Shown here in pieces: positions 1 through 64,000 of a DNA stretch of 64,000 nt. The translations under genes were made by a program, and so were the position numbers. The stretch is from Christiangramia fulva (lineage in GTDB: Bacteria; Bacteroidota; Bacteroidia; Flavobacteriales; Flavobacteriaceae). Under the pieces are notes generated by a model. It made no database searches. It saw only the letters and a list, made by a program, of their open reading frames with translations, and was not told the origin of the DNA. Numbering within the stretch: the stretch's first letter is position 1; each line of letters starts with the position of its first letter. The stretch spans positions 3,968,001 through 4,032,000 of the forward strand of contig NZ_CP028136.1 in NCBI RefSeq assembly GCF_003024155.1. The letters are read 5' to 3'.

Positions 1-1868
1 TTTCTCCCAGTAACGGTAAGGAATAGATCGTTATTATAATCGAGTTTCAGTTCCCCAAAAACACCAACGTTGCGAATCTGATCCTCGGTTTTATTTCCAA
101 AAATATTAGTCGTATTAGAAATATCATTAATTCCAGGAACATTAAGTCCCTCTCCCCTTATATAAGCATAATCATGCTTAGTATCAGAGATCTGGTTACC
201 AAGAGTCAATGAGGAATGGAATTTATCGGTCCAGTCTTTTGTGAAATTAACCAGTAAATTAGATTCCAAACCTAAAAAATTATTTACCTGATCGAGCACA
301 AAACCTCCTACCTGAGACCCGACATCAAGATCAGGTGGTACAAATCTGTTCCTATTGTCAGAGTAATTATCTACCTGGGCAGAATAAGTGACATTCATCC
401 ATTCTTTCGGATTCCAGTTTATCATAACATTCCCGATCCAACGATTTACATCATCTATTAAAGGACTCTTTTCCAGTAAATACCGCGGATTGTCAATAAT
501 GCCAAAAGAATAGTTTCTTTGCGTTCCATCCGGATTTAGATAATCATTGATCGGAAAAGTAGCTGAATAGTAGGAAAGCGAGCTAAATACCGATTTATCT
601 CCACCATTACCGCGGGCTCCTCCACTGTTAGCATAAGTGACCGATGTATTTATATTAAGGTTATCGTTAATTTTATAACCTGCTTTTAATCTTAAATTCG
701 TTTTATCATAGTAGGTATTCGGAAGAACTCCCTCTTCACTATCATTCCCGACAGAAAAATAATAATTCATCTTTTCTGTCGCCCCACTTACACTAAGATC
801 AACCTGTGTTAAAACACCAGTTCGGAAAAGATCATAAGGATCATAAAATCTATCACCGGTCAGGTCTACTACACTGCCATCATCCATAGTATAAGAATCC
901 TCACTATACCTGGGCCCCCAGGAATAGAAAGAAGTACCCCCTAAACGAGTGAAACCAGTTTCAGTTTCTGGAGTATAAAGCGTTCTTGGTGCACCGCTAT
1001 ATCCTTCCCGATATGTTTTCTGTAGATCAGGAGTCTGAGTAATTTTCTTATAACTGGTTGAAGCTGATAAATTTATTTTTGCTTTTCCTAATTTCCCTTT
1101 TTTTGTGGTAATTATTATAGCTCCGTTGGCAGCGCGAACTCCATACAAAGCTGTCGCAGCGGCACCCTTTAAGACGTTGTAAGACTCGATGTCTTCAGGA
1201 TTTAGATCGGCAGCCCGATTAGTAAATGAAAACTGTTCCGCACTATTGGGAGAGTTTGAACCTGCACTTGGACGTACGTCTCCGGAAAAGGTTGAGTTAT
1301 CCATTGCCAATCCATCAATGACAATTAATGGCTGGTTACTTCGCTGTGGGTTAATTGAAGTAATCCCCCTAATAAGAATATCAACTCCACCACCAGCAGT
1401 CCCGGAGCTCTGGTTAATTTGAACACCAGCTACCCTTCCCTGAAGTCCCTGGATCGCGTTGGTATTACCTTTAAGATTTACCTCATCTGCATCTACCTTA
1501 GATACAGAATATCCCAGCGACCGGGTCTCTCTTTCGATGCCAAAAGCAGTTACTACTACTTCTTCAAGGGAGTTCTGGTCAGGAGTCATCGTAACATTAA
1601 TTGTCGAACTCGTGACAGGTACTTCCTTTTTCTTATACCCCACAAAAGAAAAAACCAGAGTACTTCCCTGATCTGCTTTAATTGAATACATACCGTCAAA
1701 ATCGGTTGTCGTTCCAGTGTTTGTCCCCTTGATTAGGACGGTGACACCTAACATAGGTGCTCCGTTTTCGTCTGTAACTTTACCCTTTACAGTGGTTTCC
1801 TGGGCACTCAAAACCAGACTGAAAAAGGTTGAAAAGAAGACAAAAAATAAAGTAATTTTTCTTGTCAT
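1..1868 (-). CDS. SusC/RagA-family TonB-dependent outer-membrane receptor (3' end cut by window edge)
   Basis: Reverse-strand reading from the ATG at 1868 is open as far as I translated it and runs off the left edge, so about 622 residues are present of a family that is usually near 1000. The N-terminus MTRKITLFFVFF is a signal peptide ending in SAQ. A carboxypeptidase-regulatory-like domain follows (about residues 25-100, including GKVTDENGAPMLGVTVLIKG), then the family signature SLEEVVVTAFG and the plug domain (LQGRVAGVQI, LIVIDGLAMDN, YGVRAANGAIIITTKKGK), then barrel strands. The family imports glycans, peptides or other large ligands across the outer membrane, powered by TonB, normally with a SusD lipoprotein encoded just downstream. 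That gene would lie outside the window, so the substrate cannot be read here. Confidence 0.95.
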   Translation of the reverse strand, partial: MTRKITLFFVFFSTFFSLVLSAQETTVKGKVTDENGAPMLGVTVLIKGTNTGTTTDFDGMYSIKADQGSTLVFSFVGYKKKEVPVTSSTINVTMTPDQNSLEEVVVTAFGIERETRSLGYSVSKVDADEVNLKGNTNAIQGLQGRVAGVQINQSSGTAGGGVDILIRGITSINPQRSNQPLIVIDGLAMDNSTFSGDVRPSAGSNSPNSAEQFSFTNRAADLNPEDIESYNVLKGAAATALYGVRAANGAIIITTKKGKLGKAKINLSASTSYKKITQTPDLQKTYREGYSGAPRTLYTPETETGFTRLGGTSFYSWGPRYSEDSYTMDDGSVVDLTGDRFYDPYDLFRTGVLTQVDLSVSGATEKMNYYFSVGNDSEEGVLPNTYYDKTNLRLKAGYKINDNLNINTSVTYANSGGARGNGGDKSVFSSLSYYSATFPINDYLNPDGTQRNYSFGIIDNPRYLLEKSPLIDDVNRWIGNVMINWNPKEWMNVTYSAQVDNYSDNRNRFVPPDLDVGSQVGGFVLDQVNNFLGLESNLLVNFTKDWTDKFHSSLTLGNQISDTKHDYAYIRGEGLNVPGINDISNTTNIFGNKTEDQIRNVGVFGELKLDYNNDLFLTVTGR

Positions 1869-2077
1869 AATACTAAATTGGTTAAACTGTTTCGGTAAAT
1901 ATATATAAAACATATTTTAATTTCCTTTTCAATTAAAAGGAATAGCCTTTTCAAATTTCTTTTCGTTTAATCCGTAATTTTAAAATTTCAGATTTTTATT
2001 GCTATTAAGTTAAAAAGGGGAATTTGCCTTCTTTTATCCTGGAAGTAGGCAAAAAAAATTTACTTTCAAATTTGTTT

Positions 2078-2085
2078 TATTTTTG
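2078..2085 (+). promoter_or_regulatory. Candidate -7 promoter element for the small secreted protein gene
   Basis: TATTTTTG matches the Bacteroidota -7 consensus TAnnTTTG and lies 32 bases before the ATG at 2118. I do not see a convincing -33 TTG at the usual spacing, so this is a motif match only. Confidence 0.35.
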
Positions 2086-2117
2086 CATAGTCTTTGATCT
2101 GTAATAGAAAACTTCCG

Positions 2118-2570
2118 ATGAAAAGATTTCTTTTCGTATTTGTGTTATTCGTTTCCGTTTCTGTAAGCGCCCAGGAGTACTGGAACCGTAAGGATTTTGA
2201 AATTAGTGACCGGAATATAGATGCTTCCTGGAAAGCCCTGGCCTTTAACTGGCAAAAATCAAATTCACACTTTGACCTGCCTGATGGTACTTTTTTAAAT
2301 ATTTCCGGTGCGACCCAGAGCAAGCAAATAGACATGATTGCGGCCATCGATCGTATTAATGCCGAAAAAGAGCCACAAAGAGAGATCAATCTTGGCTCAC
2401 CACTTGGTGAACCAAAGGAGAAGAAAAAGAGATTTTTTGAGTTGACAGGTAATGCTGATCCTGGAAAAATGGACACTTATATAAATCCGTTCGTGGCCCC
2501 TATCTTAGATCCTTATAACCGTGCTTATTACCAGCTGAGATCGAACTCCCTTTACCGATATAACTACTGA
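2118..2570 (+). CDS. Small secreted protein of unknown function
   Basis: This codes for 150 residues. I chose the ATG at 2118 rather than an in-frame ATG at 2094 because it opens directly onto a signal peptide (MKRFLFVFVLFVSVSVSAQ) and lies behind a promoter-like motif. The mature part is hydrophilic, with a Lys/Glu-rich stretch in the middle (EPKEKKKRFF) and a Tyr/Asn-rich C-terminus (DPYNRAYYQLRSNSLYRYNY). I recognise no domain. The export signal implies a periplasmic or surface location. Its last seven bases overlap the end of the convergent cvfB gene. No function is proposed. Confidence 0.75.
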   Translation: MKRFLFVFVLFVSVSVSAQEYWNRKDFEISDRNIDASWKALAFNWQKSNSHFDLPDGTFLNISGATQSKQIDMIAAIDRINAEKEPQREINLGSPLGEPKEKKKRFFELTGNADPGKMDTYINPFVAPILDPYNRAYYQLRSNSLYRYNY

Positions 2571-3397
2571 TCTTTAAGATAAAGACCATCTTCTTTTATG
2601 TCTATTAATCGTTGCTTGTAAAGATTACCGGCAGCTCTTTTAAAACTTTTCTTACTCATTTGCAGCTGATCTTTGATCTTTTCGGGTGCCGATTTATCGG
2701 TTAAAGGAAGAAAACCTCCAGATTTTTGAAGTTTTTCCATAATTCTGTCAGCATTGGGTTCAATACTGCGGTAACCGGGTCTTTGTAGTGTTACATCAAT
2801 TTTATGATCTTCCCTTATTTTTTTGATATAACCTTTCAGCGCATCTCCCGGTTGAAGTCGTTTAAAAACTTCATCTTTATAAACCAGCCCTAAATGCAAT
2901 TGATTGATGATCACATTATAGCCAAGATCGGTCTGGTTGCTTACCAGTAGATCTACCTGCTCAAATGGCTCTACAGTAAGTTCCGAATTGTCCAGAAAGG
3001 CATGAACTTTCGAGGAAGCTGCCAAACGACCGGTTTCGAGGTCCAGATAACAAAAAACAAGATAAGATTCACCTTTTTGCATTGGCACTACCTGCTCTTT
3101 AAAGGGGACGAAAAGATGTTTTTCAAGCCCCCAATCTAAAAAAGCTCCAAATTTGCTCACTTCAGCGCATTCCAAAACCTCGAACTTATCGAGTTTGATC
3201 TTTGGTTCAAGAGTAGTTGCCACGGGCCTTTCTTCATGATCGAGATATACGAATACCTTTAAAATATCTCCCTGCTTCCATTTCGCTGGTACATATTTAT
3301 TAGGAAGCAACACTTCCTCTCCTTCTTCATTTTCAAGGTAAACACCATGATCGGTGGCCCTTTCCATTTTCAATTCATGATATTCGCCTATTTGCAT
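2564..3397 (-). CDS. cvfB: CvfB-like S1-domain RNA-binding protein
   Basis: The protein has 277 residues from the ATG at 3397. An upstream in-frame TTG at 3418 would fall inside the -7 promoter motif and is rejected. CvfB/YitL proteins contain several S1-like OB folds followed by a winged-helix domain and bind RNA; in Staphylococcus CvfB influences virulence-factor expression. Matching features are the opening MQIGEYHELKMERATDHGVY, the repeated beta-rich segments with GAFLDWGLEKHLFVPF (second S1 unit), and the C-terminal LTDKSAPEKIKDQLQMSKKS-type helix-turn-helix near residue 235. The gene has its own promoter just downstream of the terminator of the menaquinone-side unit. Its role in this organism is inferred from the family only. 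Confidence 0.85.
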   Translation of the reverse strand: MQIGEYHELKMERATDHGVYLENEEGEEVLLPNKYVPAKWKQGDILKVFVYLDHEERPVATTLEPKIKLDKFEVLECAEVSKFGAFLDWGLEKHLFVPFKEQVVPMQKGESYLVFCYLDLETGRLAASSKVHAFLDNSELTVEPFEQVDLLVSNQTDLGYNVIINQLHLGLVYKDEVFKRLQPGDALKGYIKKIREDHKIDVTLQRPGYRSIEPNADRIMEKLQKSGGFLPLTDKSAPEKIKDQLQMSKKSFKRAAGNLYKQRLIDIKEDGLYLKDQ

Positions 3398-3415
3398 TTC
3401 CTTTTTTTTAACCGA

Positions 3416-3423
3416 CAAAGATA
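3416..3423 (-). promoter_or_regulatory. -7 promoter element for cvfB
   Basis: On the minus strand TATCTTTG (3423 to 3416) is an exact TAnnTTTG match, 18 bases before the ATG at 3397. It starts 15 bases beyond the terminator hairpin of the upstream unit, as expected for a new transcription start. It also decides the start codon by excluding the TTG at 3418. Confidence 0.5.
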
Positions 3424-3437
3424 GGTTTAAATTAATA

Positions 3438-3471
3438 TAAAAAATCCGCCTGAAAAATTCAGACGGATTTT
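3438..3471 (-). terminator. Intrinsic terminator after the DUF2853 gene
   Basis: The inverted repeat AAATCCGcCTGAA / TTCAGaCGGATTT (one mismatch, three-base loop) is followed on the minus strand by TTTTTTAT. It sits between the stop of the DUF2853 gene (3491) and the cvfB promoter, separating the two units. Confidence 0.8.
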
Positions 3472-3490
3472 CTGCTGCTTCTTTATTTTT

Positions 3491-3835
3491 TTATTTGAAA
3501 ATATCTTCCTTTTTAAAATGCCTGGTAAGCAGGTAATACACTACTACCCTATATTTACTTCGGTTTGATTTGCCATATTTTTCCAGAACCTGGTTTAAAG
3601 CTTCATTCGCTTTAGCATCATCAGTTACACCCAGTTTTTTCTTCAGAAAGTTATTTTTTACAGTTTCAAGCTCCTCTTTACTTGAAGCCGAAACCGTCTC
3701 AGCATCGGCTTTATAGATGACCGGCCCGGCTGCTTCTGTGATTTTTCGGAGGAGATCAATATCAGGATCGCTCTCTCCTACTTTCGATTTCAAATCATCC
3801 AGATATTTTCCTACTTTTTCATCTAATTTGCTCAT
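3491..3835 (-). CDS. DUF2853 family protein
   Basis: This small cytosolic protein has 114 residues, no signal peptide and is mostly helical. The block near residues 30-65 (AAGPVIYKADAETVSASSKE, then ELETVKNNFLKKKLG) and the C-terminal block YGKSNRSKYRVVVYYLLTRH are, as I recall the family, the conserved parts of DUF2853, which has no assigned function. It lies 63 bases downstream of menD and before a strong terminator, so it is probably read with the menaquinone genes. A link to menaquinone synthesis is only positional. Confidence 0.85.
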   Translation of the reverse strand: MSKLDEKVGKYLDDLKSKVGESDPDIDLLRKITEAAGPVIYKADAETVSASSKEELETVKNNFLKKKLGVTDDAKANEALNQVLEKYGKSNRSKYRVVVYYLLTRHFKKEDIFK

Positions 3836-3898
3836 ATTTAATTTTTTCTATTCAATAGAATATAAGCAATTACAAGGAAAGTAGGGCTTAGACGATTC

Positions 3899-5632
3899 TT
3901 AAGATTTCATAAAATTGAAATATTCAAGCAAGACCTCATCATTGGTTTTACGCGGAGTAAAGATTTCAAGCAAACGCGGTTTTTCAGATTTTTCAAAAAA
4001 TCCATTTAGAGCATTTTTCAAAGTATCTTCAGAATCGGCGCTTCTATATTCAAAATCATACATCTCACAAAGTGGCCTGGCTTTCAGATTATGTACCGTT
4101 TCAAAGAAAGTATCAAAATTTTCAGAATTCTTATTTCCGGGCAAAATCCTGAATATCCCGCCTCCGCGGTTATTCAACACGATGATCCTTAAGTTTGGAG
4201 GAATGTAATTATTCCACAGGGCATTACTGTCATAAAAAAAGCTAAGATCACCGGTGACCAAAAGTACAGGTTCCCCCAGACTCACCGCTGCACCCACAGC
4301 TGTTGAAACACTGCCATCAATACCGCTGGTTCCGCGGTTACAATATATTTTCAAACTTTTATCCCACTGGAAAAGTTGCGCGTACCTGATGGTGGAACTG
4401 TTGCCGAAATGAATAATATTCCCCTCAGGAACTTCAGGAACTATGAGCTGCATCGCCTTTAGATCTGAATATTCAATTTCAGCCATATATTCTTCATGCC
4501 GCTTTTGCCGTTTTTTGCGCACATCTTTCCAGAATGCGGCGTAATCGCTTTCAATATCTTCAGTTAACGGAAAGAATTCACTGAAAAAGGAATTCACTTC
4601 AGTCTCAAAATGTTTATTCAGGCAGAAGAAGGTATTATAAGCTTTCTTCGGATCGATATGCCAGTGATTTTTAGGATTGAAATTGCGGAGAAAAGCCTTG
4701 ATCTTTTTAGAAACAATCATTCCTCCAAAGGTGAGCAGGATATCTGGCTGAAGTTTTAAAAAGAGATCATCCCGGTTCATGTCCTTCTCAATAGGACCGA
4801 TCAGCGTATCAATTCTTGTAAAAAATTCATCCTGGTGCAGATTAGACGTTGTTTCAGTAAAAACGATCACGCTCGGGTCTTTGGCCAGCTTATCCAGAAA
4901 TTCCTGTTCTACGGCATTAGGCTGTTCGACACCTACAATCACCATTTTTCGTCGCGCGCTATTCCATACTTTCACGTAAGGATCCAGCTGTTTCGCCGTG
5001 TAAAACCTCTCTTTGATTTCAGGGAAAATCTGCAAAGGCTGTGCATTTACATCTTCAACGGTATCATATAAAGGCTCATAAAAAGGCACATTTATATGCA
5101 CCGGCCCCTTCTCTTCTATCGCTTTGTTCAGGGCCAGATTAATTTCCCTTTCGTTATGCTTTTGAGCTTCGAATTGCTTCTGCTTAAGTTTTTCGTCTTT
5201 AGTTTCGGCTTCCAGCACAAGTTCAGAATATAAATTAGCCGAATAGAGAATATGGTTCTCAAAAACGTTTTTCTGACGAATTGTTTGTCCGTCGCCGATA
5301 TCTATCCTTTCCACAGGCCTGTCTGCCGAAATCACCACCAGCGGAATATCGCTGTAAAATGCTTCAGAAATCGCCGGGTAATAATTCAGCAACGCTGATC
5401 CCGAGGTGCAAACAACGGCGACCGGTTTTTTAAGTTGCTGCGCCATTCCAAGGGCAAAAAAAGCCGCACAGCGTTCATCTACGATACTGTAAGCTTTTAT
5501 ATTGGAATGATGTGTAAAACCTATGGTAAGTGGCGCATTTCGCGAGCCTGGAGAAATAACAACATGTTTGATATCTTTTGCAACACATAAGGCTACGATA
5601 GAACGTGCCACTGGTATTTTGGAGTACTTCAC
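3899..5632 (-). CDS. menD: 2-Succinyl-5-enolpyruvyl-6-hydroxy-3-cyclohexene-1-carboxylate synthase (menaquinone)
   Basis: MenD is the thiamine-diphosphate enzyme that joins 2-oxoglutarate to isochorismate. The 577 residues match the family length. The N-terminal pyrimidine-binding domain has VISPGSRNAPLTIGF (residues 24-38) and CTSGSALLNYYPAISEAFY; the C-terminal diphosphate-binding motif is GDLSFFYDSNALWN near residue 440, followed by LNNRGGGIFRILPG. The start codon is GTG at 5632: an in-frame stop lies just upstream and there is no better ATG. MenF lies 107 bases upstream; that gap holds a small hairpin (5659-5679). It acts in the cytosol directly after isochorismate synthase. Confidence 0.96.
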   Translation of the reverse strand: MKYSKIPVARSIVALCVAKDIKHVVISPGSRNAPLTIGFTHHSNIKAYSIVDERCAAFFALGMAQQLKKPVAVVCTSGSALLNYYPAISEAFYSDIPLVVISADRPVERIDIGDGQTIRQKNVFENHILYSANLYSELVLEAETKDEKLKQKQFEAQKHNEREINLALNKAIEEKGPVHINVPFYEPLYDTVEDVNAQPLQIFPEIKERFYTAKQLDPYVKVWNSARRKMVIVGVEQPNAVEQEFLDKLAKDPSVIVFTETTSNLHQDEFFTRIDTLIGPIEKDMNRDDLFLKLQPDILLTFGGMIVSKKIKAFLRNFNPKNHWHIDPKKAYNTFFCLNKHFETEVNSFFSEFFPLTEDIESDYAAFWKDVRKKRQKRHEEYMAEIEYSDLKAMQLIVPEVPEGNIIHFGNSSTIRYAQLFQWDKSLKIYCNRGTSGIDGSVSTAVGAAVSLGEPVLLVTGDLSFFYDSNALWNNYIPPNLRIIVLNNRGGGIFRILPGNKNSENFDTFFETVHNLKARPLCEMYDFEYRSADSEDTLKNALNGFFEKSEKPRLLEIFTPRKTNDEVLLEYFNFMKS

Positions 5633-5658
5633 AGAATCTTTTTTCTATTTTTAATTTG

Positions 5659-5679
5659 AAGTGCTTCTTTTTTGCACTT
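5659..5679. repeat. Small inverted repeat between menF and menD
   Basis: The arms AAGTGC (5659-5664) and GCACTT (5674-5679) are perfect, with a 9-base loop. There is no U-run on the minus strand after it, so it is not a classic terminator. It could be an mRNA-processing or translation-tuning hairpin ahead of the GTG-started menD. Confidence 0.4.
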
Positions 5680-5739
5680 TTGATCTGCCGATCATTCAAA
5701 ATTACAATTTACAACTAACTTGCTCTTAAGATTTGGAGC

Positions 5740-6894
5740 TTATTTAACAAGTATGGCCTTCATGGTCTGGGCCTTGTTTACCGTCTCCATCCATTCGCTG
5801 GTCGCGATGGAATCTTTTGTGATTCCGCCGCCAACAAAGAGGCTGGCATCACCTCCTTTTAACTCCAGACATCTAAGATTTACAAACAAACGTGTTGATT
5901 CAAAAATTGCTGAAAATTGCTGATTTTCCTGGTTTCTACTTCGGCTGCTGCGCTGTACCTGTGTTTTCAGGTTGAGTTCACCCAGAAAACCAGTATAAAA
6001 TTTGCGGTTGTATCCTTCATTTTCAAGGATGAATTCTTTGGCTTTCTCTTTTGGAAGACCACATACCGCTGGGGTTGGATGAAGAGAATTGATTAGCGGA
6101 GCAATTCCGTTTTCATTTTTCTGAAAAGTGCCGGTGATATCGGTACAAATATGAAGCAGGTTTCCGGCTTTCAAAGTATAGGGATCAGATTTTTCGATAC
6201 GTTCAATGCCATTATCTGCCAGGGTTTCCAGAATATAATCAGTCACAAGTTTTTGCTCTTCAATTTCTTTCTGCTCCCATTTAACCACCGACTGATTCCT
6301 GAATAGCTGCGTTCCAGCAAGAGCCATAGTTTTAAATCGGTTACGCTCGGTTTTCAGTAGTGTTTCAGGAGTTGCTCCCAGCCAGAAACCCGTTTCTGGA
6401 TGGAACCACAAATAGGCAAAAGCAGATGAATACTTGTCGAGAAGATTCTTATAGATCCTAACTGGATCTGGATCATGAACCTGCACCGTTTCCTTTCGTG
6501 ACAAAACCACCTTCTTTAAATGGCCATTTTTGATAGTATCAACAGCTTTCTGCACGAGGTTTTCATGATCTTTCTGATCTTTTTCCCTTTGCGGAAAATT
6601 CCCTTCCTGGAAGATTACTTCGGCCTGATCTTCGTCTACTTTACTTTCTGGATAATGTTGAAATTCAATTTTTTCAGCTTCCGTCGAAGGGATCAAATAT
6701 ATTTTTTCTTTATCTGAAAAAGGAGCAAAAACAAATCCGCTTTCCGAGAAATCTGAACAGGTAAAACTTTGGAAATTATTTTGAAGTAGAGCATGGACCC
6801 TTTGATTTTCCTCATTTGGAAACCGGTAAACCACAAAAGCATTTTTACTTTTAATATGATCTCTGAGCTTAGAAAAAAACTTTGCTTCCTCCAT
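5740..6894 (-). CDS. menF: Isochorismate synthase (chorismate-binding enzyme)
   Basis: This enzyme converts chorismate to isochorismate, the committed step of menaquinone synthesis. The 384 residues carry the C-terminal chorismate-binding fold: KKVVLSRKETV, GFWLGATPETLLKTE, the segment PTPAVCGLPKEKA, NEGYNRKFYTGFLGEL, and the Mg-binding end LFVGGGITKDSIATSEW. The gene overlaps the thioesterase stop by one base (6894) and precedes menD, so the order is thioesterase, menF, menD. Entry into siderophore synthesis (as for EntC) is the alternative, but the adjacent menD makes menaquinone far more likely. Confidence 0.94.
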   Translation of the reverse strand: MEEAKFFSKLRDHIKSKNAFVVYRFPNEENQRVHALLQNNFQSFTCSDFSESGFVFAPFSDKEKIYLIPSTEAEKIEFQHYPESKVDEDQAEVIFQEGNFPQREKDQKDHENLVQKAVDTIKNGHLKKVVLSRKETVQVHDPDPVRIYKNLLDKYSSAFAYLWFHPETGFWLGATPETLLKTERNRFKTMALAGTQLFRNQSVVKWEQKEIEEQKLVTDYILETLADNGIERIEKSDPYTLKAGNLLHICTDITGTFQKNENGIAPLINSLHPTPAVCGLPKEKAKEFILENEGYNRKFYTGFLGELNLKTQVQRSSRSRNQENQQFSAIFESTRLFVNLRCLELKGGDASLFVGGGITKDSIATSEWMETVNKAQTMKAILVK

Positions 6895-7316
6895 TATTTT
6901 CTTTCTTTTGGAAGGGAAATGGTCGTTAATTTTACCAGAGAAATTAGGTTTTCAGCTTCATCGGTGATCCTGATTTCCCATAGCTGTGTCGTGCGGCCTT
7001 TATGAATAAAAGAGGCCCTGGCAAAAACGTAACCTTCTTTAACAGATTTAAGATGATTTGCTGAAATTTCTATCCCCCGAATAAAAAAATCCTCCGTATT
7101 CAAAAAAACATAGCTTGCCATGCTTCCCACGCTTTCAGCCAAAGCCACACTGGCGCCGCCATGAAGAACTCCATCCGGCTGATGGACTCTGGGCGTCACC
7201 GGCATTTTGGCGATCATATAATCTTCCCCGGCATCTACAAACTCAATTTCGAGGGTTTCCATAAGTGTATTTTTACAGGCTTTTTTGGCAAGTGATATAA
7301 TTTCCTGTTTCGTCAT
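6894..7316 (-). CDS. PaaI-type hotdog thioesterase, probable DHNA-CoA thioesterase of menaquinone synthesis
   Basis: The 140 residues form a single hotdog domain. The catalytic region is VLHGGASVALAESVGSMASY (residues 50-70), with the HGG loop and the active-site Glu of the PaaI/YbgC group; a basic strand FIHKGRTTQLWEIRITDE follows. It is translationally coupled to menF and heads the menF-menD unit. Hydrolysis of 1,4-dihydroxy-2-naphthoyl-CoA (MenI role) fits this position well. The family alone would also allow phenylacetyl-CoA or other acyl-CoA substrates, so the MenI assignment is an inference from context. Confidence 0.82.
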   Translation of the reverse strand: MTKQEIISLAKKACKNTLMETLEIEFVDAGEDYMIAKMPVTPRVHQPDGVLHGGASVALAESVGSMASYVFLNTEDFFIRGIEISANHLKSVKEGYVFARASFIHKGRTTQLWEIRITDEAENLISLVKLTTISLPKERK

Positions 7317-7445
7317 CTTTCAGAGATTGGTTATTTTTCAACAACTTTTTGAATTCTTACGGTCATTAAATTAAAGATCATTTCTTCAAAATTTAACCGA
7401 AAGAGAAATTCCAATTGGAAAGTAAAAATACAAAACAGCAAACAG

Positions 7446-8081
7446 ATGAGCAGCGAAAAAAGCGTTTCTTACCAGATTAAGAATACTTATTCCACCTTAA
7501 ATGAATTTACTCCAAAAACTAAACAGGTCTGGCTGGTTTTCCACGGAATTGGCTATTTAAGTCGGTATTTCCTGAAATACTTCAAGCACCTCGATAAAAT
7601 TGAAAATTATATCATCGCTCCCCAGGCCCAGTCTAAATATTATTTGAATGGCGAATATAAACATGTAGGCGCCTCCTGGCTTACCCGGGAAAATCTGGAA
7701 GAAGGCATTGAAAATATGCTGAATTATCTCGATGCCGTTTATGAAGCCGAGAATTTATCTGAAGTTGAAAATCTGAATATTTTCGGCTATTCCCAGGGAG
7801 TTTCGGTAGCTACAAGATTTGTCGCAAGACGAAAAATTCAATGTAAAAATTTGATCATGCACTCCGGAAAAGTCCCGGAAGAGCTGAAAACCGAAGATTT
7901 TGCTTTCCTGAAAAATACCAGGTTCAGATTTATCTATGGTCTAAAAGATGAGTATTTGAAATCAGGTATTGTAAAAGTAGAAGAAGAACGGCTGCAAAAA
8001 TTATTTCCAAAAGACCTGGAAATTCTGACTTTCCAAGGTGGTCATGAAGTAAATACTGAAATGATCTCAAAATTTGCTTAA
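7446..8081 (+). CDS. Alpha/beta hydrolase (phospholipase/carboxylesterase type)
   Basis: This cytosolic serine hydrolase has 211 residues and no signal peptide. The oxyanion-side motif VFHGIGYLSRYF is at residues 31-42, the nucleophile elbow GYSQG at 114-118 (Ser116), and the catalytic His is probably in GGHEV near the C-terminus, with an Asp in GLKDEYL before it. The layout resembles the small carboxylesterase group related to YpfH/EstB. Its substrate is unknown. It is divergent from the thioesterase-menF-menD unit and followed by a palindromic intergenic element. Confidence 0.8.
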   Translation: MSSEKSVSYQIKNTYSTLNEFTPKTKQVWLVFHGIGYLSRYFLKYFKHLDKIENYIIAPQAQSKYYLNGEYKHVGASWLTRENLEEGIENMLNYLDAVYEAENLSEVENLNIFGYSQGVSVATRFVARRKIQCKNLIMHSGKVPEELKTEDFAFLKNTRFRFIYGLKDEYLKSGIVKVEEERLQKLFPKDLEILTFQGGHEVNTEMISKFA

Positions 8082-8101
8082 TTTCATGTAAAATTTAATG
8101 T

Positions 8102-8180
8102 TATTGCGAGCCGTCGGAGACTTAGAAACAATCTGAAGTTAGAGATTACTTCGCTGCCTACGGGCAGGCGCTCGTAATGC
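8102..8180. repeat. Palindromic intergenic element (copy 1, with CCTGCC/GGCAGG-like core)
   Basis: The ends ATTGCGAGC and GCTCGTAAT are complementary with one mismatch, and an inner GCCTAcggGCAGGC core lies near 8155-8169. Related cores occur at 9529, 26623 and 29694, so this looks like a dispersed, non-coding element. It holds no ORF. Confidence 0.55.
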
Positions 8181-8196
8181 CCGATAACAAGGTTAG

Positions 8197-9456
8197 ATGA
8201 AACAAAACACCTCCCAAAAAACATCTATTTTCAAAGGCCTCGGACCCGGATTATTACTTGCCGGCGCTGCCATTGGCGTTTCCCATCTCGTGCAGGCAAC
8301 ACGCGCAGGAGCTGACTACGGATTTCTGCTGATCTGGGTGCTCGCACTCGCCTGTATCACCAAATATCCCTTTCTCGAATTTGGTCCCAGATACGCAGCC
8401 GCGACCGGTGACCATCTCATTCATGGATATAAGAAAATGGGCAAATTTCCTTACTGGACCTTTATTTTAATCACCGTAGGCAGCATGTTTATCATCCAGG
8501 CCGCGGTGACCATTGTAACTGCCGGACTGGCGGAAAGGCTCTTTGGAATGGGATGGGATAATTTTACCTGGAGCTTCGTAATTATCGGCCTCTGTATTCT
8601 TTTGCTTTTAATTGGGAAATATCCCGCCCTGGATAAGGCGATGAAAATAATCGTTAGCGTACTTGGTCTTGCTACTTTGACAGCGGTAATACTGGCCTTC
8701 GGGGAAGGAAGATTAGATCAGGCTTTAGAAATGGAAGCTCCCGCTGTCTGGAATAAAGTAGGGATCGCTTTTATCATTTCTTTTATGGGATGGATGCCTA
8801 TTCCGTTGGACGCCTCGGTCTGGCATTCTATCTGGACCAGGGAAAAAGCGATTTCCAATAAAAGCAAGACGAGCCTCCGGGAGGCTTTTGCCGATTTCAA
8901 TATCGGTTACCTGGCTGCGGCTTTTATCGGACTCCTTTTCTTTTTAATGGGGGTCTTGATCATGTTTGGTAGCGGAATTAGTTTCTCTGGAAGCGCAGTT
9001 GAATTCTCCGGGCAGTTGATCGATCTCTACGGAAAGACCCTTGGCGACTGGAGTAAACCCATAATTGCGGTGGCGGCCTTTATCGCCATGTTCTCCACTA
9101 CACTCGCAGTCACAGATGCATTTCCACGGGTAATCGCTGAAATTTTCGCCGAAGAAAAACAGTCTACAGAATCCCAAAAATGGAAAAATTACCGTTGGAA
9201 TGTTTTCCTCATTCCCGGACTTTCCCTGCTTATTCTGTACTTTTTTACGGCTTCTTTTACCGTCTTGATCGATTTTGCGACGGCTCTTTCATTCATCTCG
9301 GCACCATTTCTTGCCTGGTTCAATTACAGGCTTATCACAGGAAAACAAACTCCTGAAGAAGCAAAACCGGGAAAAGCATACCGGATTTTCAGTGTTCTAT
9401 GCCTGGTTGTATTGGTTCTTTTTAATCTGGTGTACATCTACACTTTATTTCAATAA
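8197..9456 (+). CDS. NRAMP-superfamily membrane carrier lacking the metal-binding DPGN motif
   Basis: The 419 residues carry about 11 hydrophobic helices. The opening GPGLLLAGAAIGVSHLVQAT (residues 16-35) aligns with NRAMP helix 1, where classic Mn/Fe transporters have Asp-Pro-Gly-Asn; here the stretch is Gly-Val-Ser-His. In helix 6 the usual MPHN motif is replaced by a segment reading GWMPIPLDASVW. Both metal-coordinating elements of the family are therefore changed, so a substrate other than Mn/Fe is possible. The gene stands alone behind a repeat element and ends in a terminator. The family call is firm, the substrate unknown. Confidence 0.82.
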   Translation: MKQNTSQKTSIFKGLGPGLLLAGAAIGVSHLVQATRAGADYGFLLIWVLALACITKYPFLEFGPRYAAATGDHLIHGYKKMGKFPYWTFILITVGSMFIIQAAVTIVTAGLAERLFGMGWDNFTWSFVIIGLCILLLLIGKYPALDKAMKIIVSVLGLATLTAVILAFGEGRLDQALEMEAPAVWNKVGIAFIISFMGWMPIPLDASVWHSIWTREKAISNKSKTSLREAFADFNIGYLAAAFIGLLFFLMGVLIMFGSGISFSGSAVEFSGQLIDLYGKTLGDWSKPIIAVAAFIAMFSTTLAVTDAFPRVIAEIFAEEKQSTESQKWKNYRWNVFLIPGLSLLILYFFTASFTVLIDFATALSFISAPFLAWFNYRLITGKQTPEEAKPGKAYRIFSVLCLVVLVLFNLVYIYTLFQ

Positions 9457-9482
9457 AAAAACCCGCGAATTTCGCGGGTTTT
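9457..9482. terminator. Bidirectional intrinsic terminator between the NRAMP-like gene and dnaK
   Basis: AAAACCCGCG (5-base loop) CGCGGGTTTT is symmetrical with an A-run before and a T-run after, so it can end transcription both from the NRAMP-like gene (stop 9456) and from dnaK on the other strand. Confidence 0.8.
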
Positions 9483-9528
9483 CAATTTATAATAGTCGTT
9501 TAAGATATCCTTCGCTAAACTCAGGATA

Positions 9529-9551
9529 AGCCCGCCTACCGACAGGCAGGC
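9529..9551. repeat. Palindromic intergenic element (copy 2)
   Basis: CCCGCCTaccgacAGGCAGGC is an imperfect hairpin that resembles the cores at 8155, 26623 and 29694. It sits in the short gap behind dnaK. Confidence 0.5.
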
Positions 9552-9559
9552 GATTCACA

Positions 9560-9580
9560 AAATTTTGCGAGGCAAAATTT
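9560..9580 (-). terminator. Hairpin just after dnaK, possible weak terminator
   Basis: AAATTTTGC (9560-9568) and GCAAAATTT (9572-9580) form a perfect 9-bp stem with a 3-base loop, 9 bases beyond the dnaK stop. The AT-rich stem and short T-tract make it a poor terminator alone; the hairpin at 9457-9482 may complete the job. Confidence 0.4.
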
Positions 9581-9589
9581 GTTCTCTGC

Positions 9590-11521
9590 TTACTTGACTT
9601 CTTCGAAATCTACATCTTCCACGTCGTCTCCGTCTTTAGAGCTTCCGCCTTCAGCAGCTCCGCCCTGAGCTCCGGTTGCACCTTGCTGTGGTCCTCCGGC
9701 TTGCCCGCCCTGAGCATCTGCCTGTGCTTTGTACATTTCTTCTGAAGCTGTTTTCCAGGCTTCATTGATCTTGTCTAAAGCAGGCTGAATGGTTTCAAGT
9801 TCTTTAGTTTCGTAAGCTTTCTTAAGCTCTTCCAACGCATCTTCGATCGGTTTTTTCTTTTCATCAGAAAGTTTATCACCGAATTCTTTCAGCTGTTTTT
9901 CAGTCTGGAAGATCATTGCATCCGCTTCGTTAAGCTTATCAACTTTCTCTTTGGCTTTCTTATCGGTTTCAGCATTGGCCTCAGCCTCTTTCTTCATTTT
10001 TTCGATTTCCTCTTCGGTCAATCCTGAAGAAGCTTCGATACGAATATCCTGAGACTTGCCAGTTGCTTTATCGGTAGCGCTAACTTTAATAATACCATTG
10101 GCATCGATGTCAAAAGTCACTTCAATTTGAGGTGTTCCTCTTGGCGCTGGTGGAATTCCGTCTAAATGAAACCTACCAATTGTTTTATTATCGGCTGCCA
10201 TTGGACGTTCTCCTTGAAGCACATGGATCTCAACTGAAGGCTGATTGTCGGCCGCAGTAGAGAAAATTTGTGACTTCTTGGTAGGGATAGTTGTATTGGC
10301 TTCGATAAGTTTGGTGTTCACTCCTCCCATGGTTTCAATACCTAAAGAAAGTGGAGTTACGTCAAGAAGCAATACATCTTTCACATCTCCGGTAAGTACA
10401 CCACCCTGGATCGCAGCACCAATTGCCACAACCTCATCTGGGTTTACTCCTTTCGAAGGTTTTTTTCCGAAGAATTTTTCAACTTCTTCCTGAATTTTTG
10501 GGATTCGGGTAGAACCACCTACAAGTATTACCTCATCGATATCGCTTTTGGAAAGCCCGGCATCGCTAAGCGCTTTTTTAACGGGATCCATAGACCTTTT
10601 TACAAGGTCATGAGCTAATTGTTCAAATTTAGAACGGGTGATTGTTTCCACGAGGTGTTTTGGTCCGCTTGCAGTCGCAGTCACGTATGGCAGGTTGATT
10701 TCGGTTTGAGTAGAAGAGGAAAGCTCAATTTTAGCTTTCTCAGCAGCTTCTTTCAAACGCTGAAGTGCCATAGGATCTTTTCTAAGGTCGATATCTTCCG
10801 CTTTTTGGAAAGTATCGGCCAGATAATCGATCAATACTTCATCAAAATCGTCACCACCAAGGTGGGTATCCCCATTTGTAGAAAGCACTTCAAATACACC
10901 ATCTCCTAATTCAAGAATGGAAATATCAAAAGTACCACCACCAAGGTCATATACAGCGATCTTCTGATCCTGTGATTTTTTATCAAGTCCATAAGCCAGT
11001 GCCGCAGCAGTTGGCTCGTTGATGATTCTTCTTACTTTAAGACCCGCGATCTCACCGGCTTCTTTGGTCGCCTGGCGCTGAGAGTCATTAAAGTAGGCAG
11101 GTACGGTGATAACCGCTTCTGTAACATCCTGACCAAGATAATCTTCAGCCGTTTTCTTCATCTTCTGAAGGATCATTGCTGAAAGTTCCTGCGGTGTATA
11201 CATACGTCCGTCCACATCTACACGTGGAGTATCGTTATCACCTTTCTTTACGGTATAGGCAACTCTTCCTGCTTCTTTTGAAGATTCAGAGAATTTGTTC
11301 CCCATAAATCTCTTTATAGAGGAAATAGTTTTTTGCGGGTTGGTTACTGCCTGACGTTTAGCAGGATCTCCTACTTTTATTTCGCCACCTTCGACAAATG
11401 CAATTACTGAAGGTGTGGTTCTTTTTCCTTCGGCATTGGGTATTACCGTTGGCTCGTTACCTTCCATTACGGCAACACAGGAGTTGGTAGTACCCAAGTC
11501 AATTCCAATTACTTTACTCAT
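9590..11521 (-). CDS. dnaK: Chaperone DnaK (Hsp70)
   Basis: DnaK is the ATP-dependent cytosolic chaperone working with DnaJ and GrpE. The 643 residues match the family length. The ATPase domain starts [20 protein letters not shown], with IDLGTTNS for phosphate binding, [30 protein letters not shown] and [12 protein letters not shown]. The substrate-binding part has VLQGERPMA and the helical lid, and the tail is Gly/Gln-rich, ending in the acidic [10 protein letters not shown]. The gene is monocistronic here; dnaJ and grpE are not in the window. A TGACA-N3-TGTCA palindrome lies about 80 bp upstream. Confidence 0.98.
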
Positions 11522-11600
11522 AATTATATAACTTGTTTTTACGTTAGTTTTTCCGTTTTACAATCACTTGAAGTCAATCACTATGCCAGCACAGATCTTA

Positions 11601-11635
11601 TGACAGGTTGTCACATTTTTTGTAATGCATTGTCA
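11601..11635. promoter_or_regulatory. TGACA-N3-TGTCA palindrome plus a third TGTCA between dnaK and sdaA
   Basis: A perfect inverted repeat TGACAggtTGTCA lies at 11601-11613 and another TGTCA at 11631-11635, in the 215-bp divergent gap. It could be an operator for either gene (a heat-shock control site for dnaK is one thought). No regulator can be named from the sequence. Confidence 0.4.
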
Positions 11636-11707
11636 TTTCCGTAATTCCGAAAAAAAAGTCTCTTTTATTATTTTCTCTGAATTCCATGCTGAGCATTAAC
11701 AATTCCG

Positions 11708-11715
11708 TATTTTTG
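11708..11715 (+). promoter_or_regulatory. -7 promoter element for sdaA
   Basis: TATTTTTG followed by CAGC matches TAnnTTTG, 21 bases ahead of the ATG at 11737. A -33 TTG is not evident at the usual distance. Confidence 0.4.
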
Positions 11716-11736
11716 CAGCAAAATATATTATCCTGA

Positions 11737-13170
11737 ATGCGAAAAATTGAATGCATAAGTGTTTTCGATATGCTGAAGATCGGCGTCGGGCCTTCTAGTT
11801 CCCATACCCTGGGACCATGGCGGGCAGCTCAGCGTTGGATTGCCGAATTAAAGGCAAAAAACCATTTCGAAGAGGTAGAGAAAATTCACGTTGACCTTTA
11901 CGGCTCTTTAAGTCTTACCGGAAAAGGCCATGCCACCGATATTGCCACTATTTTAGGATTATTGGGCCATGATCCTGTCACCATGGATATCTCGATTATC
12001 GAAGCAGAAATCGAAAATTTAGAACAAACAGGAAAACTCAATTTTAACCACGAACGTGAGATTCCATTTTCGTTTCAGGAAGATGTAAAGTTCAACCGGA
12101 AATTTCTCGAATTTCATCCAAACGGGATCACTTTTCGAGCAATTCTGAAAGACGGAAAAAAAACAAGTTCTTCCTTTTATTCCATAGGCGGCGGATTTGT
12201 AGTAAAAAAAGAACGTAAAAATGCGAGCAGGAAAATGAAGAATTTTCAGGAATTTCCTTTTCCTGTGGAAAAAGCAACCGAGCTCCTCGCCTACTGTAAA
12301 GCTGAAAATAGAAATATTTCTGAGATTGTCCTGGAAAATGAACGTTCACTGCGCACCGATGAAGAAATCGATGCCGGTCTTCGCCAAATCTGGAATGTCA
12401 TGCTGGAATCGATGTACATTGGCTGCCATACTCCTGGAACCCTACCCGGTGGGCTGAATGTAAAACGTCGCGCTTTCGAAATGCACCAGCGCCTTATTGG
12501 CGATCAAAAATATGATTCTCCTGAAGAGTGGATCACTTCCATCAGGAATACCGAGGTGAAATTTCGCCAGATTCTGAAATGGGTGAGCTGTTTTGCTTTA
12601 AGCGTAAATGAGGTAAATGCTTCGCTTGGCCGCGTGGTTACGGCGCCTACCAACGGAAGCGCAGGTACTGTTCCCGCTGTTCTTATGTATTATATGGTAA
12701 TCGAAAACCATGATGCCGGTTTCGAAGAGATCAAGAAATTTATGCTGGTAGCCGGAGAAGTTGGCAGTCTTTTCAAAAAAGGCGCTACCATTTCTGCAGC
12801 GATGGGTGGCTGTCAGGCTGAAATTGGGGTTTCTTCTGCCATGGCAGCCGGAGCTTTGACCCAACTCCTGGGGGGAACTCCAGAGCAGGTGCTTATGGCC
12901 AGCGAGATCGCCATGGAACATCATCTGGGGCTCACCTGTGACCCGATCGCCGGCCTCGTCCAGATTCCCTGTATCGAAAGGAATGCTATGGGTGCTATAA
13001 AGGCGATTAATGCTGCGGAAATTGCTCTGGAAAGCGATGCCAGCCGGGCCAAAGTTCCCCTCGACAAAGTCATCGAAACCATGTGGGATACGGCAAAAGA
13101 CATGAATAAGAAATATAAGGAAACCTCTGAAGGCGGCCTGGCGGTGAAGGTTAGTCTTAGTGACTGTTAA
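11737..13170 (+). CDS. sdaA: L-serine ammonia-lyase, iron-sulfur type, single chain
   Basis: The enzyme deaminates L-serine to pyruvate using a [4Fe-4S] cluster. The 477 residues combine the beta domain ([20 protein letters not shown], then [15 protein letters not shown]) and the alpha domain ([20 protein letters not shown]). Likely cluster cysteines lie in [16 protein letters not shown] and [10 protein letters not shown], matching the three cysteines of the family. The length equals the bacterial one-chain form rather than the split SdaAA/SdaAB. A CPBP protease gene follows eight bases after the stop. It is the main serine-degrading route to pyruvate in the cytosol. Confidence 0.96.
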
Positions 13171-13178
13171 CATCCCAA

Positions 13179-13877
13179 TTGGAAAATATAGAAAATACCG
13201 GCCCCGACTTACCTGCAAAGCTCAAAAACCTTTTCAGGAATTTTTCATTAATGATCGGTTCTTACTTTTTGTTTTTCATGCTTTTGAGTTTTTTACATTC
13301 CTGGTTTCCCGGGCTGGACCTGGAACAATACCAGCAGTCAGAGCTTTTCGAAATGATGAAAAAGAGTCCGTGGAAATTCTTTTTCCTGGCGGCAATCGCG
13401 GCTCCTGTAATGGAAGAAAGCATCTTCAGAAGTCTGGTCAAACCTTCAGTTGCCGATATTAAACTTTTTCTTTGTGCCCTTTTATTTATTGGCGCTCTTG
13501 CTATAATTCCTGAAAAAGCGAACTGGATTTTGCGCTATACCCTTGTTTTTATCACAATTTCGCTTTTTTACTACGCGATGGGCGAATTAATTCCCGAAAA
13601 ATATTTCCTTAAAATTTCCGACCTTTTGAAGCGATGGTATCTTCCCTTTTGGCTCGTGGGAGCCGTGATCTTCGGAATGGTGCACGTCTTCAATTATGTA
13701 GAAGGACTTTATTTCGATCTTGTTCTATTCATCCTCATTTTCCCGCGGATCATTGCAGGATTTTTCTGCGGAAAGATCAAAATTGAAAATCGCGGTATCT
13801 TCTGGCCAATTCTTCTCCACAGCATGAACAATTCCATAGTACTTTTGTTAATGTATCCTTTTTCTGAAGGGGTTTAA
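13179..13877 (+). CDS. CPBP-family intramembrane glutamic-type protease (Abi/Rce1-like)
   Basis: The 232 residues carry about six to seven hydrophobic segments. The three CPBP motifs are present: EExxxR as PVMEESIFRSL (Glu79, Glu80, Arg84), FxxxH as FGMVHVFN (His169), and HxxxN as HSMNN (His214, Asn218). The family includes Rce1 CAAX proteases and bacteriocin-immunity proteins. The start is taken as TTG at 13179, eight bases behind sdaA; the first ATG (13251) would remove most of the cytosolic N-terminus, though that start cannot be excluded. Co-transcription with sdaA is likely, but no functional link is evident. Confidence 0.85.
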   Translation: MENIENTGPDLPAKLKNLFRNFSLMIGSYFLFFMLLSFLHSWFPGLDLEQYQQSELFEMMKKSPWKFFFLAAIAAPVMEESIFRSLVKPSVADIKLFLCALLFIGALAIIPEKANWILRYTLVFITISLFYYAMGELIPEKYFLKISDLLKRWYLPFWLVGAVIFGMVHVFNYVEGLYFDLVLFILIFPRIIAGFFCGKIKIENRGIFWPILLHSMNNSIVLLLMYPFSEGV

Positions 13878-13951
13878 CAAAGAATTAAAAATCATTTAAT
13901 GCCTTCTTTCGTAACTTCAGCTTCAGCAAAAAAATTAAATAAAAACAGTCT

Positions 13952-14956
13952 ATGAAAGCAGCAGTTATTGAAAAAGCAGGTGGTGATTTTATCATAAAAG
14001 ATGTTGATAAACCAAAACCTGGTGAAAATGAAATATTGATCAAAGTGGAAGCATGCGGAATTTGTCACAGCGACAATTTTGTAAAAGCAGGCGGATTTCC
14101 CGGACTTGAATATCCTCGAATCCCTGGCCATGAAGTGGTGGGAATTGTAGAGGAAGTCGGTGCAAATGTTTCCAACTGGAAGAAAGGTCAGCGTGTGGGT
14201 GTTGGCTGGCATGGCGGACATTGTTTTGAATGTGAACCCTGTCGCCGCGGAGATTTTATCAATTGCGAAAACGGAAAAGTAAGTGGAATTTCTTATGACG
14301 GTGGATACGCTGAATATATGACCGCACCAAAAGAGGCGATAGCCGCAATCCCGGAAGAACTCTCTTCGGCAGATGCCGCGCCATTACTTTGTGCCGGGAT
14401 CACCGTTTATAATGCCTTGAGAAATTCAGGTATTCGTGCTGGTGATCTTGTTGCCGTGCAGGGAATTGGAGGGCTTGGTCACCTCGCGATACAATACGCT
14501 TCAAAAATGGGTATGCGAACAGTGGCAATTTCACATAATGACAAGAAAAAAGATCTGGCATCAAAACTGGGAGCCCATCATTATATCAATACCGGTGAGA
14601 AAAATGGCGCCGAAGAACTTCAAAAATTAGGCGGTGCCAGGCTCATTCTTGCAACAGCACCATATAGCGATGCGATTACTTCGGTTGTTGATGGTCTGGG
14701 AATTGACGGTAAATTACTCATGGTCGCAGCAACAGGAGAGCCTATTGAAGTTTCACCCATGCAATTATTGATGGGAAGGAAATCAGCTGCCGGTTGGCCA
14801 AGCGGAACAGCAATGGATTCTGAAGACACTTTGAAATTCAGCGCCATGACCGGTACAACACCGATGATCGAAGAATTTCCCCTCGATAAAGCTAATGAAG
14901 CTTTTGAGAGAATGATGAATAATGAAGCACGTTTCAGAATTGTACTGAAACCATAG
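13952..14956 (+). CDS. Zinc-dependent alcohol dehydrogenase (AdhP-like)
   Basis: This medium-chain dehydrogenase has 334 residues. Catalytic-zinc ligands are Cys38 in ACGICHSDNF and His60-Glu61 in RIPGHEVVG. The structural-zinc lobe has Cys91, Cys94, Cys97 and Cys105 with the canonical spacing. The Rossmann motif is VQGIGGLGHLAIQYASKMG. The best match is the microbial AdhP/propanol-preferring group, which oxidises or reduces short-chain alcohols and aldehydes with NAD(P). The gene stands alone and ends in an intrinsic terminator. The physiological substrate is unknown. Confidence 0.9.
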   Translation: MKAAVIEKAGGDFIIKDVDKPKPGENEILIKVEACGICHSDNFVKAGGFPGLEYPRIPGHEVVGIVEEVGANVSNWKKGQRVGVGWHGGHCFECEPCRRGDFINCENGKVSGISYDGGYAEYMTAPKEAIAAIPEELSSADAAPLLCAGITVYNALRNSGIRAGDLVAVQGIGGLGHLAIQYASKMGMRTVAISHNDKKKDLASKLGAHHYINTGEKNGAEELQKLGGARLILATAPYSDAITSVVDGLGIDGKLLMVAATGEPIEVSPMQLLMGRKSAAGWPSGTAMDSEDTLKFSAMTGTTPMIEEFPLDKANEAFERMMNNEARFRIVLKP

Positions 14957-14975
14957 TTTTTTTAATAAATTTCTT

Positions 14976-15015
14976 AAAACCGGAAATTTCATTCACTTGA
15001 TTTTCCGGTTTTTTT
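14976..15015 (+). terminator. Intrinsic terminator after the alcohol dehydrogenase gene
   Basis: AAAACCGGAAA (14976-14986) pairs with TTTCCGGTTTT (15002-15012) and a T-run follows. It lies 20 bases after the stop, immediately before the promoter of the next gene. Confidence 0.8.
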
Positions 15016-15028
15016 ATGCCTATCTTTG
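14997..15028 (+). promoter_or_regulatory. Promoter of the FGE-like lipoprotein gene
   Basis: TTG at 14997-14999 and TATCTTTG at 15021-15028 are separated by 21 bases, close to the Bacteroidota TTG-N19-TAnnTTTG pattern. The ATG is 19 bases downstream at 15048. The -33 box lies in the loop of the preceding terminator. Confidence 0.55.
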
Positions 15029-15047
15029 CGCATTATTTTGACAAAAA

Positions 15048-16091
15048 ATGTCCTTCAGCTTTCGTTTCTTCATAATTACAGTTCTTGCAGGTCTTCTGTT
15101 TACCGGCTGCCAGGAAAACAAGAAAAACACACCCATCAATGTGGTGGAAAGCAAACCCGTCATTCCGCACAATGATTATTATAAAAAATACATGCGGGAG
15201 ATTTCATTTATAAAAACAAGAGCCGATTCCGCTTCGACAAAAGGAATGCTAAAGATCAAAGGTGGGGATTATATGATGGGTTCCAGCGACAGCCTGGGAA
15301 AAAGGGATGAATATCCACGACATCAGGAAACAGTCAAAGATCTGTGGGTTGACAAAACCGAAGTTACCAACGCGCAATTCAGGGAATTTGTTGAAGCAAC
15401 CGGTTATGTTACCACTGCCGAACGTTCCTTCGAAATAAATGGTAAAAAATACGAACCCGGCTCACTGGTTTTCGATCCCACAAACCCAAGATATTGGTGG
15501 AAGTTCACAAAAGGCGCTAACTGGAAACATCCTGAGGGTCCCGATACAAATATTAAAGGCAAAGATGATTACCCGGTGGTGCAGGTTTCCTGGTATGATG
15601 CTATGGCCTATGCCAAATGGGCTGGTAAAAGATTACCTACCGAAGCCGAATTTGAGTATTTGAATCGCGCGGGAAACGATACTATTATTTATAATTGGGG
15701 AAATGATTTTTCAGTCGCAACCGAAAAGGCTAATTTCTTCCAGGGCGATTTCCCGTTTCAGAATTTTGTTGAAGATCATTACGAAAAAGCTGCGCCGGTT
15801 AAAAGTTTTCCCGCTAATAATTTCGGCCTCTATGACACTACCGGAAATGTTTGGGAATGGTGTCTTGACACTTATTATCCCGATGCTTATTTGATGTTGA
15901 GAGTTCGCGAAAACGGTTATTTTAAAGACTACGAAAACCGGAATCAGGAAAAAGTGATTCGCGGTGGATCTTTTTTATGCAGCGAAAGTTATTGTAAAGG
16001 TTACCGCACCTCAACCCGAATGAGTTCTGCACCCGACAGCGGACTCGAACATACCGGTTTTAGATGTGTCAGGGATGTGAAAAAGTCTTAA
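15048..16091 (+). CDS. Formylglycine-generating-enzyme (SUMF1) family lipoprotein
   Basis: The 347 residues begin with a lipoprotein signal (LAGLLFTGC, lipidated Cys21), so the domain faces the periplasm. The FGE-sulfatase fold runs from about residue 67 (MLKIKGGDYMMGSSDSLGK) to the C-terminus, with TEVTNAQFREFVEATGY, YPVVQVSWYDAMAYAKWAGK and RLPTEAEFEYLNRAG. Cys311 and Cys316 in RGGSFLCSESYCKGYR keep the five-residue spacing of the copper-binding cysteine pair of genuine FGE, which many SUMF1-like proteins lack. True FGEs convert a sulfatase cysteine to formylglycine; no sulfatase is encoded in this window. Non-enzymatic roles (for example GldK-like) are possible. Confidence 0.85.
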   Translation: MSFSFRFFIITVLAGLLFTGCQENKKNTPINVVESKPVIPHNDYYKKYMREISFIKTRADSASTKGMLKIKGGDYMMGSSDSLGKRDEYPRHQETVKDLWVDKTEVTNAQFREFVEATGYVTTAERSFEINGKKYEPGSLVFDPTNPRYWWKFTKGANWKHPEGPDTNIKGKDDYPVVQVSWYDAMAYAKWAGKRLPTEAEFEYLNRAGNDTIIYNWGNDFSVATEKANFFQGDFPFQNFVEDHYEKAAPVKSFPANNFGLYDTTGNVWEWCLDTYYPDAYLMLRVRENGYFKDYENRNQEKVIRGGSFLCSESYCKGYRTSTRMSSAPDSGLEHTGFRCVRDVKKS

Positions 16092-16546
16092 TCGCAGTCT
16101 TTGGTGCGCGTATCGATAAGATAAGCGATCTTCCACTCCCCGTCCAGTTTCACCAGTGTAAAACTGTTTACTCCGCAATGGGTTCTGCTTCCGTTAAAAT
16201 AGAAAGTATAAGGAGTAGTCACCGTTGCCAGGGCATTGTTATTTTCTTCAATTCTGAATTCATGTAGTTTTTCCTGAAAAGAAGCGTCCTTCGGAATAGA
16301 CGCAATTCCTTTTAGAAATTTTTCATAGCTATCGGTATGCAGCGCCGTATTGCCTTCCGCATCTATCGAAATTGACTGAAGTATGGTACTTTCCAGTGCA
16401 AATTCTTTCAGTTTAACGGTATCCTGCTGATGAAAGGCTTCAAAGAAATCTTCAACCATTTTTTTCGGAGTATTTTCCGAATCTTTGCTTTGGGAAAATG
16501 CCGCCATACCGATTAAAATTAAGCTCAGGAAAAATAATCTTTTCAT
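16088..16546 (-). CDS. Secreted NTF2-like (SnoaL/DUF4440-type) protein
   Basis: The 152 residues start at the ATG at 16546, which opens onto a signal peptide (MKRLFFLSLILIGMAAFSQS); a longer frame upstream would overlap panB and lacks an export signal. The mature part has the NTF2-like pattern: helix KKMVEDFFEAFHQQDTVKLK, then beta strands ending ATVTTPYTFYFNG and SFTLVKLDGEWKIAYLIDTR. The family covers ligand-binding and enzyme-like pockets with no single function. Its stop codon overlaps the stop of the convergent FGE-like gene, and it is divergent from panB. Confidence 0.8.
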   Translation of the reverse strand: MKRLFFLSLILIGMAAFSQSKDSENTPKKMVEDFFEAFHQQDTVKLKEFALESTILQSISIDAEGNTALHTDSYEKFLKGIASIPKDASFQEKLHEFRIEENNNALATVTTPYTFYFNGSRTHCGVNSFTLVKLDGEWKIAYLIDTRTKDCD

Positions 16547-16556
16547 GAATGGTTGT

Positions 16557-16589
16557 TTTTGATTGTGGTGGCCGAATTTACTACTTTTA
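16557..16589 (+). promoter_or_regulatory. Candidate panB promoter
   Basis: TTTTG at 16557-16561 and TACTTTTA at 16582-16589 (seven of eight bases of TAnnTTTG) are 20 bases apart, 22 bases before the panB ATG. Confidence 0.3.
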
Positions 16590-16610
16590 CTCAAATTTAA
16601 AGAAATCCGG

Positions 16611-17429
16611 ATGTCTGTTGCGAAAAAAGAATATAAGCGAATTACCACCAAATCTTTAGTAGATATGAAAGCGAATGGCGAAAAGATCGCCATGCTAACC
16701 GCCTACGACTACTCTATGGCTAAAATAGTGGATGGCGCAGGCATCGACGTGATTCTCGTGGGTGATTCAGCCAGCAACGTGATGGCCGGTCATGAAACTA
16801 CCCTTCCAATCACGCTGGACCAGATGATCTATCATGCCACCAGTGTGGTAAGAGCTATAAATAGGGCCCTAGTAGTCGTTGATCTTCCCTTCGGAAGTTA
16901 CCAGAGCGATCCAAAAGAAGCCCTTCGTTCAGCTATTAGAATTATGAAAGAGAGCGGCGCACATGCGGTAAAACTTGAAGGCGGAAAAGAGGTAAAAGAA
17001 TCGGTGAAAAGGATCCTTAACGCCGGGATACCTGTAATGGGACACCTGGGATTGACTCCCCAGTCTATTTACAAATTTGGGACTTACACCGTTCGGGCAA
17101 AGGAAGACCAGGAAGCTGAAAAATTGAAAAGCGATGCGAAGATGCTTGAAAAAATTGGTTGTTTTTCCATCGTTTTGGAGAAAGTACCAGCAAAATTGGC
17201 AAAAGAGGTGGCCGAAAGCATCAGTATTCCTGTAATTGGGATCGGTGCCGGAAACGGGGTTGACGGGCAGGTCCTGGTTGTTCACGACATGCTGGGAATG
17301 ACCCATGAATTCAATCCGCGTTTTTTAAGAAGATATGCCGATCTTCATTCTGAAATGACCACAGCTTTTGAAAATTACCGGGACGACGTGAAGAGTAAAG
17401 ACTTCCCTTCAGATGAAGAGCAGTATTAA
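16611..17429 (+). CDS. panB: 3-Methyl-2-oxobutanoate hydroxymethyltransferase
   Basis: PanB transfers a hydroxymethyl group from methylene-tetrahydrofolate to 2-oxoisovalerate, the first step of pantothenate synthesis. The 272 residues include [19 protein letters not shown], the metal-site segment [37 protein letters not shown] and [18 protein letters not shown] start at 16611 ([10 protein letters not shown]) rather than at an upstream ATG at 16563 that would lie in the promoter. The 2-oxoisovalerate substrate comes from the IlvBN/C/D enzymes encoded later in this window. No other pan gene is nearby. Confidence 0.96.
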
Positions 17430-17471
17430 ATCAATTGGCAATTAGCAATTATCAATTAACAGTTAAAAATT
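17430..17471. repeat. Six degenerate heptamer repeats (NNCAATT)
   Basis: Directly after the panB stop the sequence reads ATCAATT, GGCAATT, AGCAATT, ATCAATT, AACAGTT, AAAAATT: six seven-base units with consensus NNCAATT. The tract is non-coding. Confidence 0.7.
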
Positions 17472-17499
17472 TGGACAGGTCTGAAAATATTTTCCGGTT

Positions 17500-18201
17500 T
17501 TGAGTTCAGAAACCGGGCATTCTAATAAAGATAATCTTCAGGTTCTTTATGAAGATAACCATATTATCGTCGTGAATAAACGTCCCGGCGACATCGTTCA
17601 GGGTGACAAAACCGGTGATAAGCCGCTTAGCGAAGTTGTAAAATCTTTTCTGAAAGAAAAATATAACAAACCCGGGAATGTCTATTTAGGAGTGGTTCAC
17701 CGCCTGGACCGCCCAACCAGCGGGATCGTCTTATTTTCTAAAACCTCCAAAGCCCTTCCTCGGTTGAACAAACTCTTTCAGAATAAAGATGCCGAAAAGA
17801 CCTATTGGGCGATTGTCAAAAATGCGCCACCAAAACAACAGGATGAACTTGTCCATTTTCTAAAACGCAACCCAAAACAGAACAAATCTTACGCCCATAT
17901 CAACGAAGTTCCTGGAAGTAAAAAAGCGAGTCTTGATTATAAAATTCTGAAGGAACTTGACAATTATTACCTTTTGGAAGTCAATCTTCACACCGGCCGG
18001 CATCATCAAATTCGCAGTCAGCTTTCGGCGATCGGCTGCCCCATAAAAGGCGATTTAAAATACGGTTTTGACCGGAGTAACAAAGACGCCAGCATCCATC
18101 TTCACGAGCGTGAGCTCAGATTTATTCATCCGGTGAAAAAAAATCAAATTCACATAATTGCTCCGCCGCCCGATGATCCTTTATGGAATGCCTGTTTCTA
18201 A
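17500..18201 (+). CDS. RluA-family RNA pseudouridine synthase
   Basis: The 233 residues start at a TTG at 17500; an in-frame TGA at 17482 excludes longer forms, and no ATG precedes the conserved VLYEDNHIIVVNKRPGD segment. The catalytic motif HRLDRPTSGIVLFSK contains the nucleophilic Asp, and the C-terminal LEVNLHTGRHHQIRSQLSAI and GDLKYG are family landmarks. There is no N-terminal S4 domain, unlike RluC/RluD. It isomerises uridine in rRNA or tRNA; the target cannot be told from sequence alone. It overlaps the convergent DMT gene by four bases. Confidence 0.92.
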   Translation: MSSETGHSNKDNLQVLYEDNHIIVVNKRPGDIVQGDKTGDKPLSEVVKSFLKEKYNKPGNVYLGVVHRLDRPTSGIVLFSKTSKALPRLNKLFQNKDAEKTYWAIVKNAPPKQQDELVHFLKRNPKQNKSYAHINEVPGSKKASLDYKILKELDNYYLLEVNLHTGRHHQIRSQLSAIGCPIKGDLKYGFDRSNKDASIHLHERELRFIHPVKKNQIHIIAPPPDDPLWNACF

Positions 18202-19067
18202 GCTTTTTTATAAGAAACCAGATTTTCTATAACTACCGCGCTGATGATCAGAATTCCTCCTAAAATGGTCATTAGTTGTGGAACTTCATCCAGGAAAATA
18301 ATCGCCAGTAAAATTCCGTAGACCGGCTGAATACTGCTCATAATACTTGCCGCGGTTACGGTAAAATTTCTGAAACTGTTCAGGAAAAGTGTATGGCCGA
18401 TACAGGTGGTGAGAATCGCCAAAATTAAAAGCGGTTTCCACTGGGTTATTACCGGTGTGAATTCTGAAAAAAACAGAACCGGGGATAGACAAATACAAAT
18501 GGTAACAATCTGGTAAAACATCAAAGTAGTACCGTTATATTTTGAAATCTGATTCTTCATCAGGATATTCCGGAGCGCATAGAAAACAGAAGAAATCACT
18601 CCTAAAATCACAGCGATAAAATAATCGTTTTCGAAGTCCAGATCTGGGCTCAGCAAATAGATTCCTGCCAGCACCAGTACTCCCAGTGCGAGATGGATTT
18701 TATTAAAAGATGTTTTAAGGAGAATTGGTTCCAGGAAAGCGGTAATCACAGGATAAGTAAAAAGAGAAAGCAAACCAATCGCCACATTTGAAAGCTGCAA
18801 TGAGTAAAAGTAGGTGATCCAGTGAGCTCCGAACAGGAATCCGCCTAAAATTATCTTCAAAAGATCTCTTTTGCTTTCTATTTTTAAACTGATCTTTCGC
18901 CACCTGATAAGAATGTAAAAAACCACCGCGGCAATAAGCGTTCGGTAAAAAATAATTACCACCGGATCCAGCGTAATATAACGCCCTAATACCCCGGAAG
19001 TACTTATAAACAGTACGGCCAGGTTTAAAAAAAGAATGTTGGTAAAATATTGCTTATCTCTTGCCAA
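18198..19067 (-). CDS. EamA/DMT-superfamily transporter (10 helices)
   Basis: The 289 residues form two repeats of about five hydrophobic helices each: the first begins NILFLNLAVLFISTSGVLGR, the second YFIAVILGVISSVFYALRNI. EamA-type proteins of this layout export amino acids or other metabolites across the inner membrane. The start is a TTG at 19067, because the upstream frame is closed by a TAA and no ATG lies before the first helix. It is nine bases downstream of the 514-residue helical protein gene, so the two may be read together. The substrate is unknown. Confidence 0.85.
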   Translation of the reverse strand: MARDKQYFTNILFLNLAVLFISTSGVLGRYITLDPVVIIFYRTLIAAVVFYILIRWRKISLKIESKRDLLKIILGGFLFGAHWITYFYSLQLSNVAIGLLSLFTYPVITAFLEPILLKTSFNKIHLALGVLVLAGIYLLSPDLDFENDYFIAVILGVISSVFYALRNILMKNQISKYNGTTLMFYQIVTICICLSPVLFFSEFTPVITQWKPLLILAILTTCIGHTLFLNSFRNFTVTAASIMSSIQPVYGILLAIIFLDEVPQLMTILGGILIISAVVIENLVSYKKA

Positions 19068-19076
19068 AAACTTGAA

Positions 19077-20621
19077 TTATCGGGATATTTCCTGGTTCTT
19101 TTCTTTGATGATCTCTTTTACCGGGCGGTTTTGGATCTTGCTCTCCAGCCAGGAAATAATATCCAGGTACAAATAGGCCCTTTTTTCATAAGGATGATTT
19201 TCGAATTCCTTGAGTTTGGAATGCAGTTTTCTGAATTCATCTTTGATATCCAGGGGAGAAACATCGGGTAAATTCCGTAAAAATTTTATCATTTCCTTTT
19301 GAACCTCATGAAGGTCATTCATTTTGATCAGGAACTTATAGGTAGATTTCACCAGGCTATCCAGATGATAATCCAGACCACCTTCGTAATGCGCGACAAG
19401 ATTAAGAATGCGTGCAAAACACATCAGATCTTCACGCATTTCCAGAGATTTATTATTGATGATCTTTTTCAGAAAAACGATACATTTTTTGTTATCTCCA
19501 TCACCAAAATACAAACAGGCGATCTTATAATAAAAGATCATAATGTGGTGTTCGTCCAGGCGATCCTGAAATTTGGCTATTTTCTGAACGATTTTTTCAA
19601 CAAGCTCATCGGCATTTCCAAAATGGCCTTTCATGAACCTAAGATTTAGCTTGTTGGAGTAAACATATAAAAAGGAAAGCGCCGCAATATTGTCGTCATG
19701 CGGGATCTTGGGATCTCGTAAAGCTTCTTCAAGGTGCCTGAGGGTTTTTTCAAACAGCGCGGTATGGTTCAAATAAAAAAGCGATTCGAGCAAATAGTGA
19801 TTTCCTTTTAAATAAGAAACGGGGTGAATAGGAATAAGGTGTTCGTATTCTCTAAAAAGATCATTCCACTTCATCGAATATCGATAACAGCCTAGAAAAT
19901 CCTGGATGAGGAAACTGTACCACAAATGGGCCTTAAAAAGCCATAAGCGTTCCCTGAAACCCAATTCGTTAAAAGTATATTCCGGTAATTGTTTATGAAA
20001 ATAATCTTTTATTTCCTGCGCCTCGGCAGCAGTACGGCAATAACCCAGCTTTAAAAAGATCGAATACAATTCCAGGGAAAGATTCGATAATTTTCCCGAA
20101 ATCATATTAAGTCTACCGAGTTCTTCGGTTTGCCTGATAAGGGTCTCGGCCCGGTTTTTTATACTTCGGGTGATATATTGAGATTCAATGATCTTTTCCA
20201 ATTCAAGGATCTCATAAGCGACATTCTTTTCTTCGTAAGTAAGTGCCAGGGATTTCACCTTATCGAGCAATTTCAGGCTCTGCTTATAAAGTCCCTTGTG
20301 ATAAAGGATCCACGCGAAATCTAATTGTTCCCTTATCTGAATTGGAATATCCTGGTGCGCCGGATTTAACCGAAGTGAAATCAGTAATTGTTTGTACAAA
20401 TGGGATTTTACATTAGACAATTGCTGTTTACTGATCTTCGTATTCTTTAAAATCTCCTTTTCATCATACTTTTTCTGACGTGAGATCACCTTGTAAAGAT
20501 TGAGGAATTTACTATCGGCATTAACCCCTATTCGCCCGACATATAATGAGAATTGTCTCTTTTCTGAAGCCGATAAGGACTTAATAAGAGAAAAAAGATT
20601 TTCAGTAAGATCATTGGTCAT
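19077..20621 (-). CDS. Large all-helical (TPR-like) protein of unknown function
   Basis: The 514 residues have no signal peptide or membrane segment. The N-terminus (LIKSLSASEKRQFSLYVGRI, then KVISRQKKYDEKEILKN and KQQLSNVKSHLYKQLLISLR) reads like a small helical or DNA-binding-like unit. The rest is a chain of amphipathic helices with repeated Leu/Tyr/Phe spacing reminiscent of tetratricopeptide solenoids (LDFAWILYHKGLYKQSLKLL). I think similar proteins occur across Bacteroidota, but I know no assigned role. It is divergent from leuA with 147 bp between the starts. Confidence 0.75.
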   Translation of the reverse strand: MTNDLTENLFSLIKSLSASEKRQFSLYVGRIGVNADSKFLNLYKVISRQKKYDEKEILKNTKISKQQLSNVKSHLYKQLLISLRLNPAHQDIPIQIREQLDFAWILYHKGLYKQSLKLLDKVKSLALTYEEKNVAYEILELEKIIESQYITRSIKNRAETLIRQTEELGRLNMISGKLSNLSLELYSIFLKLGYCRTAAEAQEIKDYFHKQLPEYTFNELGFRERLWLFKAHLWYSFLIQDFLGCYRYSMKWNDLFREYEHLIPIHPVSYLKGNHYLLESLFYLNHTALFEKTLRHLEEALRDPKIPHDDNIAALSFLYVYSNKLNLRFMKGHFGNADELVEKIVQKIAKFQDRLDEHHIMIFYYKIACLYFGDGDNKKCIVFLKKIINNKSLEMREDLMCFARILNLVAHYEGGLDYHLDSLVKSTYKFLIKMNDLHEVQKEMIKFLRNLPDVSPLDIKDEFRKLHSKLKEFENHPYEKRAYLYLDIISWLESKIQNRPVKEIIKEKNQEISR

Positions 20622-20768
20622 TGTAACAAAAATATTCGTAAAATCCTGTTATACAGTGTTTTATTCATGTAAAATTCAAAGTTAAGTGTCGTAATACCTT
20701 AAGATAAAGCAACCTGAACGCTCCTGCATTCAATACTTTAGATAAAGATAAAGTAAAAAAAACCGCTT

Positions 20769-21941
20769 ATGAACACAGAAAAGGTAGAAATTTTTGACAC
20801 TACATTGAGGGATGGCGAGCAGGTCCCGGGCTGCAAACTGAATACTCAGCAAAAATTAAAAATCGCTGCCAGGCTGGATGAATTAGGAGTTGATGTTATA
20901 GAAGCAGGTTTTCCGGTATCGAGTCCGGGAGATTTTCAATCGGTCACCGAAATTTCCAAACTGGTCAGAAATGCATCCGTATGCGGTCTCACCAGGGCGG
21001 TGAAAAACGATATCGAAGTGGCCGCCCAGGCTCTGAAATATGCAAAAAAACCTAGAATACATACGGGAATAGGAACTTCTGATTCCCACATCAAATATAA
21101 ATTCAAATCTTCGCGGGAAGAGATCATCCATCGCGCTGCCGAAGCTGTAAGTTATGCCAGAAGCTTTGTAGATGATGTTGAATTCTATGCGGAAGATGCC
21201 GGTAGAACCGACAATGAATTTCTTGCAAAGGTTTGTACCGAAGCCGTAAAAGCCGGTGCAACCGTTCTAAATATTCCCGATACCACCGGATATTGCCTTC
21301 CGGAAGAATACGGCAAAAAGATCAAATATTTAAAAGATCATGTTGAAGGAATTGAAAATGTTATTATTTCCTGCCATTGTCATAATGACCTGGGCTTGGC
21401 CACTGCCAATGCCATTGCCGGTGTTATGAACGGCGCCCGCCAGATCGAATGTACTATTAATGGTATTGGAGAACGCGCCGGAAATACTGCTTTAGAAGAA
21501 GTAGTGATGATCCTTCGCCAGCATCCAACACTATTCTTAAACACACAGATCAATCCAAAACTTCTTTTCGATACCAGTAAAATGGTTTCCCGTGAAATGG
21601 GAATGCTGGTTCAGCCTAATAAGGCCATTGTAGGAGCCAATGCATTTGCCCACAGCTCGGGCATTCACCAGGATGGCGTGATCAAAAATCGCGAGACCTA
21701 TGAAATAATGGACCCCTCAGATGTAGGTGTTACTGAATCGGCTATTGTTCTTACCGCAAGAAGCGGTAGGGCAGCTTTGGCATATAAAGCCAAGAAAATG
21801 GGTTACGACCTTACCAAACTGGAACTGGATGTTGTTTACAGCGAATTTTTGAATTTCGCCGATGAGAAAAAAGAAGTGGCTGATCACGACATTCACACAA
21901 TAATGGAAATTTACAGAAAGAACGCAAGGGCAATTGCCTAA
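20769..21941 (+). CDS. leuA: 2-Isopropylmalate synthase, short form without regulatory domain
   Basis: LeuA condenses 2-oxoisovalerate with acetyl-CoA. The TIM-barrel part is complete: [13 protein letters not shown] (residues 9-21), the metal-binding [34 protein letters not shown], and the subdomain motif [16 protein letters not shown]. The protein ends at 390 residues, where classic LeuA (about 510) would continue into the C-terminal leucine-binding allosteric domain. That domain is absent with no frameshift visible, since leuC starts at the very next base. Feedback inhibition by leucine would therefore have to act elsewhere. Homocitrate or citramalate synthase activity is less likely given leuCDB next to it. 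Confidence 0.95.
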
Positions 21942-23330
21942 ATGAATATGAAGAAAACTTTATTTGATAAAATATGGGACGCCCATGTGGTGGAAAGTAT
22001 CCCAAACGGACCGGACATCCTGTACATCGATAAGCATCTGATACATGAGGTCACGAGTCCGCAGGCATTTAATGAATTAAAAGAAAGAGAAATTCCTGTT
22101 TTCAGGCCGGATAAGATCGTTGCAACTGCCGATCATAACACACCCACTGAAAATCAGCATCTGCCGGTAAAAGATTTATTGTCTCGAAAACAGTTGAAGG
22201 AACTTTCTCAAAATTGTGAAGAAAACAATATTACTTTATATGGACTTGGCCATCCTTACAATGGGATCGTACATGTAATGGCTCCCGAACTTGGTATTAC
22301 CCAACCGGGAATGACCATTGTTTGCGGTGACAGCCATACTTCTACTCACGGAGCTTTTGGAACCATTGCCTTTGGGATTGGGACTAGCCAGGTTTCCCAG
22401 GTTTTCGCGAGCCAGTGCCTGCTCGTAGAAAAGCCGAAGAAGCTGAGAGTAAACGTAAATGGAAAACTGAAAAAAGGAGTCCTCCCGAAAGATGTGATCC
22501 TTTATATCATCAGCCAGATCGGCACCAATGCCGGTACCGGTTATTTCTGTGAATACGCCGGAAATGTTTTTGAAGAGATGTCTATGGAAGGCCGTATGAC
22601 GGTTTGTAATATGAGCATCGAAATGGGCGCCCGCGGCGGTTTGATCGCTCCTGATGAAACCACTTTTGAATATGTAAAAGGAAAGGAATTCGCTCCAAAA
22701 GGTGATGAATTTGACAAACAGGTTGCTTACTGGAAAACCTTGAAAACCGATGCAGATGCCGAATTTGATAAAGAATTCAACTTCGATGCGGAAGATATCG
22801 AACCGATGATCACCTACGGAACGAATCCGGGGATGGGAATAAAGATTACCGGTGCTATTCCACTGGAAGGAGGAAAAAGCGATGCAAAAGCATTGGCATA
22901 TATGGGTTTTAAACCGGGCGAAAGTTTACTGAATAAACCTATCAACTGGATATTTATTGGCAGTTGTACCAATTCCAGAATTGAAGATTTCCGCGAAGCG
23001 GCGAAATATATTAAAGGCCGACAAAAAGCTGAAAATGTAAACGCTTTGATCGTTCCTGGATCGAGACAGGTCGCCTCCCAGATAAAATCTGAAGGCCTTG
23101 ATAAGATCTTTGAAGACGCCGGTTTTAAATTAAGACAACCCGGCTGTTCGGCATGTTTGGCCATGAATGATGATAAGATTCCTGAAGGGGAATATTGTGT
23201 TTCTACCAGCAACCGTAATTTTGAAGGCCGTCAGGGACAGGGCTCAAGAACAATTCTTGCAAGCCCGCTTACAGCCGCTGCTACAGCAGTAGCAGGAAAA
23301 CTGGTAGATTTCACCCAAAATTTGAATTGA
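21942..23330 (+). CDS. leuC: 3-Isopropylmalate dehydratase large subunit
   Basis: LeuC isomerises 2- to 3-isopropylmalate with LeuD. The 462 residues fit the family (about 466). Substrate and cluster motifs are [23 protein letters not shown], the [4Fe-4S] cysteines in [11 protein letters not shown] and [11 protein letters not shown], and [11 protein letters not shown]. The start codon directly abuts the leuA stop; a second in-frame ATG two codons later is possible. Confidence 0.97.
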
Positions 23331-23334
23331 TCTA

Positions 23335-23952
23335 ATGGAAAAATTTATAACACTAAAAGATACCGTAGTACCTCTGGATTCAGAAAATGTGGATACCGAT
23401 CAGATCATTCCTGCCCGTTTTTTAAAAGCTACCGATAAAGCAGGTTTTGGAGATAATCTTTTCAGAGACTGGCGATATAATAAGGATGGTTCAGAAAATA
23501 AAGATTTCGTCCTGAACGATCCAACTTATTCCGGAAGCATCCTGGTAGCCGGAAACAATTTTGGTTGCGGCTCCAGCCGGGAACATGCCGCGTGGGCGAT
23601 CAAAGGTTTCGGATTTAAAGCTGTTATTTCAAGCTATTTCGCCGATATTTTCAAAGGAAACGCCCTGAATAACGGCGTCCTTCCGGTTCAGGTTAGTCCG
23701 GAATTCCTTCAGAAAATATTCGTTGCGGTAACTAAGGATCCATCGGAAAAAATTAAAATTGATCTCGAAAATCAGGAAGTCGAATTGACAGGAAGCGGTG
23801 AAAAGGAACATTTTGACATCGATCCTTACAAAAAGACCTGCCTGATGAATGGATACGATGACATTGATTTTCTGGTGAGCAAATTAGATGTGATCAGGAA
23901 ATTTGAAAAAAAACATTCCGGTAAAGACAAAAAACTGGAAAAAACATATTAA
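23335..23952 (+). CDS. leuD: 3-Isopropylmalate dehydratase small subunit
   Basis: The 205 residues form the swivelling domain partner of LeuC. Key segments are [16 protein letters not shown] (residues 18-33), [20 protein letters not shown] and [10 protein letters not shown]. The gene lies four bases after leuC and eleven before leuB, in one operon. The C-terminal tail is Lys-rich, as is common. Confidence 0.97.
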
Positions 23953-23963
23953 AAAATTCTAAG

Positions 23964-25079
23964 ATGAAATTGAATATAGCCGTACTTCCCGGCGACGGGA
24001 TCGGTCCCGAAATCACACAGCAGTCAGTCAAAGTGCTGAATGCCGTTGCAGATAGATTTGAGCATGAGTTCTATTTTGAAGAAGCCGTGGTAGGGGCGGC
24101 GGCAATCGATCTGTTGGGGAATCCGCTGCCCGATGCCACACTGGAACTCTGTAAGAAATCTGACGCTGTGCTTTTTGGGGCGATCGGCGATCCGAAATAC
24201 GATAATGATCCTGAAGCAAAAGTTCGGCCTGAACAGGGACTTCTGAAATTGAGAAAAGAACTCGGACTCTTTGCAAATATCCGGCCGGTCAAGGCTTATG
24301 ACAAATTAGTAGATCGTTCTCCTCTTAAGGCCGAGATTATAAAAGGTGCCGATATGGTGATCTTTCGGGAGCTTACCGGCGGAATTTATTTTGGAGAAAA
24401 AAGTACTTCGGAAGATGGAAGATCGGCTTCCGACCTTTGTACTTATTCCGTTGAAGAAATTGAAAGAATTGCACACCTCGCATTTAAAGCCGCTCAGCTG
24501 CGTTCAAAAAAAGTAACACTGGTGGATAAAGCGAATGTCCTGGAAACTTCCAGGCTGTGGAGAAAAACGGTTAAAGAAGTCGCTAAAGAGTACAAAGATG
24601 TGGAACTGGATTTTCTGTTCGTCGATAACGCCGCGATGCAGATGATTTTGAATCCGAAACAATTCGACGTGATCCTCACAGAAAATATGTTTGGTGATAT
24701 CATTTCAGATGAGGCCAGTGTGATTGGCGGAAGTATAGGTTTACTGGAATCGGCTTCAGTAGGATCTAAAGTGGCGCTTTTTGAGCCTATTCATGGTTCT
24801 TATCCACAAGCAGCCGGCAAGGGAATAGCAAATCCCGTAGCGTCCATCCTTTCCGCAGCCATGCTTCTGGAACATTTTGGACTCACAACCGAAGCGCTGG
24901 CAGTAAGAAAAGCGGTGGAAATGAGTATCGCGTTAAACGTGTGTACTCCCGATATTAATAAAGACAACCACTATTCAACCGCGAAAGTGGGTGATTTTCT
25001 GGAAAGTGTTATCAGCGACCCGGAAGATCATGATATTAATAATGATAATTTGAAACTTGGCCAAATGACCATTATTTAG
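23964..25079 (+). CDS. leuB: 3-Isopropylmalate dehydrogenase
   Basis: LeuB oxidises and decarboxylates 3-isopropylmalate with NAD and a divalent metal. The 371 residues show AVLPGDGIGPEITQQSVKVL at the start, FGAIGDPKYD, the substrate loop RELTGGIYFGEK, and NMFGDIISDEASVIGGSIG with the metal-binding Asp residues, then PIHGSYPQAAGKGIANPVA. It closes the leuACDB operon, which ends in a strong terminator. The ilvE-type transaminase needed to complete leucine is not in the window. Confidence 0.97.
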   Translation: MKLNIAVLPGDGIGPEITQQSVKVLNAVADRFEHEFYFEEAVVGAAAIDLLGNPLPDATLELCKKSDAVLFGAIGDPKYDNDPEAKVRPEQGLLKLRKELGLFANIRPVKAYDKLVDRSPLKAEIIKGADMVIFRELTGGIYFGEKSTSEDGRSASDLCTYSVEEIERIAHLAFKAAQLRSKKVTLVDKANVLETSRLWRKTVKEVAKEYKDVELDFLFVDNAAMQMILNPKQFDVILTENMFGDIISDEASVIGGSIGLLESASVGSKVALFEPIHGSYPQAAGKGIANPVASILSAAMLLEHFGLTTEALAVRKAVEMSIALNVCTPDINKDNHYSTAKVGDFLESVISDPEDHDINNDNLKLGQMTII

Positions 25080-25104
25080 ATCTTTTTTTGTTCATTATGA
25101 TGTT

Positions 25105-25143
25105 TTTGCCTCCCGGAAGCCCTGGTTTTCGGGAGGTTTTTAT
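25105..25143 (+). terminator. Intrinsic terminator of the leuACDB operon
   Basis: CCTCCCG (25109-25115) pairs with CGGGAGG (25130-25136), followed by TTTTTATTTT. It lies 30 bases after the leuB stop. Confidence 0.85.
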
Positions 25144-25160
25144 TTTAAAAAAACAGAGAC

Positions 25161-25226
25161 CTTGCAGGTTTTTAAAACCTGCAAGCTGCTTTCTAAAATG
25201 TCACCTTGAGCGGAGTCGAAAGGTGA
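25161..25226. repeat. Two palindromes between the leu and arg operons
   Basis: The first is a perfect inverted repeat with 12-base arms (25161-25172 and 25174-25185), built around CTTGCAGGTTTT. The second pairs TCACCTT (25201-25207) with AAGGTGA (25220-25226) around the phrase GAGCGGAGTCG. Both look like dispersed intergenic elements; the first could also stop transcription leaving argH. Confidence 0.55.
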
Positions 25227-25281
25227 GATCCTGAAATCGAAGATTCAATAATAAAAAAACAAGTACAGAGTGACTGTGAAA

Positions 25282-26556
25282 TTAAATACCTGCCTTCTTC
25301 CTGATTTGATCCAGCGCCAGATTATCCTTGCTTCCCAAATGAGAATGATCTTTTAAAGCGGTTGGTTTATAAGAATTATTCTGCACCTGCTCCCCTATTT
25401 CCTTGTAAGCGTCACGAAACGATTTTCCCTGCATCACCAGATCGTTAATGCTGTCAACTGTAAACAGGTATTTATATTTCTCATCGGAAAGGTCAATTTT
25501 CTTCACCCTGATCTGCTGAATGGAATGAATAAAAATATCCAGAATTTCCTTGATATTTTCCACGGAATAAATACTGTTCTCCTTGATGAGCTGATAGTCC
25601 CTGTGATAGCCGCTCGGAAGATTATTGGTGATGAGGATCATTTCGTTGGAAATCGCCTGAAGTTTATTGCATTTCCCACGAATAAGCTCAAAAACATCTG
25701 GATTCTTCTTATGAGGCATAATGCTGGAACCCGTAGTCAATTCATCAGGGAAACCGATAAAATCAAAATTCTGGCTCATATAAAGACAGATATCCATCGC
25801 AAAACGGGACAGCGTGTTGGAAACCGACGCGATATTGGAAGTTACCGTACGCTCACATTTCCCGCGACTCATCTGGGCGGCCACCACATTATATTTTAGA
25901 TCGGAAAAGCCCAATTCTTTGGTGGTGAATTCCCTGTCTATCGGAAAGGAAGACCCATAACCGGCCGCAGATCCCAGCGGATTCTGATCCACAACTTTTA
26001 AGCCGGCTTCAAGCAGGTAAAGATCATCGATTAGAATTTCGGCATAAGCCGAAAACCAGAGTCCGAAAGACGATGGCATCGCCACCTGCAAATGTGTATA
26101 CCCGGGCAATACTTTTTCCTTATGCTCATCAGCAAGCTTTAGTAACACGTCGATCAAATCTTTGGTTTTGGAAATGATCTGTTGAATATTTTCCTTGAAA
26201 TAAAGCTGCATGGCAACCAAAACCTGGTCATTTCTTGAACGTGCTGTGTGGATCTTTTTTCCGGTATCACCCAAAGCTTTGGTTAGCTCATATTCGATCT
26301 TGGAATGAACGTCTTCAAAGTCCTTTTCGATCTTAAAATTCCCCTCTTCCAGTTGTTTTCTCAGTTTTGCCAGTTCTGAAGAAGTATTTTTTACTTCTTC
26401 TTCCTCTAAAATTCCGACTTTCCCGAGCATCTTCGCATGCGCTTCCGAAGCGATCAAATCGTATTGAGCTAAATGCATATCCAGCTCACGATCATTGCCG
26501 ACCGTGAAATTTTCAATCTTCTTGTCTATCGAAATACCTTTATCCCAGAGTTTCAT
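25282..26556 (-). CDS. argH: Argininosuccinate lyase
   Basis: ArgH cleaves argininosuccinate to arginine and fumarate, the last step of the pathway. The 424 residues include HTARSRNDQVLVAMQLYFKE, the fumarase-superfamily signature GSSIMPHKKNPDVFELIRGK, and GYHRDYQLIKE. It is the last gene of the nine-gene arginine operon. A 158-base gap with hairpins separates it from the deacylase gene upstream. Confidence 0.97.
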   Translation of the reverse strand: MKLWDKGISIDKKIENFTVGNDRELDMHLAQYDLIASEAHAKMLGKVGILEEEEVKNTSSELAKLRKQLEEGNFKIEKDFEDVHSKIEYELTKALGDTGKKIHTARSRNDQVLVAMQLYFKENIQQIISKTKDLIDVLLKLADEHKEKVLPGYTHLQVAMPSSFGLWFSAYAEILIDDLYLLEAGLKVVDQNPLGSAAGYGSSFPIDREFTTKELGFSDLKYNVVAAQMSRGKCERTVTSNIASVSNTLSRFAMDICLYMSQNFDFIGFPDELTTGSSIMPHKKNPDVFELIRGKCNKLQAISNEMILITNNLPSGYHRDYQLIKENSIYSVENIKEILDIFIHSIQQIRVKKIDLSDEKYKYLFTVDSINDLVMQGKSFRDAYKEIGEQVQNNSYKPTALKDHSHLGSKDNLALDQIRKKAGI

Positions 26557-26582
26557 AATTTTTTTATTTTATTTCCTGTCAT

Positions 26583-26648
26583 CCTGAACTTGTTTCAGGA
26601 TCTTAATAGAAGCTGAACCAAGCCTGCCTGACGGTAGGCAGGTTCAGC
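26583..26648. repeat. Palindromic element in the argE-argH gap (copy 3)
   Basis: Two hairpins are present. TCCTGAA / TTCAGGA lies at 26582-26601. The second has outer arms GCTGAACC (26612-26619) and GGTTCAGC (26641-26648) around an inner CCTGCC / GGCAGG (26623-26642). The inner core matches the one at 29694 in the argD-argF' gap. Confidence 0.65.
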
Positions 26649-26714
26649 CTGAGGTATCTTTTTTTTTCAATGTCATTGAAGGAATTTTAAACTGAGGAAC
26701 ATGATTTTCTCACT

Positions 26715-27800
26715 TCATTCAATTGAGTTTGTTCTAAGTGCTTTTTTAAGCAACCTTATATATTTTTCAATTCCTTCTTCAATTTCCCTAACATAAATAA
26801 ATTCATCCGCGGAATGCGAACGCGTGGAATCACCGGGGCCGAGTTTCAATGACGAACAACTCAACATCGCCTGATCTGAAAGTGTTGGCGAACCATAGGT
26901 TTCCATTCCGAGGTCAATCCCTGCCTTTACCAGCGCATGATCTTTAGGAATAGAAGATGAATTCAGCCTTAAGGATCGCGGAATAATCTCATCAACAGGA
27001 GCTTCTTTTTGTAAAATTTCGGCTACTTCCGCATTGGTATATTTATCATTTACCCGAACATCGATGACCAGGTCAACATCTGCGGGAACCACATTATGCT
27101 GGGTCCCGGCCTTGATCTGTGTGACTGTTAGTTTTACTTCTCCCAGGACTTCAGAGACCTTCGGAAATTGATATTTCTCAAACCACTGCAGGGCTTTAGC
27201 CGACTTATAAATACAATTATCGTCATTTGGATGCGCGGCATGAGAAGGCCTTCCTTTCACTTTCGCATCAAAGACCACCAGCCCTTTTTCGGCAATTGCC
27301 AGGCTCATCAGCGTTGGTTCACCGACAATAGCCACATCGATCTTTGGAATTTTCAGTAATAAAGAGGAAATTCCATTTTTCCCATTGGTTTCCTCTTCCG
27401 CGGTTCCTGCAAAAATAAGGTTGTGATTTAAATTTTCAGCCTGATAGAAATAGGTAAAAGTCGCCAGTAAAGAGACCAGGCAGCCGCCGGCATCATTGCT
27501 GCCCAAACCAAATAACTTTCCATCTTCAATTTTGGCCTTAAACGGATTTCGTGTATAAGCCTTGTTGGGTTTGACCGTATCATGATGGGAATTCAACAAA
27601 AGCGTGGGTTTAGACTCATCAAAATGCCTGTTTTTCGCCCAAACATTATTTAAATAGCGCTCATGCGGAATCTCGTGTTTTTCAAACCATTTCTGAAGCC
27701 ATTCCGCAGTTTTATCCTCTTCTTCTGAAAAAGAAGGCGTTTCAATTAAATTCTGAAGCAACTCCACCGCTTCTTTTTGCAGGTTTTCAAGTTTTATCAT
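26715..27800 (-). CDS. M20-family deacylase of acyl-ornithine/acyl-citrulline (ArgE-type)
   Basis: The 361 residues form a di-zinc aminoacylase. Metal-ligand motifs are LLLNSHHDTVKPN, GLGSNDAGGCL, the catalytic Glu pair in GTAEEETNGK, and GEPTLMSLAIAEKG, with a dimerisation domain in the middle. With an ArgF'-type carbamoyltransferase in the same operon, the expected substrate is N-acyl-citrulline (acetyl or succinyl) rather than N-acetylornithine. The start overlaps the argB stop by four bases. Other M20 peptidases share these motifs, but the operon makes the arginine role likely. Confidence 0.88.
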   Translation of the reverse strand: MIKLENLQKEAVELLQNLIETPSFSEEEDKTAEWLQKWFEKHEIPHERYLNNVWAKNRHFDESKPTLLLNSHHDTVKPNKAYTRNPFKAKIEDGKLFGLGSNDAGGCLVSLLATFTYFYQAENLNHNLIFAGTAEEETNGKNGISSLLLKIPKIDVAIVGEPTLMSLAIAEKGLVVFDAKVKGRPSHAAHPNDDNCIYKSAKALQWFEKYQFPKVSEVLGEVKLTVTQIKAGTQHNVVPADVDLVIDVRVNDKYTNAEVAEILQKEAPVDEIIPRSLRLNSSSIPKDHALVKAGIDLGMETYGSPTLSDQAMLSCSSLKLGPGDSTRSHSADEFIYVREIEEGIEKYIRLLKKALRTNSIE

Positions 27801-28573
27801 TTTACGATTTTTGTATGCACCGAATCTGGCTTTAATAATGACATATCTCCTAATCTTACAATTTCAACTCCTTTTTCGAGGGCCTGAAAACAATTATGAA
27901 GCTTTGGCAACATTCCTTCATTGATTATTTTCTGCTCTAAAAGTTCTGAATATTTATTTTTATCGATTTCCGGAATAACCGAATCATCATCGGCGATATT
28001 TGCCAGAACACCTTTCTTTTCGAAACAGTAATTTAATTCCGTCACCATTTTTGAGCTTAGCGCCACCGCAATTTCTGAAGCCACAGAATCGGCATTGGTA
28101 TTGAGTAATTCCCCCGTTTCACTATACGAAATAGCCGAAAAGACCGGCACAATTCCCTGCTGCAAAAGCTCCCAGATAAATTCGGTATTAATTTTCTCAA
28201 TATCGCCTACCAGTCCATAATTTATTTCTTTTACGGGACGTTTTTTAGAAACTATGCTTTTCCCGTCAGCGCCGCACATTCCAATAGAATTGATATTTCT
28301 CTTTTGAAGTTTTGCAACGATGTTCTTGTTAAGAAGTCCGCCATAGACCATCGTAATTACCGCCATTGAATTTTCATCGGTGATACGGCGGCCCTCCACC
28401 ATTTTCGTCTCATAACCAAGCTTTCCAGCAATTTCGGTGGCTTTATTTCCACCGCCATGAACCAGGATCTTGGGTTGCTCAAGAGCGGCGAAATCATCAA
28501 GAAAAACTGATAGCTTTTCTTCATCTTCGATGAGCTTCCCTCCTATTTTAATAACCTTGATCGTTGTTGTCAT
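27797..28573 (-). CDS. argB: N-acyl-L-glutamate kinase
   Basis: ArgB phosphorylates the gamma-carboxyl of N-acylglutamate. The 258 residues start at the ATG at 28573 (MTTTIKVIKIGGKLIEDEEK); a longer frame upstream is made of the palindromic intergenic sequence and is rejected. Family segments are ILVHGGGNKATEIAGKLG, GRRITDENSMAVITMVYGGL, and NTNADSVASEIAVAL. Whether the acyl group is acetyl or succinyl depends on the pathway variant (see the carbamoyltransferase). Confidence 0.94.
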   Translation of the reverse strand: MTTTIKVIKIGGKLIEDEEKLSVFLDDFAALEQPKILVHGGGNKATEIAGKLGYETKMVEGRRITDENSMAVITMVYGGLLNKNIVAKLQKRNINSIGMCGADGKSIVSKKRPVKEINYGLVGDIEKINTEFIWELLQQGIVPVFSAISYSETGELLNTNADSVASEIAVALSSKMVTELNYCFEKKGVLANIADDDSVIPEIDKNKYSELLEQKIINEGMLPKLHNCFQALEKGVEIVRLGDMSLLKPDSVHTKIVK

Positions 28574-28600
28574 TTTTATAAGTTTCGTCAAGCTGAACAT

Positions 28601-28681
28601 GTCACTGCGAAGGAGAAAATCGACTGAAGCAGTCTCCATATGAGATTGCTTCTCCTCCGCCTAAGGCGGACGGATCGCAAT
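28601..28681. repeat. Palindromic element in the argF'-argB gap (copy 4, divergent core)
   Basis: The near-perfect palindrome TCCGCCTAAGGCGGA lies at 28656-28670, inside a larger imperfect arrangement with TGCGA on one side and TCGCA on the other, plus GCAGTCTCC / GAGATTGCTTC in between. The layout resembles the element at 8102-8180. Confidence 0.5.
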
Positions 28682-28693
28682 GAAGTTTAAACT

Positions 28694-29650
28694 TTATCTA
28701 GAATTATCTGAATTTTCCAGTAATCTCTTTAAAACCGCCTGGGCTGCAAAAGTCCGGTTCCCGGCCTGTTGCAAGACCACTGAATTCTCGCTGTCCAGAA
28801 CATCATCGGCGATCACCACATTCCGTCTTACCGGCAAACAATGCATCACTTTTGCGTTTTTAGTGCCTTTCAATTTTTCCTGATTAAGGGTCCAGTCCTT
28901 TTTAACCGAAAGCACTTTACCATAATGTTCATAGCTGCTCCAGTTCTTTACATAGACAAAATCGGCATCTTTCAGCGCTTTTTCCTGGTCATGAATCACC
29001 GAAACATCCTTAGTAATGGCCGGGTTGAGATCATAACCATTCGGATTCGTGATCACGAAATCTACATCGATCTTTTGCATGATATCGGCAAAAGAATTCG
29101 GTACCGATTGTGGCAATGCCTTAGGATGCGGTGCCCAGCTTAGCACCACCTTTGGCCGCTTTTTATCTTTTAATTCGGAAATGGTTATCGCATCGGTCAG
29201 TGCCTGTAGCGGATGACCGGTAGCACTTTCGAGATTCACTACCGGAACAGTCGCATATTTCCTGAAAGCGTTCAAAACGATTTCGGCTTCGTCTTTGTCG
29301 CGGTCTATCAGGTCGGGAAAAGCACGAATCCCGATAATATCACAATATTGCGACAAAACTCCGGCAGCTTCTTTTACATGTTCCGCCTTATCTGAATTCA
29401 TCACCGCGCCGTCTTCAAATTCCAGTGCCCAGCCGTCTTTACCCGCATTCATGGTCATCACTTCCATGCCCAGCAGTTTTCCGGCCTTTTCGGTACTCAA
29501 ACGTGTTCTCAGGCTCGGATTAAAAAACAGCAGGCCCACGGTTTTTCCCTTTCCGGTATCCAGTGCCCAGTCTATTTTCTTTAATTCGAGCGCTTCCTTA
29601 ATCAGGTCATCTAAATTTTCTATATCAGATAATGTGATGTAGTTCTTCAT
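28694..29650 (-). CDS. argF': N-acyl-L-ornithine carbamoyltransferase (ArgF' type, probably N-succinylornithine)
   Basis: The enzyme carbamoylates an N-acylated ornithine, the Bacteroidota/Xanthomonas variant. The 318 residues have the carbamoyl-phosphate motif FFNPSLRTRLSTEKAG (residues 42-57; family STRT-like loop), GWALEFEDGAVMNSDKAEH (73-91), a substrate loop near ESATGHPLQALTDA, and MHCLPVRRNVVIADD. From memory, Pro90 in the Bacteroides succinylornithine enzyme and Glu92 in the Xanthomonas acetylornithine enzyme set acyl specificity. The aligned residue here is Ala89 (DKAEH), which lacks the Glu that would block a succinyl group. Succinyl specificity is thus favoured but not proven. Confidence 0.92.
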   Translation of the reverse strand: MKNYITLSDIENLDDLIKEALELKKIDWALDTGKGKTVGLLFFNPSLRTRLSTEKAGKLLGMEVMTMNAGKDGWALEFEDGAVMNSDKAEHVKEAAGVLSQYCDIIGIRAFPDLIDRDKDEAEIVLNAFRKYATVPVVNLESATGHPLQALTDAITISELKDKKRPKVVLSWAPHPKALPQSVPNSFADIMQKIDVDFVITNPNGYDLNPAITKDVSVIHDQEKALKDADFVYVKNWSSYEHYGKVLSVKKDWTLNQEKLKGTKNAKVMHCLPVRRNVVIADDVLDSENSVVLQQAGNRTFAAQAVLKRLLENSDNSR

Positions 29651-29693
29651 TTTTTATTTTTTTGTCCTTCTAAACATTCAGCTTGACCACCCG

Positions 29694-29753
29694 CCTGCCG
29701 TTAGGCAGGAAGTCGAAAGCTCAGGATATAATAGAAGCTGAAACAAGTTCAGC
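29694..29753. repeat. Palindromic element in the argD-argF' gap (copy 5)
   Basis: CCTGCCgttaGGCAGG lies at 29694-29709 and GCTGAAacaagTTCAGC at 29737-29753. The same two motifs, in altered arrangement, make up the element at 26583-26648. Confidence 0.6.
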
Positions 29754-29765
29754 CTGACGTTTTAT

Positions 29766-30905
29766 TTAATAGTCATTCTTTTTTAATGCCGATTTTAAAG
29801 CTTCGAAAAATTCATCAAAATGTTTCTTCTGAATATTCAAAGGTGGCAGGATCCGCAATAATTTTTTGTTGCTGGCTGCTCCCGTGAAAATCTGGTAATT
29901 GAATAACAGATCTTTCCTAAGTGCCGCGACTTCAAAATCGAATTCCAAGCCTATCATCAATCCGCGGCCTTTTATTTTTTTTATCTGCGGAATCTCTTTG
30001 GCTTTTTGCTGAATGTATCCTGAAAGTTCGGCCGCGTTTTCCATCAGCTTTTCCTTTTTGATCACATCCAGCACGGCAATACCGGCAGCACATGCAAGAT
30101 GGTTTCCGCCAAAAGTGGTTCCCAGCATCCCGTGTTTGGCCGGAATCTTATGGTCAATTAAAATTCCACCAATCGGAAATCCATTCCCCATTCCTTTAGC
30201 CATGGAAATAATATCGGGACGAATTCCGTGTTTCTGAAAAGCGAAAAAATCGCCTGTTCTTCCATAACCTGCCTGTACCTCATCGGCAATCAGCAATGAG
30301 CCATGCGCGTGGCAAAGTTCTTCCGCATTTTTATAGAATTCAGAAGAAGCTTCATCGAGGCCTCCCACACCCTGGATCACCTCAAAGATCACCGCCGCCA
30401 CATCGTTTTTCTTAAGTTCGCTTTTCAAAGCCTCTGTATCGTCAAAAGGCAGACGGGTTACGCGATGTCCTTGATTGAACGGCGCCTTAATTCCTTCATT
30501 ATCGGTTACCGCGACCACGCCGGAGGTCCTTCCGTGGAAAGCCTTTTCGAAATAAATAACCCTGCTTTTACCGGTATGAAAAGAAGCGACTTTTAAGGCA
30601 TTTTCATTGGCTTCAGCTCCCGAATTGCATAGAAATAAGGAATAATCCTTCACTCCGCTAAGTTCCTCCAGCTTATCTGCCAGATCTTGCTGTAAGGGGT
30701 TTTTTATGGAATTTGAATAAAATCCCAGTGTTGAAACCTGTTCTGAAACCGCTTTTACATAATCGGGGTGCGAATGACCGATCGAGATGACAGCATGACC
30801 GCCATACAGATCGAGATATTTCTTACCATTTTCATCAAAAACATGACAGCCCTCTCCTTTTACCGGAGTGATATCGTATAACGGATATACATCAAATAGA
30901 TCCAT
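29766..30905 (-). CDS. argD: Acyl-ornithine aminotransferase (class III)
   Basis: ArgD transaminates N-acylglutamate semialdehyde with glutamate, using PLP. The 379 residues show LYGGHAVISIGHSHPDYV, FLCNSGAEANENALKVASFH, IADEVQAGYGRTGDFFAF, and the PLP-lysine segment SMAKGMGNGFPIGG, then TFGGNHLACAAG. It follows proC by one base. It may also act in lysine synthesis, as in other bacteria. Confidence 0.94.
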   Translation of the reverse strand: MDLFDVYPLYDITPVKGEGCHVFDENGKKYLDLYGGHAVISIGHSHPDYVKAVSEQVSTLGFYSNSIKNPLQQDLADKLEELSGVKDYSLFLCNSGAEANENALKVASFHTGKSRVIYFEKAFHGRTSGVVAVTDNEGIKAPFNQGHRVTRLPFDDTEALKSELKKNDVAAVIFEVIQGVGGLDEASSEFYKNAEELCHAHGSLLIADEVQAGYGRTGDFFAFQKHGIRPDIISMAKGMGNGFPIGGILIDHKIPAKHGMLGTTFGGNHLACAAGIAVLDVIKKEKLMENAAELSGYIQQKAKEIPQIKKIKGRGLMIGLEFDFEVAALRKDLLFNYQIFTGAASNKKLLRILPPLNIQKKHFDEFFEALKSALKKNDY

Positions 30906-30906
30906 A

Positions 30907-31701
30907 TTATTTTTCTGAGATATTATTGATTTTTTTGAAAGATGCCTGTAGACCTTTGATCAGGGAGGAACTAAGCCCGTTGTGTTCCATTTCATTAAGA
31001 CCTTCGATCGTACAGCCACGAGGCGTGGTTACCCTATCTATCTCTTCTTCAGGATGTTTGCCAGATTCGATTAAAAGGCTTGCAGCTCCGAGACAGGTAT
31101 GTACGGCTAATTGCTGGGCTTCTTTAGCGTCGAATCCAAGCTGCACCGCACCCTGACTAGTGGCTCTTATCAATCGCATCCAAAAAGCGATCCCGCTGGC
31201 GCAAATTACGGTCGCCGCCTGCATTTTATTTTCTGGAATTATTATACTTGTTCCCAACCGATTAAAAATAGCCTCGGCAATTGCGATACGTTTTTTCCCT
31301 TTTTCATTGCAACACAAACAGGTCATTGATTTTCCCACGGCAATCGCGGTATTCGGCATTGCGCGAATTATGAACTGGTCTTCGCCAATAATAGCTTCAA
31401 TTCGGGGAATCTTAAAACCGGTTACCGTAGAAATGATCACGTGTTTATCGGTAAGCAGATCTTTGATTTCTTCCAGGATCCTTTCCAGTTGGGTAGGCTG
31501 CACCGAAAGCAACAAGATATCCGAATTCTGAACCGCTTCACGGTTATCGGCAGTCACCTTTACTTTTGAATATTCTTCAAAATCCTTAATCGCATCAGAA
31601 TTCCTTTTTGTAAGGTACAAGCTGGTAAAGGCATTGCTGAAGATGAGTCCTTTTGCAAGGGAAACGCCAAGATTTCCGGTACCAAGAATGGCTATTTTCA
31701 T
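30907..31701 (-). CDS. proC: Pyrroline-5-carboxylate reductase
   Basis: ProC reduces 1-pyrroline-5-carboxylate to proline with NAD(P)H. The 264 residues start with the Rossmann motif KIAILGTGNLGVSLAKGLIF and have IIRAMPNTAIAVGKSMTCLC, then the C-terminal helical dimerisation part with ASGIAFWMRLIRATSQGAVQ and the family signature RVTTPRGCTIEGLNEMEHNG. Its place between argC and argD is notable: proline and arginine share glutamate as precursor, and deacylated ornithine semialdehyde chemistry could feed it. No proA or proB is in the window. Confidence 0.93.
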   Translation of the reverse strand: MKIAILGTGNLGVSLAKGLIFSNAFTSLYLTKRNSDAIKDFEEYSKVKVTADNREAVQNSDILLLSVQPTQLERILEEIKDLLTDKHVIISTVTGFKIPRIEAIIGEDQFIIRAMPNTAIAVGKSMTCLCCNEKGKKRIAIAEAIFNRLGTSIIIPENKMQAATVICASGIAFWMRLIRATSQGAVQLGFDAKEAQQLAVHTCLGAASLLIESGKHPEEEIDRVTTPRGCTIEGLNEMEHNGLSSSLIKGLQASFKKINNISEK

Positions 31702-31757
31702 ATTTTTACTTTTTGTTGGTTAGTCATTTCACATCTTTTACTGAGAAATCTGAAATT

Positions 31758-32720
31758 TTAAAAATAATTCGCTTTTAGTTTTAATCCTGCAGATTCTTCG
31801 AAGCCGAACATAATATTCATATTCTGAACCGCCTGGCCTGATGCGCCTTTCAGCAGATTATCGATGATACTGGTTACAAGGATCTTATTGTCAAATTTTT
31901 CTAGTTTCAACAGACATTTGTTCGTATTCACAACCTGCTTCAGGTGTAATTCGCCATCTACTAAATGAGTAAATACCGCGTCCTTATACACTTCTGAATA
32001 AATTTCTGAGGCTTCTTCGAGAGAACCTTCATATTTGGTATAAGCCGTAGCATGGATCCCTCGGGAGAAATTCCCTCTATTCGGAATGAAATTTACTTCA
32101 CCTTCATAAGAAGGCTGTAACTTTTTCAGGCTCTGTCCTATTTCATTTAAATGCTGATGTCCGAAGGATTTATAGGAAGAAAAATTATTATCCCGCCAGG
32201 TAAAATGAGTGGTTTCAGAAAGTGACGTTCCAGCGCCGGTGGCACCGGTAACGGCATTCACATGCCAGTCATCCTTAAGTTTTCCGGTTTTCGCCAGTGG
32301 AAGGATAGCCAGGCTGATCGCAGTGGCAAAACAACCGGGATTGGCGATATTTTTAGCCGATTGAATCTCCTTTTTATTGAATTCCGGAAGTCCGTAAACA
32401 AATTCATGATCTCCACTCATTCTGAAATCGGTGCTCAAATCCACAATTTTCGTATTATCTGAAAACTGATTTTCCGAAAGGAATTTTTTAGAATTACCGT
32501 GGCCGAGACAAAGAAAAACAACATCGGCTTCTTTATTGATCGCATCTGTGAATTTTAGATCGGTTTCCCCGGCCAGGTCCTGGTGAATGGTCGAAACAGC
32601 TTTTCCCGGCTGAGAAGTGCTGTAAACGAAGTCAATTTCAGCGTCAGGGTGATTCAGAAGAATCCTGATCAGTTCTCCCGCCGTGTATCCTGCGCCGCCA
32701 ATTATACCTGCTTTGATCAT
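31758..32720 (-). CDS. argC: N-acyl-gamma-glutamyl-phosphate reductase
   Basis: ArgC makes N-acylglutamate semialdehyde with NADPH. The 320 residues begin MIKAGIIGGAGYTAGELIRI and carry the catalytic cysteine in ANPGCFATAISLAI (about residue 129), plus AVTGATGAGTSLSETTHF and IPNRGNFSRGIHATAY. Its start overlaps the argG stop by four bases (ATGA). A 56-base gap to proC follows. Confidence 0.96.
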   Translation of the reverse strand: MIKAGIIGGAGYTAGELIRILLNHPDAEIDFVYSTSQPGKAVSTIHQDLAGETDLKFTDAINKEADVVFLCLGHGNSKKFLSENQFSDNTKIVDLSTDFRMSGDHEFVYGLPEFNKKEIQSAKNIANPGCFATAISLAILPLAKTGKLKDDWHVNAVTGATGAGTSLSETTHFTWRDNNFSSYKSFGHQHLNEIGQSLKKLQPSYEGEVNFIPNRGNFSRGIHATAYTKYEGSLEEASEIYSEVYKDAVFTHLVDGELHLKQVVNTNKCLLKLEKFDNKILVTSIIDNLLKGASGQAVQNMNIMFGFEESAGLKLKANYF

Positions 32721-33901
32721 CCTTCTTCTTTTACGTGTTGATAAATCTTTCCGGCATTCGAAAGGATCTTGATAAAACCCTTGGCATCATTAGCGGTCCA
32801 GGCTTTATTTTCCTCTCCATATTTTCCAAATCCGGAATTCATCAAATCATATTTTGATCTAATTCCATCCAGCTGAAACCTGTAGGGATGCAGCGTTACA
32901 AACACCTCTCCTGTCACCTGTTCCTGTGAAGATTCGAGAAAAGCTTCAAAATTTCGCATTACGGGTTCCAGATACTGACCTTCGTGTAAATGGGTTCCAT
33001 ACCAGTTCGCCAGGTAATCTTTATGTTGAAGCTGCCATTTGCTCAACGTATGCTTTTCCAGCAGATGATGGGCTTTGATGATGATCTGAGCCGCGGCGGC
33101 TTCAAAACCAACACGACCTTTGATGCCTATAATGGTATCACCAACGTGAATATCACGCCCTATGGCGTATTTGTTGGCGATTTCTTCCAGTTTCTGAATA
33201 TTTTTTTCAGGCGAATCCTTTTTTCCATTTAAAGAAGTGAATTCTCCCTTTGTAAAACCGAGACTTATTTGTTTAGGATCATTTTCCTTCAACTGGGATG
33301 GATAAGCTTCTTCGGGAAGCGGTTTTTCGGAAGTCAGAGTTTCTGCGCCTCCAACACTGGTGCCCCACAAACCTTTATTCACCGAATATTTTGCTTTTTC
33401 CCAATTAAGCTCCACACCTTTAGATTTCAGGTAATCGATCTCTTCAGGTCGGGCAAGTTTTTTATCTCTTATAGGAGTGATAATTTCAATTTCGGGAGCA
33501 ATGATCTGAAAGATCATATCAAAACGCACCTGGTCATTTCCCGCGCCGGTGCTACCGTGAGCAATATATTTCGCATCGATTTGCTTGGCATAATTGACAA
33601 TTTCAATAGCCTGAATGATCCGCTCAGCGCTTACCGAAAGCGGATAGGTATTATTTTTCAATACATTTCCAAAGATCAGGTATTTAACCACTTTTTCATA
33701 AAATGAAGAAACTGCATCGATGTTTTTATAGGTATCTGCTCCTATTTTTTTAGCATTCGATCCGATCTTTTCGATTTCTTCTTCAGAAAAACCTCCGGTG
33801 TTCACACTTACCGCGTGCACTTCAAAGCCTTCTTCTGAAAGATATTTTGCACAATAAGATGTATCCAGTCCGCCGCTATATGCGATTACAACTTTTTTCA
33901 T
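32717..33901 (-). CDS. argG: Argininosuccinate synthase
   Basis: ArgG joins citrulline and aspartate using ATP. The 394 residues have the PP-loop VIAYSGGLDTSYCAKYLSEE at the N-terminus, AHGSTGAGNDQVRFD, and the C-terminal GRVGFEAAAAQIIIKAHHLL region. It is second in the arginine operon, three bases after the GNAT gene. Its position before the acylated-intermediate enzymes is the usual order in flavobacteria as far as I recall. Confidence 0.97.
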   Translation of the reverse strand: MKKVVIAYSGGLDTSYCAKYLSEEGFEVHAVSVNTGGFSEEEIEKIGSNAKKIGADTYKNIDAVSSFYEKVVKYLIFGNVLKNNTYPLSVSAERIIQAIEIVNYAKQIDAKYIAHGSTGAGNDQVRFDMIFQIIAPEIEIITPIRDKKLARPEEIDYLKSKGVELNWEKAKYSVNKGLWGTSVGGAETLTSEKPLPEEAYPSQLKENDPKQISLGFTKGEFTSLNGKKDSPEKNIQKLEEIANKYAIGRDIHVGDTIIGIKGRVGFEAAAAQIIIKAHHLLEKHTLSKWQLQHKDYLANWYGTHLHEGQYLEPVMRNFEAFLESSQEQVTGEVFVTLHPYRFQLDGIRSKYDLMNSGFGKYGEENKAWTANDAKGFIKILSNAGKIYQHVKEEG

Positions 33902-33904
33902 TTT

Positions 33905-34540
33905 TTATTCGTTTTCGACCTTTTCCTTTTTATAGAAAAGGGTTTGCTTGATATGTTTCAGCCTTTGAAAGGCTTTATCGTTAAATTTACTTTCTTTCTT
34001 TTTCTTTTCCGGTTCCTTTTTGGCAGGATCGTAAAGCATTCCCGTACAAAGGCACATTTTATGTTCTGTCCTGGTAAGAACATCATAATTCTTGCAGGTT
34101 TGACAACCTTTCCAGAAAGCCTCATCATCGGTAAGCTCCGAAAATGTCACCGGCTGATAACCCAGCTCGTAATTGATCTTCATCACAGCCAAACCGGTGG
34201 TAATACCAAAGATCTTCGCGTGTGGGTATTTTTCCCTGGAATGCTTGAAAATAACTTTCTTGATGTCTTTTGCCAGACCGTGCTTACGATAATCGGGATG
34301 TACGATAAGTCCTGAATTTGCGACATATTTCTCATGGCTCCAGGTTTCGATATAGCAGAAACCGGCGAATTTTTCTCCGTCAAGAGCGATTACCGCATTG
34401 CCTTTTTCCATCTTACTGATGATATATTCAGGCGTGCGACGCGCTATACCGGTACCACGAACTTTGGCCGATTCTTCAATATTTTTACAGATCTCTTCTG
34501 CGTAAGAAGCATGAGATTTATTAGCAATGATAATTTTCAT
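33905..34540 (-). CDS. GNAT acetyltransferase heading the arginine operon, candidate N-acylglutamate synthase
   Basis: The 211 residues carry a GNAT domain (about 1-130), with the acyl-CoA loop HPDYRKHGLAKDIKKVI at 81-97 and GFCYIETWSHEKYVANSGLI before it. Then comes a short segment with Cys146, Cys149, Cys163 and Cys165 (CQTC and CLC), a plausible zinc site, and a Lys/Glu-rich tail. No argA or argJ is present elsewhere in the operon, so this protein is the natural candidate to acylate glutamate with acetyl- or succinyl-CoA. I recall that the equivalent Bacteroides gene was linked to this step by genetics. The acyl donor is not visible from sequence. Confidence 0.8.
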   Translation of the reverse strand: MKIIIANKSHASYAEEICKNIEESAKVRGTGIARRTPEYIISKMEKGNAVIALDGEKFAGFCYIETWSHEKYVANSGLIVHPDYRKHGLAKDIKKVIFKHSREKYPHAKIFGITTGLAVMKINYELGYQPVTFSELTDDEAFWKGCQTCKNYDVLTRTEHKMCLCTGMLYDPAKKEPEKKKKESKFNDKAFQRLKHIKQTLFYKKEKVENE

Positions 34541-34868
34541 CTGCTAAGAAATTTAGTTTTTAATAAAATTGTTTTTTGAGTTTTCCGAAGGGGAACCGGA
34601 CTCACCTAGGTTCCATAATATAATACACGCACTTACGTGCGGGGGAAAAAGCGGCGCATGGGTGATATGTCAGAAAAAATTCTGATATATAATTTAGATG
34701 ATATGCTGCTGGAAATGTTCAAAATGTAAAAAGTCAAATAATATTAAAAATGAAAATTGCGGCCACCGATTAACTGCGGCGGGGCCTGAAATGAAAAGAG
34801 GGTAATATTATTTGTCTGATATCTTTCACGTTGTAAATGTATAAATTTTTTTAATTTAAAATCATTTT
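34541..34868 (-). promoter_or_regulatory. 328-bp gene-free leader of the arginine operon with several hairpins
   Basis: No ORF is supported here. Read on the minus strand, a promoter-like TACATTTA lies near 34833-34840, giving a leader of roughly 285 nt. Hairpins in order: a perfect 12-bp stem closed by 34803-34814 and 34735-34746, enclosing GGCC...GGCC and CCG...CGG stems; TCAGAA / TTCTGA at about 34669-34685; CGCAC-ttac-GTGCG at 34628-34641; GGAACC / GGTTCC at 34592-34614. The pattern suggests a cis-regulatory RNA (attenuator or riboswitch-like) rather than a protein-binding site alone. I could not match it to TPP, cobalamin or SAM riboswitch consensus. Confidence 0.55.
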
Positions 34869-36140
34869 CTATACCAAATATTGAAATAAGTTAGGTTTAT
34901 CATTTAAATATTCCCCGAAAAAATTCTTTTTTTTCATCCTTTCCACCAGCGGACCAAAATCTGCAGGGTCATTAAGCTCTATTCCCACTACTGCGGGGCC
35001 ATTCTCCCGGTGATGTTTTTTGGAATATTCAAAATGCGTAATATCGTCTGTTGGGCCGAGGACTTTTTCTACAAATTCCTTTAAAGCTCCTGCGCGTTGG
35101 GGGAAACTTATTATAAAATAATGCTTTAAACCGGCATAAAGCATGGCTCTTTCCTTAATTTCGGCAGTTCGGGTAATATCGTTATTACTGCCGCTAACCA
35201 TGCAAACCACATTTTTACCTTTGATCTCTTCCCCAAAATAATCAAGTGCTGATATAGCCATGGCTCCGGCAGGTTCCACCACGATCGCGTCTTTGTTATA
35301 AAGATCAAGGATCGTCTGACATATTTTCCCTTCGGGAACCGTGATCATATCATCAAGATTTTCCCTGCAAATCGCAAAATTACGGGCACCGACTTTTTGA
35401 ACTGCCGCGCCGTCAACAAATCGCTCGATATGAGAAAGCTCTACCAGTTCACCAGCTTTAAGCGATGAGCTCATTGAAGGTGCTCCTTCTGGTTCAACAC
35501 CTATTATTTTTGTCTTCGGGCTCAATTGTTTAAAAACCGAAGAAACGCCTGCCAGCAAGCCTCCGCCTCCAAGTGGGGCGAACAAATAATCGATAGGTTC
35601 CTGAGCCTGTTCCAGGATTTCCAGACCTATGGTAGCCTGGCCTTCGATCACTTTTTCATCGTCAAAAGGATGAATGAAAACCTGTCCGAATTTCTCCCCG
35701 TGCTTCAGCGCATTTTTATAGGAATCATCAAAAGTATCGCCTTTCAGCACCACTTCAACCCATTCACCGCCAAACATATTAGTTTGTTCAACTTTTTGAC
35801 GCGGAGTGGTGCCTGGCATATAGATCACCCCTTTAACCTTGAGTTTGTTACAGGCAAAAGCAACACCCTGCGCATGATTTCCCGCACTGGCACAAATCAC
35901 CCCCTTTTTTAATTGTTCCACCGGCAAGCTGGAAATTTTGTTATAGGCACCCCGAATTTTATAGGAACGCACCTGCTGCAAGTCTTCCCTTTTTAAAAAA
36001 ACGTTAGCGCCAAATTTCATGCTGTAGGTAAACGACTCTGCCAAAGGAGTTTTTACCACCACTTTGGAAATTCGTTCAGCGGCCTCTCTTACCGATTCCA
36101 GGCTGGGTTTGTAGGTGTCTTTTTTCTGTAACAACTTCAT
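34869..36140 (-). CDS. ilvA: Threonine ammonia-lyase, biosynthetic
   Basis: IlvA deaminates threonine to 2-oxobutanoate for isoleucine. The 423 residues have the PLP lysine in QQVRSYKIRGAYNKI (about residue 60), SAGNHAQGVAFACNKLKVKG, the phosphate-binding loop PLGGGGLLAGVSSVFKQL, and one C-terminal ACT-like segment (HYFIISFPQRAGALKEFVEK), as in the Bacillus-size enzyme rather than the 514-residue E. coli form. It is the last gene of ilvDBNCA, starting at the base directly after the ilvC stop. Confidence 0.95.
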   Translation of the reverse strand: MKLLQKKDTYKPSLESVREAAERISKVVVKTPLAESFTYSMKFGANVFLKREDLQQVRSYKIRGAYNKISSLPVEQLKKGVICASAGNHAQGVAFACNKLKVKGVIYMPGTTPRQKVEQTNMFGGEWVEVVLKGDTFDDSYKNALKHGEKFGQVFIHPFDDEKVIEGQATIGLEILEQAQEPIDYLFAPLGGGGLLAGVSSVFKQLSPKTKIIGVEPEGAPSMSSSLKAGELVELSHIERFVDGAAVQKVGARNFAICRENLDDMITVPEGKICQTILDLYNKDAIVVEPAGAMAISALDYFGEEIKGKNVVCMVSGSNNDITRTAEIKERAMLYAGLKHYFIISFPQRAGALKEFVEKVLGPTDDITHFEYSKKHHRENGPAVVGIELNDPADFGPLVERMKKKNFFGEYLNDKPNLFQYLV

Positions 36141-37616
36141 CTATTCATGTATTTTCTTCATTGCCGTCATTGCTTTTCTTAAAACGGCTCCCACTTTCTC
36201 TACGGGATGGTTTCTTATCGCATCGTTCACCGCGATGAGTTCCTGATTGTCAACCCCATTATAACCATCACCAAATATTTTTCCGGCTACTTCAGGTTCA
36301 AGGCTGTTCACATAATCTTTAATAAGTGGCTTTGCCGCATGATCGAATAAATAACAGCCGTATTCCGCAGTATCAGAGATCACACGGTTCATCTCAAATA
36401 ATTTTTTCCGGGCGATGGTATTGGCGATAAGCGGAGTTTCATGCAGGGATTCATAATAAGCCGATTCTGCAATAATTCCCGCTTCGGTCATGGTTTCAAA
36501 AGCAAGTTCCACTCCTGCCTTCACCAAAGCGATCATAAGTACTCCTTTATCAAAATATTCCTGTTCCCTGATCTCTTCAGAAGTAGCTTCGGTTTTTTCA
36601 AAAGCAGTGTTCTCGGTAGCCGCACGCCAGGTAAGCAATTCCTTATCATCATTTGCCCAGTCTTTCATCATTCTTTCACTGAAAGCTCCTGAAATAATAT
36701 CGTCCATATGCTTCTGAAAAAGCGGTCTTAATTGCTGTTTCAGTTCTTCCGAAATTTCATCGGCTCTAAGCTTTGCAGGATTCGAAAGTCGATCCATCAT
36801 AGTAGTAATTCCACCATGTTTCAAAGCTTCGGTAACCGTTTCCCAGCCATACTGGATCAGTTTCGCGGCATAGGAAGGCTCCACGCCATCAGCCACCATT
36901 TTATCAAAAGTAAGGATAGAGCCTGTTTGAAGAACTCCGCAAAGAATGGTTTGCTCCCCCATCAAATCTGATTTCACTTCGGCTACAAAAGAAGACTCAA
37001 GCACTCCAGCGCGGTGGCCACCGGTGGCATAGGCATAAGCCTTTGCCCATTCCAGGCCAATCCCCCGGGGATCGTTTTCGGGATGAACTGCGATAAGTGT
37101 TGGTACCCCAAAACCGCGCTTATATTCTTCCCGTACTTCAGAACCCGGACATTTAGGTGCCACCATGATGACGGTGATATCTTCCCTGATCTTCATTCCT
37201 TCCTCTACAATATTAAAACCGTGGGAATAGGAAAGCACCGCATTCTTCTTAATAAAAGGCATAATTGCCTTAATAACAGGCGTATGTTGTTTGTCGGGGG
37301 TAAGGTTGATCACCAGATCAGCATCCGGCAGCAACTCTTCATAAGTTCCGACTTTAAAATTATTTTCAGTAGCATTCTTCCAGGACTGCCTTTTATCTTT
37401 AATAGCTCCTTCCCTGAGGGCATAGGAAATATCTAGACCGCTGTCTCTCATATTTAATCCCTGGTTGAGTCCCTGGGCCCCACAGCCCACAATTACTATT
37501 TTTTTACCTTTTAAAGCAGTCGTTCCCTCGCTGAATTCATCAAGTGCCATAAAGCGACAGGTGCCCAGCTGGGCCAATTTTTCTCGTAAGGGAAGACTGT
37601 TAAAGTAGTTGGTCAT
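36141..37616 (-). CDS. ilvC: Ketol-acid reductoisomerase, class II (long form)
   Basis: IlvC isomerises and reduces acetolactate or acetohydroxybutyrate with NADPH. The 491 residues identify the duplicated class II (E. coli-like) form. The N-terminal Rossmann motif is [20 protein letters not shown], followed by [40 protein letters not shown] and two helical KARI domains. Its start overlaps the ilvN stop by four bases. Confidence 0.97.
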
Positions 37617-38152
37617 GATATTGAATTTGTAGTATTAAATTTTTCAAGTATGCCAGAAATTGGCATTTCATTTTTTGTTACGGCAATAGTTCCCGATCGA
37701 ACAAATTGCATAAGTCCGTATGGTTTTAGCGTATCGTAAAGTTCATCGACCTCTTTTCGCTTGCCCGTTTTTTCAATCACAAAAAATTCGGTGGTCACTG
37801 TTACGATTCTCGCGTTTGTTTCTTTTATAAAATCCTGAATGCTGTGATCGTCAAGAAAAGACTGGGATTTTATTTTGTAAAGTGCGGTTTCCTGGAAGAT
37901 AGTCTCTTCCTGTGTATGGTAAAACGCCCTTATTACCTCAATTTGTTTTTCAATTTGCCCGACGATCTTTTTGATTTGATCTTCAGTGACATTAACAACG
38001 ATTATGAAGCGCATCACATCGTTCACCTCGCTTGGGGAAGCAGTGATGCTTTCAATATTAATATGTCTTCTAAGAAAGATGGCCGCAATACGGCTAAGCA
38101 ATCCCAGGTTATTTTCGGTATAAATAGATACCGTGTAATTTTTCTTTTCCAT
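37613..38152 (-). CDS. ilvN: Acetolactate synthase small (regulatory) subunit
   Basis: The 179 residues contain an N-terminal ACT domain ([40 protein letters not shown]) and a second ferredoxin-like domain. ACT dimers bind valine and inhibit or activate the catalytic subunit. It overlaps the ilvB stop by one base, so production of the two subunits is coupled. Confidence 0.93.
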
Positions 38153-39882
38153 TATTCCAATAATATGTCAGAAACCGCTGCTCCTGTTGGTATCATAGGG
38201 AACACGTTTTCTTCCTGTTCAACTTTTACTTCCAGAAAGTAAGCTTCTTTACTTTCCATCATTTCCTTAACTGCAGCTTTCAGCTCGCTTCTTTCTGTGA
38301 CTTTATTTGTTTTGAGATGATATCCCTTTGCAATGGTCACGAAATCTGGGTTGATCATTTCAGTGGAAGCATATCGCTTATCAAAGAACAACTGTTGCCA
38401 CTGGCGAACCATTCCGAGGAAACCATTGTTCAAAACCACGATTTTAACCGGAATTTTGGTTTGAAAAATCGTTCCCAGTTCCTGAATGGTCATTTGGTAA
38501 CCTCCATCGCCGATCACTGCCACAACTTCCCTTTCTGGTACTGCCATTTTTGCGCCCATAGCAGCAGGCAAAGCAAAGCCCATAGTTCCCAGGCCGCCGG
38601 AAGTCACATTACTGCGCGTTTGATTGAATTTTCCATAACGACAGGCCTTCATCTGGTGCTGTCCGACATCGGAAACAATTACCGCATCACCCTTTGAAAA
38701 TTCATTGATTTGCTGAATAACCTCGGCCATATGGATGTCTGGTTTGGAAACATCAAGGTTAAGGCTGACCACTTTTTTATATTCTTCTTTATAAAGTTCT
38801 TTAAAGCGATCATGCCATTCTGTATGTTGATTTTCTTTCAAAAGATCAAGCAAAGAATTCAGGGTCTCTTTTACATTTCCAAGAACCGGATAATCTGTAT
38901 GTACATTTTTATTCACCTCTGCGGGATCGATCTCAAAATGTATGATTTTGGCCTGCTTAGCATAATGTTCGAGGTTACCGGTCACACGGTCGTCAAACCG
39001 CATACCTATGGCTATTAAAACATCACATTCGTTGGTAAGCAAATTGGGTGCATAGTTCCCGTGCATACCCACCATCCCAACATTTAAAGGATGATCTGTT
39101 GGAAGCGCTGAAAGGCCCAAAATGGTCCAGGCGGAAGGAATTCCTGCTTTTTCAACTACTTTTTTCAGAAGGTCTTCGGCTCCTCCAAGGATCACTCCCT
39201 GACCAAACACGATCAAAGGCTTTTTCGCATTATTGATCACTCCCGCGGCTCTTTCTACCTCCAGAAGGTTCACTTCGGGATAAGGCTTATAACTGCGGAT
39301 CCCGGAACATTTTTTATAGGTAAAATCTAATGAAGCAAACTGGGCGTCTTTGGTAATATCAACTAACACAGGTCCTGGCCTTCCCGACCTGGCAATATAG
39401 AATGCCTTGGCTATAATTTCAGGTATTTCCTCAGCTTTGGTAATTTGATAATTCCATTTGGTAATAGGCGTAGAAATACCTACAATATCGGTTTCCTGAA
39501 AAGCATCGCTTCCCAAAAGGTTCGATCCTACCTGACCGGTGATACAAACCATTGGAGTAGAATCAATCATAGCATCTGCAATACCGGTGACCAGATTTGT
39601 GGCTCCAGGTCCAGAAGTGGCAACAGCAACACCTACTTTTCCCGAGACACGTGCATAGCCCTGAGCCGCGTGCGTTGCTCCCTGTTCGTGCCTGGTAAGC
39701 ACGTGGTGGATCTTATCCTGATATTTGAATAACTCATCATAAACAGGCATGATAGCCCCACCGGGATAGCCGTAAATGGTTTCCACGCCTTCTTCAAGCA
39801 AACATTTGATCACCGCTTCGGCTCCCGAAACTGTCATTGCTTTCTTCTCCACCTTTTCAAAACTCGCTGTTTTTACTTCCAT
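38152..39882 (-). CDS. ilvB: Acetolactate synthase large (catalytic) subunit
   Basis: IlvB is the thiamine-diphosphate enzyme that condenses two pyruvates, or pyruvate with 2-oxobutanoate. The 576 residues show YGYPGGAIMPVYDELF, HEQGATHAAQGYARVSGKVG with the ThDP-activating Glu, the FAD-binding region in the middle, and the ThDP motif VIGDGGYQMTIQELGTIFQT. I take the ATG at 39882 (MEVKTASFEK); an ATG at 39903 would lie inside the ilvD stop region and add seven residues, which cannot be excluded. Downstream it is coupled to ilvN. Confidence 0.95.
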   Translation of the reverse strand: MEVKTASFEKVEKKAMTVSGAEAVIKCLLEEGVETIYGYPGGAIMPVYDELFKYQDKIHHVLTRHEQGATHAAQGYARVSGKVGVAVATSGPGATNLVTGIADAMIDSTPMVCITGQVGSNLLGSDAFQETDIVGISTPITKWNYQITKAEEIPEIIAKAFYIARSGRPGPVLVDITKDAQFASLDFTYKKCSGIRSYKPYPEVNLLEVERAAGVINNAKKPLIVFGQGVILGGAEDLLKKVVEKAGIPSAWTILGLSALPTDHPLNVGMVGMHGNYAPNLLTNECDVLIAIGMRFDDRVTGNLEHYAKQAKIIHFEIDPAEVNKNVHTDYPVLGNVKETLNSLLDLLKENQHTEWHDRFKELYKEEYKKVVSLNLDVSKPDIHMAEVIQQINEFSKGDAVIVSDVGQHQMKACRYGKFNQTRSNVTSGGLGTMGFALPAAMGAKMAVPEREVVAVIGDGGYQMTIQELGTIFQTKIPVKIVVLNNGFLGMVRQWQQLFFDKRYASTEMINPDFVTIAKGYHLKTNKVTERSELKAAVKEMMESKEAYFLEVKVEQEENVFPMIPTGAAVSDILLE

Positions 39883-39892
39883 AATTGCAGTA

Positions 39893-41581
39893 TTAAAATT
39901 CATCGGTCACGCAGCCTTCAGAGGCTGATGACACGGTCCTGGCATATTTGTATAATACCCCGCCTTCTGGTTTTAGAGCAGGCGGCTGCCAGGATTTTTT
40001 TCTTTTTTCTATTTCTTTATCCGAAAGCGCTACATTAATTGTATTTGTTTCGGCATTTATAGTTATTTCATCTCCATCTTCGAGTAAAGCGAGCAGCCCT
40101 CCTTCCTGTGCTTCAGGAGTAATGTGTCCCACAACGAAACCGTGGGTTCCACCGGAAAAACGACCATCGGTTATCAAGGCCACTTCTTTACCCAGGCCGG
40201 CGCCCATAATTGCTGAAGTCGGTTTCAACATTTCAGGCATTCCGGGACCACCTTTAGGCCCTTCATAACGGATTACCACCACATCGCCTTTTTTCACTTT
40301 TCCGGAAGAGATTCCATCATTGGCTTCATATTCTCCATTGAAAACTCGTGCTTTTCCAGTGAATTCGAGTCCTTCTTTCCCGGTAATTTTGGCAACAGAA
40401 CCTTTTTCAGCAATATTTCCATATAGAATACGGATGTGGCCGGTTTTCTTAATAGGATTATCCATCGAATGGATCACATCCTGACCTTCCTCCATATCGG
40501 GAACATTGGCTAAATTTTCAGCGAGAGTTTTTCCGGTAACGGTCAAACAGTCACCGTGCAGCATATCATTTTTCAGCATATACTTTAAAACTGCGGGAAT
40601 TCCGCCAATTCGATGTATATCTTCCATGGCATATTTCCCGCTGGGTTTTAGATCTGCCAAAAATGGAGTGCTGTCACAAATCCTCTCAAAATCATCCAGC
40701 CCAAAATCTACTTTTGCCGCCTTGGCGATCGCAAGAAAATGAAGTACCGCGTTGGTGGAACCACCAAGAACGGTTAAAAGCCGGATAGCATTTTCAAGAG
40801 ATTTCTCAGTAACGATATCTCTTGGTTTTATATCTTTTTCAACCAGCAATTTCATGGCTTCTCCAGCGCGGACGCTTTCTTCAGCTTTATGAGAACCAAC
40901 CGCAGGGTTAGAAGAATTAAAAGGAAGGCTCATTCCTAAAGCCTCAATGGCCGATGCCATGGTATTTGCGGTATACATCCCGCCACAGGCGCCGGCACCG
41001 GGACAGGCATTTTCAACCACTCCCTGGTAATCTTCCTCGTTCATTTCACCAGAAACCTTGGCTCCCCATGCTTCAAAGGCCGAGACCACATCAAGTTTCT
41101 TTCCTTTATAGCATCCGGAAGCGATCGTTCCGCCGTATACTAAAATTGAAGGTCTGTTAAGCCGAAGCATTGCCATAAGGGCTCCCGGCATATTTTTATC
41201 ACAGCCTACCACAGTCACCAAGCCGTCATAAGCCATAGCGCTCACCACTGTTTCCATAGAATCGGCGATAAGGTCACGGGAAGGTAAAGAAAAACGCATC
41301 CCGGGTGTCCCCATAGAAATCCCGTCACTTACTCCAATAGTATTAAAAATAAGACCAACGAGATCTGCATTTTCAGTCCCCTTTTTCACCTCTTTCGCCA
41401 GATCGTTCAGATGCATATTACAGGGATTCCCTTCGTAGCCCGTACTGGCGATACCGATAAATGGTTTATTAAAATCTTCGCGGGTTAGACCAATTGCGTA
41501 TAACATAGCCTGTGAACCCGGTTGCGAATCACTTTGAGTGATCGTGCTGCTGTATTTGTTGTTTTTCTGTGTTTTTTCCAT
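39893..41581 (-). CDS. ilvD: Dihydroxy-acid dehydratase
   Basis: IlvD dehydrates dihydroxyisovalerate to 2-oxoisovalerate, the branch point to valine, leucine and pantothenate. The 562 residues include the cluster cysteines in [19 protein letters not shown] and [18 protein letters not shown], plus [20 protein letters not shown]. It is the first gene of ilvDBNCA. A 317-bp gap with a nested inverted repeat precedes it. Confidence 0.97.
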
Positions 41582-41898
41582 ATCTAATTTTTAAAATTAG
41601 CAGGTTAAGCTGGCAGCAATTTCTACTTCAGGAGCCTTAAATTACTTCCAAAGCTTTAAATAAACTATTAAATAACTGATTTAAAGCTGTTTAACCTTAT
41701 TTATATTACGATTTCTGAAGATTTTCCAGAAAAGGCAAAGCAGAATAAGAATTTTTTAACTAGCTCCGTTTTTTGAGTGGCATTTTTTGAAAAGCCTTAT
41801 TTTAAAAGACTTTCCTTGGGATTTTAATAATTTTAATCCCAAATAAGGCTAATATGATAAAAATAGGCCTGCAACAAAGCTGCACGGCTATTTTGGGA
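41582..41898 (-). promoter_or_regulatory. 317-bp gene-free region upstream of ilvD with a nested inverted repeat
   Basis: Two overlapping inverted repeats lie at 41793-41850: AGCCTTATTT (41793-41802) with AAATAAGGCT (41841-41850), and TTGGGATT (41816-41823) with AATCCCAA (41835-41842). The inner and outer right arms overlap by two bases, so the two stems compete at that edge. The structure is about 45 bases after the end of the GNAT-nitrilase gene and about 210 bases before ilvD. It could terminate the former, or be part of an ilv leader. No leader peptide rich in Ile, Val or Leu codons was found. Confidence 0.5.
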
Positions 41899-43422
41899 TT
41901 ATTTCTTCTTTTTTAGAGAATACAGATCCATTCTGCGATCTTTCATATTTCGAACACTTCCGAAATTGTGAAGTTCCTTGAGAAGATCAAGATCTACATC
42001 CACCAGCAAGGTACTTTCGGTATTTGGAGTTGCTTCAGCTTTAATTCCGTTCACTGGAAAGGCAAAATCTGAAGGCGTCAAAACTGCACTCTGAGCATAC
42101 TGTATATCCATATTATCGACTTTCGGAAGATTTCCCACCGAACCGGCGATTGCCACGTAGCATTCATTTTCAACCGCACGAGCCTGGGCACAGATCTTCA
42201 CCCGGGAATAACCATTCTGAGTATCGGTCATAAAAGGAACAAAAAGAATGTTCATTCCCTCTTCCGCCAAAATTCTCGAGGCCTCGGGAAATTCCACATC
42301 ATAACATATCAAAACACCTATTTTTCCGCAGTCGGTATCAAAGGTTTGCAGTTTATTGCCACCTTTCATTCCCCAAAAGGATTCTTCGGAAGGTGTAATA
42401 TGTAATTTTTCGTACCGCTCATAACTTCCATCGCGACGGCACAGAAATCCCACGTTATACATATGCTCACCAACCAGCTGGGGCATACTGCCCGTAATAA
42501 TGTTAATGTTATATTTAATGGCAAAATCACGGAAAGTTTCCAGCAGCCTGTCGGTATATTCCGAAAGCCCACGTATGGCCTCTACCTCATTCAAATGGTT
42601 GAACTGCGCCATCAACGGGGCGTTGAACAATTCCGGAAAGAGAATAAAATCGCTTTGATAATCGCTTATCGCATCTACGAAAAATTCGATTTGAGAAACC
42701 AGGGCCTCATAATTCTTAAAAAGACGCATCTGCCACTGAACAAGACCCAGCCGAACTACGGTTTTGGTAGTTTTCACCAGATTTTGCGGCTTTGTATAAT
42801 AAATATTGTTCCACTCCATTAAAGTGGCGAATTCTTTACTTTCATGGTCGCCGGGAAGATAACCCCTAATGACCTTCTTCACATGAAAATCGTTAGAAAG
42901 CTGAAAGGAAAGAACAGGATCATGTATTTCCTGTAATTTTACTTTTTCGATATATTTTTTAGGAGTAAGCTCTTTTGAATACTTCGAATAATTCGGGATA
43001 CGTCCTCCAAAAATTATGGATTTCAAATTAAGATGTTCGCAAAGCTCTTTTCTGGCTTCGTAAAGACGACGGCCAAGACGCATTCCCCGATAATCGGGAT
43101 GAATAAAAACATCAATTCCGTAGAGCACATCGCCATTTTTGGTATGTGTAGAGAAATTTTCGCCCCCGAGGATGGAATCATAGGTATGATCATCTTCAAA
43201 CTGATCATAATCTACAATGATGGAAAGTGCGCAGCCGGCAATTTTATTGTCGATCACTATACACAATTGCCCTTCCGGAAACTTATCAATTAAGGTTTTA
43301 ATTTCCCCTTTGGTCCAGTATTCATGAGGCATGGTATGATAACTCCTGATCATGGACTCTTTAAGTTCCTGATAATCTTTAACTTTTAAATTTCTTAATT
43401 CTATTTTAGCTGAATCGATCAA
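41899..43422 (-). CDS. GNAT acetyltransferase fused to carbon-nitrogen hydrolase (nitrilase superfamily)
   Basis: From a TTG at 43422 the protein has 507 residues. The GNAT part (about 1-210) has the acyl-CoA loop DYRGMRLGRRLYEARKEL at 110-127. The nitrilase part (about 225-507) keeps the Glu-Lys-Cys triad: Glu264 in LFPELFNAPL, Lys339 in YEKLHITPSE, Cys373 in LICYDVEFPEASR. Such fusions are known in Bacteroidota and elsewhere, with unknown substrate; acyl transfer paired with amide hydrolysis is the obvious idea. An exact -7 motif (TATCTTTG, 43448 to 43441) lies inside the longer frame that begins at a TTG at 43530, so I prefer the internal TTG. Confidence 0.87.
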   Translation of the reverse strand: MIDSAKIELRNLKVKDYQELKESMIRSYHTMPHEYWTKGEIKTLIDKFPEGQLCIVIDNKIAGCALSIIVDYDQFEDDHTYDSILGGENFSTHTKNGDVLYGIDVFIHPDYRGMRLGRRLYEARKELCEHLNLKSIIFGGRIPNYSKYSKELTPKKYIEKVKLQEIHDPVLSFQLSNDFHVKKVIRGYLPGDHESKEFATLMEWNNIYYTKPQNLVKTTKTVVRLGLVQWQMRLFKNYEALVSQIEFFVDAISDYQSDFILFPELFNAPLMAQFNHLNEVEAIRGLSEYTDRLLETFRDFAIKYNINIITGSMPQLVGEHMYNVGFLCRRDGSYERYEKLHITPSEESFWGMKGGNKLQTFDTDCGKIGVLICYDVEFPEASRILAEEGMNILFVPFMTDTQNGYSRVKICAQARAVENECYVAIAGSVGNLPKVDNMDIQYAQSAVLTPSDFAFPVNGIKAEATPNTESTLLVDVDLDLLKELHNFGSVRNMKDRRMDLYSLKKKK

Positions 43423-43440
43423 ATCTTTCTTTTTAGACTG

Positions 43441-43448
43441 CAAAGATA
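43441..43448 (-). promoter_or_regulatory. -7 promoter element for the GNAT-nitrilase gene
   Basis: TATCTTTG followed by CAG on the minus strand matches TAnnTTTG. It sits 18 bases before the chosen TTG start and within the 5' end of the longer possible frame, so it decides the start. Confidence 0.45.
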
Positions 43449-43498
43449 CAGCAGTAGAGGCATGTAAGAAAAAAGCAAATCTTAAATTAAGTATAAGG

Positions 43499-44131
43499 TC
43501 AGATTTTGAAGATACCTTCTTTAATGGCAAACATTACCAGGCCGACCCTGGTTTTCACCCGAAGTTTCGCAAAAATACTCTCCCGGTAGCCGTCGATGGT
43601 TTTCGGACTAAGATTCATTTCTTCTGCGATCTCTTTGTAAGTATTCTCACTACACGCATATTGAACAAATTCAAGTTCCCGGCCGGTAAGGCTTTCATAT
43701 TTCTCCTTTTGCTCCCCATGGTTTAAAGCTTCTGAAATTGTTTGATTTGAATAATATCCATATTCCATGATTGAATTCAGGGCATGTTCAAATTCATCAG
43801 GATCAATATCTTTGAGAAGGTAGCCACGACAACCAAGCTTTAGCATTTTTATTATGGTATCCTCTTCCTGATCAACCGTTAATGCCAGCACTTTTTGATC
43901 TGGTTTGTTTTGCTTAAGCCATGACATGGTTTCCAAGCCATCCATTACCGGCATACGCATGTCAAGAAGGATAATATCAGGTTCGGTATTGTTTTGTTGG
44001 AAGTATTCAACAAGTTCTTCTCCATTTTTAAAAACGTCTATAACTTCGAATCCTTCAAAAGAATTCACTAGAACCTGTAGAGATTGGGCAAAAAGTTTGT
44101 GATCGTCAACGATGATGATCGACTGGTTCAT
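43499..44131 (-). CDS. NarL/LuxR-family response regulator
   Basis: The 210 residues comprise a receiver domain (1-125) with acidic pocket IIVDDHK, phospho-acceptor Asp57 in IILLDMRMPVMDG and the conserved Lys in KDIDPDEFEHALNS, and a C-terminal LuxR-type helix-turn-helix (LTGRELEFVQYACSENTYKE, then AEEMNLSPKTIDGYRESIFA). Its start overlaps the 3' end of the histidine kinase gene by 26 bases, so the two form a pair. Likely targets are the neighbouring membrane and small protein genes, but no operator could be identified. Confidence 0.94.
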   Translation of the reverse strand: MNQSIIIVDDHKLFAQSLQVLVNSFEGFEVIDVFKNGEELVEYFQQNNTEPDIILLDMRMPVMDGLETMSWLKQNKPDQKVLALTVDQEEDTIIKMLKLGCRGYLLKDIDPDEFEHALNSIMEYGYYSNQTISEALNHGEQKEKYESLTGRELEFVQYACSENTYKEIAEEMNLSPKTIDGYRESIFAKLRVKTRVGLVMFAIKEGIFKI

Positions 44132-44912
44132 AAAGCTTAGTATTGGTTGGGCAGCATAAATATAGTGAAGTTCCTTTATTTACAGATGATTCCAATGAAA
44201 AATCGGCATTAATCATTTTAGCCCGACTTTCCATATTAAGTAGACCGGCACCTTTTTTTGCCTTTTCCAATTCATAACCTTTGCCATTATCGACAGCGGT
44301 TATTTCTAAATATTCAGGAGAATACCTGAATTTCACTTTGAGGGTGGTAGCTCCTGAATGCTTGATAACGTTAGAGAAAAACTCCTGCAGGATGCGAAAA
44401 AGGATTATCTTATATTCGGGCTTCACGAAACTCTTTTCGCCTTCAATTACCAAGGAAGCTTCCAAAACCTCCAGGCGGTTAAAACGATCGATTTCATTTT
44501 GTACAGAAGCCTCTAAGCCTTTATCGTCGATAACTTCATTATTTAAAGACCGGGAAAGGGCCCTTACCTCTTCTAATGAATCCTTAACAAGTGTTTGAAC
44601 TTCTTTAAACTCAGTTTGATTTTCTTCTTCAATCTTTCGATCCAGTATTTTCATCTGCATACTGGCTACAGAAAGCAACTGCCCGATATTATCGTGTAAT
44701 TCCCAGCTTACGTTTTTAAGCGTTTCTTCCTGGATTTCAACACGGGCATTAGAAAGTTCTTCTTTAAATTTTTGTTCAGCTTCAAATTTTTCCTGAAGAA
44801 TTTTATTCTTTCTGCGCTGATAGGTAATAAAGAAAATAACTGTAAATCCGGCGAGGAAAAAAATCACCAGGATAAAATAGACAAGCAACAGTATTTCTTC
44901 CTTTTTAAGCAT
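44106..44912 (-). CDS. Membrane-anchored sensor histidine kinase (HisKA_3 type)
   Basis: The 268 residues have one membrane helix (about 7-29: ILLLVYFILVIFFLAGFTVI), a short coiled-coil linker (RKNKILQEKFEAEQKFKEEL), a HisKA_3 dimerisation domain with phospho-acceptor His in VSWELHDNIGQLLSVAS, and a HATPase domain (ITAVDNGKGYELEKAKKGAG, LLNMESRAKM). There is no periplasmic sensor domain, so the input is likely membrane- or cytosol-borne, or comes from a partner such as the seven-helix protein encoded just upstream. Confidence 0.92.
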   Translation of the reverse strand: MLKKEEILLLVYFILVIFFLAGFTVIFFITYQRRKNKILQEKFEAEQKFKEELSNARVEIQEETLKNVSWELHDNIGQLLSVASMQMKILDRKIEEENQTEFKEVQTLVKDSLEEVRALSRSLNNEVIDDKGLEASVQNEIDRFNRLEVLEASLVIEGEKSFVKPEYKIILFRILQEFFSNVIKHSGATTLKVKFRYSPEYLEITAVDNGKGYELEKAKKGAGLLNMESRAKMINADFSLESSVNKGTSLYLCCPTNTKLYEPVDHHR

Positions 44913-45022
44913 TCTTATGCATTAATAGATTTAACAAGTTTAGTAAATTTACAGTCATAACATCTGGGAGCATTTTCAGAATATTTCCAAGCCTATTATT
45001 GAAAGCCAATTTAAGCCGGCAC

Positions 45023-45751
45023 TCATACAACATAACCTTCTTTTTCGCGGGATCTCATTTCGACTAAAAATCCTAATACAAATACCGAATACATGAAGAA
45101 ATTAAGTATGCCTAAAGTCATTAAATATATTTTCACAAATTGAGGAGAAGAGTTCATAATATTTAATTTGTTGTAAATAAACATGGGTGTAAAGACCAAA
45201 TGCCAGATAAGCGCTCCAACAGCCACATAAAAAGAAAGTGATTTGAAAAAATATAAAATCGTTTCGCTGGTGAGCATTTCAATTAGGTAACAGGCAATGG
45301 TTATTGACAACAAAATTGAGCCTGCCAAAGGAGTAAAAGCGGCATAAGCTGTGAAAAATTCTCCTGAAAATATAAGGTACAATAGAGAGGATAGAAAAAA
45401 AACAACCGCTGCCCAGGTTAGGATTTTACGAAGTTTAGAAGATCGTATCTGGAAAATAAAAAACTGAAGATAGACCAGTACCGCAAAAGGCTTTACCGCA
45501 TTGAACAACCAGTAATTACGCTCAAAAACAGTGCCTTTGGTAAAACCGAAAATTTGGTAGTCACTGTAATAAGCAACGGCCACGTAATATCCAAGGACAT
45601 CTATCAGGAACATCGCGCATAAATAAAAAATAAAGATTTTTTTATAAAGCGGAATATTCTTCACCCGCCTGAAATAAATAAAAGCAGCAAGAGCGGCTAA
45701 AAATTCCCACAATACACCGCGAAATAAAGAATTAATGAAGAATTCAAGCAT
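45023..45751 (-). CDS. Seven-helix integral membrane protein of unknown function
   Basis: The 242 residues have about seven hydrophobic segments from FFINSLFRGVLWEFLAALAA to FFMYSVFVLGFLVEM, with short loops and a basic C-terminus. I recognise no catalytic motif. It lies 11 bases after the 124-residue gene and 110 bases before the histidine kinase. A sensory role next to a kinase lacking its own sensor domain is an attractive inference, no more. Confidence 0.75.
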   Translation of the reverse strand: MLEFFINSLFRGVLWEFLAALAAFIYFRRVKNIPLYKKIFIFYLCAMFLIDVLGYYVAVAYYSDYQIFGFTKGTVFERNYWLFNAVKPFAVLVYLQFFIFQIRSSKLRKILTWAAVVFFLSSLLYLIFSGEFFTAYAAFTPLAGSILLSITIACYLIEMLTSETILYFFKSLSFYVAVGALIWHLVFTPMFIYNKLNIMNSSPQFVKIYLMTLGILNFFMYSVFVLGFLVEMRSREKEGYVV

Positions 45752-45762
45752 TCGGTAAAACT

Positions 45763-46137
45763 CTAATAAGTGGTTGGAGGAACACCGCCACTGGATTCGT
45801 TGAGGGGCTCGATATCGTAATTGTTTTCAGTAGTTGTAGGTGAATTCGTTACGTCTTTGGTTGGAGCGAGAAAAATAGTGCTATAACTTTTTTCCCTGTT
45901 GTTTTTTCCAGGTGGATAGGCACCAAAATAGACCCGAATACCGGGATTCACCACCTTCTGCTTTTCAGATTCTTCCCGAACATAATTTATGTACTCCTGA
46001 AGTTCATCCAGGCTAAACCAGAATTCCCTGGTATCCTGGTAACCCTGGCCTCTTTCAATTTCCTTTCCACGGGATCTAACCCAGTGATTTTGCAACTCCC
46101 TTGCCTGTTCAACGCTAATACATTTTTTTGGTTTCAT
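45763..46137 (-). CDS. Small soluble conserved protein of unknown function
   Basis: The 124 residues lack a signal peptide. The N-terminal half is charged and helical (ISVEQARELQNHWVRSRGKE, then FWFSLDELQEYINYVREESE), followed by a beta-like segment GIRVYFGAYPPGKNNREKS and a Pro/Thr/Ser-rich tail ending GGVPPTTY. I think paralogues paired with a similar membrane protein recur in flavobacteria, but this should be checked. It starts the unit with the seven-helix protein. Confidence 0.7.
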   Translation of the reverse strand: MKPKKCISVEQARELQNHWVRSRGKEIERGQGYQDTREFWFSLDELQEYINYVREESEKQKVVNPGIRVYFGAYPPGKNNREKSYSTIFLAPTKDVTNSPTTTENNYDIEPLNESSGGVPPTTY

Positions 46138-46200
46138 AATAAGTTGATTAGTTTCAATCTTAAAAATATAATTAATTGTTAAGTTTTTAAGAATAAAAAG

Positions 46201-46224
46201 TAAAAAAGGGGAAAAATCCCCTTG
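46201..46224 (-). terminator. Intrinsic terminator of the pxp operon
   Basis: On the minus strand AAGGGG and CCCCTT form a stem with a six-base loop, followed by TTTT. It lies about 155 bases after the pxpC stop and 64 bases before the next gene start, so it ends the pxp transcript. Confidence 0.7.
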
Positions 46225-46380
46225 TATGAAAAGATCCCTCCATCTACATTTGTCTTAGTCATTTTAGTAAAGCTAAAGTGTTTTGGGGCAAAAAAGTGTC
46301 AGCTTTGTGGATATAGTTCTGAGTAGGGTCTTTTCTATAGCAAACATGGCGGCACTTTTTTATTTGCCCCTACCCAAACT

Positions 46381-47241
46381 CTAATAATCTACTTTTTTAA
46401 ACCGAATTTTTTCGCCAGGCATTTTTTGGGAAAGCACCTGTTTGCCAAATTCACTTAACTGAAGTATGCGAGGATATCCGCCTGTAGTCTGACAATCCTG
46501 CATCAAAGCAATGACATTACCTGCCGGAGTGAGTTGAACCGTTCCGGGAAGAACGGGGCCCGTGAGTATAGGCTCAATTTCATTTGAAAATTTTTCAGCA
46601 AAACTTATCGCCATCCGGTTGCTCGAAACCTCCAGTGAAAAATAAACTTTGAAAATTTCTTCCTGCTGTTCTTCTGATAATTTATCGAATTCAGGACCGG
46701 GAAAAGCATCTATTGATTTGTCAAAAAGATAATTTTCATCAACTTTTATACTCGCATTCGTAGATCTGGTTTTTAGCGGAAATTCGTGAATTTTAAGAAA
46801 ATAATTTTTCTCAAGTTTAAAATTCCGGGTAATTCCCCTGTACCAGCTTCGGCTATTCATTACTTTTTCTGTATCAAAACCACCGGAAACACCAAGATAT
46901 GCCCGAAAACCTGATTTTCTTTTTCCAAATTTTAAAACATCCCCGTTTTCAACCTGCAGTAACTCATTTCTTTTTACAGGATTCCCATTTACAGCAGCAG
47001 AAAGATCGGCACCACTCAAACAAATATTTATAGCTGTATGGAATTTTAATTGAGGCCCCTGTAAAGTAATTTCCATAACTGCAGCATCAACAGGATTTCC
47101 AAGAAGCAGGTTGACAATCTTCGCAGCATATTTATCCATGACACCACTTACAGGAACTCCAAATTCCATAAATCCAAAACGTCCGTTATCCTGAATTGTG
47201 GAAAATAATCCGGGTTGTAATATTTCAATTTCAGCTTTCAT
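46381..47241 (-). CDS. pxpC: 5-Oxoprolinase subunit C (biotin-dependent carboxyltransferase-like, KipA family)
   Basis: The 286 residues start at the ATG at 47241 (MKAEIEILQPG), overlapping pxpB by 11 bases; a longer frame at 47304 is entirely within pxpB. Family landmarks are GLFSTIQDNGRFGFMEFGVP, SGVMDKYAAKIVNLLLGNP, AYLGVSGGFDTEKVMNSRS, and GNVIALMQDCQTTGGYPRIL. PxpC with PxpB and PxpA hydrolyses 5-oxoproline (pyroglutamate) to glutamate with ATP in the cytosol. It is the last gene of the operon. Confidence 0.93.
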   Translation of the reverse strand: MKAEIEILQPGLFSTIQDNGRFGFMEFGVPVSGVMDKYAAKIVNLLLGNPVDAAVMEITLQGPQLKFHTAINICLSGADLSAAVNGNPVKRNELLQVENGDVLKFGKRKSGFRAYLGVSGGFDTEKVMNSRSWYRGITRNFKLEKNYFLKIHEFPLKTRSTNASIKVDENYLFDKSIDAFPGPEFDKLSEEQQEEIFKVYFSLEVSSNRMAISFAEKFSNEIEPILTGPVLPGTVQLTPAGNVIALMQDCQTTGGYPRILQLSEFGKQVLSQKMPGEKIRFKKVDY

Positions 47242-47962
47242 AATTTTCACTTTTAAACTGAAATTGTCCTGCATTGATCTCTTCTTCCAAAGCAAGATAT
47301 TCATCCCTGGAAACCGCGTAAAATTTTAAATGATCTCCGGCTGAAAAAGGAGACGGATTTTGAAGTTTTGGGTTGAATAATTTTACCGGTGTTCTGCCTA
47401 AAATTTGCCAGCCGCCGGGACTATTTTCGGGATAAATTCCGGTTTGATTTCCACCTATTCCAACCGAACCTTTTTCTACCTGTTTTCGAGGAGAATTTTT
47501 CCGCGGAAAATGAAGTTTTTCATCAAGCCCTCCGAGGTATAAAAATCCGGGTAAAAAACCTAAAAAATAAATAAGGTAAACAGGCCGGGTATGGAGCTCA
47601 ATAATTTCGCTGATACTGATATTTTTTTGCTCAGAAATCAACTGAAGATCGAAACCAAATTCTTCATCATAACATACCGGAACATAAAATAATCTCGAGT
47701 TCCCTTTTTTTTCTATTTTAGCAGTCTTCAGAAGTGATTTTAGACGCGAAAACTCACTATAAGCATCCTCTATAGTAGAGTCGTAATTAATTAATAATGA
47801 GTTGTATGTATTTAGCACCTCAACTTTTACTTTAAATTCTGAATTTTTGATCAGTCTTTTATAAAACAATACTTTTTCAAGCTGTTCAGAGCTGATCTCA
47901 GGTTTAAAATTGATCAAAATAGCCTGCTCCCCCATCGGTACTATTTGAGGATAAACAGGCAT
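47231..47962 (-). CDS. pxpB: 5-Oxoprolinase subunit B (KipI family)
   Basis: The 243 residues match the KipI/allophanate-hydrolase subunit 1 family: IVPMGEQAILINFKPEISSE at the N-terminus, YVPVCYDEEFGFDLQLISEQ, GFLPGFLYLGGLDEKLHFPR and VGIGGNQTGIYPENSPGGWQ near the end, then ILGRTPVKLF. In Bacillus the homologue also inhibits the KinA kinase, but in a pxpABC setting the metabolic role is primary. It starts where pxpA stops (shared base 47962). Confidence 0.94.
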   Translation of the reverse strand: MPVYPQIVPMGEQAILINFKPEISSEQLEKVLFYKRLIKNSEFKVKVEVLNTYNSLLINYDSTIEDAYSEFSRLKSLLKTAKIEKKGNSRLFYVPVCYDEEFGFDLQLISEQKNISISEIIELHTRPVYLIYFLGFLPGFLYLGGLDEKLHFPRKNSPRKQVEKGSVGIGGNQTGIYPENSPGGWQILGRTPVKLFNPKLQNPSPFSAGDHLKFYAVSRDEYLALEEEINAGQFQFKSENYES

Positions 47963-48702
47963 TAGGAATTGATAATTGAAATGCCTTCTTCGGCAAATTT
48001 TTTATGTAGATATTCAAGAATTTCAACAGCCGAATTCGTATCGCTGTGAATGCAAAAAGTATCGGCTTTACAGTTGATTTTTTCGCCTGAAATTGTGGTG
48101 ATTTTTTTATCCCGGAACATGGAAAAAACATGCTCAAAAACCTGCTCTTTTTGATCGATTACCGCATTGGGTTTTGACCGCGAAACCAGGCTTAGATCAT
48201 GCTCATAATTTCTATCACCGAAAACCTCGCAGAACAGTTCATATTTCCCCATGGCATATTCAGAAATTTTAGAATTAAAAGGCACAAAAAGCCTGTAATT
48301 TTCTTCTAATAAATCAAGGGCATCGATTACAGTTCTGGCAATATTTTCATCTTTTGCCGCATCATTATAAAGCGCGCCATGAAGTTTTATATGGGAAAGC
48401 TTTCCACCTTCAGCTTCTATGATCTGCTTCAATGTGAGCACCTGCGCTTCGATAGAAAGTTTTAGATCTTCATCCGACATCTTCATACTTTTCCGCCCGA
48501 AATTTGTTTTATCGGGATAAGAAGGATGAGCACCAATTTCTATTTTATTTTCCATAGCTAACTGTACGGTTCTATGCATGGTATCAAGGTTACCGGCATG
48601 GCCACCGCAGGCAATATTACAGGCAGAAATAAGCGGCATTAAATCGGCATCATGTTCTCCGCCTTCACCGAGGTCGCAGTTAATATGTATCTTTTTTTTC
48701 AT
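47962..48702 (-). CDS. pxpA: 5-Oxoprolinase subunit A (LamB/YcsF family)
   Basis: The 246 residues start at the ATG at 48702 (MKKKIHINCDLGEGGEHDAD); a longer frame to 48726 lies inside the carrier gene. Conserved parts are NIACGGHAGNLDTMHRTVQL, KIEIGAHPSYPDKTNFGRKS, KLHGALYNDAAKDE and FCIHSDTNSAVEIL. It is the catalytic TIM-barrel-like subunit of the ATP-dependent 5-oxoprolinase. The stop of the preceding carrier gene and this start share one base (TAATG). Confidence 0.94.
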   Translation of the reverse strand: MKKKIHINCDLGEGGEHDADLMPLISACNIACGGHAGNLDTMHRTVQLAMENKIEIGAHPSYPDKTNFGRKSMKMSDEDLKLSIEAQVLTLKQIIEAEGGKLSHIKLHGALYNDAAKDENIARTVIDALDLLEENYRLFVPFNSKISEYAMGKYELFCEVFGDRNYEHDLSLVSRSKPNAVIDQKEQVFEHVFSMFRDKKITTISGEKINCKADTFCIHSDTNSAVEILEYLHKKFAEEGISIINS

Positions 48703-49922
48703 TACCAGTTCTGAATTACGTTCCACACCGATTTAAGCCCAAGGAAAAAAGCCAGGGCAATAACCGCTACTCCCAAAATATTCTGAAAGAGTGTATTTTT
48801 ATCTTCACCCATCAGAGAACGGCGATTCACTATCCAAAATAAGAAAAATGCCACAATCGGCAGCACCAGACCGTTAGAGATTTGAGCGAAATTGATTATT
48901 TGTACAGGTTTCAACCCAATCCCAGAAAAAATGATACCGAGCATCAGAACGATTATCCAGACACTCTTGAACCGACCCGAAGCAAAACCTCCTTTCCACC
49001 CTAAACATCCTTTTACCACAAAAGCTGCGGCCAGGGGCGCAGTTATGGCAGAAGTTATTCCAGCAGCAAGCAAGCCGAGAGCAAGGAAATATTTCGCTAA
49101 ACTCCCAAACAATGGTTCCAGGCCAACAGCAAGGTCAGCCGCATTCTCAATCCCTTGAACATCTGCAGCAGCCGCACAGATCAAAATCGCCATAGATACC
49201 AATCCTCCCAGTATGATGGAAAAAACCAGTTCTTTTCTAAGAATTGGCAAATTTTTCCTGCCGTTCCATTTTTCACTTACCAGTGAAGCGTGAAGAAAAA
49301 GGTTATAAGGCACCACAGTAGTTCCCACCAGGGCGATAATCGTGAATAAGCCTGCATTAAACTGCTGCGGAATAAAACCTTCAAGAACTTCAGAAAGTTT
49401 TGGTCTGGTAAGAAAAGCTGTCACAATAAAGGAAATGCTCATCAGGAAAACAAGAGCAATAAAAGCTTTTTCAATCTTTTTATAGGTTCCCAGCCATAAA
49501 AGTAAAAAAGCAAAAAGGCCAATAATAAGGCTCCAGAAATTAAGAGAAAAGTCACCAATGACAATATTTAAACTTCCTGTAATTGCTTCCATTCCTAAAA
49601 CGGCGCCGGTAATATTTCCTGCTTCGTAGGCAGCATTTCCTATCACTATGGCTGAAAAAATAAGGATCAGAACAGTATTTCTTATCACCGGAGGCTTTAG
49701 TTCCTGCCTTATGTTTTCGCTAAGGCTTTTTCCTGTGATCAATCCTAATCGAGCCGACATTTCCTGAAGAATGATACAGGCAATAACAGATATAAGCAGG
49801 GCCCACAAAAGGGAATATCCAAAATGAACCCCGGCGAGACTACATACGGTTACTGTACCGGGACCAATAAAAGCTGCAGAAACAAGAATTCCAGGTCCCA
49901 GGTTTTTCAGAAAATCCTTCAC
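48702..49922 (-). CDS. NRAMP-superfamily carrier in the 5-oxoprolinase operon (YcsG-like)
   Basis: The 406 residues have about 11 helices. Helix 1 reads LGPGILVSAAFIGPGTVTVC, where DPGN of metal transporters is replaced by Gly-Pro-Gly-Thr; helix 6 reads VGTTVVPYNLFLHASL, with the MPH of the metal site changed to VPY. The start is a GTG at 49922 that overlaps the DUF2891 stop (GTGA), so coupling is tight on both sides. In Bacillus subtilis the NRAMP-like ycsG also neighbours ycsF/pxpA. A role in uptake of 5-oxoproline or a related acid fits better than metal transport, but this is an inference. Confidence 0.85.
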   Translation of the reverse strand: MKDFLKNLGPGILVSAAFIGPGTVTVCSLAGVHFGYSLLWALLISVIACIILQEMSARLGLITGKSLSENIRQELKPPVIRNTVLILIFSAIVIGNAAYEAGNITGAVLGMEAITGSLNIVIGDFSLNFWSLIIGLFAFLLLWLGTYKKIEKAFIALVFLMSISFIVTAFLTRPKLSEVLEGFIPQQFNAGLFTIIALVGTTVVPYNLFLHASLVSEKWNGRKNLPILRKELVFSIILGGLVSMAILICAAAADVQGIENAADLAVGLEPLFGSLAKYFLALGLLAAGITSAITAPLAAAFVVKGCLGWKGGFASGRFKSVWIIVLMLGIIFSGIGLKPVQIINFAQISNGLVLPIVAFFLFWIVNRRSLMGEDKNTLFQNILGVAVIALAFFLGLKSVWNVIQNW

Positions 49923-51082
49923 TCTTTTTCAGGATTTCCCGCCTTCATTAAGGTATAAATCGCGAAAGTTCCCAACCAGTGGCCACCTTCATAACTATCT
50001 CCTACTACATTGGGAAAGGATTTTGCAACATGTTTATCGGCAAGATTTTCCAAATGGCCGTATTTTTTAGGATATTCATTGGCCAGCCCGTAAAATACCC
50101 AGGCGCGGCTAAAATTAAGGCCGTCAAGGTGCACCAGTTTCCCGTCGGTCCTATCAGAAACTTCCCCTACTTCCATGTCGAAATCTTTATTTTTGAGCTG
50201 AGGCATAAAATCTTCCATCCACAGGTTAAAGGCGTTTTTAGGAAGCACTTTCCTCATTATATCAACCTCCTCAAGACAGGGAGAAAGAAAATCATACCCG
50301 CTGGGTTCCCAGGAAAGAGGACAATTATCATCTTTCAGATAAAAATCTTCAGCGCGTTTTTTAATGATTTTCATGAATTCTTCATTTCCGACAGTTTTTG
50401 CATAATCATAGGCAAAAGAAAGTGCAAAAGCAGTGTTGGTATGTTCCCCAACCCGAATAGGATAATTCAGTTTTGGAAGGAATTCTTCAAAACGCTGCAC
50501 GATTACCTGAGTTAATGGCTGCAAATTTTGATAGAGTTCCTGGCCCAGGGGATCATCCCAGGTTTTAAGAGCTTCAGCAAGTTTTAACAACCAGGCCCAG
50601 CCGTAAGTACGCTCATACGAATCACTCTCTTCCCTTTTAAAATACTTTATTTCGCCCTGAATATTTTCTTCAGAAAGAGAATTTTTTAAAGCTTCCCTTA
50701 CGGCTTCCTTTTTTTCGATTTCCGGAAAATTCTTTAATAAAGTAATTAAAGACCAATGCGCGTGAACAGAAGAATGCCAGTCAAAACAGCCGTAAAATGC
50801 AGGATGAAGTTCATGGGGTTCTCCTATGGCAGCCTTATTTTCCAGCGTCTGGCCGAGTTTATTGGGATATTCGGTATTTATACATTTCAGAGGTAATTCA
50901 ACCAATTTATTGGCTTCTTCAGTGGTGAGTACCACAGGGTCGATATTTTTCAAACTTTCAGGTATTAAATCCTCAGTAGACACAGAATCGGTGTTATCTG
51001 TTGCTTTTTCTATATCTTCAGATCGGTCTCCTTTACAGGAAATAAGTCCGAAAACGACAATTATCAAAATAAGTTTTTTCAT
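49919..51082 (-). CDS. DUF2891 family lipoprotein, first gene of the pxp operon
   Basis: The 387 residues begin with a lipoprotein signal (MKKLILIIVVFGLISC, lipidated Cys16), placing the protein in the periplasm or on the outer membrane. After an acidic linker the body shows conserved-looking, His/Trp/Glu-rich motifs: HPAFYGCFDWHSSVHAHW at 93-110, VGEHTNTAFALSFAYDYA, WEPSGYDFLSPCLEEVDIMR, HLDGLNFSRAWVFYGL and YEGGHWLGTFAIYTL. The alternating helices suggest an (alpha/alpha) toroid as in glycosidases and lyases. The function of DUF2891 is unknown. Four-base coupling to the carrier gene links it to 5-oxoproline use, perhaps releasing the substrate outside the inner membrane. Confidence 0.87.
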   Translation of the reverse strand: MKKLILIIVVFGLISCKGDRSEDIEKATDNTDSVSTEDLIPESLKNIDPVVLTTEEANKLVELPLKCINTEYPNKLGQTLENKAAIGEPHELHPAFYGCFDWHSSVHAHWSLITLLKNFPEIEKKEAVREALKNSLSEENIQGEIKYFKREESDSYERTYGWAWLLKLAEALKTWDDPLGQELYQNLQPLTQVIVQRFEEFLPKLNYPIRVGEHTNTAFALSFAYDYAKTVGNEEFMKIIKKRAEDFYLKDDNCPLSWEPSGYDFLSPCLEEVDIMRKVLPKNAFNLWMEDFMPQLKNKDFDMEVGEVSDRTDGKLVHLDGLNFSRAWVFYGLANEYPKKYGHLENLADKHVAKSFPNVVGDSYEGGHWLGTFAIYTLMKAGNPEKE

Positions 51083-51098
51083 TGGTATGGTTGTAAAA

Positions 51099-51112
51099 CC
51101 GGAAATTTCCGG
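51099..51112. promoter_or_regulatory. Perfect 14-bp palindrome in the 5' leader of the DUF2891-pxp operon
   Basis: CCGGAAATTTCCGG is fully self-complementary and lies between the -7 promoter motif (51135-51142) and the ATG (51082), where a repressor site would be expected. No regulator gene is adjacent. Confidence 0.5.
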
Positions 51113-51134
51113 AAGTGGTTTTTTAAGGTTCTTC

Positions 51135-51142
51135 CAAAAATA
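51135..51142 (-). promoter_or_regulatory. -7 promoter element of the DUF2891-pxp operon
   Basis: TATTTTTG on the minus strand (51142 to 51135) matches TAnnTTTG and would give a leader of about 45 nt. A -33 TTG is not evident. Confidence 0.4.
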
Positions 51143-51192
51143 TAAAAAAGCGATAAAAGGATAAGTTAATTAAAACCGAAGATACTTCTGAT

Positions 51193-52731
51193 TTATCCAA
51201 ACCAGCCCTCACGGTCAAGACTTCTGTACTGAATGGCTTCACCTATATGGTTGCCACAGATATCTTCAGAAGCTTCAAGATCAGCAATAGTGCGGGAAAC
51301 TTTAAGAATTCGGTCATAAGCCCTTGCAGAAAGATTCAATCTTTCCATAGCAGTTTTCAGCAGATTTTTGCTCGCGTCATCAAGTTTACAACATTTTCTC
51401 AGCAATGAAGGTCCCATTTGCGCATTATAGTGAATGTTTTCATGGTTTTCATACCGCTTTGCCTGAATTTCCCTGGCTGCCGTTACCCGCTTCCTGATCT
51501 CTATACTATTTTCACCCTTTCTTTCCTCATTAAGCTTATCAAAAGGAACCGGCGTAACTTCAATATGAATATCTATACGGTCCAAAAGCGGGCCACTAAC
51601 TTTACTTAAATAGCGCTGCATTTCAGCCGGCGAAGATGTCACCGGCGCCGAAGGATCATTAAAATAGCCTCCCGGGCTCGGATTCATGCTCGCGACCAGC
51701 ATAAAACTGGAAGGGTAGGTAACACTGAATTTTGCTCTCGAAATGGTCACTTCCCGGTCTTCGAGCGGCTGCCGCATCACTTCCAAAACTCCACGTTTGA
51801 ATTCCGGGAGTTCATCCAGGAAAAGTACCCCGTTATGAGCCAGCGAAATTTCTCCTGGCTGCGGATATGTACCACCGCCTACAAGGGCTACATCTGAAAT
51901 TGTATGGTGCGGACTTCGGAAAGGTCGCTGTGCCAGTAAGCCCACATTTTCCCTGATCTTTCCCGCCACACTATGGATCTTGGTGGTTTCGAGAGCTTCC
52001 TGTAGAGTCATGGGCGGAAGAATACTGGGCAAACGTTTGGCCAACATTGTTTTTCCTGCTCCCGGTGGCCCGATTAAAATAATATTATGGCCTCCAGCGG
52101 CAGCAATTTCCATACATCTTTTTATAGATTCCTGGCCTTTTACATCTGAAAAATCATTATCAAGGTTGTCTAGGTTATTATAGAAAGATTCCCGGGTATT
52201 TATTTCGGTTCGTTCCAGGGCCACTCCTTTATCAAAAAAATCGGTCACCTGGGTGATATTCCTTATCCCATAAACCTCAAGATCTTTGACAATTGCGGCT
52301 TCACGCGCGTTCTGTTCCGGAAGGATAAAGCCTTTGTATCCTTCCTTTTTCGCCTGAATGGCAATGGGCAATGCACCTTTTATGGGTTGTAAGCTTCCGT
52401 CAAGGGAAAGTTCCCCCATTATAAGGTAATCTGAAATATTATCGGCATTTATTTGTTGGGAAGCAGCCAGGATTCCGATGGCAAAAGTAAGATCATAGGC
52501 AGATCCTTCTTTACGAAGATCGGCAGGCGCCATATTGATAATGATCTTTTTTCCAGGAAGTTTAAAATTGTTGTTCTGAAGAGCAGCGGTAATGCGATAA
52601 CTCGATTCTTTCACTGCATTGTCTGGCAGGCCCACCAAATGGTAACCAATTCCTGAAGTTACATTCACTTCTACAGTAATCGTTGTGGCTTCAACTCCAA
52701 AAACTGCACTCCCATATACCTTTACCAGCAT
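51193..52731 (-). CDS. comM: YifB/ComM-family Mg-chelatase-like AAA+ ATPase
   Basis: The 512 residues comprise an N-terminal Lon-like domain (FGVEATTITVEVNVTSGIGY), a AAA+ core with Walker A IGPPGAGKTMLAKRLPSILP, Walker B GVLFLDELPEF, RQPLEDREVTISRAKFSVTY and an arginine-finger region, and the C-terminal helical domain LNLSARAYDRILKVSRTIAD. ComM is a hexameric helicase that promotes branch migration when foreign DNA is integrated during natural transformation. Function here is by family membership. It is monocistronic. Confidence 0.95.
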   Translation of the reverse strand: MLVKVYGSAVFGVEATTITVEVNVTSGIGYHLVGLPDNAVKESSYRITAALQNNNFKLPGKKIIINMAPADLRKEGSAYDLTFAIGILAASQQINADNISDYLIMGELSLDGSLQPIKGALPIAIQAKKEGYKGFILPEQNAREAAIVKDLEVYGIRNITQVTDFFDKGVALERTEINTRESFYNNLDNLDNDFSDVKGQESIKRCMEIAAAGGHNIILIGPPGAGKTMLAKRLPSILPPMTLQEALETTKIHSVAGKIRENVGLLAQRPFRSPHHTISDVALVGGGTYPQPGEISLAHNGVLFLDELPEFKRGVLEVMRQPLEDREVTISRAKFSVTYPSSFMLVASMNPSPGGYFNDPSAPVTSSPAEMQRYLSKVSGPLLDRIDIHIEVTPVPFDKLNEERKGENSIEIRKRVTAAREIQAKRYENHENIHYNAQMGPSLLRKCCKLDDASKNLLKTAMERLNLSARAYDRILKVSRTIADLEASEDICGNHIGEAIQYRSLDREGWFG

Positions 52732-52856
52732 TCAAAATATTTTGAATAAAAGTAGTAATTTTTATAAACGAATATATACCAGGAGGTTAGATTTAAAAAT
52801 ATTTTTTAGATCAGGAGAATTGATCTTCAAATAACGCCCGGAGAGAATTTTTTGGA

Positions 52857-52896
52857 TATAAAAAGAGACCAACTTTGGTTAGATGGTCTCTTTTTT
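52857..52896 (-). terminator. Intrinsic terminator after the sugar kinase gene
   Basis: AAAAGAGACCA (52861-52871) pairs perfectly with TGGTCTCTTTT (52884-52894), with U-rich sequence on both sides. It lies about 20 bases after the kinase stop on the minus strand and could also serve in the other direction. Confidence 0.8.
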
Positions 52897-52916
52897 AAAA
52901 TTTCAGGTATTATAAA

Positions 52917-53774
52917 TTATACCTTAATGATATGTTGCCTGTAATATTCGATAATGCCATCTATAGGTCTTCTTACAAAATTGCCCAATTCGATGCCGTA
53001 TGGTTGAACCACGGCCTGGATAATGTCCTGACTAAAGTAAGCGATGCTCCCCACAAAATGTACGGGAACCGATCTTACCTGCGGGTAACATAACACACGC
53101 GATTGAACAAAATCATACATACCTTCATGCAACAGTTTGTAAAAATAACCGTTGCGTTCATTAGTAAAAATGAATTCAGCGAAATTGGCAAGATATGTAT
53201 TAGGGTTTTCCCTTCGGTATAGATTCAGTTTTATAACATCAGAATTTACATCAAAGGCCTTTTCAAAACTTTCGGCAATTTCCGGAGGCATTCTTTTATA
53301 ATAGTAATCCCTGATGAGCCTTTTTCCGAAGTAATTCCCGCTGGCCTCATCCATCAAAGTATATCCCAGGGAATCTACCGCCTGGTGAATCTTCTCTCCG
53401 TCAAAAAAGCAACTGTTGGAACCTGTACCGAGGATACATACGATCCCGGGTTCTGTTGTGGCCGCATAAACGGCTGCCACCATGTCTTCCATCACTAAAA
53501 CTTCTTCTGCATTGGTAAAATATCCGGAAAGAATACTCCTGAGGAGTTCCTTTGGAGTAGGAGTCCCGCAACCGGCACCGTAAAAATGGACCTTTTCTAT
53601 CTTGTGCTTTACCTCAGCTAAATCGGAGTTTTCAAGCAGTCTTTCCTCTAGCACGGGCTCTTTAAAAACGGCAGGATTAAGTCCCTTGGTCCTGGTTTTT
53701 AGAACCTGTTCTCCTTCATGATCCAGAAGTATCCAGTCACATTTCGTGGATCCTCCGTCAGCTATTAAAATCAT
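52917..53774 (-). CDS. BadF/BcrA-type sugar kinase (N-acetylglucosamine-kinase-like)
   Basis: The 285 residues form an actin-like ATPase fold: phosphate-1 motif LIADGGSTKCDWILLDHEGE at 3-22, phosphate-2 motif VCILGTGSNSCFFDG, and the connecting segment YTLMDEASGNYFGKRLIRDY. The family includes N-acetylglucosamine and glucosamine kinases. It follows pfkA and gapA and sits beside a malto-oligosaccharide locus whose phosphorylase releases free glucose. A glucokinase or GlcNAc kinase role are both open; the gene neighbourhood favours a hexose kinase. It is cytosolic. Confidence 0.8.
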   Translation of the reverse strand: MILIADGGSTKCDWILLDHEGEQVLKTRTKGLNPAVFKEPVLEERLLENSDLAEVKHKIEKVHFYGAGCGTPTPKELLRSILSGYFTNAEEVLVMEDMVAAVYAATTEPGIVCILGTGSNSCFFDGEKIHQAVDSLGYTLMDEASGNYFGKRLIRDYYYKRMPPEIAESFEKAFDVNSDVIKLNLYRRENPNTYLANFAEFIFTNERNGYFYKLLHEGMYDFVQSRVLCYPQVRSVPVHFVGSIAYFSQDIIQAVVQPYGIELGNFVRRPIDGIIEYYRQHIIKV

Positions 53775-53868
53775 CTGTAAAGAATTAAAAAGGGCCGGAA
53801 GAGACCAAAAACAGATTAAATATAAGTGAACTAATCTTTTTTAATTTCTTCAGGCCCAGAAGTGAAAG

Positions 53869-54879
<1,011 letters not shown>

Positions 54880-54883
54880 TTAA

Positions 54884-55870
54884 TTATACCGAAGTGATGT
54901 CGGCCACCCTTCGTAATTCATTATCTATTTTAGCATCGTCCTTAATGGCGATTTCAAGGTCTACATGCACCACTTTTTGATGATGTATGCCAACCATAAT
55001 TTCCGATTTTCCTTTCATAAGTGCCTCCACGGCTCCTACTCCAAGTTTACTTGCCAACACACGGTCAAAACAGCTTGGGGATCCTCCCCGCTGAATATGG
55101 CCAAGCACTGAAACCCTTATCTCATATTCATCAAGGTTTTCTTCGATGAATTTTGCCAGTTCAAAGATGTTTTTTCCACTTTTTTCGCCTTCAGCCACCA
55201 CAATGATACTTGAGGTTTTCCCAGACTTCTTGCTTTTTCGAAGTGAATCTATCAATCTTTCAGCTCCCAGGTTTTCTTCAGGGATGAGAATTTCTTCCGC
55301 ACCGGCACCTATACCGCTGTTAAGGGCAATATCACCAGCATCTCTTCCCATTACTTCCACTAAAAAGAGGCGGTTATGAGAACTTGCCGTGTCACGTATT
55401 TTATCAATTGCCTCAACCACAGTATTTAAGGCGGTATCATATCCAAGAGTAAAATCGGTGCCATTGATATCATTATCTATGGTTGCAGGAATACCCACAA
55501 TGGGGAAATTATGTTCCTGACTAAAAAGCTGTCCACCGGTAAAGGTACCATCCCCGCCTATAACCACAAGGGCATCAACATTATTAGCAACTAAATTATC
55601 ATAGGCCTTTTTACGGCCTTTTTTAGTTTTAAATTCCATGGAGCGGGTAGATTTGAGAAAAGTCCCGCCTTTATTTATTATGTTTCTAACCGAACGCGCA
55701 TCCAGCTTTTCAAAATCGGCTTCAATTAGACCCTGATAGCCTCTGTAAACACCTGTACAATCTAATTTATAAAATGAACAGGCACGTACTACTGCTCGAA
55801 TTGCAGCGTTCATTCCTGGAGCGTCTCCCCCGGAAGTCAAAACCGCGATGTTTCTTATATTTTCTGCCAT
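54884..55870 (-). CDS. pfkA: ATP-dependent 6-phosphofructokinase
   Basis: The 328 residues have the ATP site ITSGGDAPGMNAAIRAVVRA-like stretch (LTSGG version), the GGDGTFTGG loop whose Gly marks the ATP rather than pyrophosphate enzyme, the catalytic IPATIDNDINGTDFTLGYDT, EVMGRDAGDIALNSGIGAGA, and GHIQRGGSPSCFDRVLASKL. It commits fructose-6-phosphate to glycolysis. It begins the pfkA-gapA pair, with a candidate -7 element close to the ATG. Confidence 0.97.
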   Translation of the reverse strand: MAENIRNIAVLTSGGDAPGMNAAIRAVVRACSFYKLDCTGVYRGYQGLIEADFEKLDARSVRNIINKGGTFLKSTRSMEFKTKKGRKKAYDNLVANNVDALVVIGGDGTFTGGQLFSQEHNFPIVGIPATIDNDINGTDFTLGYDTALNTVVEAIDKIRDTASSHNRLFLVEVMGRDAGDIALNSGIGAGAEEILIPEENLGAERLIDSLRKSKKSGKTSSIIVVAEGEKSGKNIFELAKFIEENLDEYEIRVSVLGHIQRGGSPSCFDRVLASKLGVGAVEALMKGKSEIMVGIHHQKVVHVDLEIAIKDDAKIDNELRRVADITSV

Positions 55871-55877
55871 TGCTGCC

Positions 55878-55885
55878 CAAAACTA
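55878..55885 (-). promoter_or_regulatory. Candidate -7 promoter element for pfkA-gapA
   Basis: TAGTTTTG on the minus strand (55885 to 55878) matches TAnnTTTG only seven bases before the ATG, so the transcript would be nearly leaderless. No clear -33 box is seen. Confidence 0.3.
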
Positions 55886-55950
55886 TTTCATTTCAGAACG
55901 ATAACCTAATTTCGGAAAAAACTAAATCGTTTTCGGTTAATAAGTAATAA

Positions 55951-55976
55951 AAAAAGCCACAATAATGCGGCTTTTT
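55951..55976 (-). terminator. Intrinsic terminator of the malto-oligosaccharide operon
   Basis: AAAAAGCC (55951-55958) pairs with GGCTTTTT (55969-55976) around a ten-base loop, about 20 bases after the stop of the GH13 lipoprotein gene on the minus strand. It separates the sugar operon from pfkA-gapA. Confidence 0.75.
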
Positions 55977-55996
55977 ACAAAATTTTAGGATTTTAA

Positions 55997-57439
55997 TTAC
56001 TTATTCGTCAATATTTTATATTCCCAGGGCTGAAATTGGATTTCCTGATCGGCCTTTAAACTGAAATCCCCTCTGTTAATATAATCGTTGAAATCTCCTG
56101 TAAGATCTACCGTAAATGTCACCGGTTTGGCAGTAAAATTAGCGATATAATAAACCTCATTCCCTTCCTTCGCTCTTTTGAAAGCAAGGATCTTTTCTTC
56201 ATCTGAAGTTTTTAACCTGGTATAAGAGGCATCGTTCTTACCACCGTTCAATGCCGGATTGGTGTTTTTAAGTTTTCCGAGTTTGACTGCAAGCGGATAA
56301 ACTTTTCCTTTTGTTTTAGGAATAGTGTCTTTTTCAAAGAATTTCAGCCTTTTGTTCATGTCGTATTCCTGCCCGTTATAGATCAGGGGCATGCCGGGAA
56401 TGGTATAAGTAAGGGCCAGCATGGTTTCTGAAGCATCGCCCAATCTTTCGGCCACGGTGCCACTCCACGAATTTTCGTCATGATTGGTGACAAAATTCAT
56501 CAAAATATCATCTTCCTGATAAGTAGAATCTACTTTCTTCATATAATTATCCCAGGTTTTGGCAGTGGCTTTCCCCAGCGCAATGGAATTCATGATATGG
56601 TATCCCTCCCAATTGTAACCCATGTCGAAAGCCTGTTCAAAAAGGTCACGGTCTTCAGACTCGGCCAACATGAAAATGGGTTTTATTTTTTTCATCTGTT
56701 TTACAGTTTTTTCCCAGAAATCGGTGGGAACATTTCCCGCAACATCACAACGAAAACCATCTATATCGTGATTGATCCAGAACATCATTTCATCACGCAT
56801 GGCCTCACGCAGCGCGGGATTTTCGTAATTTAGATCAGCAACATCGGTCCAGCCCCATTTTTCCCCGGTTTCCGGATTAATAGGCTCGGTAATTTCTCCA
56901 TTTTTGTCTTTGGTATAATATTCAGGATGCTCCTTTAGCCAGGGATGATCCCAGCCAGTATGGTTAGCGACCCAGTCGAGAATGACATACATCCCATTCT
57001 CATGGGCCGTTTGTACCAGTTCGTCAAAATCTTCGATGGTACCATAATCATCGTTCACCGCCGAATAATCCTGGATCGCATAATAGCTCCCCAGGTACTT
57101 TTTCTTCTCTTCAGGATCCTTAATATCTTCAATAGATTTATCGGCAGTAGCTTTCCTCTTTTTCATGGAAATAGGATAAATAGGCATTACCCAAATGATC
57201 TTTACCCCGAGGTTTTTAAGCTTTGGAACGTCTTTCGTAAAAGCGTCAAGAGTTCCTTCTGGTGAATAATCGCGAATATTCGCCTCATAGATCACGGCTG
57301 TTTCCAGCACATCGTCATTTATTGGCGGAAGACTATCCTGAACCTGTTCCTGTTTTACAGGCTGCTCTTCTTTCTGTTCATTTTTACAGGAAGTAATCAA
57401 ACTCACCATAAAAAGAAATAAAATCAGTTTCTTCATCAT
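55997..57439 (-). CDS. GH13 alpha-amylase-family lipoprotein
   Basis: The 480 residues begin with a lipoprotein signal (FLFMVSLITSC, Cys18 if the first ATG is used; a second ATG follows at once). The GH13 barrel has VIYEANIRDYSPEGTLDAFT, GVKIIWVMPIYPI, DWVANHTGWDHPW, the nucleophile Asp in IDGFRCDVAG, the acid/base Glu in FMLAESEDRD and the third Asp in VTNHDENSWSG, plus a C-terminal beta domain. It should hydrolyse alpha-1,4-glucans at the cell surface or in the periplasm. It is last in the sugar operon, 16 bases after the susA-like gene. Confidence 0.93.
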   Translation of the reverse strand: MMKKLILFLFMVSLITSCKNEQKEEQPVKQEQVQDSLPPINDDVLETAVIYEANIRDYSPEGTLDAFTKDVPKLKNLGVKIIWVMPIYPISMKKRKATADKSIEDIKDPEEKKKYLGSYYAIQDYSAVNDDYGTIEDFDELVQTAHENGMYVILDWVANHTGWDHPWLKEHPEYYTKDKNGEITEPINPETGEKWGWTDVADLNYENPALREAMRDEMMFWINHDIDGFRCDVAGNVPTDFWEKTVKQMKKIKPIFMLAESEDRDLFEQAFDMGYNWEGYHIMNSIALGKATAKTWDNYMKKVDSTYQEDDILMNFVTNHDENSWSGTVAERLGDASETMLALTYTIPGMPLIYNGQEYDMNKRLKFFEKDTIPKTKGKVYPLAVKLGKLKNTNPALNGGKNDASYTRLKTSDEEKILAFKRAKEGNEVYYIANFTAKPVTFTVDLTGDFNDYINRGDFSLKADQEIQFQPWEYKILTNK

Positions 57440-57455
57440 ATTTAAGTTTTAATGA

Positions 57456-59294
57456 TTAATTCAGTTCAATGACCATAGATTTATTTCCACCAATGCTGAG
57501 TTTGTCTTTTAGTTCCATGGATTTTCCCGAAATGATCTCCTTGCCGGAAATATGGTTTTTTAAGCCTTCGCTATATTTTGACAGGTTTAGCACCTGCTCG
57601 TCGGGATTATTATTGATCACTACCATTACTCTTTGGTCTTCATTATACCTAAAATACACATAAACATTGTTTTCAGGCAAATACTGAAGTAATTTCCCAA
57701 AATGCAGCACCGGCTGGTCCTTCCGGTAATTCAGGAGCTTTTTTGTAAACGAGTAATATTCCTGCTGCTTCGCACTCCTTTCAGCTTTTAAAAAAGCCGA
57801 TTGTTCGTCACTTTCCCAGCCTCCGGGAAAATCCCTGCGAATATCGCCATCGCCTTTGCCTTTATCGCCGCGCATTCCTATTTCGCTTCCGTAATAAAGC
57901 TGCGGAATTCCCCGCGTGGTAAGGATCAGCGTCATCGCAAGTTTATATTTGTCTACATCACCGTCATAGATCTCATTGAAACGGTTGGTATCGTGATTTT
58001 CTATAAAAACCAGTAAATTATTAATATTTGTATATAAAAAATCATTTACGAAATTGTCATAAGCCTTCACCATTCCCTCACCCCAGTTTTGCTCTTCTTC
58101 ATTAAACATGGTCCCAATGGCATCGTGAAGGGTAAAATCCATCACCGAGGGCAAATAAGAATTGAAACTCTGGATCGCACCAATCCTACTGTCTTTTTGC
58201 CAGTACGAGATCTGCGCCTGGTCGTGCATCCATACTTCGCCTACAATATTGAAATGGGGATATTCATCCATTATCGCTTTAGTCCATTTGGCGATTCCAT
58301 CTTTGTCGTTATATGAATACGTATCCACTCGGAAACCGTCAAGCCCTGCATATTCTATCCACCAGATCGCATTTTGGGTAAGATATTTCAGGACCAGCGG
58401 ATTGCTTTGATTCAGATCAGGCATAGTGCTGGTGAACCAACCGTCAACGCAATACCTCAAATCTCTTTTAGACTTATGCTGATCGTATTGGGTGGTCATG
58501 CGATAATTTGAATTTTCGTAACCCGGAAACTGATGGATCCAGTCGTAAGTGGGCAGATCTTTGATCATCCAGTGCTCGGCACCCCAATGATTGGTCACAT
58601 AATCCATGATAAGCTTCATGTCCCGCTTATGCATTTCATCTGCCAGCCTTCGATAATCTTCATTGCTTCCATAGCGTTTGTCAATATTGTAAGCATCGCT
58701 AATGGCATAGGTATGATAGGAATATTGCGGATCGTCGTCTTCGAGAAGCGGCGTGCTCCACAAGGCCGTAATTCCCAGGTCCTCCAGGTAATCAAGATGG
58801 TCTATTATTCCCTGAATGTCGCCACCATGACGACCGCCCTGTTTGCTTCGGTTGGCTTTCTCCTGAAGCTCCGGACTGGAATCATTTTCCGGATTTCCAT
58901 TCGCAAAACGATCGGGCATAATCAGGTAAATCGCATCAGAAGCGTCAAATCCTTCACGTTCTGCGGAATTTTCCTCACGTTCTTTCAATTCATAATTCCG
59001 TGAAAATTTCTTTTTTCCGTTTTTGGAAAAATTAAGTTTATATTTTCCGGCTGCAAGATCACCTGAATTGATCGTTACAAAAAGATAATTCGGATTTTCG
59101 GTTCTCCGCACGTTCCTGAGAATTACAGGTTCCTCAGCACTTACTTCATACTCGGCGATATCCTTTCCATAGAGCATCACCTGAAGCTCGTCCATTTTCA
59201 TATCGGTCCACCAGAATGGTGGTTCAATTCTTTCAATCTGTGAAAAACCGTTCAAACTCATCAAAAACAGACTTATAAAAAATAGTCTTTTCAT
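57456..59294 (-). CDS. Periplasmic GH13 neopullulanase/cyclomaltodextrinase-type enzyme (SusA-like)
   Basis: The 612 residues have an ordinary signal peptide (MKRLFFISLFLMSLNGFSQ), an N-terminal Ig-like domain (about 22-115, PPFWWTDMKMDELQVMLYGK), the GH13 barrel (about 120-520) with catalytic Asp in DGFRVDTYSYNDKDG, Glu in IVGEVWMHDQAQ and Asp in FIENHDTNRFNEI, and a C-terminal beta domain. The N-terminal domain and periplasmic location match Bacteroides SusA neopullulanase, which trims malto-oligosaccharides and cyclodextrins before uptake by the inner-membrane carrier. A 134-base gap separates it from the GH65 gene. Confidence 0.94.
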   Translation of the reverse strand: MKRLFFISLFLMSLNGFSQIERIEPPFWWTDMKMDELQVMLYGKDIAEYEVSAEEPVILRNVRRTENPNYLFVTINSGDLAAGKYKLNFSKNGKKKFSRNYELKEREENSAEREGFDASDAIYLIMPDRFANGNPENDSSPELQEKANRSKQGGRHGGDIQGIIDHLDYLEDLGITALWSTPLLEDDDPQYSYHTYAISDAYNIDKRYGSNEDYRRLADEMHKRDMKLIMDYVTNHWGAEHWMIKDLPTYDWIHQFPGYENSNYRMTTQYDQHKSKRDLRYCVDGWFTSTMPDLNQSNPLVLKYLTQNAIWWIEYAGLDGFRVDTYSYNDKDGIAKWTKAIMDEYPHFNIVGEVWMHDQAQISYWQKDSRIGAIQSFNSYLPSVMDFTLHDAIGTMFNEEEQNWGEGMVKAYDNFVNDFLYTNINNLLVFIENHDTNRFNEIYDGDVDKYKLAMTLILTTRGIPQLYYGSEIGMRGDKGKGDGDIRRDFPGGWESDEQSAFLKAERSAKQQEYYSFTKKLLNYRKDQPVLHFGKLLQYLPENNVYVYFRYNEDQRVMVVINNNPDEQVLNLSKYSEGLKNHISGKEIISGKSMELKDKLSIGGNKSMVIELN

Positions 59295-59428
59295 TTTATT
59301 AATTTAAGAAAAAGAAGCTGTTGAAAAAAGATCTGAAAATTGCCGTTTTTAAGCCCTAGCTTAAGATTTGGTGAATCTGAACCAATTTCAGCAGGTAAAA
59401 TCAATTTTTCCAGGCAGCCCTTTTTATT

Positions 59429-61735
59429 TTAAACACTAACAGGTAAATTAGGCTGTACCTCCACTTTTTTTCCTTTTACCAGGATCTCCAGCGAATCTTC
59501 ACCTTCCAGGCTGAAATTGGTCTTTTCAGCGGTCACATCAACTTTTAAAATCCTTTCCCTGAAATTCACTTTAAAGGAATAGGCTTTCCAGTTTTCAGGA
59601 ATTTGCGGATTAAAGGAAAGCTGGTCATCCACCACGCGCATGCCGCCAAAACCTTCCACAATGCTCATCCAGGTACCTGCCATACTGGTAATATGGCAAC
59701 CCTGCTCCACTTCCTTATTATAATCATCAAGGTCCAGCCTGGATGTTCTCAGGTAAAAATTATAAGCCTGCTCCATTCTACCAAGCAATGCCGCCTGAAT
59801 GCTATGCACGCAGGGAGAAAGTGAGGATTCGTGAACGGTAATAGGCTCATAGAAATCGAAATGTTTTTCAAGCTCTTCCCTGCTGAAATGATCTTCAAAG
59901 AAGTAGAAACCCTGAAGTACATCGGCCTGTTTGATATAACAGGAACGAAGAATACGATCCCAGCTCCATTTCTGATTGATAGGACGCTGTTTTTTGTCAA
60001 GTTCGGAGACAGGGATGATCTCTTTGTCTAAAAATCCGTCCTGCTGCAGGAAGACGCCATATTTTTCAGAATATGGAAAATACATGTTTTCGGCCACCTC
60101 TTTCCAGTTGGCAAGTTCGCCTTCGTTAAGCGACGTTTTGCCCATCACACGATCATAATCTTCTTTATAGCCATCTTTGACCTTATCGATCATTTCCATG
60201 CAATATTCAATACACCACTTCGCGATATAGTTTGTGTACCAGTTGTTATGAACGTTATTCTCATATTCGTTGGGTCCCGTCACTCCCAGAATGACATATT
60301 TATTTTTCTGGCTGCTAAAATTCGCACGCTGCTGCCAGAAACGCGCAATTGCGATCATCACTTCCAGCCCTTTTTCAGGGATATAACTGAAGTCACCGGT
60401 AAAACGAACATAATTGTAAATGGCAAAAACCATGGCTCCATTCCTGTGAATTTCCTCGAAGGTGATCTCCCATTCGTTATGGCTTTCCTCTCCATTCATG
60501 GTCACCATGGGATAAAGAGCTGCTCCCTTGCAAAAACCTAGTTTTTCGGCATTTTCAATAGCCTTATCTAATTGATTGTAGCGATAAGTCAGCAGGTTTC
60601 GGGCCACTTTCTGGTCTTTGGTCGCCATATAGAATGGAATACAATAGGCCTCGGTGTCCCAATAGGTGCTTCCGCCGTATTTTTCTCCGGTAAAGCCTTT
60701 TGGACCGATATTCAACCTCTCGTCTTTCCCCAAATAGGTTTGATTCAACTGGAAAATGTTGAACCGGATTCCCTGCTGAGCCATGACATCTCCTGAAATG
60801 GTAATATCGGCCATTTCCCAGATCTTCGCCCAGGCGTTTTTCTGCTCCAGCTTCAGTTGATCAAAACCTTTTGTTTTGGTTTTTTTCAAAACAGAAGCGG
60901 CCGCTGATATCAATTCGTCATTTGGGTGATTCATGTCTGTTACATAGCCCGCATACTTTATAATCGAAGCCGTTTCCCCTTCAGAAACATCCACCGAATA
61001 ATTGAAGAAGATCCTGTCTTCATCGGTTTTAATTTCAGGTTCTTCGGAAAAAAGGTGTCCATTTTTAAATAGCTCAGACTGCATATAGGTTCCAACATGG
61101 AAGCCGGTTTTATGCGTTTTTGAAACCAAAAAACCTTTGTCTTCCCGGATTTTAACTTCGAGGGTTTCCCAAAAACGCTCCTCCCAGTTGGCATCGGTGT
61201 TGGTGATGCTGCCGTCCAGATAAGGCTCAAAACGTATGTTGGCAGAAGCATTTATCGGCTTTACTTCGAATTTTATCGCTCCCAGTTCATCATTGACGAT
61301 GGAAAGAAAACGAATAGCCTTCACCTCAACTTTAATTCCGTTAGGCATAGTAGCTTCAAAGCTTCTGCCCAGCCAGCCTTCCTTCATATCCAGTTCTCTC
61401 CTGAAATTTTCTACAGATGTGCATTTATGAAGGTCGAGAGGTGTTTCATTTACATATATATTAATACCAATCCAGTTTGGAGCGTTCAGCACCTTGGCGA
61501 AATATTCGGGGTAACCGTTCTTCCACCAGCCCACTTTGGTTTTGTCGGGATAATAAACCCCGCCAATATAGCTACCCTGAAAACTGGGTCCCGAATAGGT
61601 TTCTTCAAAATTAGCACGCTGGCCCATAGCCCCGTTCCCAATGCTGAAGAGACTTTCGGAAGATTTCACTTTTCCGGGGTCGAATCCCTCTTCTATGATC
61701 GACCATTCATCTGGTTTTATATAATCCTGATTCAT
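59429..61735 (-). CDS. GH65 family disaccharide phosphorylase, probable maltose phosphorylase
   Basis: The 768 residues show the GH65 plan: an N-terminal beta-sandwich (SLFSIGNGAMGQRANFEETY), a helical linker, an (alpha/alpha)6 barrel with the general acid Glu in NEWEITFEEIHRNGAMVFAI, GVTGPNEYENNVHNNWYTNY, the phosphate-binding His-Ser region in YEPITVHESSLSPCVHSIQA and GCHITSMAGTWMSIVEGFGG, and a C-terminal domain. There is no signal peptide, so it is cytosolic. Maltose phosphorylase gives beta-glucose-1-phosphate plus glucose; trehalose or kojibiose phosphorylase are sister activities, but the GH13 neighbours favour maltose. It is coupled to pgmB by a four-base overlap. Confidence 0.92.
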   Translation of the reverse strand: MNQDYIKPDEWSIIEEGFDPGKVKSSESLFSIGNGAMGQRANFEETYSGPSFQGSYIGGVYYPDKTKVGWWKNGYPEYFAKVLNAPNWIGINIYVNETPLDLHKCTSVENFRRELDMKEGWLGRSFEATMPNGIKVEVKAIRFLSIVNDELGAIKFEVKPINASANIRFEPYLDGSITNTDANWEERFWETLEVKIREDKGFLVSKTHKTGFHVGTYMQSELFKNGHLFSEEPEIKTDEDRIFFNYSVDVSEGETASIIKYAGYVTDMNHPNDELISAAASVLKKTKTKGFDQLKLEQKNAWAKIWEMADITISGDVMAQQGIRFNIFQLNQTYLGKDERLNIGPKGFTGEKYGGSTYWDTEAYCIPFYMATKDQKVARNLLTYRYNQLDKAIENAEKLGFCKGAALYPMVTMNGEESHNEWEITFEEIHRNGAMVFAIYNYVRFTGDFSYIPEKGLEVMIAIARFWQQRANFSSQKNKYVILGVTGPNEYENNVHNNWYTNYIAKWCIEYCMEMIDKVKDGYKEDYDRVMGKTSLNEGELANWKEVAENMYFPYSEKYGVFLQQDGFLDKEIIPVSELDKKQRPINQKWSWDRILRSCYIKQADVLQGFYFFEDHFSREELEKHFDFYEPITVHESSLSPCVHSIQAALLGRMEQAYNFYLRTSRLDLDDYNKEVEQGCHITSMAGTWMSIVEGFGGMRVVDDQLSFNPQIPENWKAYSFKVNFRERILKVDVTAEKTNFSLEGEDSLEILVKGKKVEVQPNLPVSV

Positions 61736-62400
61736 TCTTCTTCTTTTCTCAGTAGTTTTTCAATAAAATCTATTTCTATTTTGGTGAAATCGGGGAACAC
61801 AAAATCGGCTTCATGCAGCACTTGCTTTTCTCCGATTCCAATACTTATCATTTTGCCAATGTTTGCGGCTTCCACTCCTGCTAAAGAATCTTCAAAAACC
61901 ACGCAGTTTTCCGGTTTTGCGTGAAGCCTTTCCGCAGCGATGAGGAAAACCTCGGGATCGGGTTTGGCTTTACTAACATCGGTCCCATCTACAATCGCAT
62001 CAAATGTATTGTAAAGGTTGATTTTTTTAAGGATCGTCCTGGCGTTCTTACTGGCAGAGCCGAGGGCGATCGGGATATTTTTTTCTTTCAAGAAATTAAG
62101 CACTTTAGGTACACCGGGGAGAATTTCATCTTCTTCCATTTTATCTACATAAGAGAGATAATTTTCATTCTTCAGTGCCATTTGCCTGTTAAATTCTTCT
62201 TCAGTAAGCTTCATATTTCCCCAGGTGAGTATCTTGTTCAACGATTCCACCCGGCTAACGCCTTTGAGCTGCTCGTTCTGTTCCTGGGTAAAATCGAAAC
62301 CAAGGTCATTAGCAAGCTTCCGCCAGGCAAGAAAGTGAAATTTAGCCGTATCTACAATAACTCCGTCGAGATCGAAAATGAAGGCTCTATGGTTGTTCAT
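61732..62400 (-). CDS. pgmB: Beta-phosphoglucomutase
   Basis: This HAD-superfamily enzyme has 222 residues: nucleophile and acid Asp residues in FIFDLDGVIVDTAKFHFLAW, the cap-domain segment QLKGVSRVESLNKIL typical of beta-PGM, SASKNARTILKKINL with the Ser/Lys motif, and the acidic motif VVFEDSLAGVEAA. It converts beta-glucose-1-phosphate from GH65 into glucose-6-phosphate. I start at the ATG at 62400; the codon before it is a TTG. It overlaps the carrier gene by 14 bases. Confidence 0.94.
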   Translation of the reverse strand: MNNHRAFIFDLDGVIVDTAKFHFLAWRKLANDLGFDFTQEQNEQLKGVSRVESLNKILTWGNMKLTEEEFNRQMALKNENYLSYVDKMEEDEILPGVPKVLNFLKEKNIPIALGSASKNARTILKKINLYNTFDAIVDGTDVSKAKPDPEVFLIAAERLHAKPENCVVFEDSLAGVEAANIGKMISIGIGEKQVLHEADFVFPDFTKIEIDFIEKLLRKEEE

Positions 62401-63907
62401 CAATATTAATTCTTTTATGGGTTTGAACTCTTAGGGTAAGCAGGCCGGCAAGTATCATGGAAAAGCCTCCCACCACCAACGCGTATACAGGTTCGCCATT
62501 AAACAACTCTTTAACGAGGAATCCGAGTATGGTTGCCGCCACGATTTGTGGGATCACAATAAAGAAGTTAAAAACTCCCATATAATATCCCATTTTCGCT
62601 GAAGGCAAAGCTCCCGAAAGCATGGCATAGGGAATGGAAAGGATACTTGCCCAGGCCACTCCCACGCCTATCATGGCCAGAAGCAAGCCGGTTTTGTCCC
62701 CGAGAAAATAGATGGAGATCAATCCGATTCCTCCTACCGATAATGCCAATAAATGCGTCACTTTATTACTGGTTCTGCGTGCCAGTACCGGCAATAAAAA
62801 TGCCACAGCAGCGGCAACGCCGTTATAGATTGTGAACATTACCGTCACCCAGTCTGCAGCATCATTATATTCAATGGTTGTGGTATCAAATGCGCCAAAC
62901 ACATGACCGGTCACTGCAGGTGTGGTATAAATCCACATTGAAAAAAGGGCAAACCACGAAAAGAATTGTACCCATGCAAGTTGTTTCATCGCAGGGGGCA
63001 TATTCAGCATATCGGTAATGATAATGGTAAAACCGTTGCGTACTTCCTTTTTCCGAAGTTGTGAAACGATCATAAAGAGAATTCCGGCGACCATTAAACC
63101 CACAAATAATATATATAGCTCTTTGGTAAGACCATTTTCATATATTAAAAAGCTGATTACAGCGCCGACCAGGAACATTCCCAGCCCGGTAAGAAACTGG
63201 TTGCGGATATTCTTTGTTTTATCAACAACTTCAACCCGCAGCTCTTTTTCCTTTTTTGCGGCTTCTTCAAAAGCCTTCAGTTCTTCCGGAGAATATTCCG
63301 AAGAGCGCAAGACCGTCCAGAGAACGGCGCAGAAAAAAACAATTCCGCCTACATAAAAAGACCATTTCACCGAATCTGGGATCACTCCTTCCGGTGCGGT
63401 ATTGCTTATCCCGAACCAGTTGGTGAACATGTAGGGAAGCAGCGAGCCTACCACGGCGCCAATGCCAATAAAAAAGCTCTGCATGGCAAAACCAAGCGTT
63501 CGCTGCCGGTCGGGCAGATTATCTCCCACGAATGCGCGGAAAGGTTCCATGGAGATGTTGATAGATGCATCCATGATCCATAGTGTACCCGCCGCCACCC
63601 AGAGAGTTGGGGAATTTGGCATAATGAATAAGGCTATCGAAGACAGGATCGCGCCCGCCAGAAAATAGGGTCTTCTTCTTCCTAATCTCGTCCAGGTACG
63701 ATCGCTGAAATAACCTATTATTGGCTGAATTACCAAACCGGTAACCGGCGCGGCGATCCAGAGAATTGGAATATCCTCTACTTTCGCTCCAAGGGTTTCA
63801 AAAATTCTTGAGGTGTTGGCATTTTGCAGGGCAAAACCAAACTGGATTCCCAGGAAACCGAAACTCATATTCCAGATTTCCCAGAAGCTTAATGTGCGTT
63901 TACGCAT
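62387..63907 (-). CDS. MFS sugar transporter, probable maltose permease (SLC45/GPH-like)
   Basis: The 506 residues form about 12 helices in two halves. The opening FWEIWNMSFGFLGIQFGFAL and the loop 2-3 motif GYFSDRTWTRLGRRRPYFLA (with the RRRP stretch of the SLC45/SUC-like sugar carriers) are diagnostic; a charged central loop (EAAKKEKELRVEVVDKTKNI) separates the halves. It heads the operon MFS-pgmB-GH65-susA-GH13, so maltose or malto-oligosaccharide import with protons is likely. The regulator and any SusC/SusD pair would be upstream, outside the window. Confidence 0.9.
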   Translation of the reverse strand: MRKRTLSFWEIWNMSFGFLGIQFGFALQNANTSRIFETLGAKVEDIPILWIAAPVTGLVIQPIIGYFSDRTWTRLGRRRPYFLAGAILSSIALFIMPNSPTLWVAAGTLWIMDASINISMEPFRAFVGDNLPDRQRTLGFAMQSFFIGIGAVVGSLLPYMFTNWFGISNTAPEGVIPDSVKWSFYVGGIVFFCAVLWTVLRSSEYSPEELKAFEEAAKKEKELRVEVVDKTKNIRNQFLTGLGMFLVGAVISFLIYENGLTKELYILFVGLMVAGILFMIVSQLRKKEVRNGFTIIITDMLNMPPAMKQLAWVQFFSWFALFSMWIYTTPAVTGHVFGAFDTTTIEYNDAADWVTVMFTIYNGVAAAVAFLLPVLARRTSNKVTHLLALSVGGIGLISIYFLGDKTGLLLAMIGVGVAWASILSIPYAMLSGALPSAKMGYYMGVFNFFIVIPQIVAATILGFLVKELFNGEPVYALVVGGFSMILAGLLTLRVQTHKRINIDEQP

Positions 63908-63967
63908 ATCGTAAGTTTTTAATTACGATAAGCCAGAGACTTATCAAAACTTAATAAAGGTAGGAAG

Positions 63968-63995
63968 TAAAAATATAAGTTCTGATAAATTTCAA
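63968..63995 (-). promoter_or_regulatory. Promoter of the malto-oligosaccharide operon
   Basis: On the minus strand TTG (63995 to 63993) and TATTTTTA (63975 to 63968, seven of eight bases of TAnnTTTG) are 17 bases apart. The carrier ATG is about 60 bases downstream, leaving room for an operator. Confidence 0.4.
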
Positions 63996-64000
63996 TTACG

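Follow-up and report, generated by a model that had tools for sequence, protein, structure and literature searches.

The window that we analyzed, a stretch of 64,000 nucleotides of Christiangramia fulva (NZ_CP028136.1, positions 3,968,001 to 4,032,000; GCF_003024155.1), carries five minus-strand genes which encode, in order, a DUF2891 lipoprotein, an NRAMP-like carrier, PxpA, PxpB, and PxpC (Table 1). The gene coordinates confirm the overlaps of 4, 1, 1, and 11 bases reported at the gene junctions in a preliminary description, and the five identities given there hold, since all Pfam scores are far above cut-off. The gene set of the span 46381..51142 proposed in that description also stands, but the end of the span takes in 60 upstream bases, DUF2891 starting at 51082. 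The site upstream of DUF2891 resembles the Bacteroidota promoter consensus; the window shows no enrichment of sites like it (25 versus 35 expected from shuffles). The terminator-like hairpin lies 140 to 176 bases past pxpC, and neither Rfam models nor a tRNA search matched anything in the window. Most likely, the five genes serve to collect pyroglutamate (cyclised glutamate; 5-oxoproline [5-OP]) from outside and to convert it to glutamate. Four parts of the operon are of known kinds, and the fifth, DUF2891, is narrowed to one pathway.

Table 1. Features of the operon and its flanks, with positions counted within the window
Feature	Position	Strand	Remarks
DUF2891 lipoprotein	49919..51082	-	387 aa, ATG start, lipobox LISC at residues 13-16
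NRAMP-fold carrier, YcsG/PxpT kind	48702..49922	-	406 aa, GTG start
Carrier helix-1 motif GPGT, residues 20-23	49854..49865	-	DPGN in metal transporters
Carrier helix-6 motif VVPYN, residues 203-207	49302..49316	-	(V/I)MPH in metal transporters
PxpA, LamB/YcsF family	47962..48702	-	246 aa, ATG within longer mechanical ORF
PxpB	47231..47962	-	243 aa
PxpC	46381..47241	-	286 aa, ATG within longer ORF
Promoter-like site, Bacteroidota type: TTA-N19-TATATTTTTG	51135..51164	-	1 mismatch, weak
Terminator-like hairpin and T-rich tail	about 46205..46241	-	

The three PxpABC subunit families PF03746, PF02682, and PF02626 are encoded together, with scores of 271, 225, and 221 bits, respectively, all far above cut-off. 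The window proteins also reach the NCBIfam cut-offs for the PxpA subfamily and for PxpB, and PxpC is below those of the equivalog NF045499 (180 versus 500 bits) and of TIGR00724 (209.5 versus 230.2). As established at the family level, PxpABC would open the 5-OP ring using ATP, yielding glutamate. The available text of PMC13274462 describes the same arrangement, an NRAMP-fold carrier and a three-subunit ATP-dependent 5-oxoprolinase in one operon, for Corynebacterium glutamicum (PxpT-PxpABC) and Bacillus subtilis (YcsG-PxpABC); unlike C. glutamicum pxpTABC, which is without DUF2891, the operon in the window starts with an exported DUF2891 lipoprotein.

The carrier belongs to the NRAMP family (PF01566, 302 bits versus a cut-off of 29.8) and is accepted by NF037982, "Nramp family divalent metal transporter" (84 bits, cut-off 50); it falls below the cut-offs of the MntH model NF001923 and of TIGR01197. 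In NRAMP metal transporters, helix 1 contributes DPGN to the metal site and helix 6 contributes MPH, and we found both motifs in three controls. In the window carrier, GPGT replaces DPGN and VPY replaces MPH, confirming the previously claimed loss of the metal motifs. GPGT is present in 35/35 Bacteroidota carriers of this type, accompanied by VPY in 34 and by VTY in 1, and the metal-site Asp, Asn, and Met are absent from every one. The C. fulva genome encodes another carrier, in which both DPGN and MPH are intact. PxpA or PF02538, a family of oxoprolinases which also takes in hydantoinases and related enzymes, is encoded in all 35 Bacteroidota genomes having the GPGT carrier, and in 29 of them it lies within 3 to 3.5 kb of the carrier gene. 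On the loss of metal ligands in 35/35 sequences, we rejected the candidate role of an ordinary metal transporter, which the residues make improbable. According to the available text of PMC13274462, PxpT is required for growth of C. glutamicum on 5-OP, whereas that of PMC10448178 reports YcsG as a Mn importer in B. subtilis, its overexpression leading to higher cell Mn and its promoter binding MntR. An NRAMP-fold 5-OP carrier within a scavenging operon, as the preliminary description had it, is well supported by genome context and by the published YcsG and PxpT mutants.

The PF11199 profile spans the whole domain of the first protein (461 bits, far above cut-off), and the protein is modelled as an (alpha/alpha)6 toroid, which matches 8IEU, the Campylobacter jejuni Cj0554 structure; 8IEU and 8IEV, both entered as structures of Cj0554, represent the same family and fold. 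The DUF2891 part of the operon had been deemed undescribed, which we reject in view of this crystal structure and of a published C. jejuni operon mutant. In C. jejuni, cj0552-cj0554 encode DUF969, DUF979, and DUF2891; in a preliminary published test, growth on 5-OP required the operon, the mutant having lost the three genes together, and a glutamine response has been reported for it. In contrast to the window, the carrier there is DUF969/DUF979 rather than NRAMP-fold, and the DUF2891 relatives linked to DUF979 that we examined are without a predicted signal peptide, unlike the window lipoprotein. Our literature searches found no reaction in print for the family and no publication on the 8IEU/8IEV structure. 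The (alpha/alpha)6 fold is common to many glycosidases and is shared with cellobiose 2-epimerase and unsaturated glucuronyl hydrolase; however, with around 10% identity, no Pfam match, and a middling Z, the likeness of DUF2891 to these enzymes is probably one of fold. Among the 14 Pfam families matched by 70 DUF2891 members (E up to 1), the N-acylglucosamine/cellobiose 2-epimerase families do not occur, and neither these matches nor a PDB profile search gave a convincing relative beyond DUF2891. The window protein carries an HxxxH motif (residues 103-107), and the available text of PMC10434189 lists a P. gingivalis DUF2891 gene among iron-response data, with a 1.5-fold value next to which stands 0.099.

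When we inspected genomes for DUF2891 and for 5-OP genes, using profiles built out of window and locus sequences and searched against all frames (taking the longest ORFs overlooks genes where loci are GC-rich), DUF2891 was repeatedly joined to 5-OP genes, with at least seven different gene orders across Bacteroidota, Proteobacteria, Actinobacteria, and Gemmatimonadota, pairing with two carrier kinds (NRAMP-like and DUF969/DUF979) and two hydrolase kinds. DUF2891 is present in 17/148 Bacteroidota genomes, where 5-OP clusters hold 7 of the 17 loci. They also hold 10/14 loci from the same class as a Maricaulis genome (G192, taken as Alphaproteobacteria), a count which omits G192 itself (L105, solo), G201 (a distant match), and G296 (a fragment). 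However, 8 of the 17 Bacteroidota genomes are without PxpA, PF02538, this carrier, or DUF979, and 16/21 Bacteroidota genomes with the carrier adjoining PxpA have no DUF2891, so that DUF2891 is not needed for 5-OP use, and we rejected it as an indispensable member of the Pxp pathway. Among Bacteroidota, the presence of DUF2891 shows no significant association with that of PxpA or PF02538 (9/17 versus 47/131, p 0.19), and PxpA alone gives 8/17 against 26/131 (p 0.03). The cross-phylum sample comprises the best 80 of 587 matches to a Klebsiella plasmid query and is biased for that reason; 54 of its 80 loci show no 5-OP marker within the stretch covered, several being short contigs with little flank. 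For genome G047, the stretch covered was 6 kb. PxpA or PF02538 is encoded elsewhere in 43/50 of the solo-DUF2891 genomes searched, a share with no matched baseline (L055, L066, L076, and L082 of the 54 solo loci being excluded). No recurrent family was detected beside solo DUF2891 among twenty selected and then ten further scanned neighbours, the latter including one repeat and two from a locus that has 5-OP genes; automatic neighbour clustering was dominated by antisense shadows. The neighbours of solo genes are varied (Rsm22, PriA, TetR, MFS, PfkB, SpoU, peptidases of different families, and others), and unrelated peptidases adjoin four of them (L027, L105, L125, and L128). The link of DUF2891 with 5-OP genes is real across phyla, though not exclusive. 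The interpretation first suggested is partly supported, with the release or binding of a pyroglutamyl compound by DUF2891 as a putative step.

The predicted compartment of DUF2891 differs between the two carrier settings: members adjoining NRAMP-like carriers are predicted to be exported in 12/12 cases and those adjoining DUF979 to be cytosolic in 33/33, the latter including L068, without an assigned start codon, and counting L158, taken as the same record as L025, once (the only overlap corrected). The "exported" call is a hydropathy and start-codon rule devised for this analysis, not SignalP, and several such calls depend on GTG or TTG starts. The pattern rests on one or two phylogenetically independent contrasts, and a search of 395 Bacteroidota for DUF979, seeking cytosolic DUF2891 in that phylum, gave no match above cut-off. 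The action outside the inner membrane put forward previously fits the window lipoprotein, but the members beside DUF979 are without a predicted signal peptide.

Taken as a whole, the reading to which we give slightly less than an even chance is a single 5-OP scavenging operon. DUF2891 would be a toroid enzyme of the (alpha/alpha)6 type, tethered outside the inner membrane, and would produce free 5-OP from a compound that contains or yields it, whether by release, by isomerisation, or by cyclisation; the carrier, having lost its metal-coordinating residues, would move 5-OP across the inner membrane, as mutants of its homologues suggest, and PxpABC would hydrolyse it. In DUF969/DUF979 lineages, the same DUF2891 reaction would take place in the cytosol, following uptake. 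A plausible local source of 5-OP would be the N-terminal pyroglutamate on most Bacteroidota signal-peptidase-I substrates. Tentatively, and with more doubt than confidence, DUF2891 might represent a new class of pyroglutamate-metabolising enzymes in which the partner carrier sets the compartment, outside with the demetallised NRAMP-fold carrier and inside with DUF969/DUF979, Bacteroidota thereby recovering the N-terminal pyroglutamate of exported proteins; if this is true, the NRAMP-fold carrier takes only the product of DUF2891, and DUF969/DUF979 takes the substrate as well.

It is unlikely, though worth weighing, that DUF2891 is a racemase or epimerase and interchanges the D and L forms of 5-oxoproline, or of a close lactam, making both usable for a carrier and a hydrolase that are L-specific; an outside location would then be obligatory with the NRAMP-like carrier and an inside one possible with the less choosy DUF969/DUF979. 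We consider improbable an ATP-independent glutamate/glutamine cyclase, or reversed 5-oxoprolinase, that forms 5-OP out of glutamate or glutamine present outside, an activity of the kind known from Alcaligenes faecalis. As far as the available text of PMC13274462 describes it, the A. faecalis enzyme is an exported ATP-independent 5-oxoprolinase acting on 5-OP/glutamate, with a Sec signal and an equilibrium favouring 5-OP, and the glutamine response of cj0552-4 also speaks for a cyclase; yet forming 5-OP and then spending ATP on reopening it looks wasteful, and the same text reports that enzyme in only 10/984 genomes, against DUF2891 in 17/148 Bacteroidota. A general toroid enzyme, acting on glycans or peptides for instance and carried along in some operons with no special 5-OP link, would suit the glycosidase-like fold, the solo loci with their peptidases and unrelated neighbours, and the 8/17 Bacteroidota genomes without tested 5-OP genes, but the gene orders recurring in four phyla and the 43/50 solo genomes (again with no matched baseline) argue against it, and its probability is small. 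Least probable by our estimate is a Mn importer of the YcsG/MntG sort feeding PxpA or coupling metal to nitrogen metabolism, with a metal-dependent or metal-handling DUF2891, in whose favour count NRAMP membership, the NF037982 score, the YcsG data, HxxxH, and the iron-response entry, and against it the missing ligands, the second carrier with an intact metal site, the constant company of PxpA or PF02538, and the need for PxpT on 5-OP.

With the scavenging operon as the preferred reading, a widespread family that has a crystal structure, and for which we found no reaction in print, is tied to one small-molecule pathway with a short list of substrates. The metal-ligand loss in 35/35 carriers and their co-occurrence with PxpA or oxoprolinase-type genes in 35/35 genomes bear on the printed dispute as to whether YcsG-like proteins carry Mn or 5-oxoproline. 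If DUF2891 acts on pyroglutamyl compounds outside the membrane, it may also complete the recycling of N-terminal pyroglutamate from proteins that Bacteroidota export.

According to our analysis, five genes on the minus strand of the window, overlapping at all four junctions as the preliminary description had stated, encode by profile matches a DUF2891 protein (PF11199) with a lipoprotein signal and a predicted (alpha/alpha)6 toroid fold, an NRAMP-family carrier, and PxpA, PxpB and PxpC of the 5-oxoprolinase, whose chemistry is established in published work. Judged from the sequence, a promoter-like site and a terminator-like hairpin, both weak signals, would delimit one transcript. The genome, one contig of 4.38 Mb, contains a single DUF2891 gene; among the top protein matches, those with a named source belong to Christiangramia/Gramella, Salegentibacter, Zunongwangia and nearby genera.

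Coordinates of the operon, its borders and related genes (window positions unless a genome and contig are named)
Feature	Position	Strand	Remarks
Five genes, DUF2891 to PxpC	46381-51082	minus	overlaps of 4, 1, 1 and 11 bases
yifB	51193-52731	minus	upstream neighbor of the DUF2891 gene, 110 bases apart
Promoter-like site	51164-51135	minus	weak evidence
Terminator-like hairpin	46241-46205	minus	weak evidence
Very divergent NRAMP-family gene	8296-9342	+	PF01566, 54 bits
Metal-type NRAMP carrying a fused universal stress protein domain at the C terminus (L113)	G000:C1:1375915-1376982		633 aa; DPGN and MPH intact
Distant DUF2891-like protein (L168)	G201:C12:75437-76255		85 bits; Maricaulis-class genome

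The proposed loss of the NRAMP metal motifs was borne out, since GPGT replaces DPGN in helix 1 of the window carrier and VPY replaces MPH in helix 6. Among 148 Bacteroidota genomes drawn evenly across the phylum, 35 contain a match to this carrier at E < 1e-40; all 35 proteins carry GPGT, with VPY in 34 and VTY in one, while DPGN and MPH are present in three control metal transporters and in a separate NRAMP protein of the window genome. In the very divergent NRAMP protein of the window, the helix-1 and helix-6 stretches fit neither the metal type nor the 5-oxoproline type. PxpA or a PF02538 oxoprolinase/hydantoinase is encoded in all 35 carrier genomes versus 21 of the 113 others. The pxpA gene lies within 3 kb of the carrier in 21 of the 35 genomes (matched parts at most 35 bases apart in 20, about 1.2 kb in G107) and a PF02538 gene within 3.5 kb in eight; neither was found at these distances in six. 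PxpA and PF02538, over the cutoff in 34 and 22 of the 148 genomes, never occur in the same one (Fisher P = 0.002) and look like alternatives.

Homologues of the window carrier with 43 to 48% identity are found on haloarchaeal plasmids, and in all four regions examined (L132, L204, L205, and L206), of at least 23 haloarchaeal records, a megaplasmid operon encodes a CopG regulator, the NRAMP-like protein and, directly after it, hydantoinase/oxoprolinase A and B; the demetallized motif was seen in L132, to which this observation is limited. A racemase-family gene follows one of these operons and a maleate cis-trans isomerase gene another. The locus of a Pseudoalteromonas homologue has no hydantoinase/oxoprolinase neighbor. 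The carrier-PxpABC pair is already known: growth of C. glutamicum on 5-oxoproline requires PxpT (PMC13274462), and B. subtilis YcsG was renamed MntG as a manganese importer (PMC10448178); term searches of these two papers found no discussion of the metal motifs. NF037982, an NCBIfam model of divalent metal transporters, accepts the window carrier (84 bits, cutoff 50), and the NCBIfam MntH model does not. As read from sequence, the overall pattern favors 5-oxoproline as the substrate.

The proposed association of DUF2891 with 5-oxoproline genes holds in part. DUF2891 occurs in 17 of the 148 Bacteroidota genomes, and 5-oxoproline genes adjoin it at 7 of the 17 loci (carrier and PxpABC in five, the carrier alone in G053, an OPLAH-type gene and the carrier in G108). 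In the Maricaulis-class survey (17 matches among 385 genomes), 10 of 14 new full-length loci lie in such clusters, or 10 of 15 with the center genome. A cross-phylum scan, biased toward the best 80 of 587 DUF2891 loci, found 5-oxoproline markers at 26 and, by profile search, none at 54. With the NRAMP-like carrier the orders include DUF2891-carrier-PxpABC, carrier-PxpABC-DUF2891, DUF2891-carrier and DUF2891-OPLAH-carrier; with the other carrier kind they include PxpBCA-DUF969-DUF979-DUF2891, OPLAH-DUF969-DUF979-DUF2891 and DUF969-DUF979-DUF2891-OPLAH, and in Streptomyces PxpCBA faces DUF969-DUF979-Pcp-DUF2891. Because two carrier kinds and two 5-oxoprolinase kinds are involved, the link is stronger than any single operon would make it. 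However, profile searches found no PxpA, PF02538, NRAMP-like carrier or DUF979 in 8 of the 17 Bacteroidota genomes with DUF2891, and DUF2891 is absent from 16 of the 21 with the carrier beside PxpA. At the genome level in Bacteroidota, the association with PxpA or PF02538 fell short of significance at P = 0.19, and P was 0.03 when PxpA was considered by itself. Of 50 genomes with solo DUF2891 loci, 43 encode PxpA (29) or PF02538 (29) elsewhere and seven neither, a split that has no matched baseline.

Several further loci were recorded. Peptidase genes of four families (S58, M28, M54, and M24) adjoin four solo DUF2891 genes (L027, L105, L125, and L128). DUF2891 appears in 35 Klebsiella plasmid records, one of which (L021) has DUF969-DUF979-DUF2891 with urea-amidolyase-like genes and a "putative hydro-lyase" nearby. 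In two Bacteroidota genomes DUF2891 is split over two frames (L017/L018, also L131, and L014/L019), and these genes look broken or mis-sequenced. L168 may represent a separate subfamily.

Contrary to what had been supposed, DUF2891 is not wholly undescribed. It is mentioned together with DUF969/979, with no role of its own, in PMC12795558 and in a table of PMC10040529, and it has an entry in an iron-response table (PMC10434189). Searches of open-license full texts, as far as accessible, for DUF2891, Cj0554 and 8IEU found no reaction for it, nor was a link to the NRAMP-like carrier found in such texts. A C. jejuni cj0552-4 mutant fails on 5-oxoproline in a preliminary test (PMC12795558, in part), which does not isolate DUF2891 because three genes were removed together. 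In the proposed mechanism, DUF2891 would supply 5-oxoproline outside the inner membrane. Most signal peptidase I substrates of Bacteroidota bear N-terminal pyroglutamate (PMC5837995) and the window genome encodes a plant-type glutaminyl cyclase; therefore, pyroglutamyl material is at hand there. Our first choice is that DUF2891 releases 5-oxoproline from a small pyroglutamyl compound, which we prefer because DUF2891 is found even where no 5-oxoprolinase is encoded, and in such cases the second product of the reaction may be of value. Isomerization of 5-oxoproline ranks second to such release, and cyclization of glutamate or glutamine third.

The placement of DUF2891 outside the inner membrane stands for one carrier kind only. 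By a hydropathy rule, all 12 DUF2891 proteins beside an NRAMP-like carrier (11 of them tree-set members, the twelfth being L155; from Bacteroidota, two named Alphaproteobacteria and one genome of the Maricaulis-class survey) are predicted to be exported, whereas none of the 33 beside DUF979 (27 in the tree set, 6 in the Maricaulis-class survey) has a predicted signal; without either carrier, 36 are exported and 35 cytosolic. The compartment label switches at least four times on the DUF2891 tree (starred branches), and up to eight, but since only one or two independent contrasts separate the carrier types, the match is a pattern that falls short of an established rule. Should it hold, DUF2891 would act outside the membrane where the carrier is NRAMP-like and inside where it is DUF969/979.
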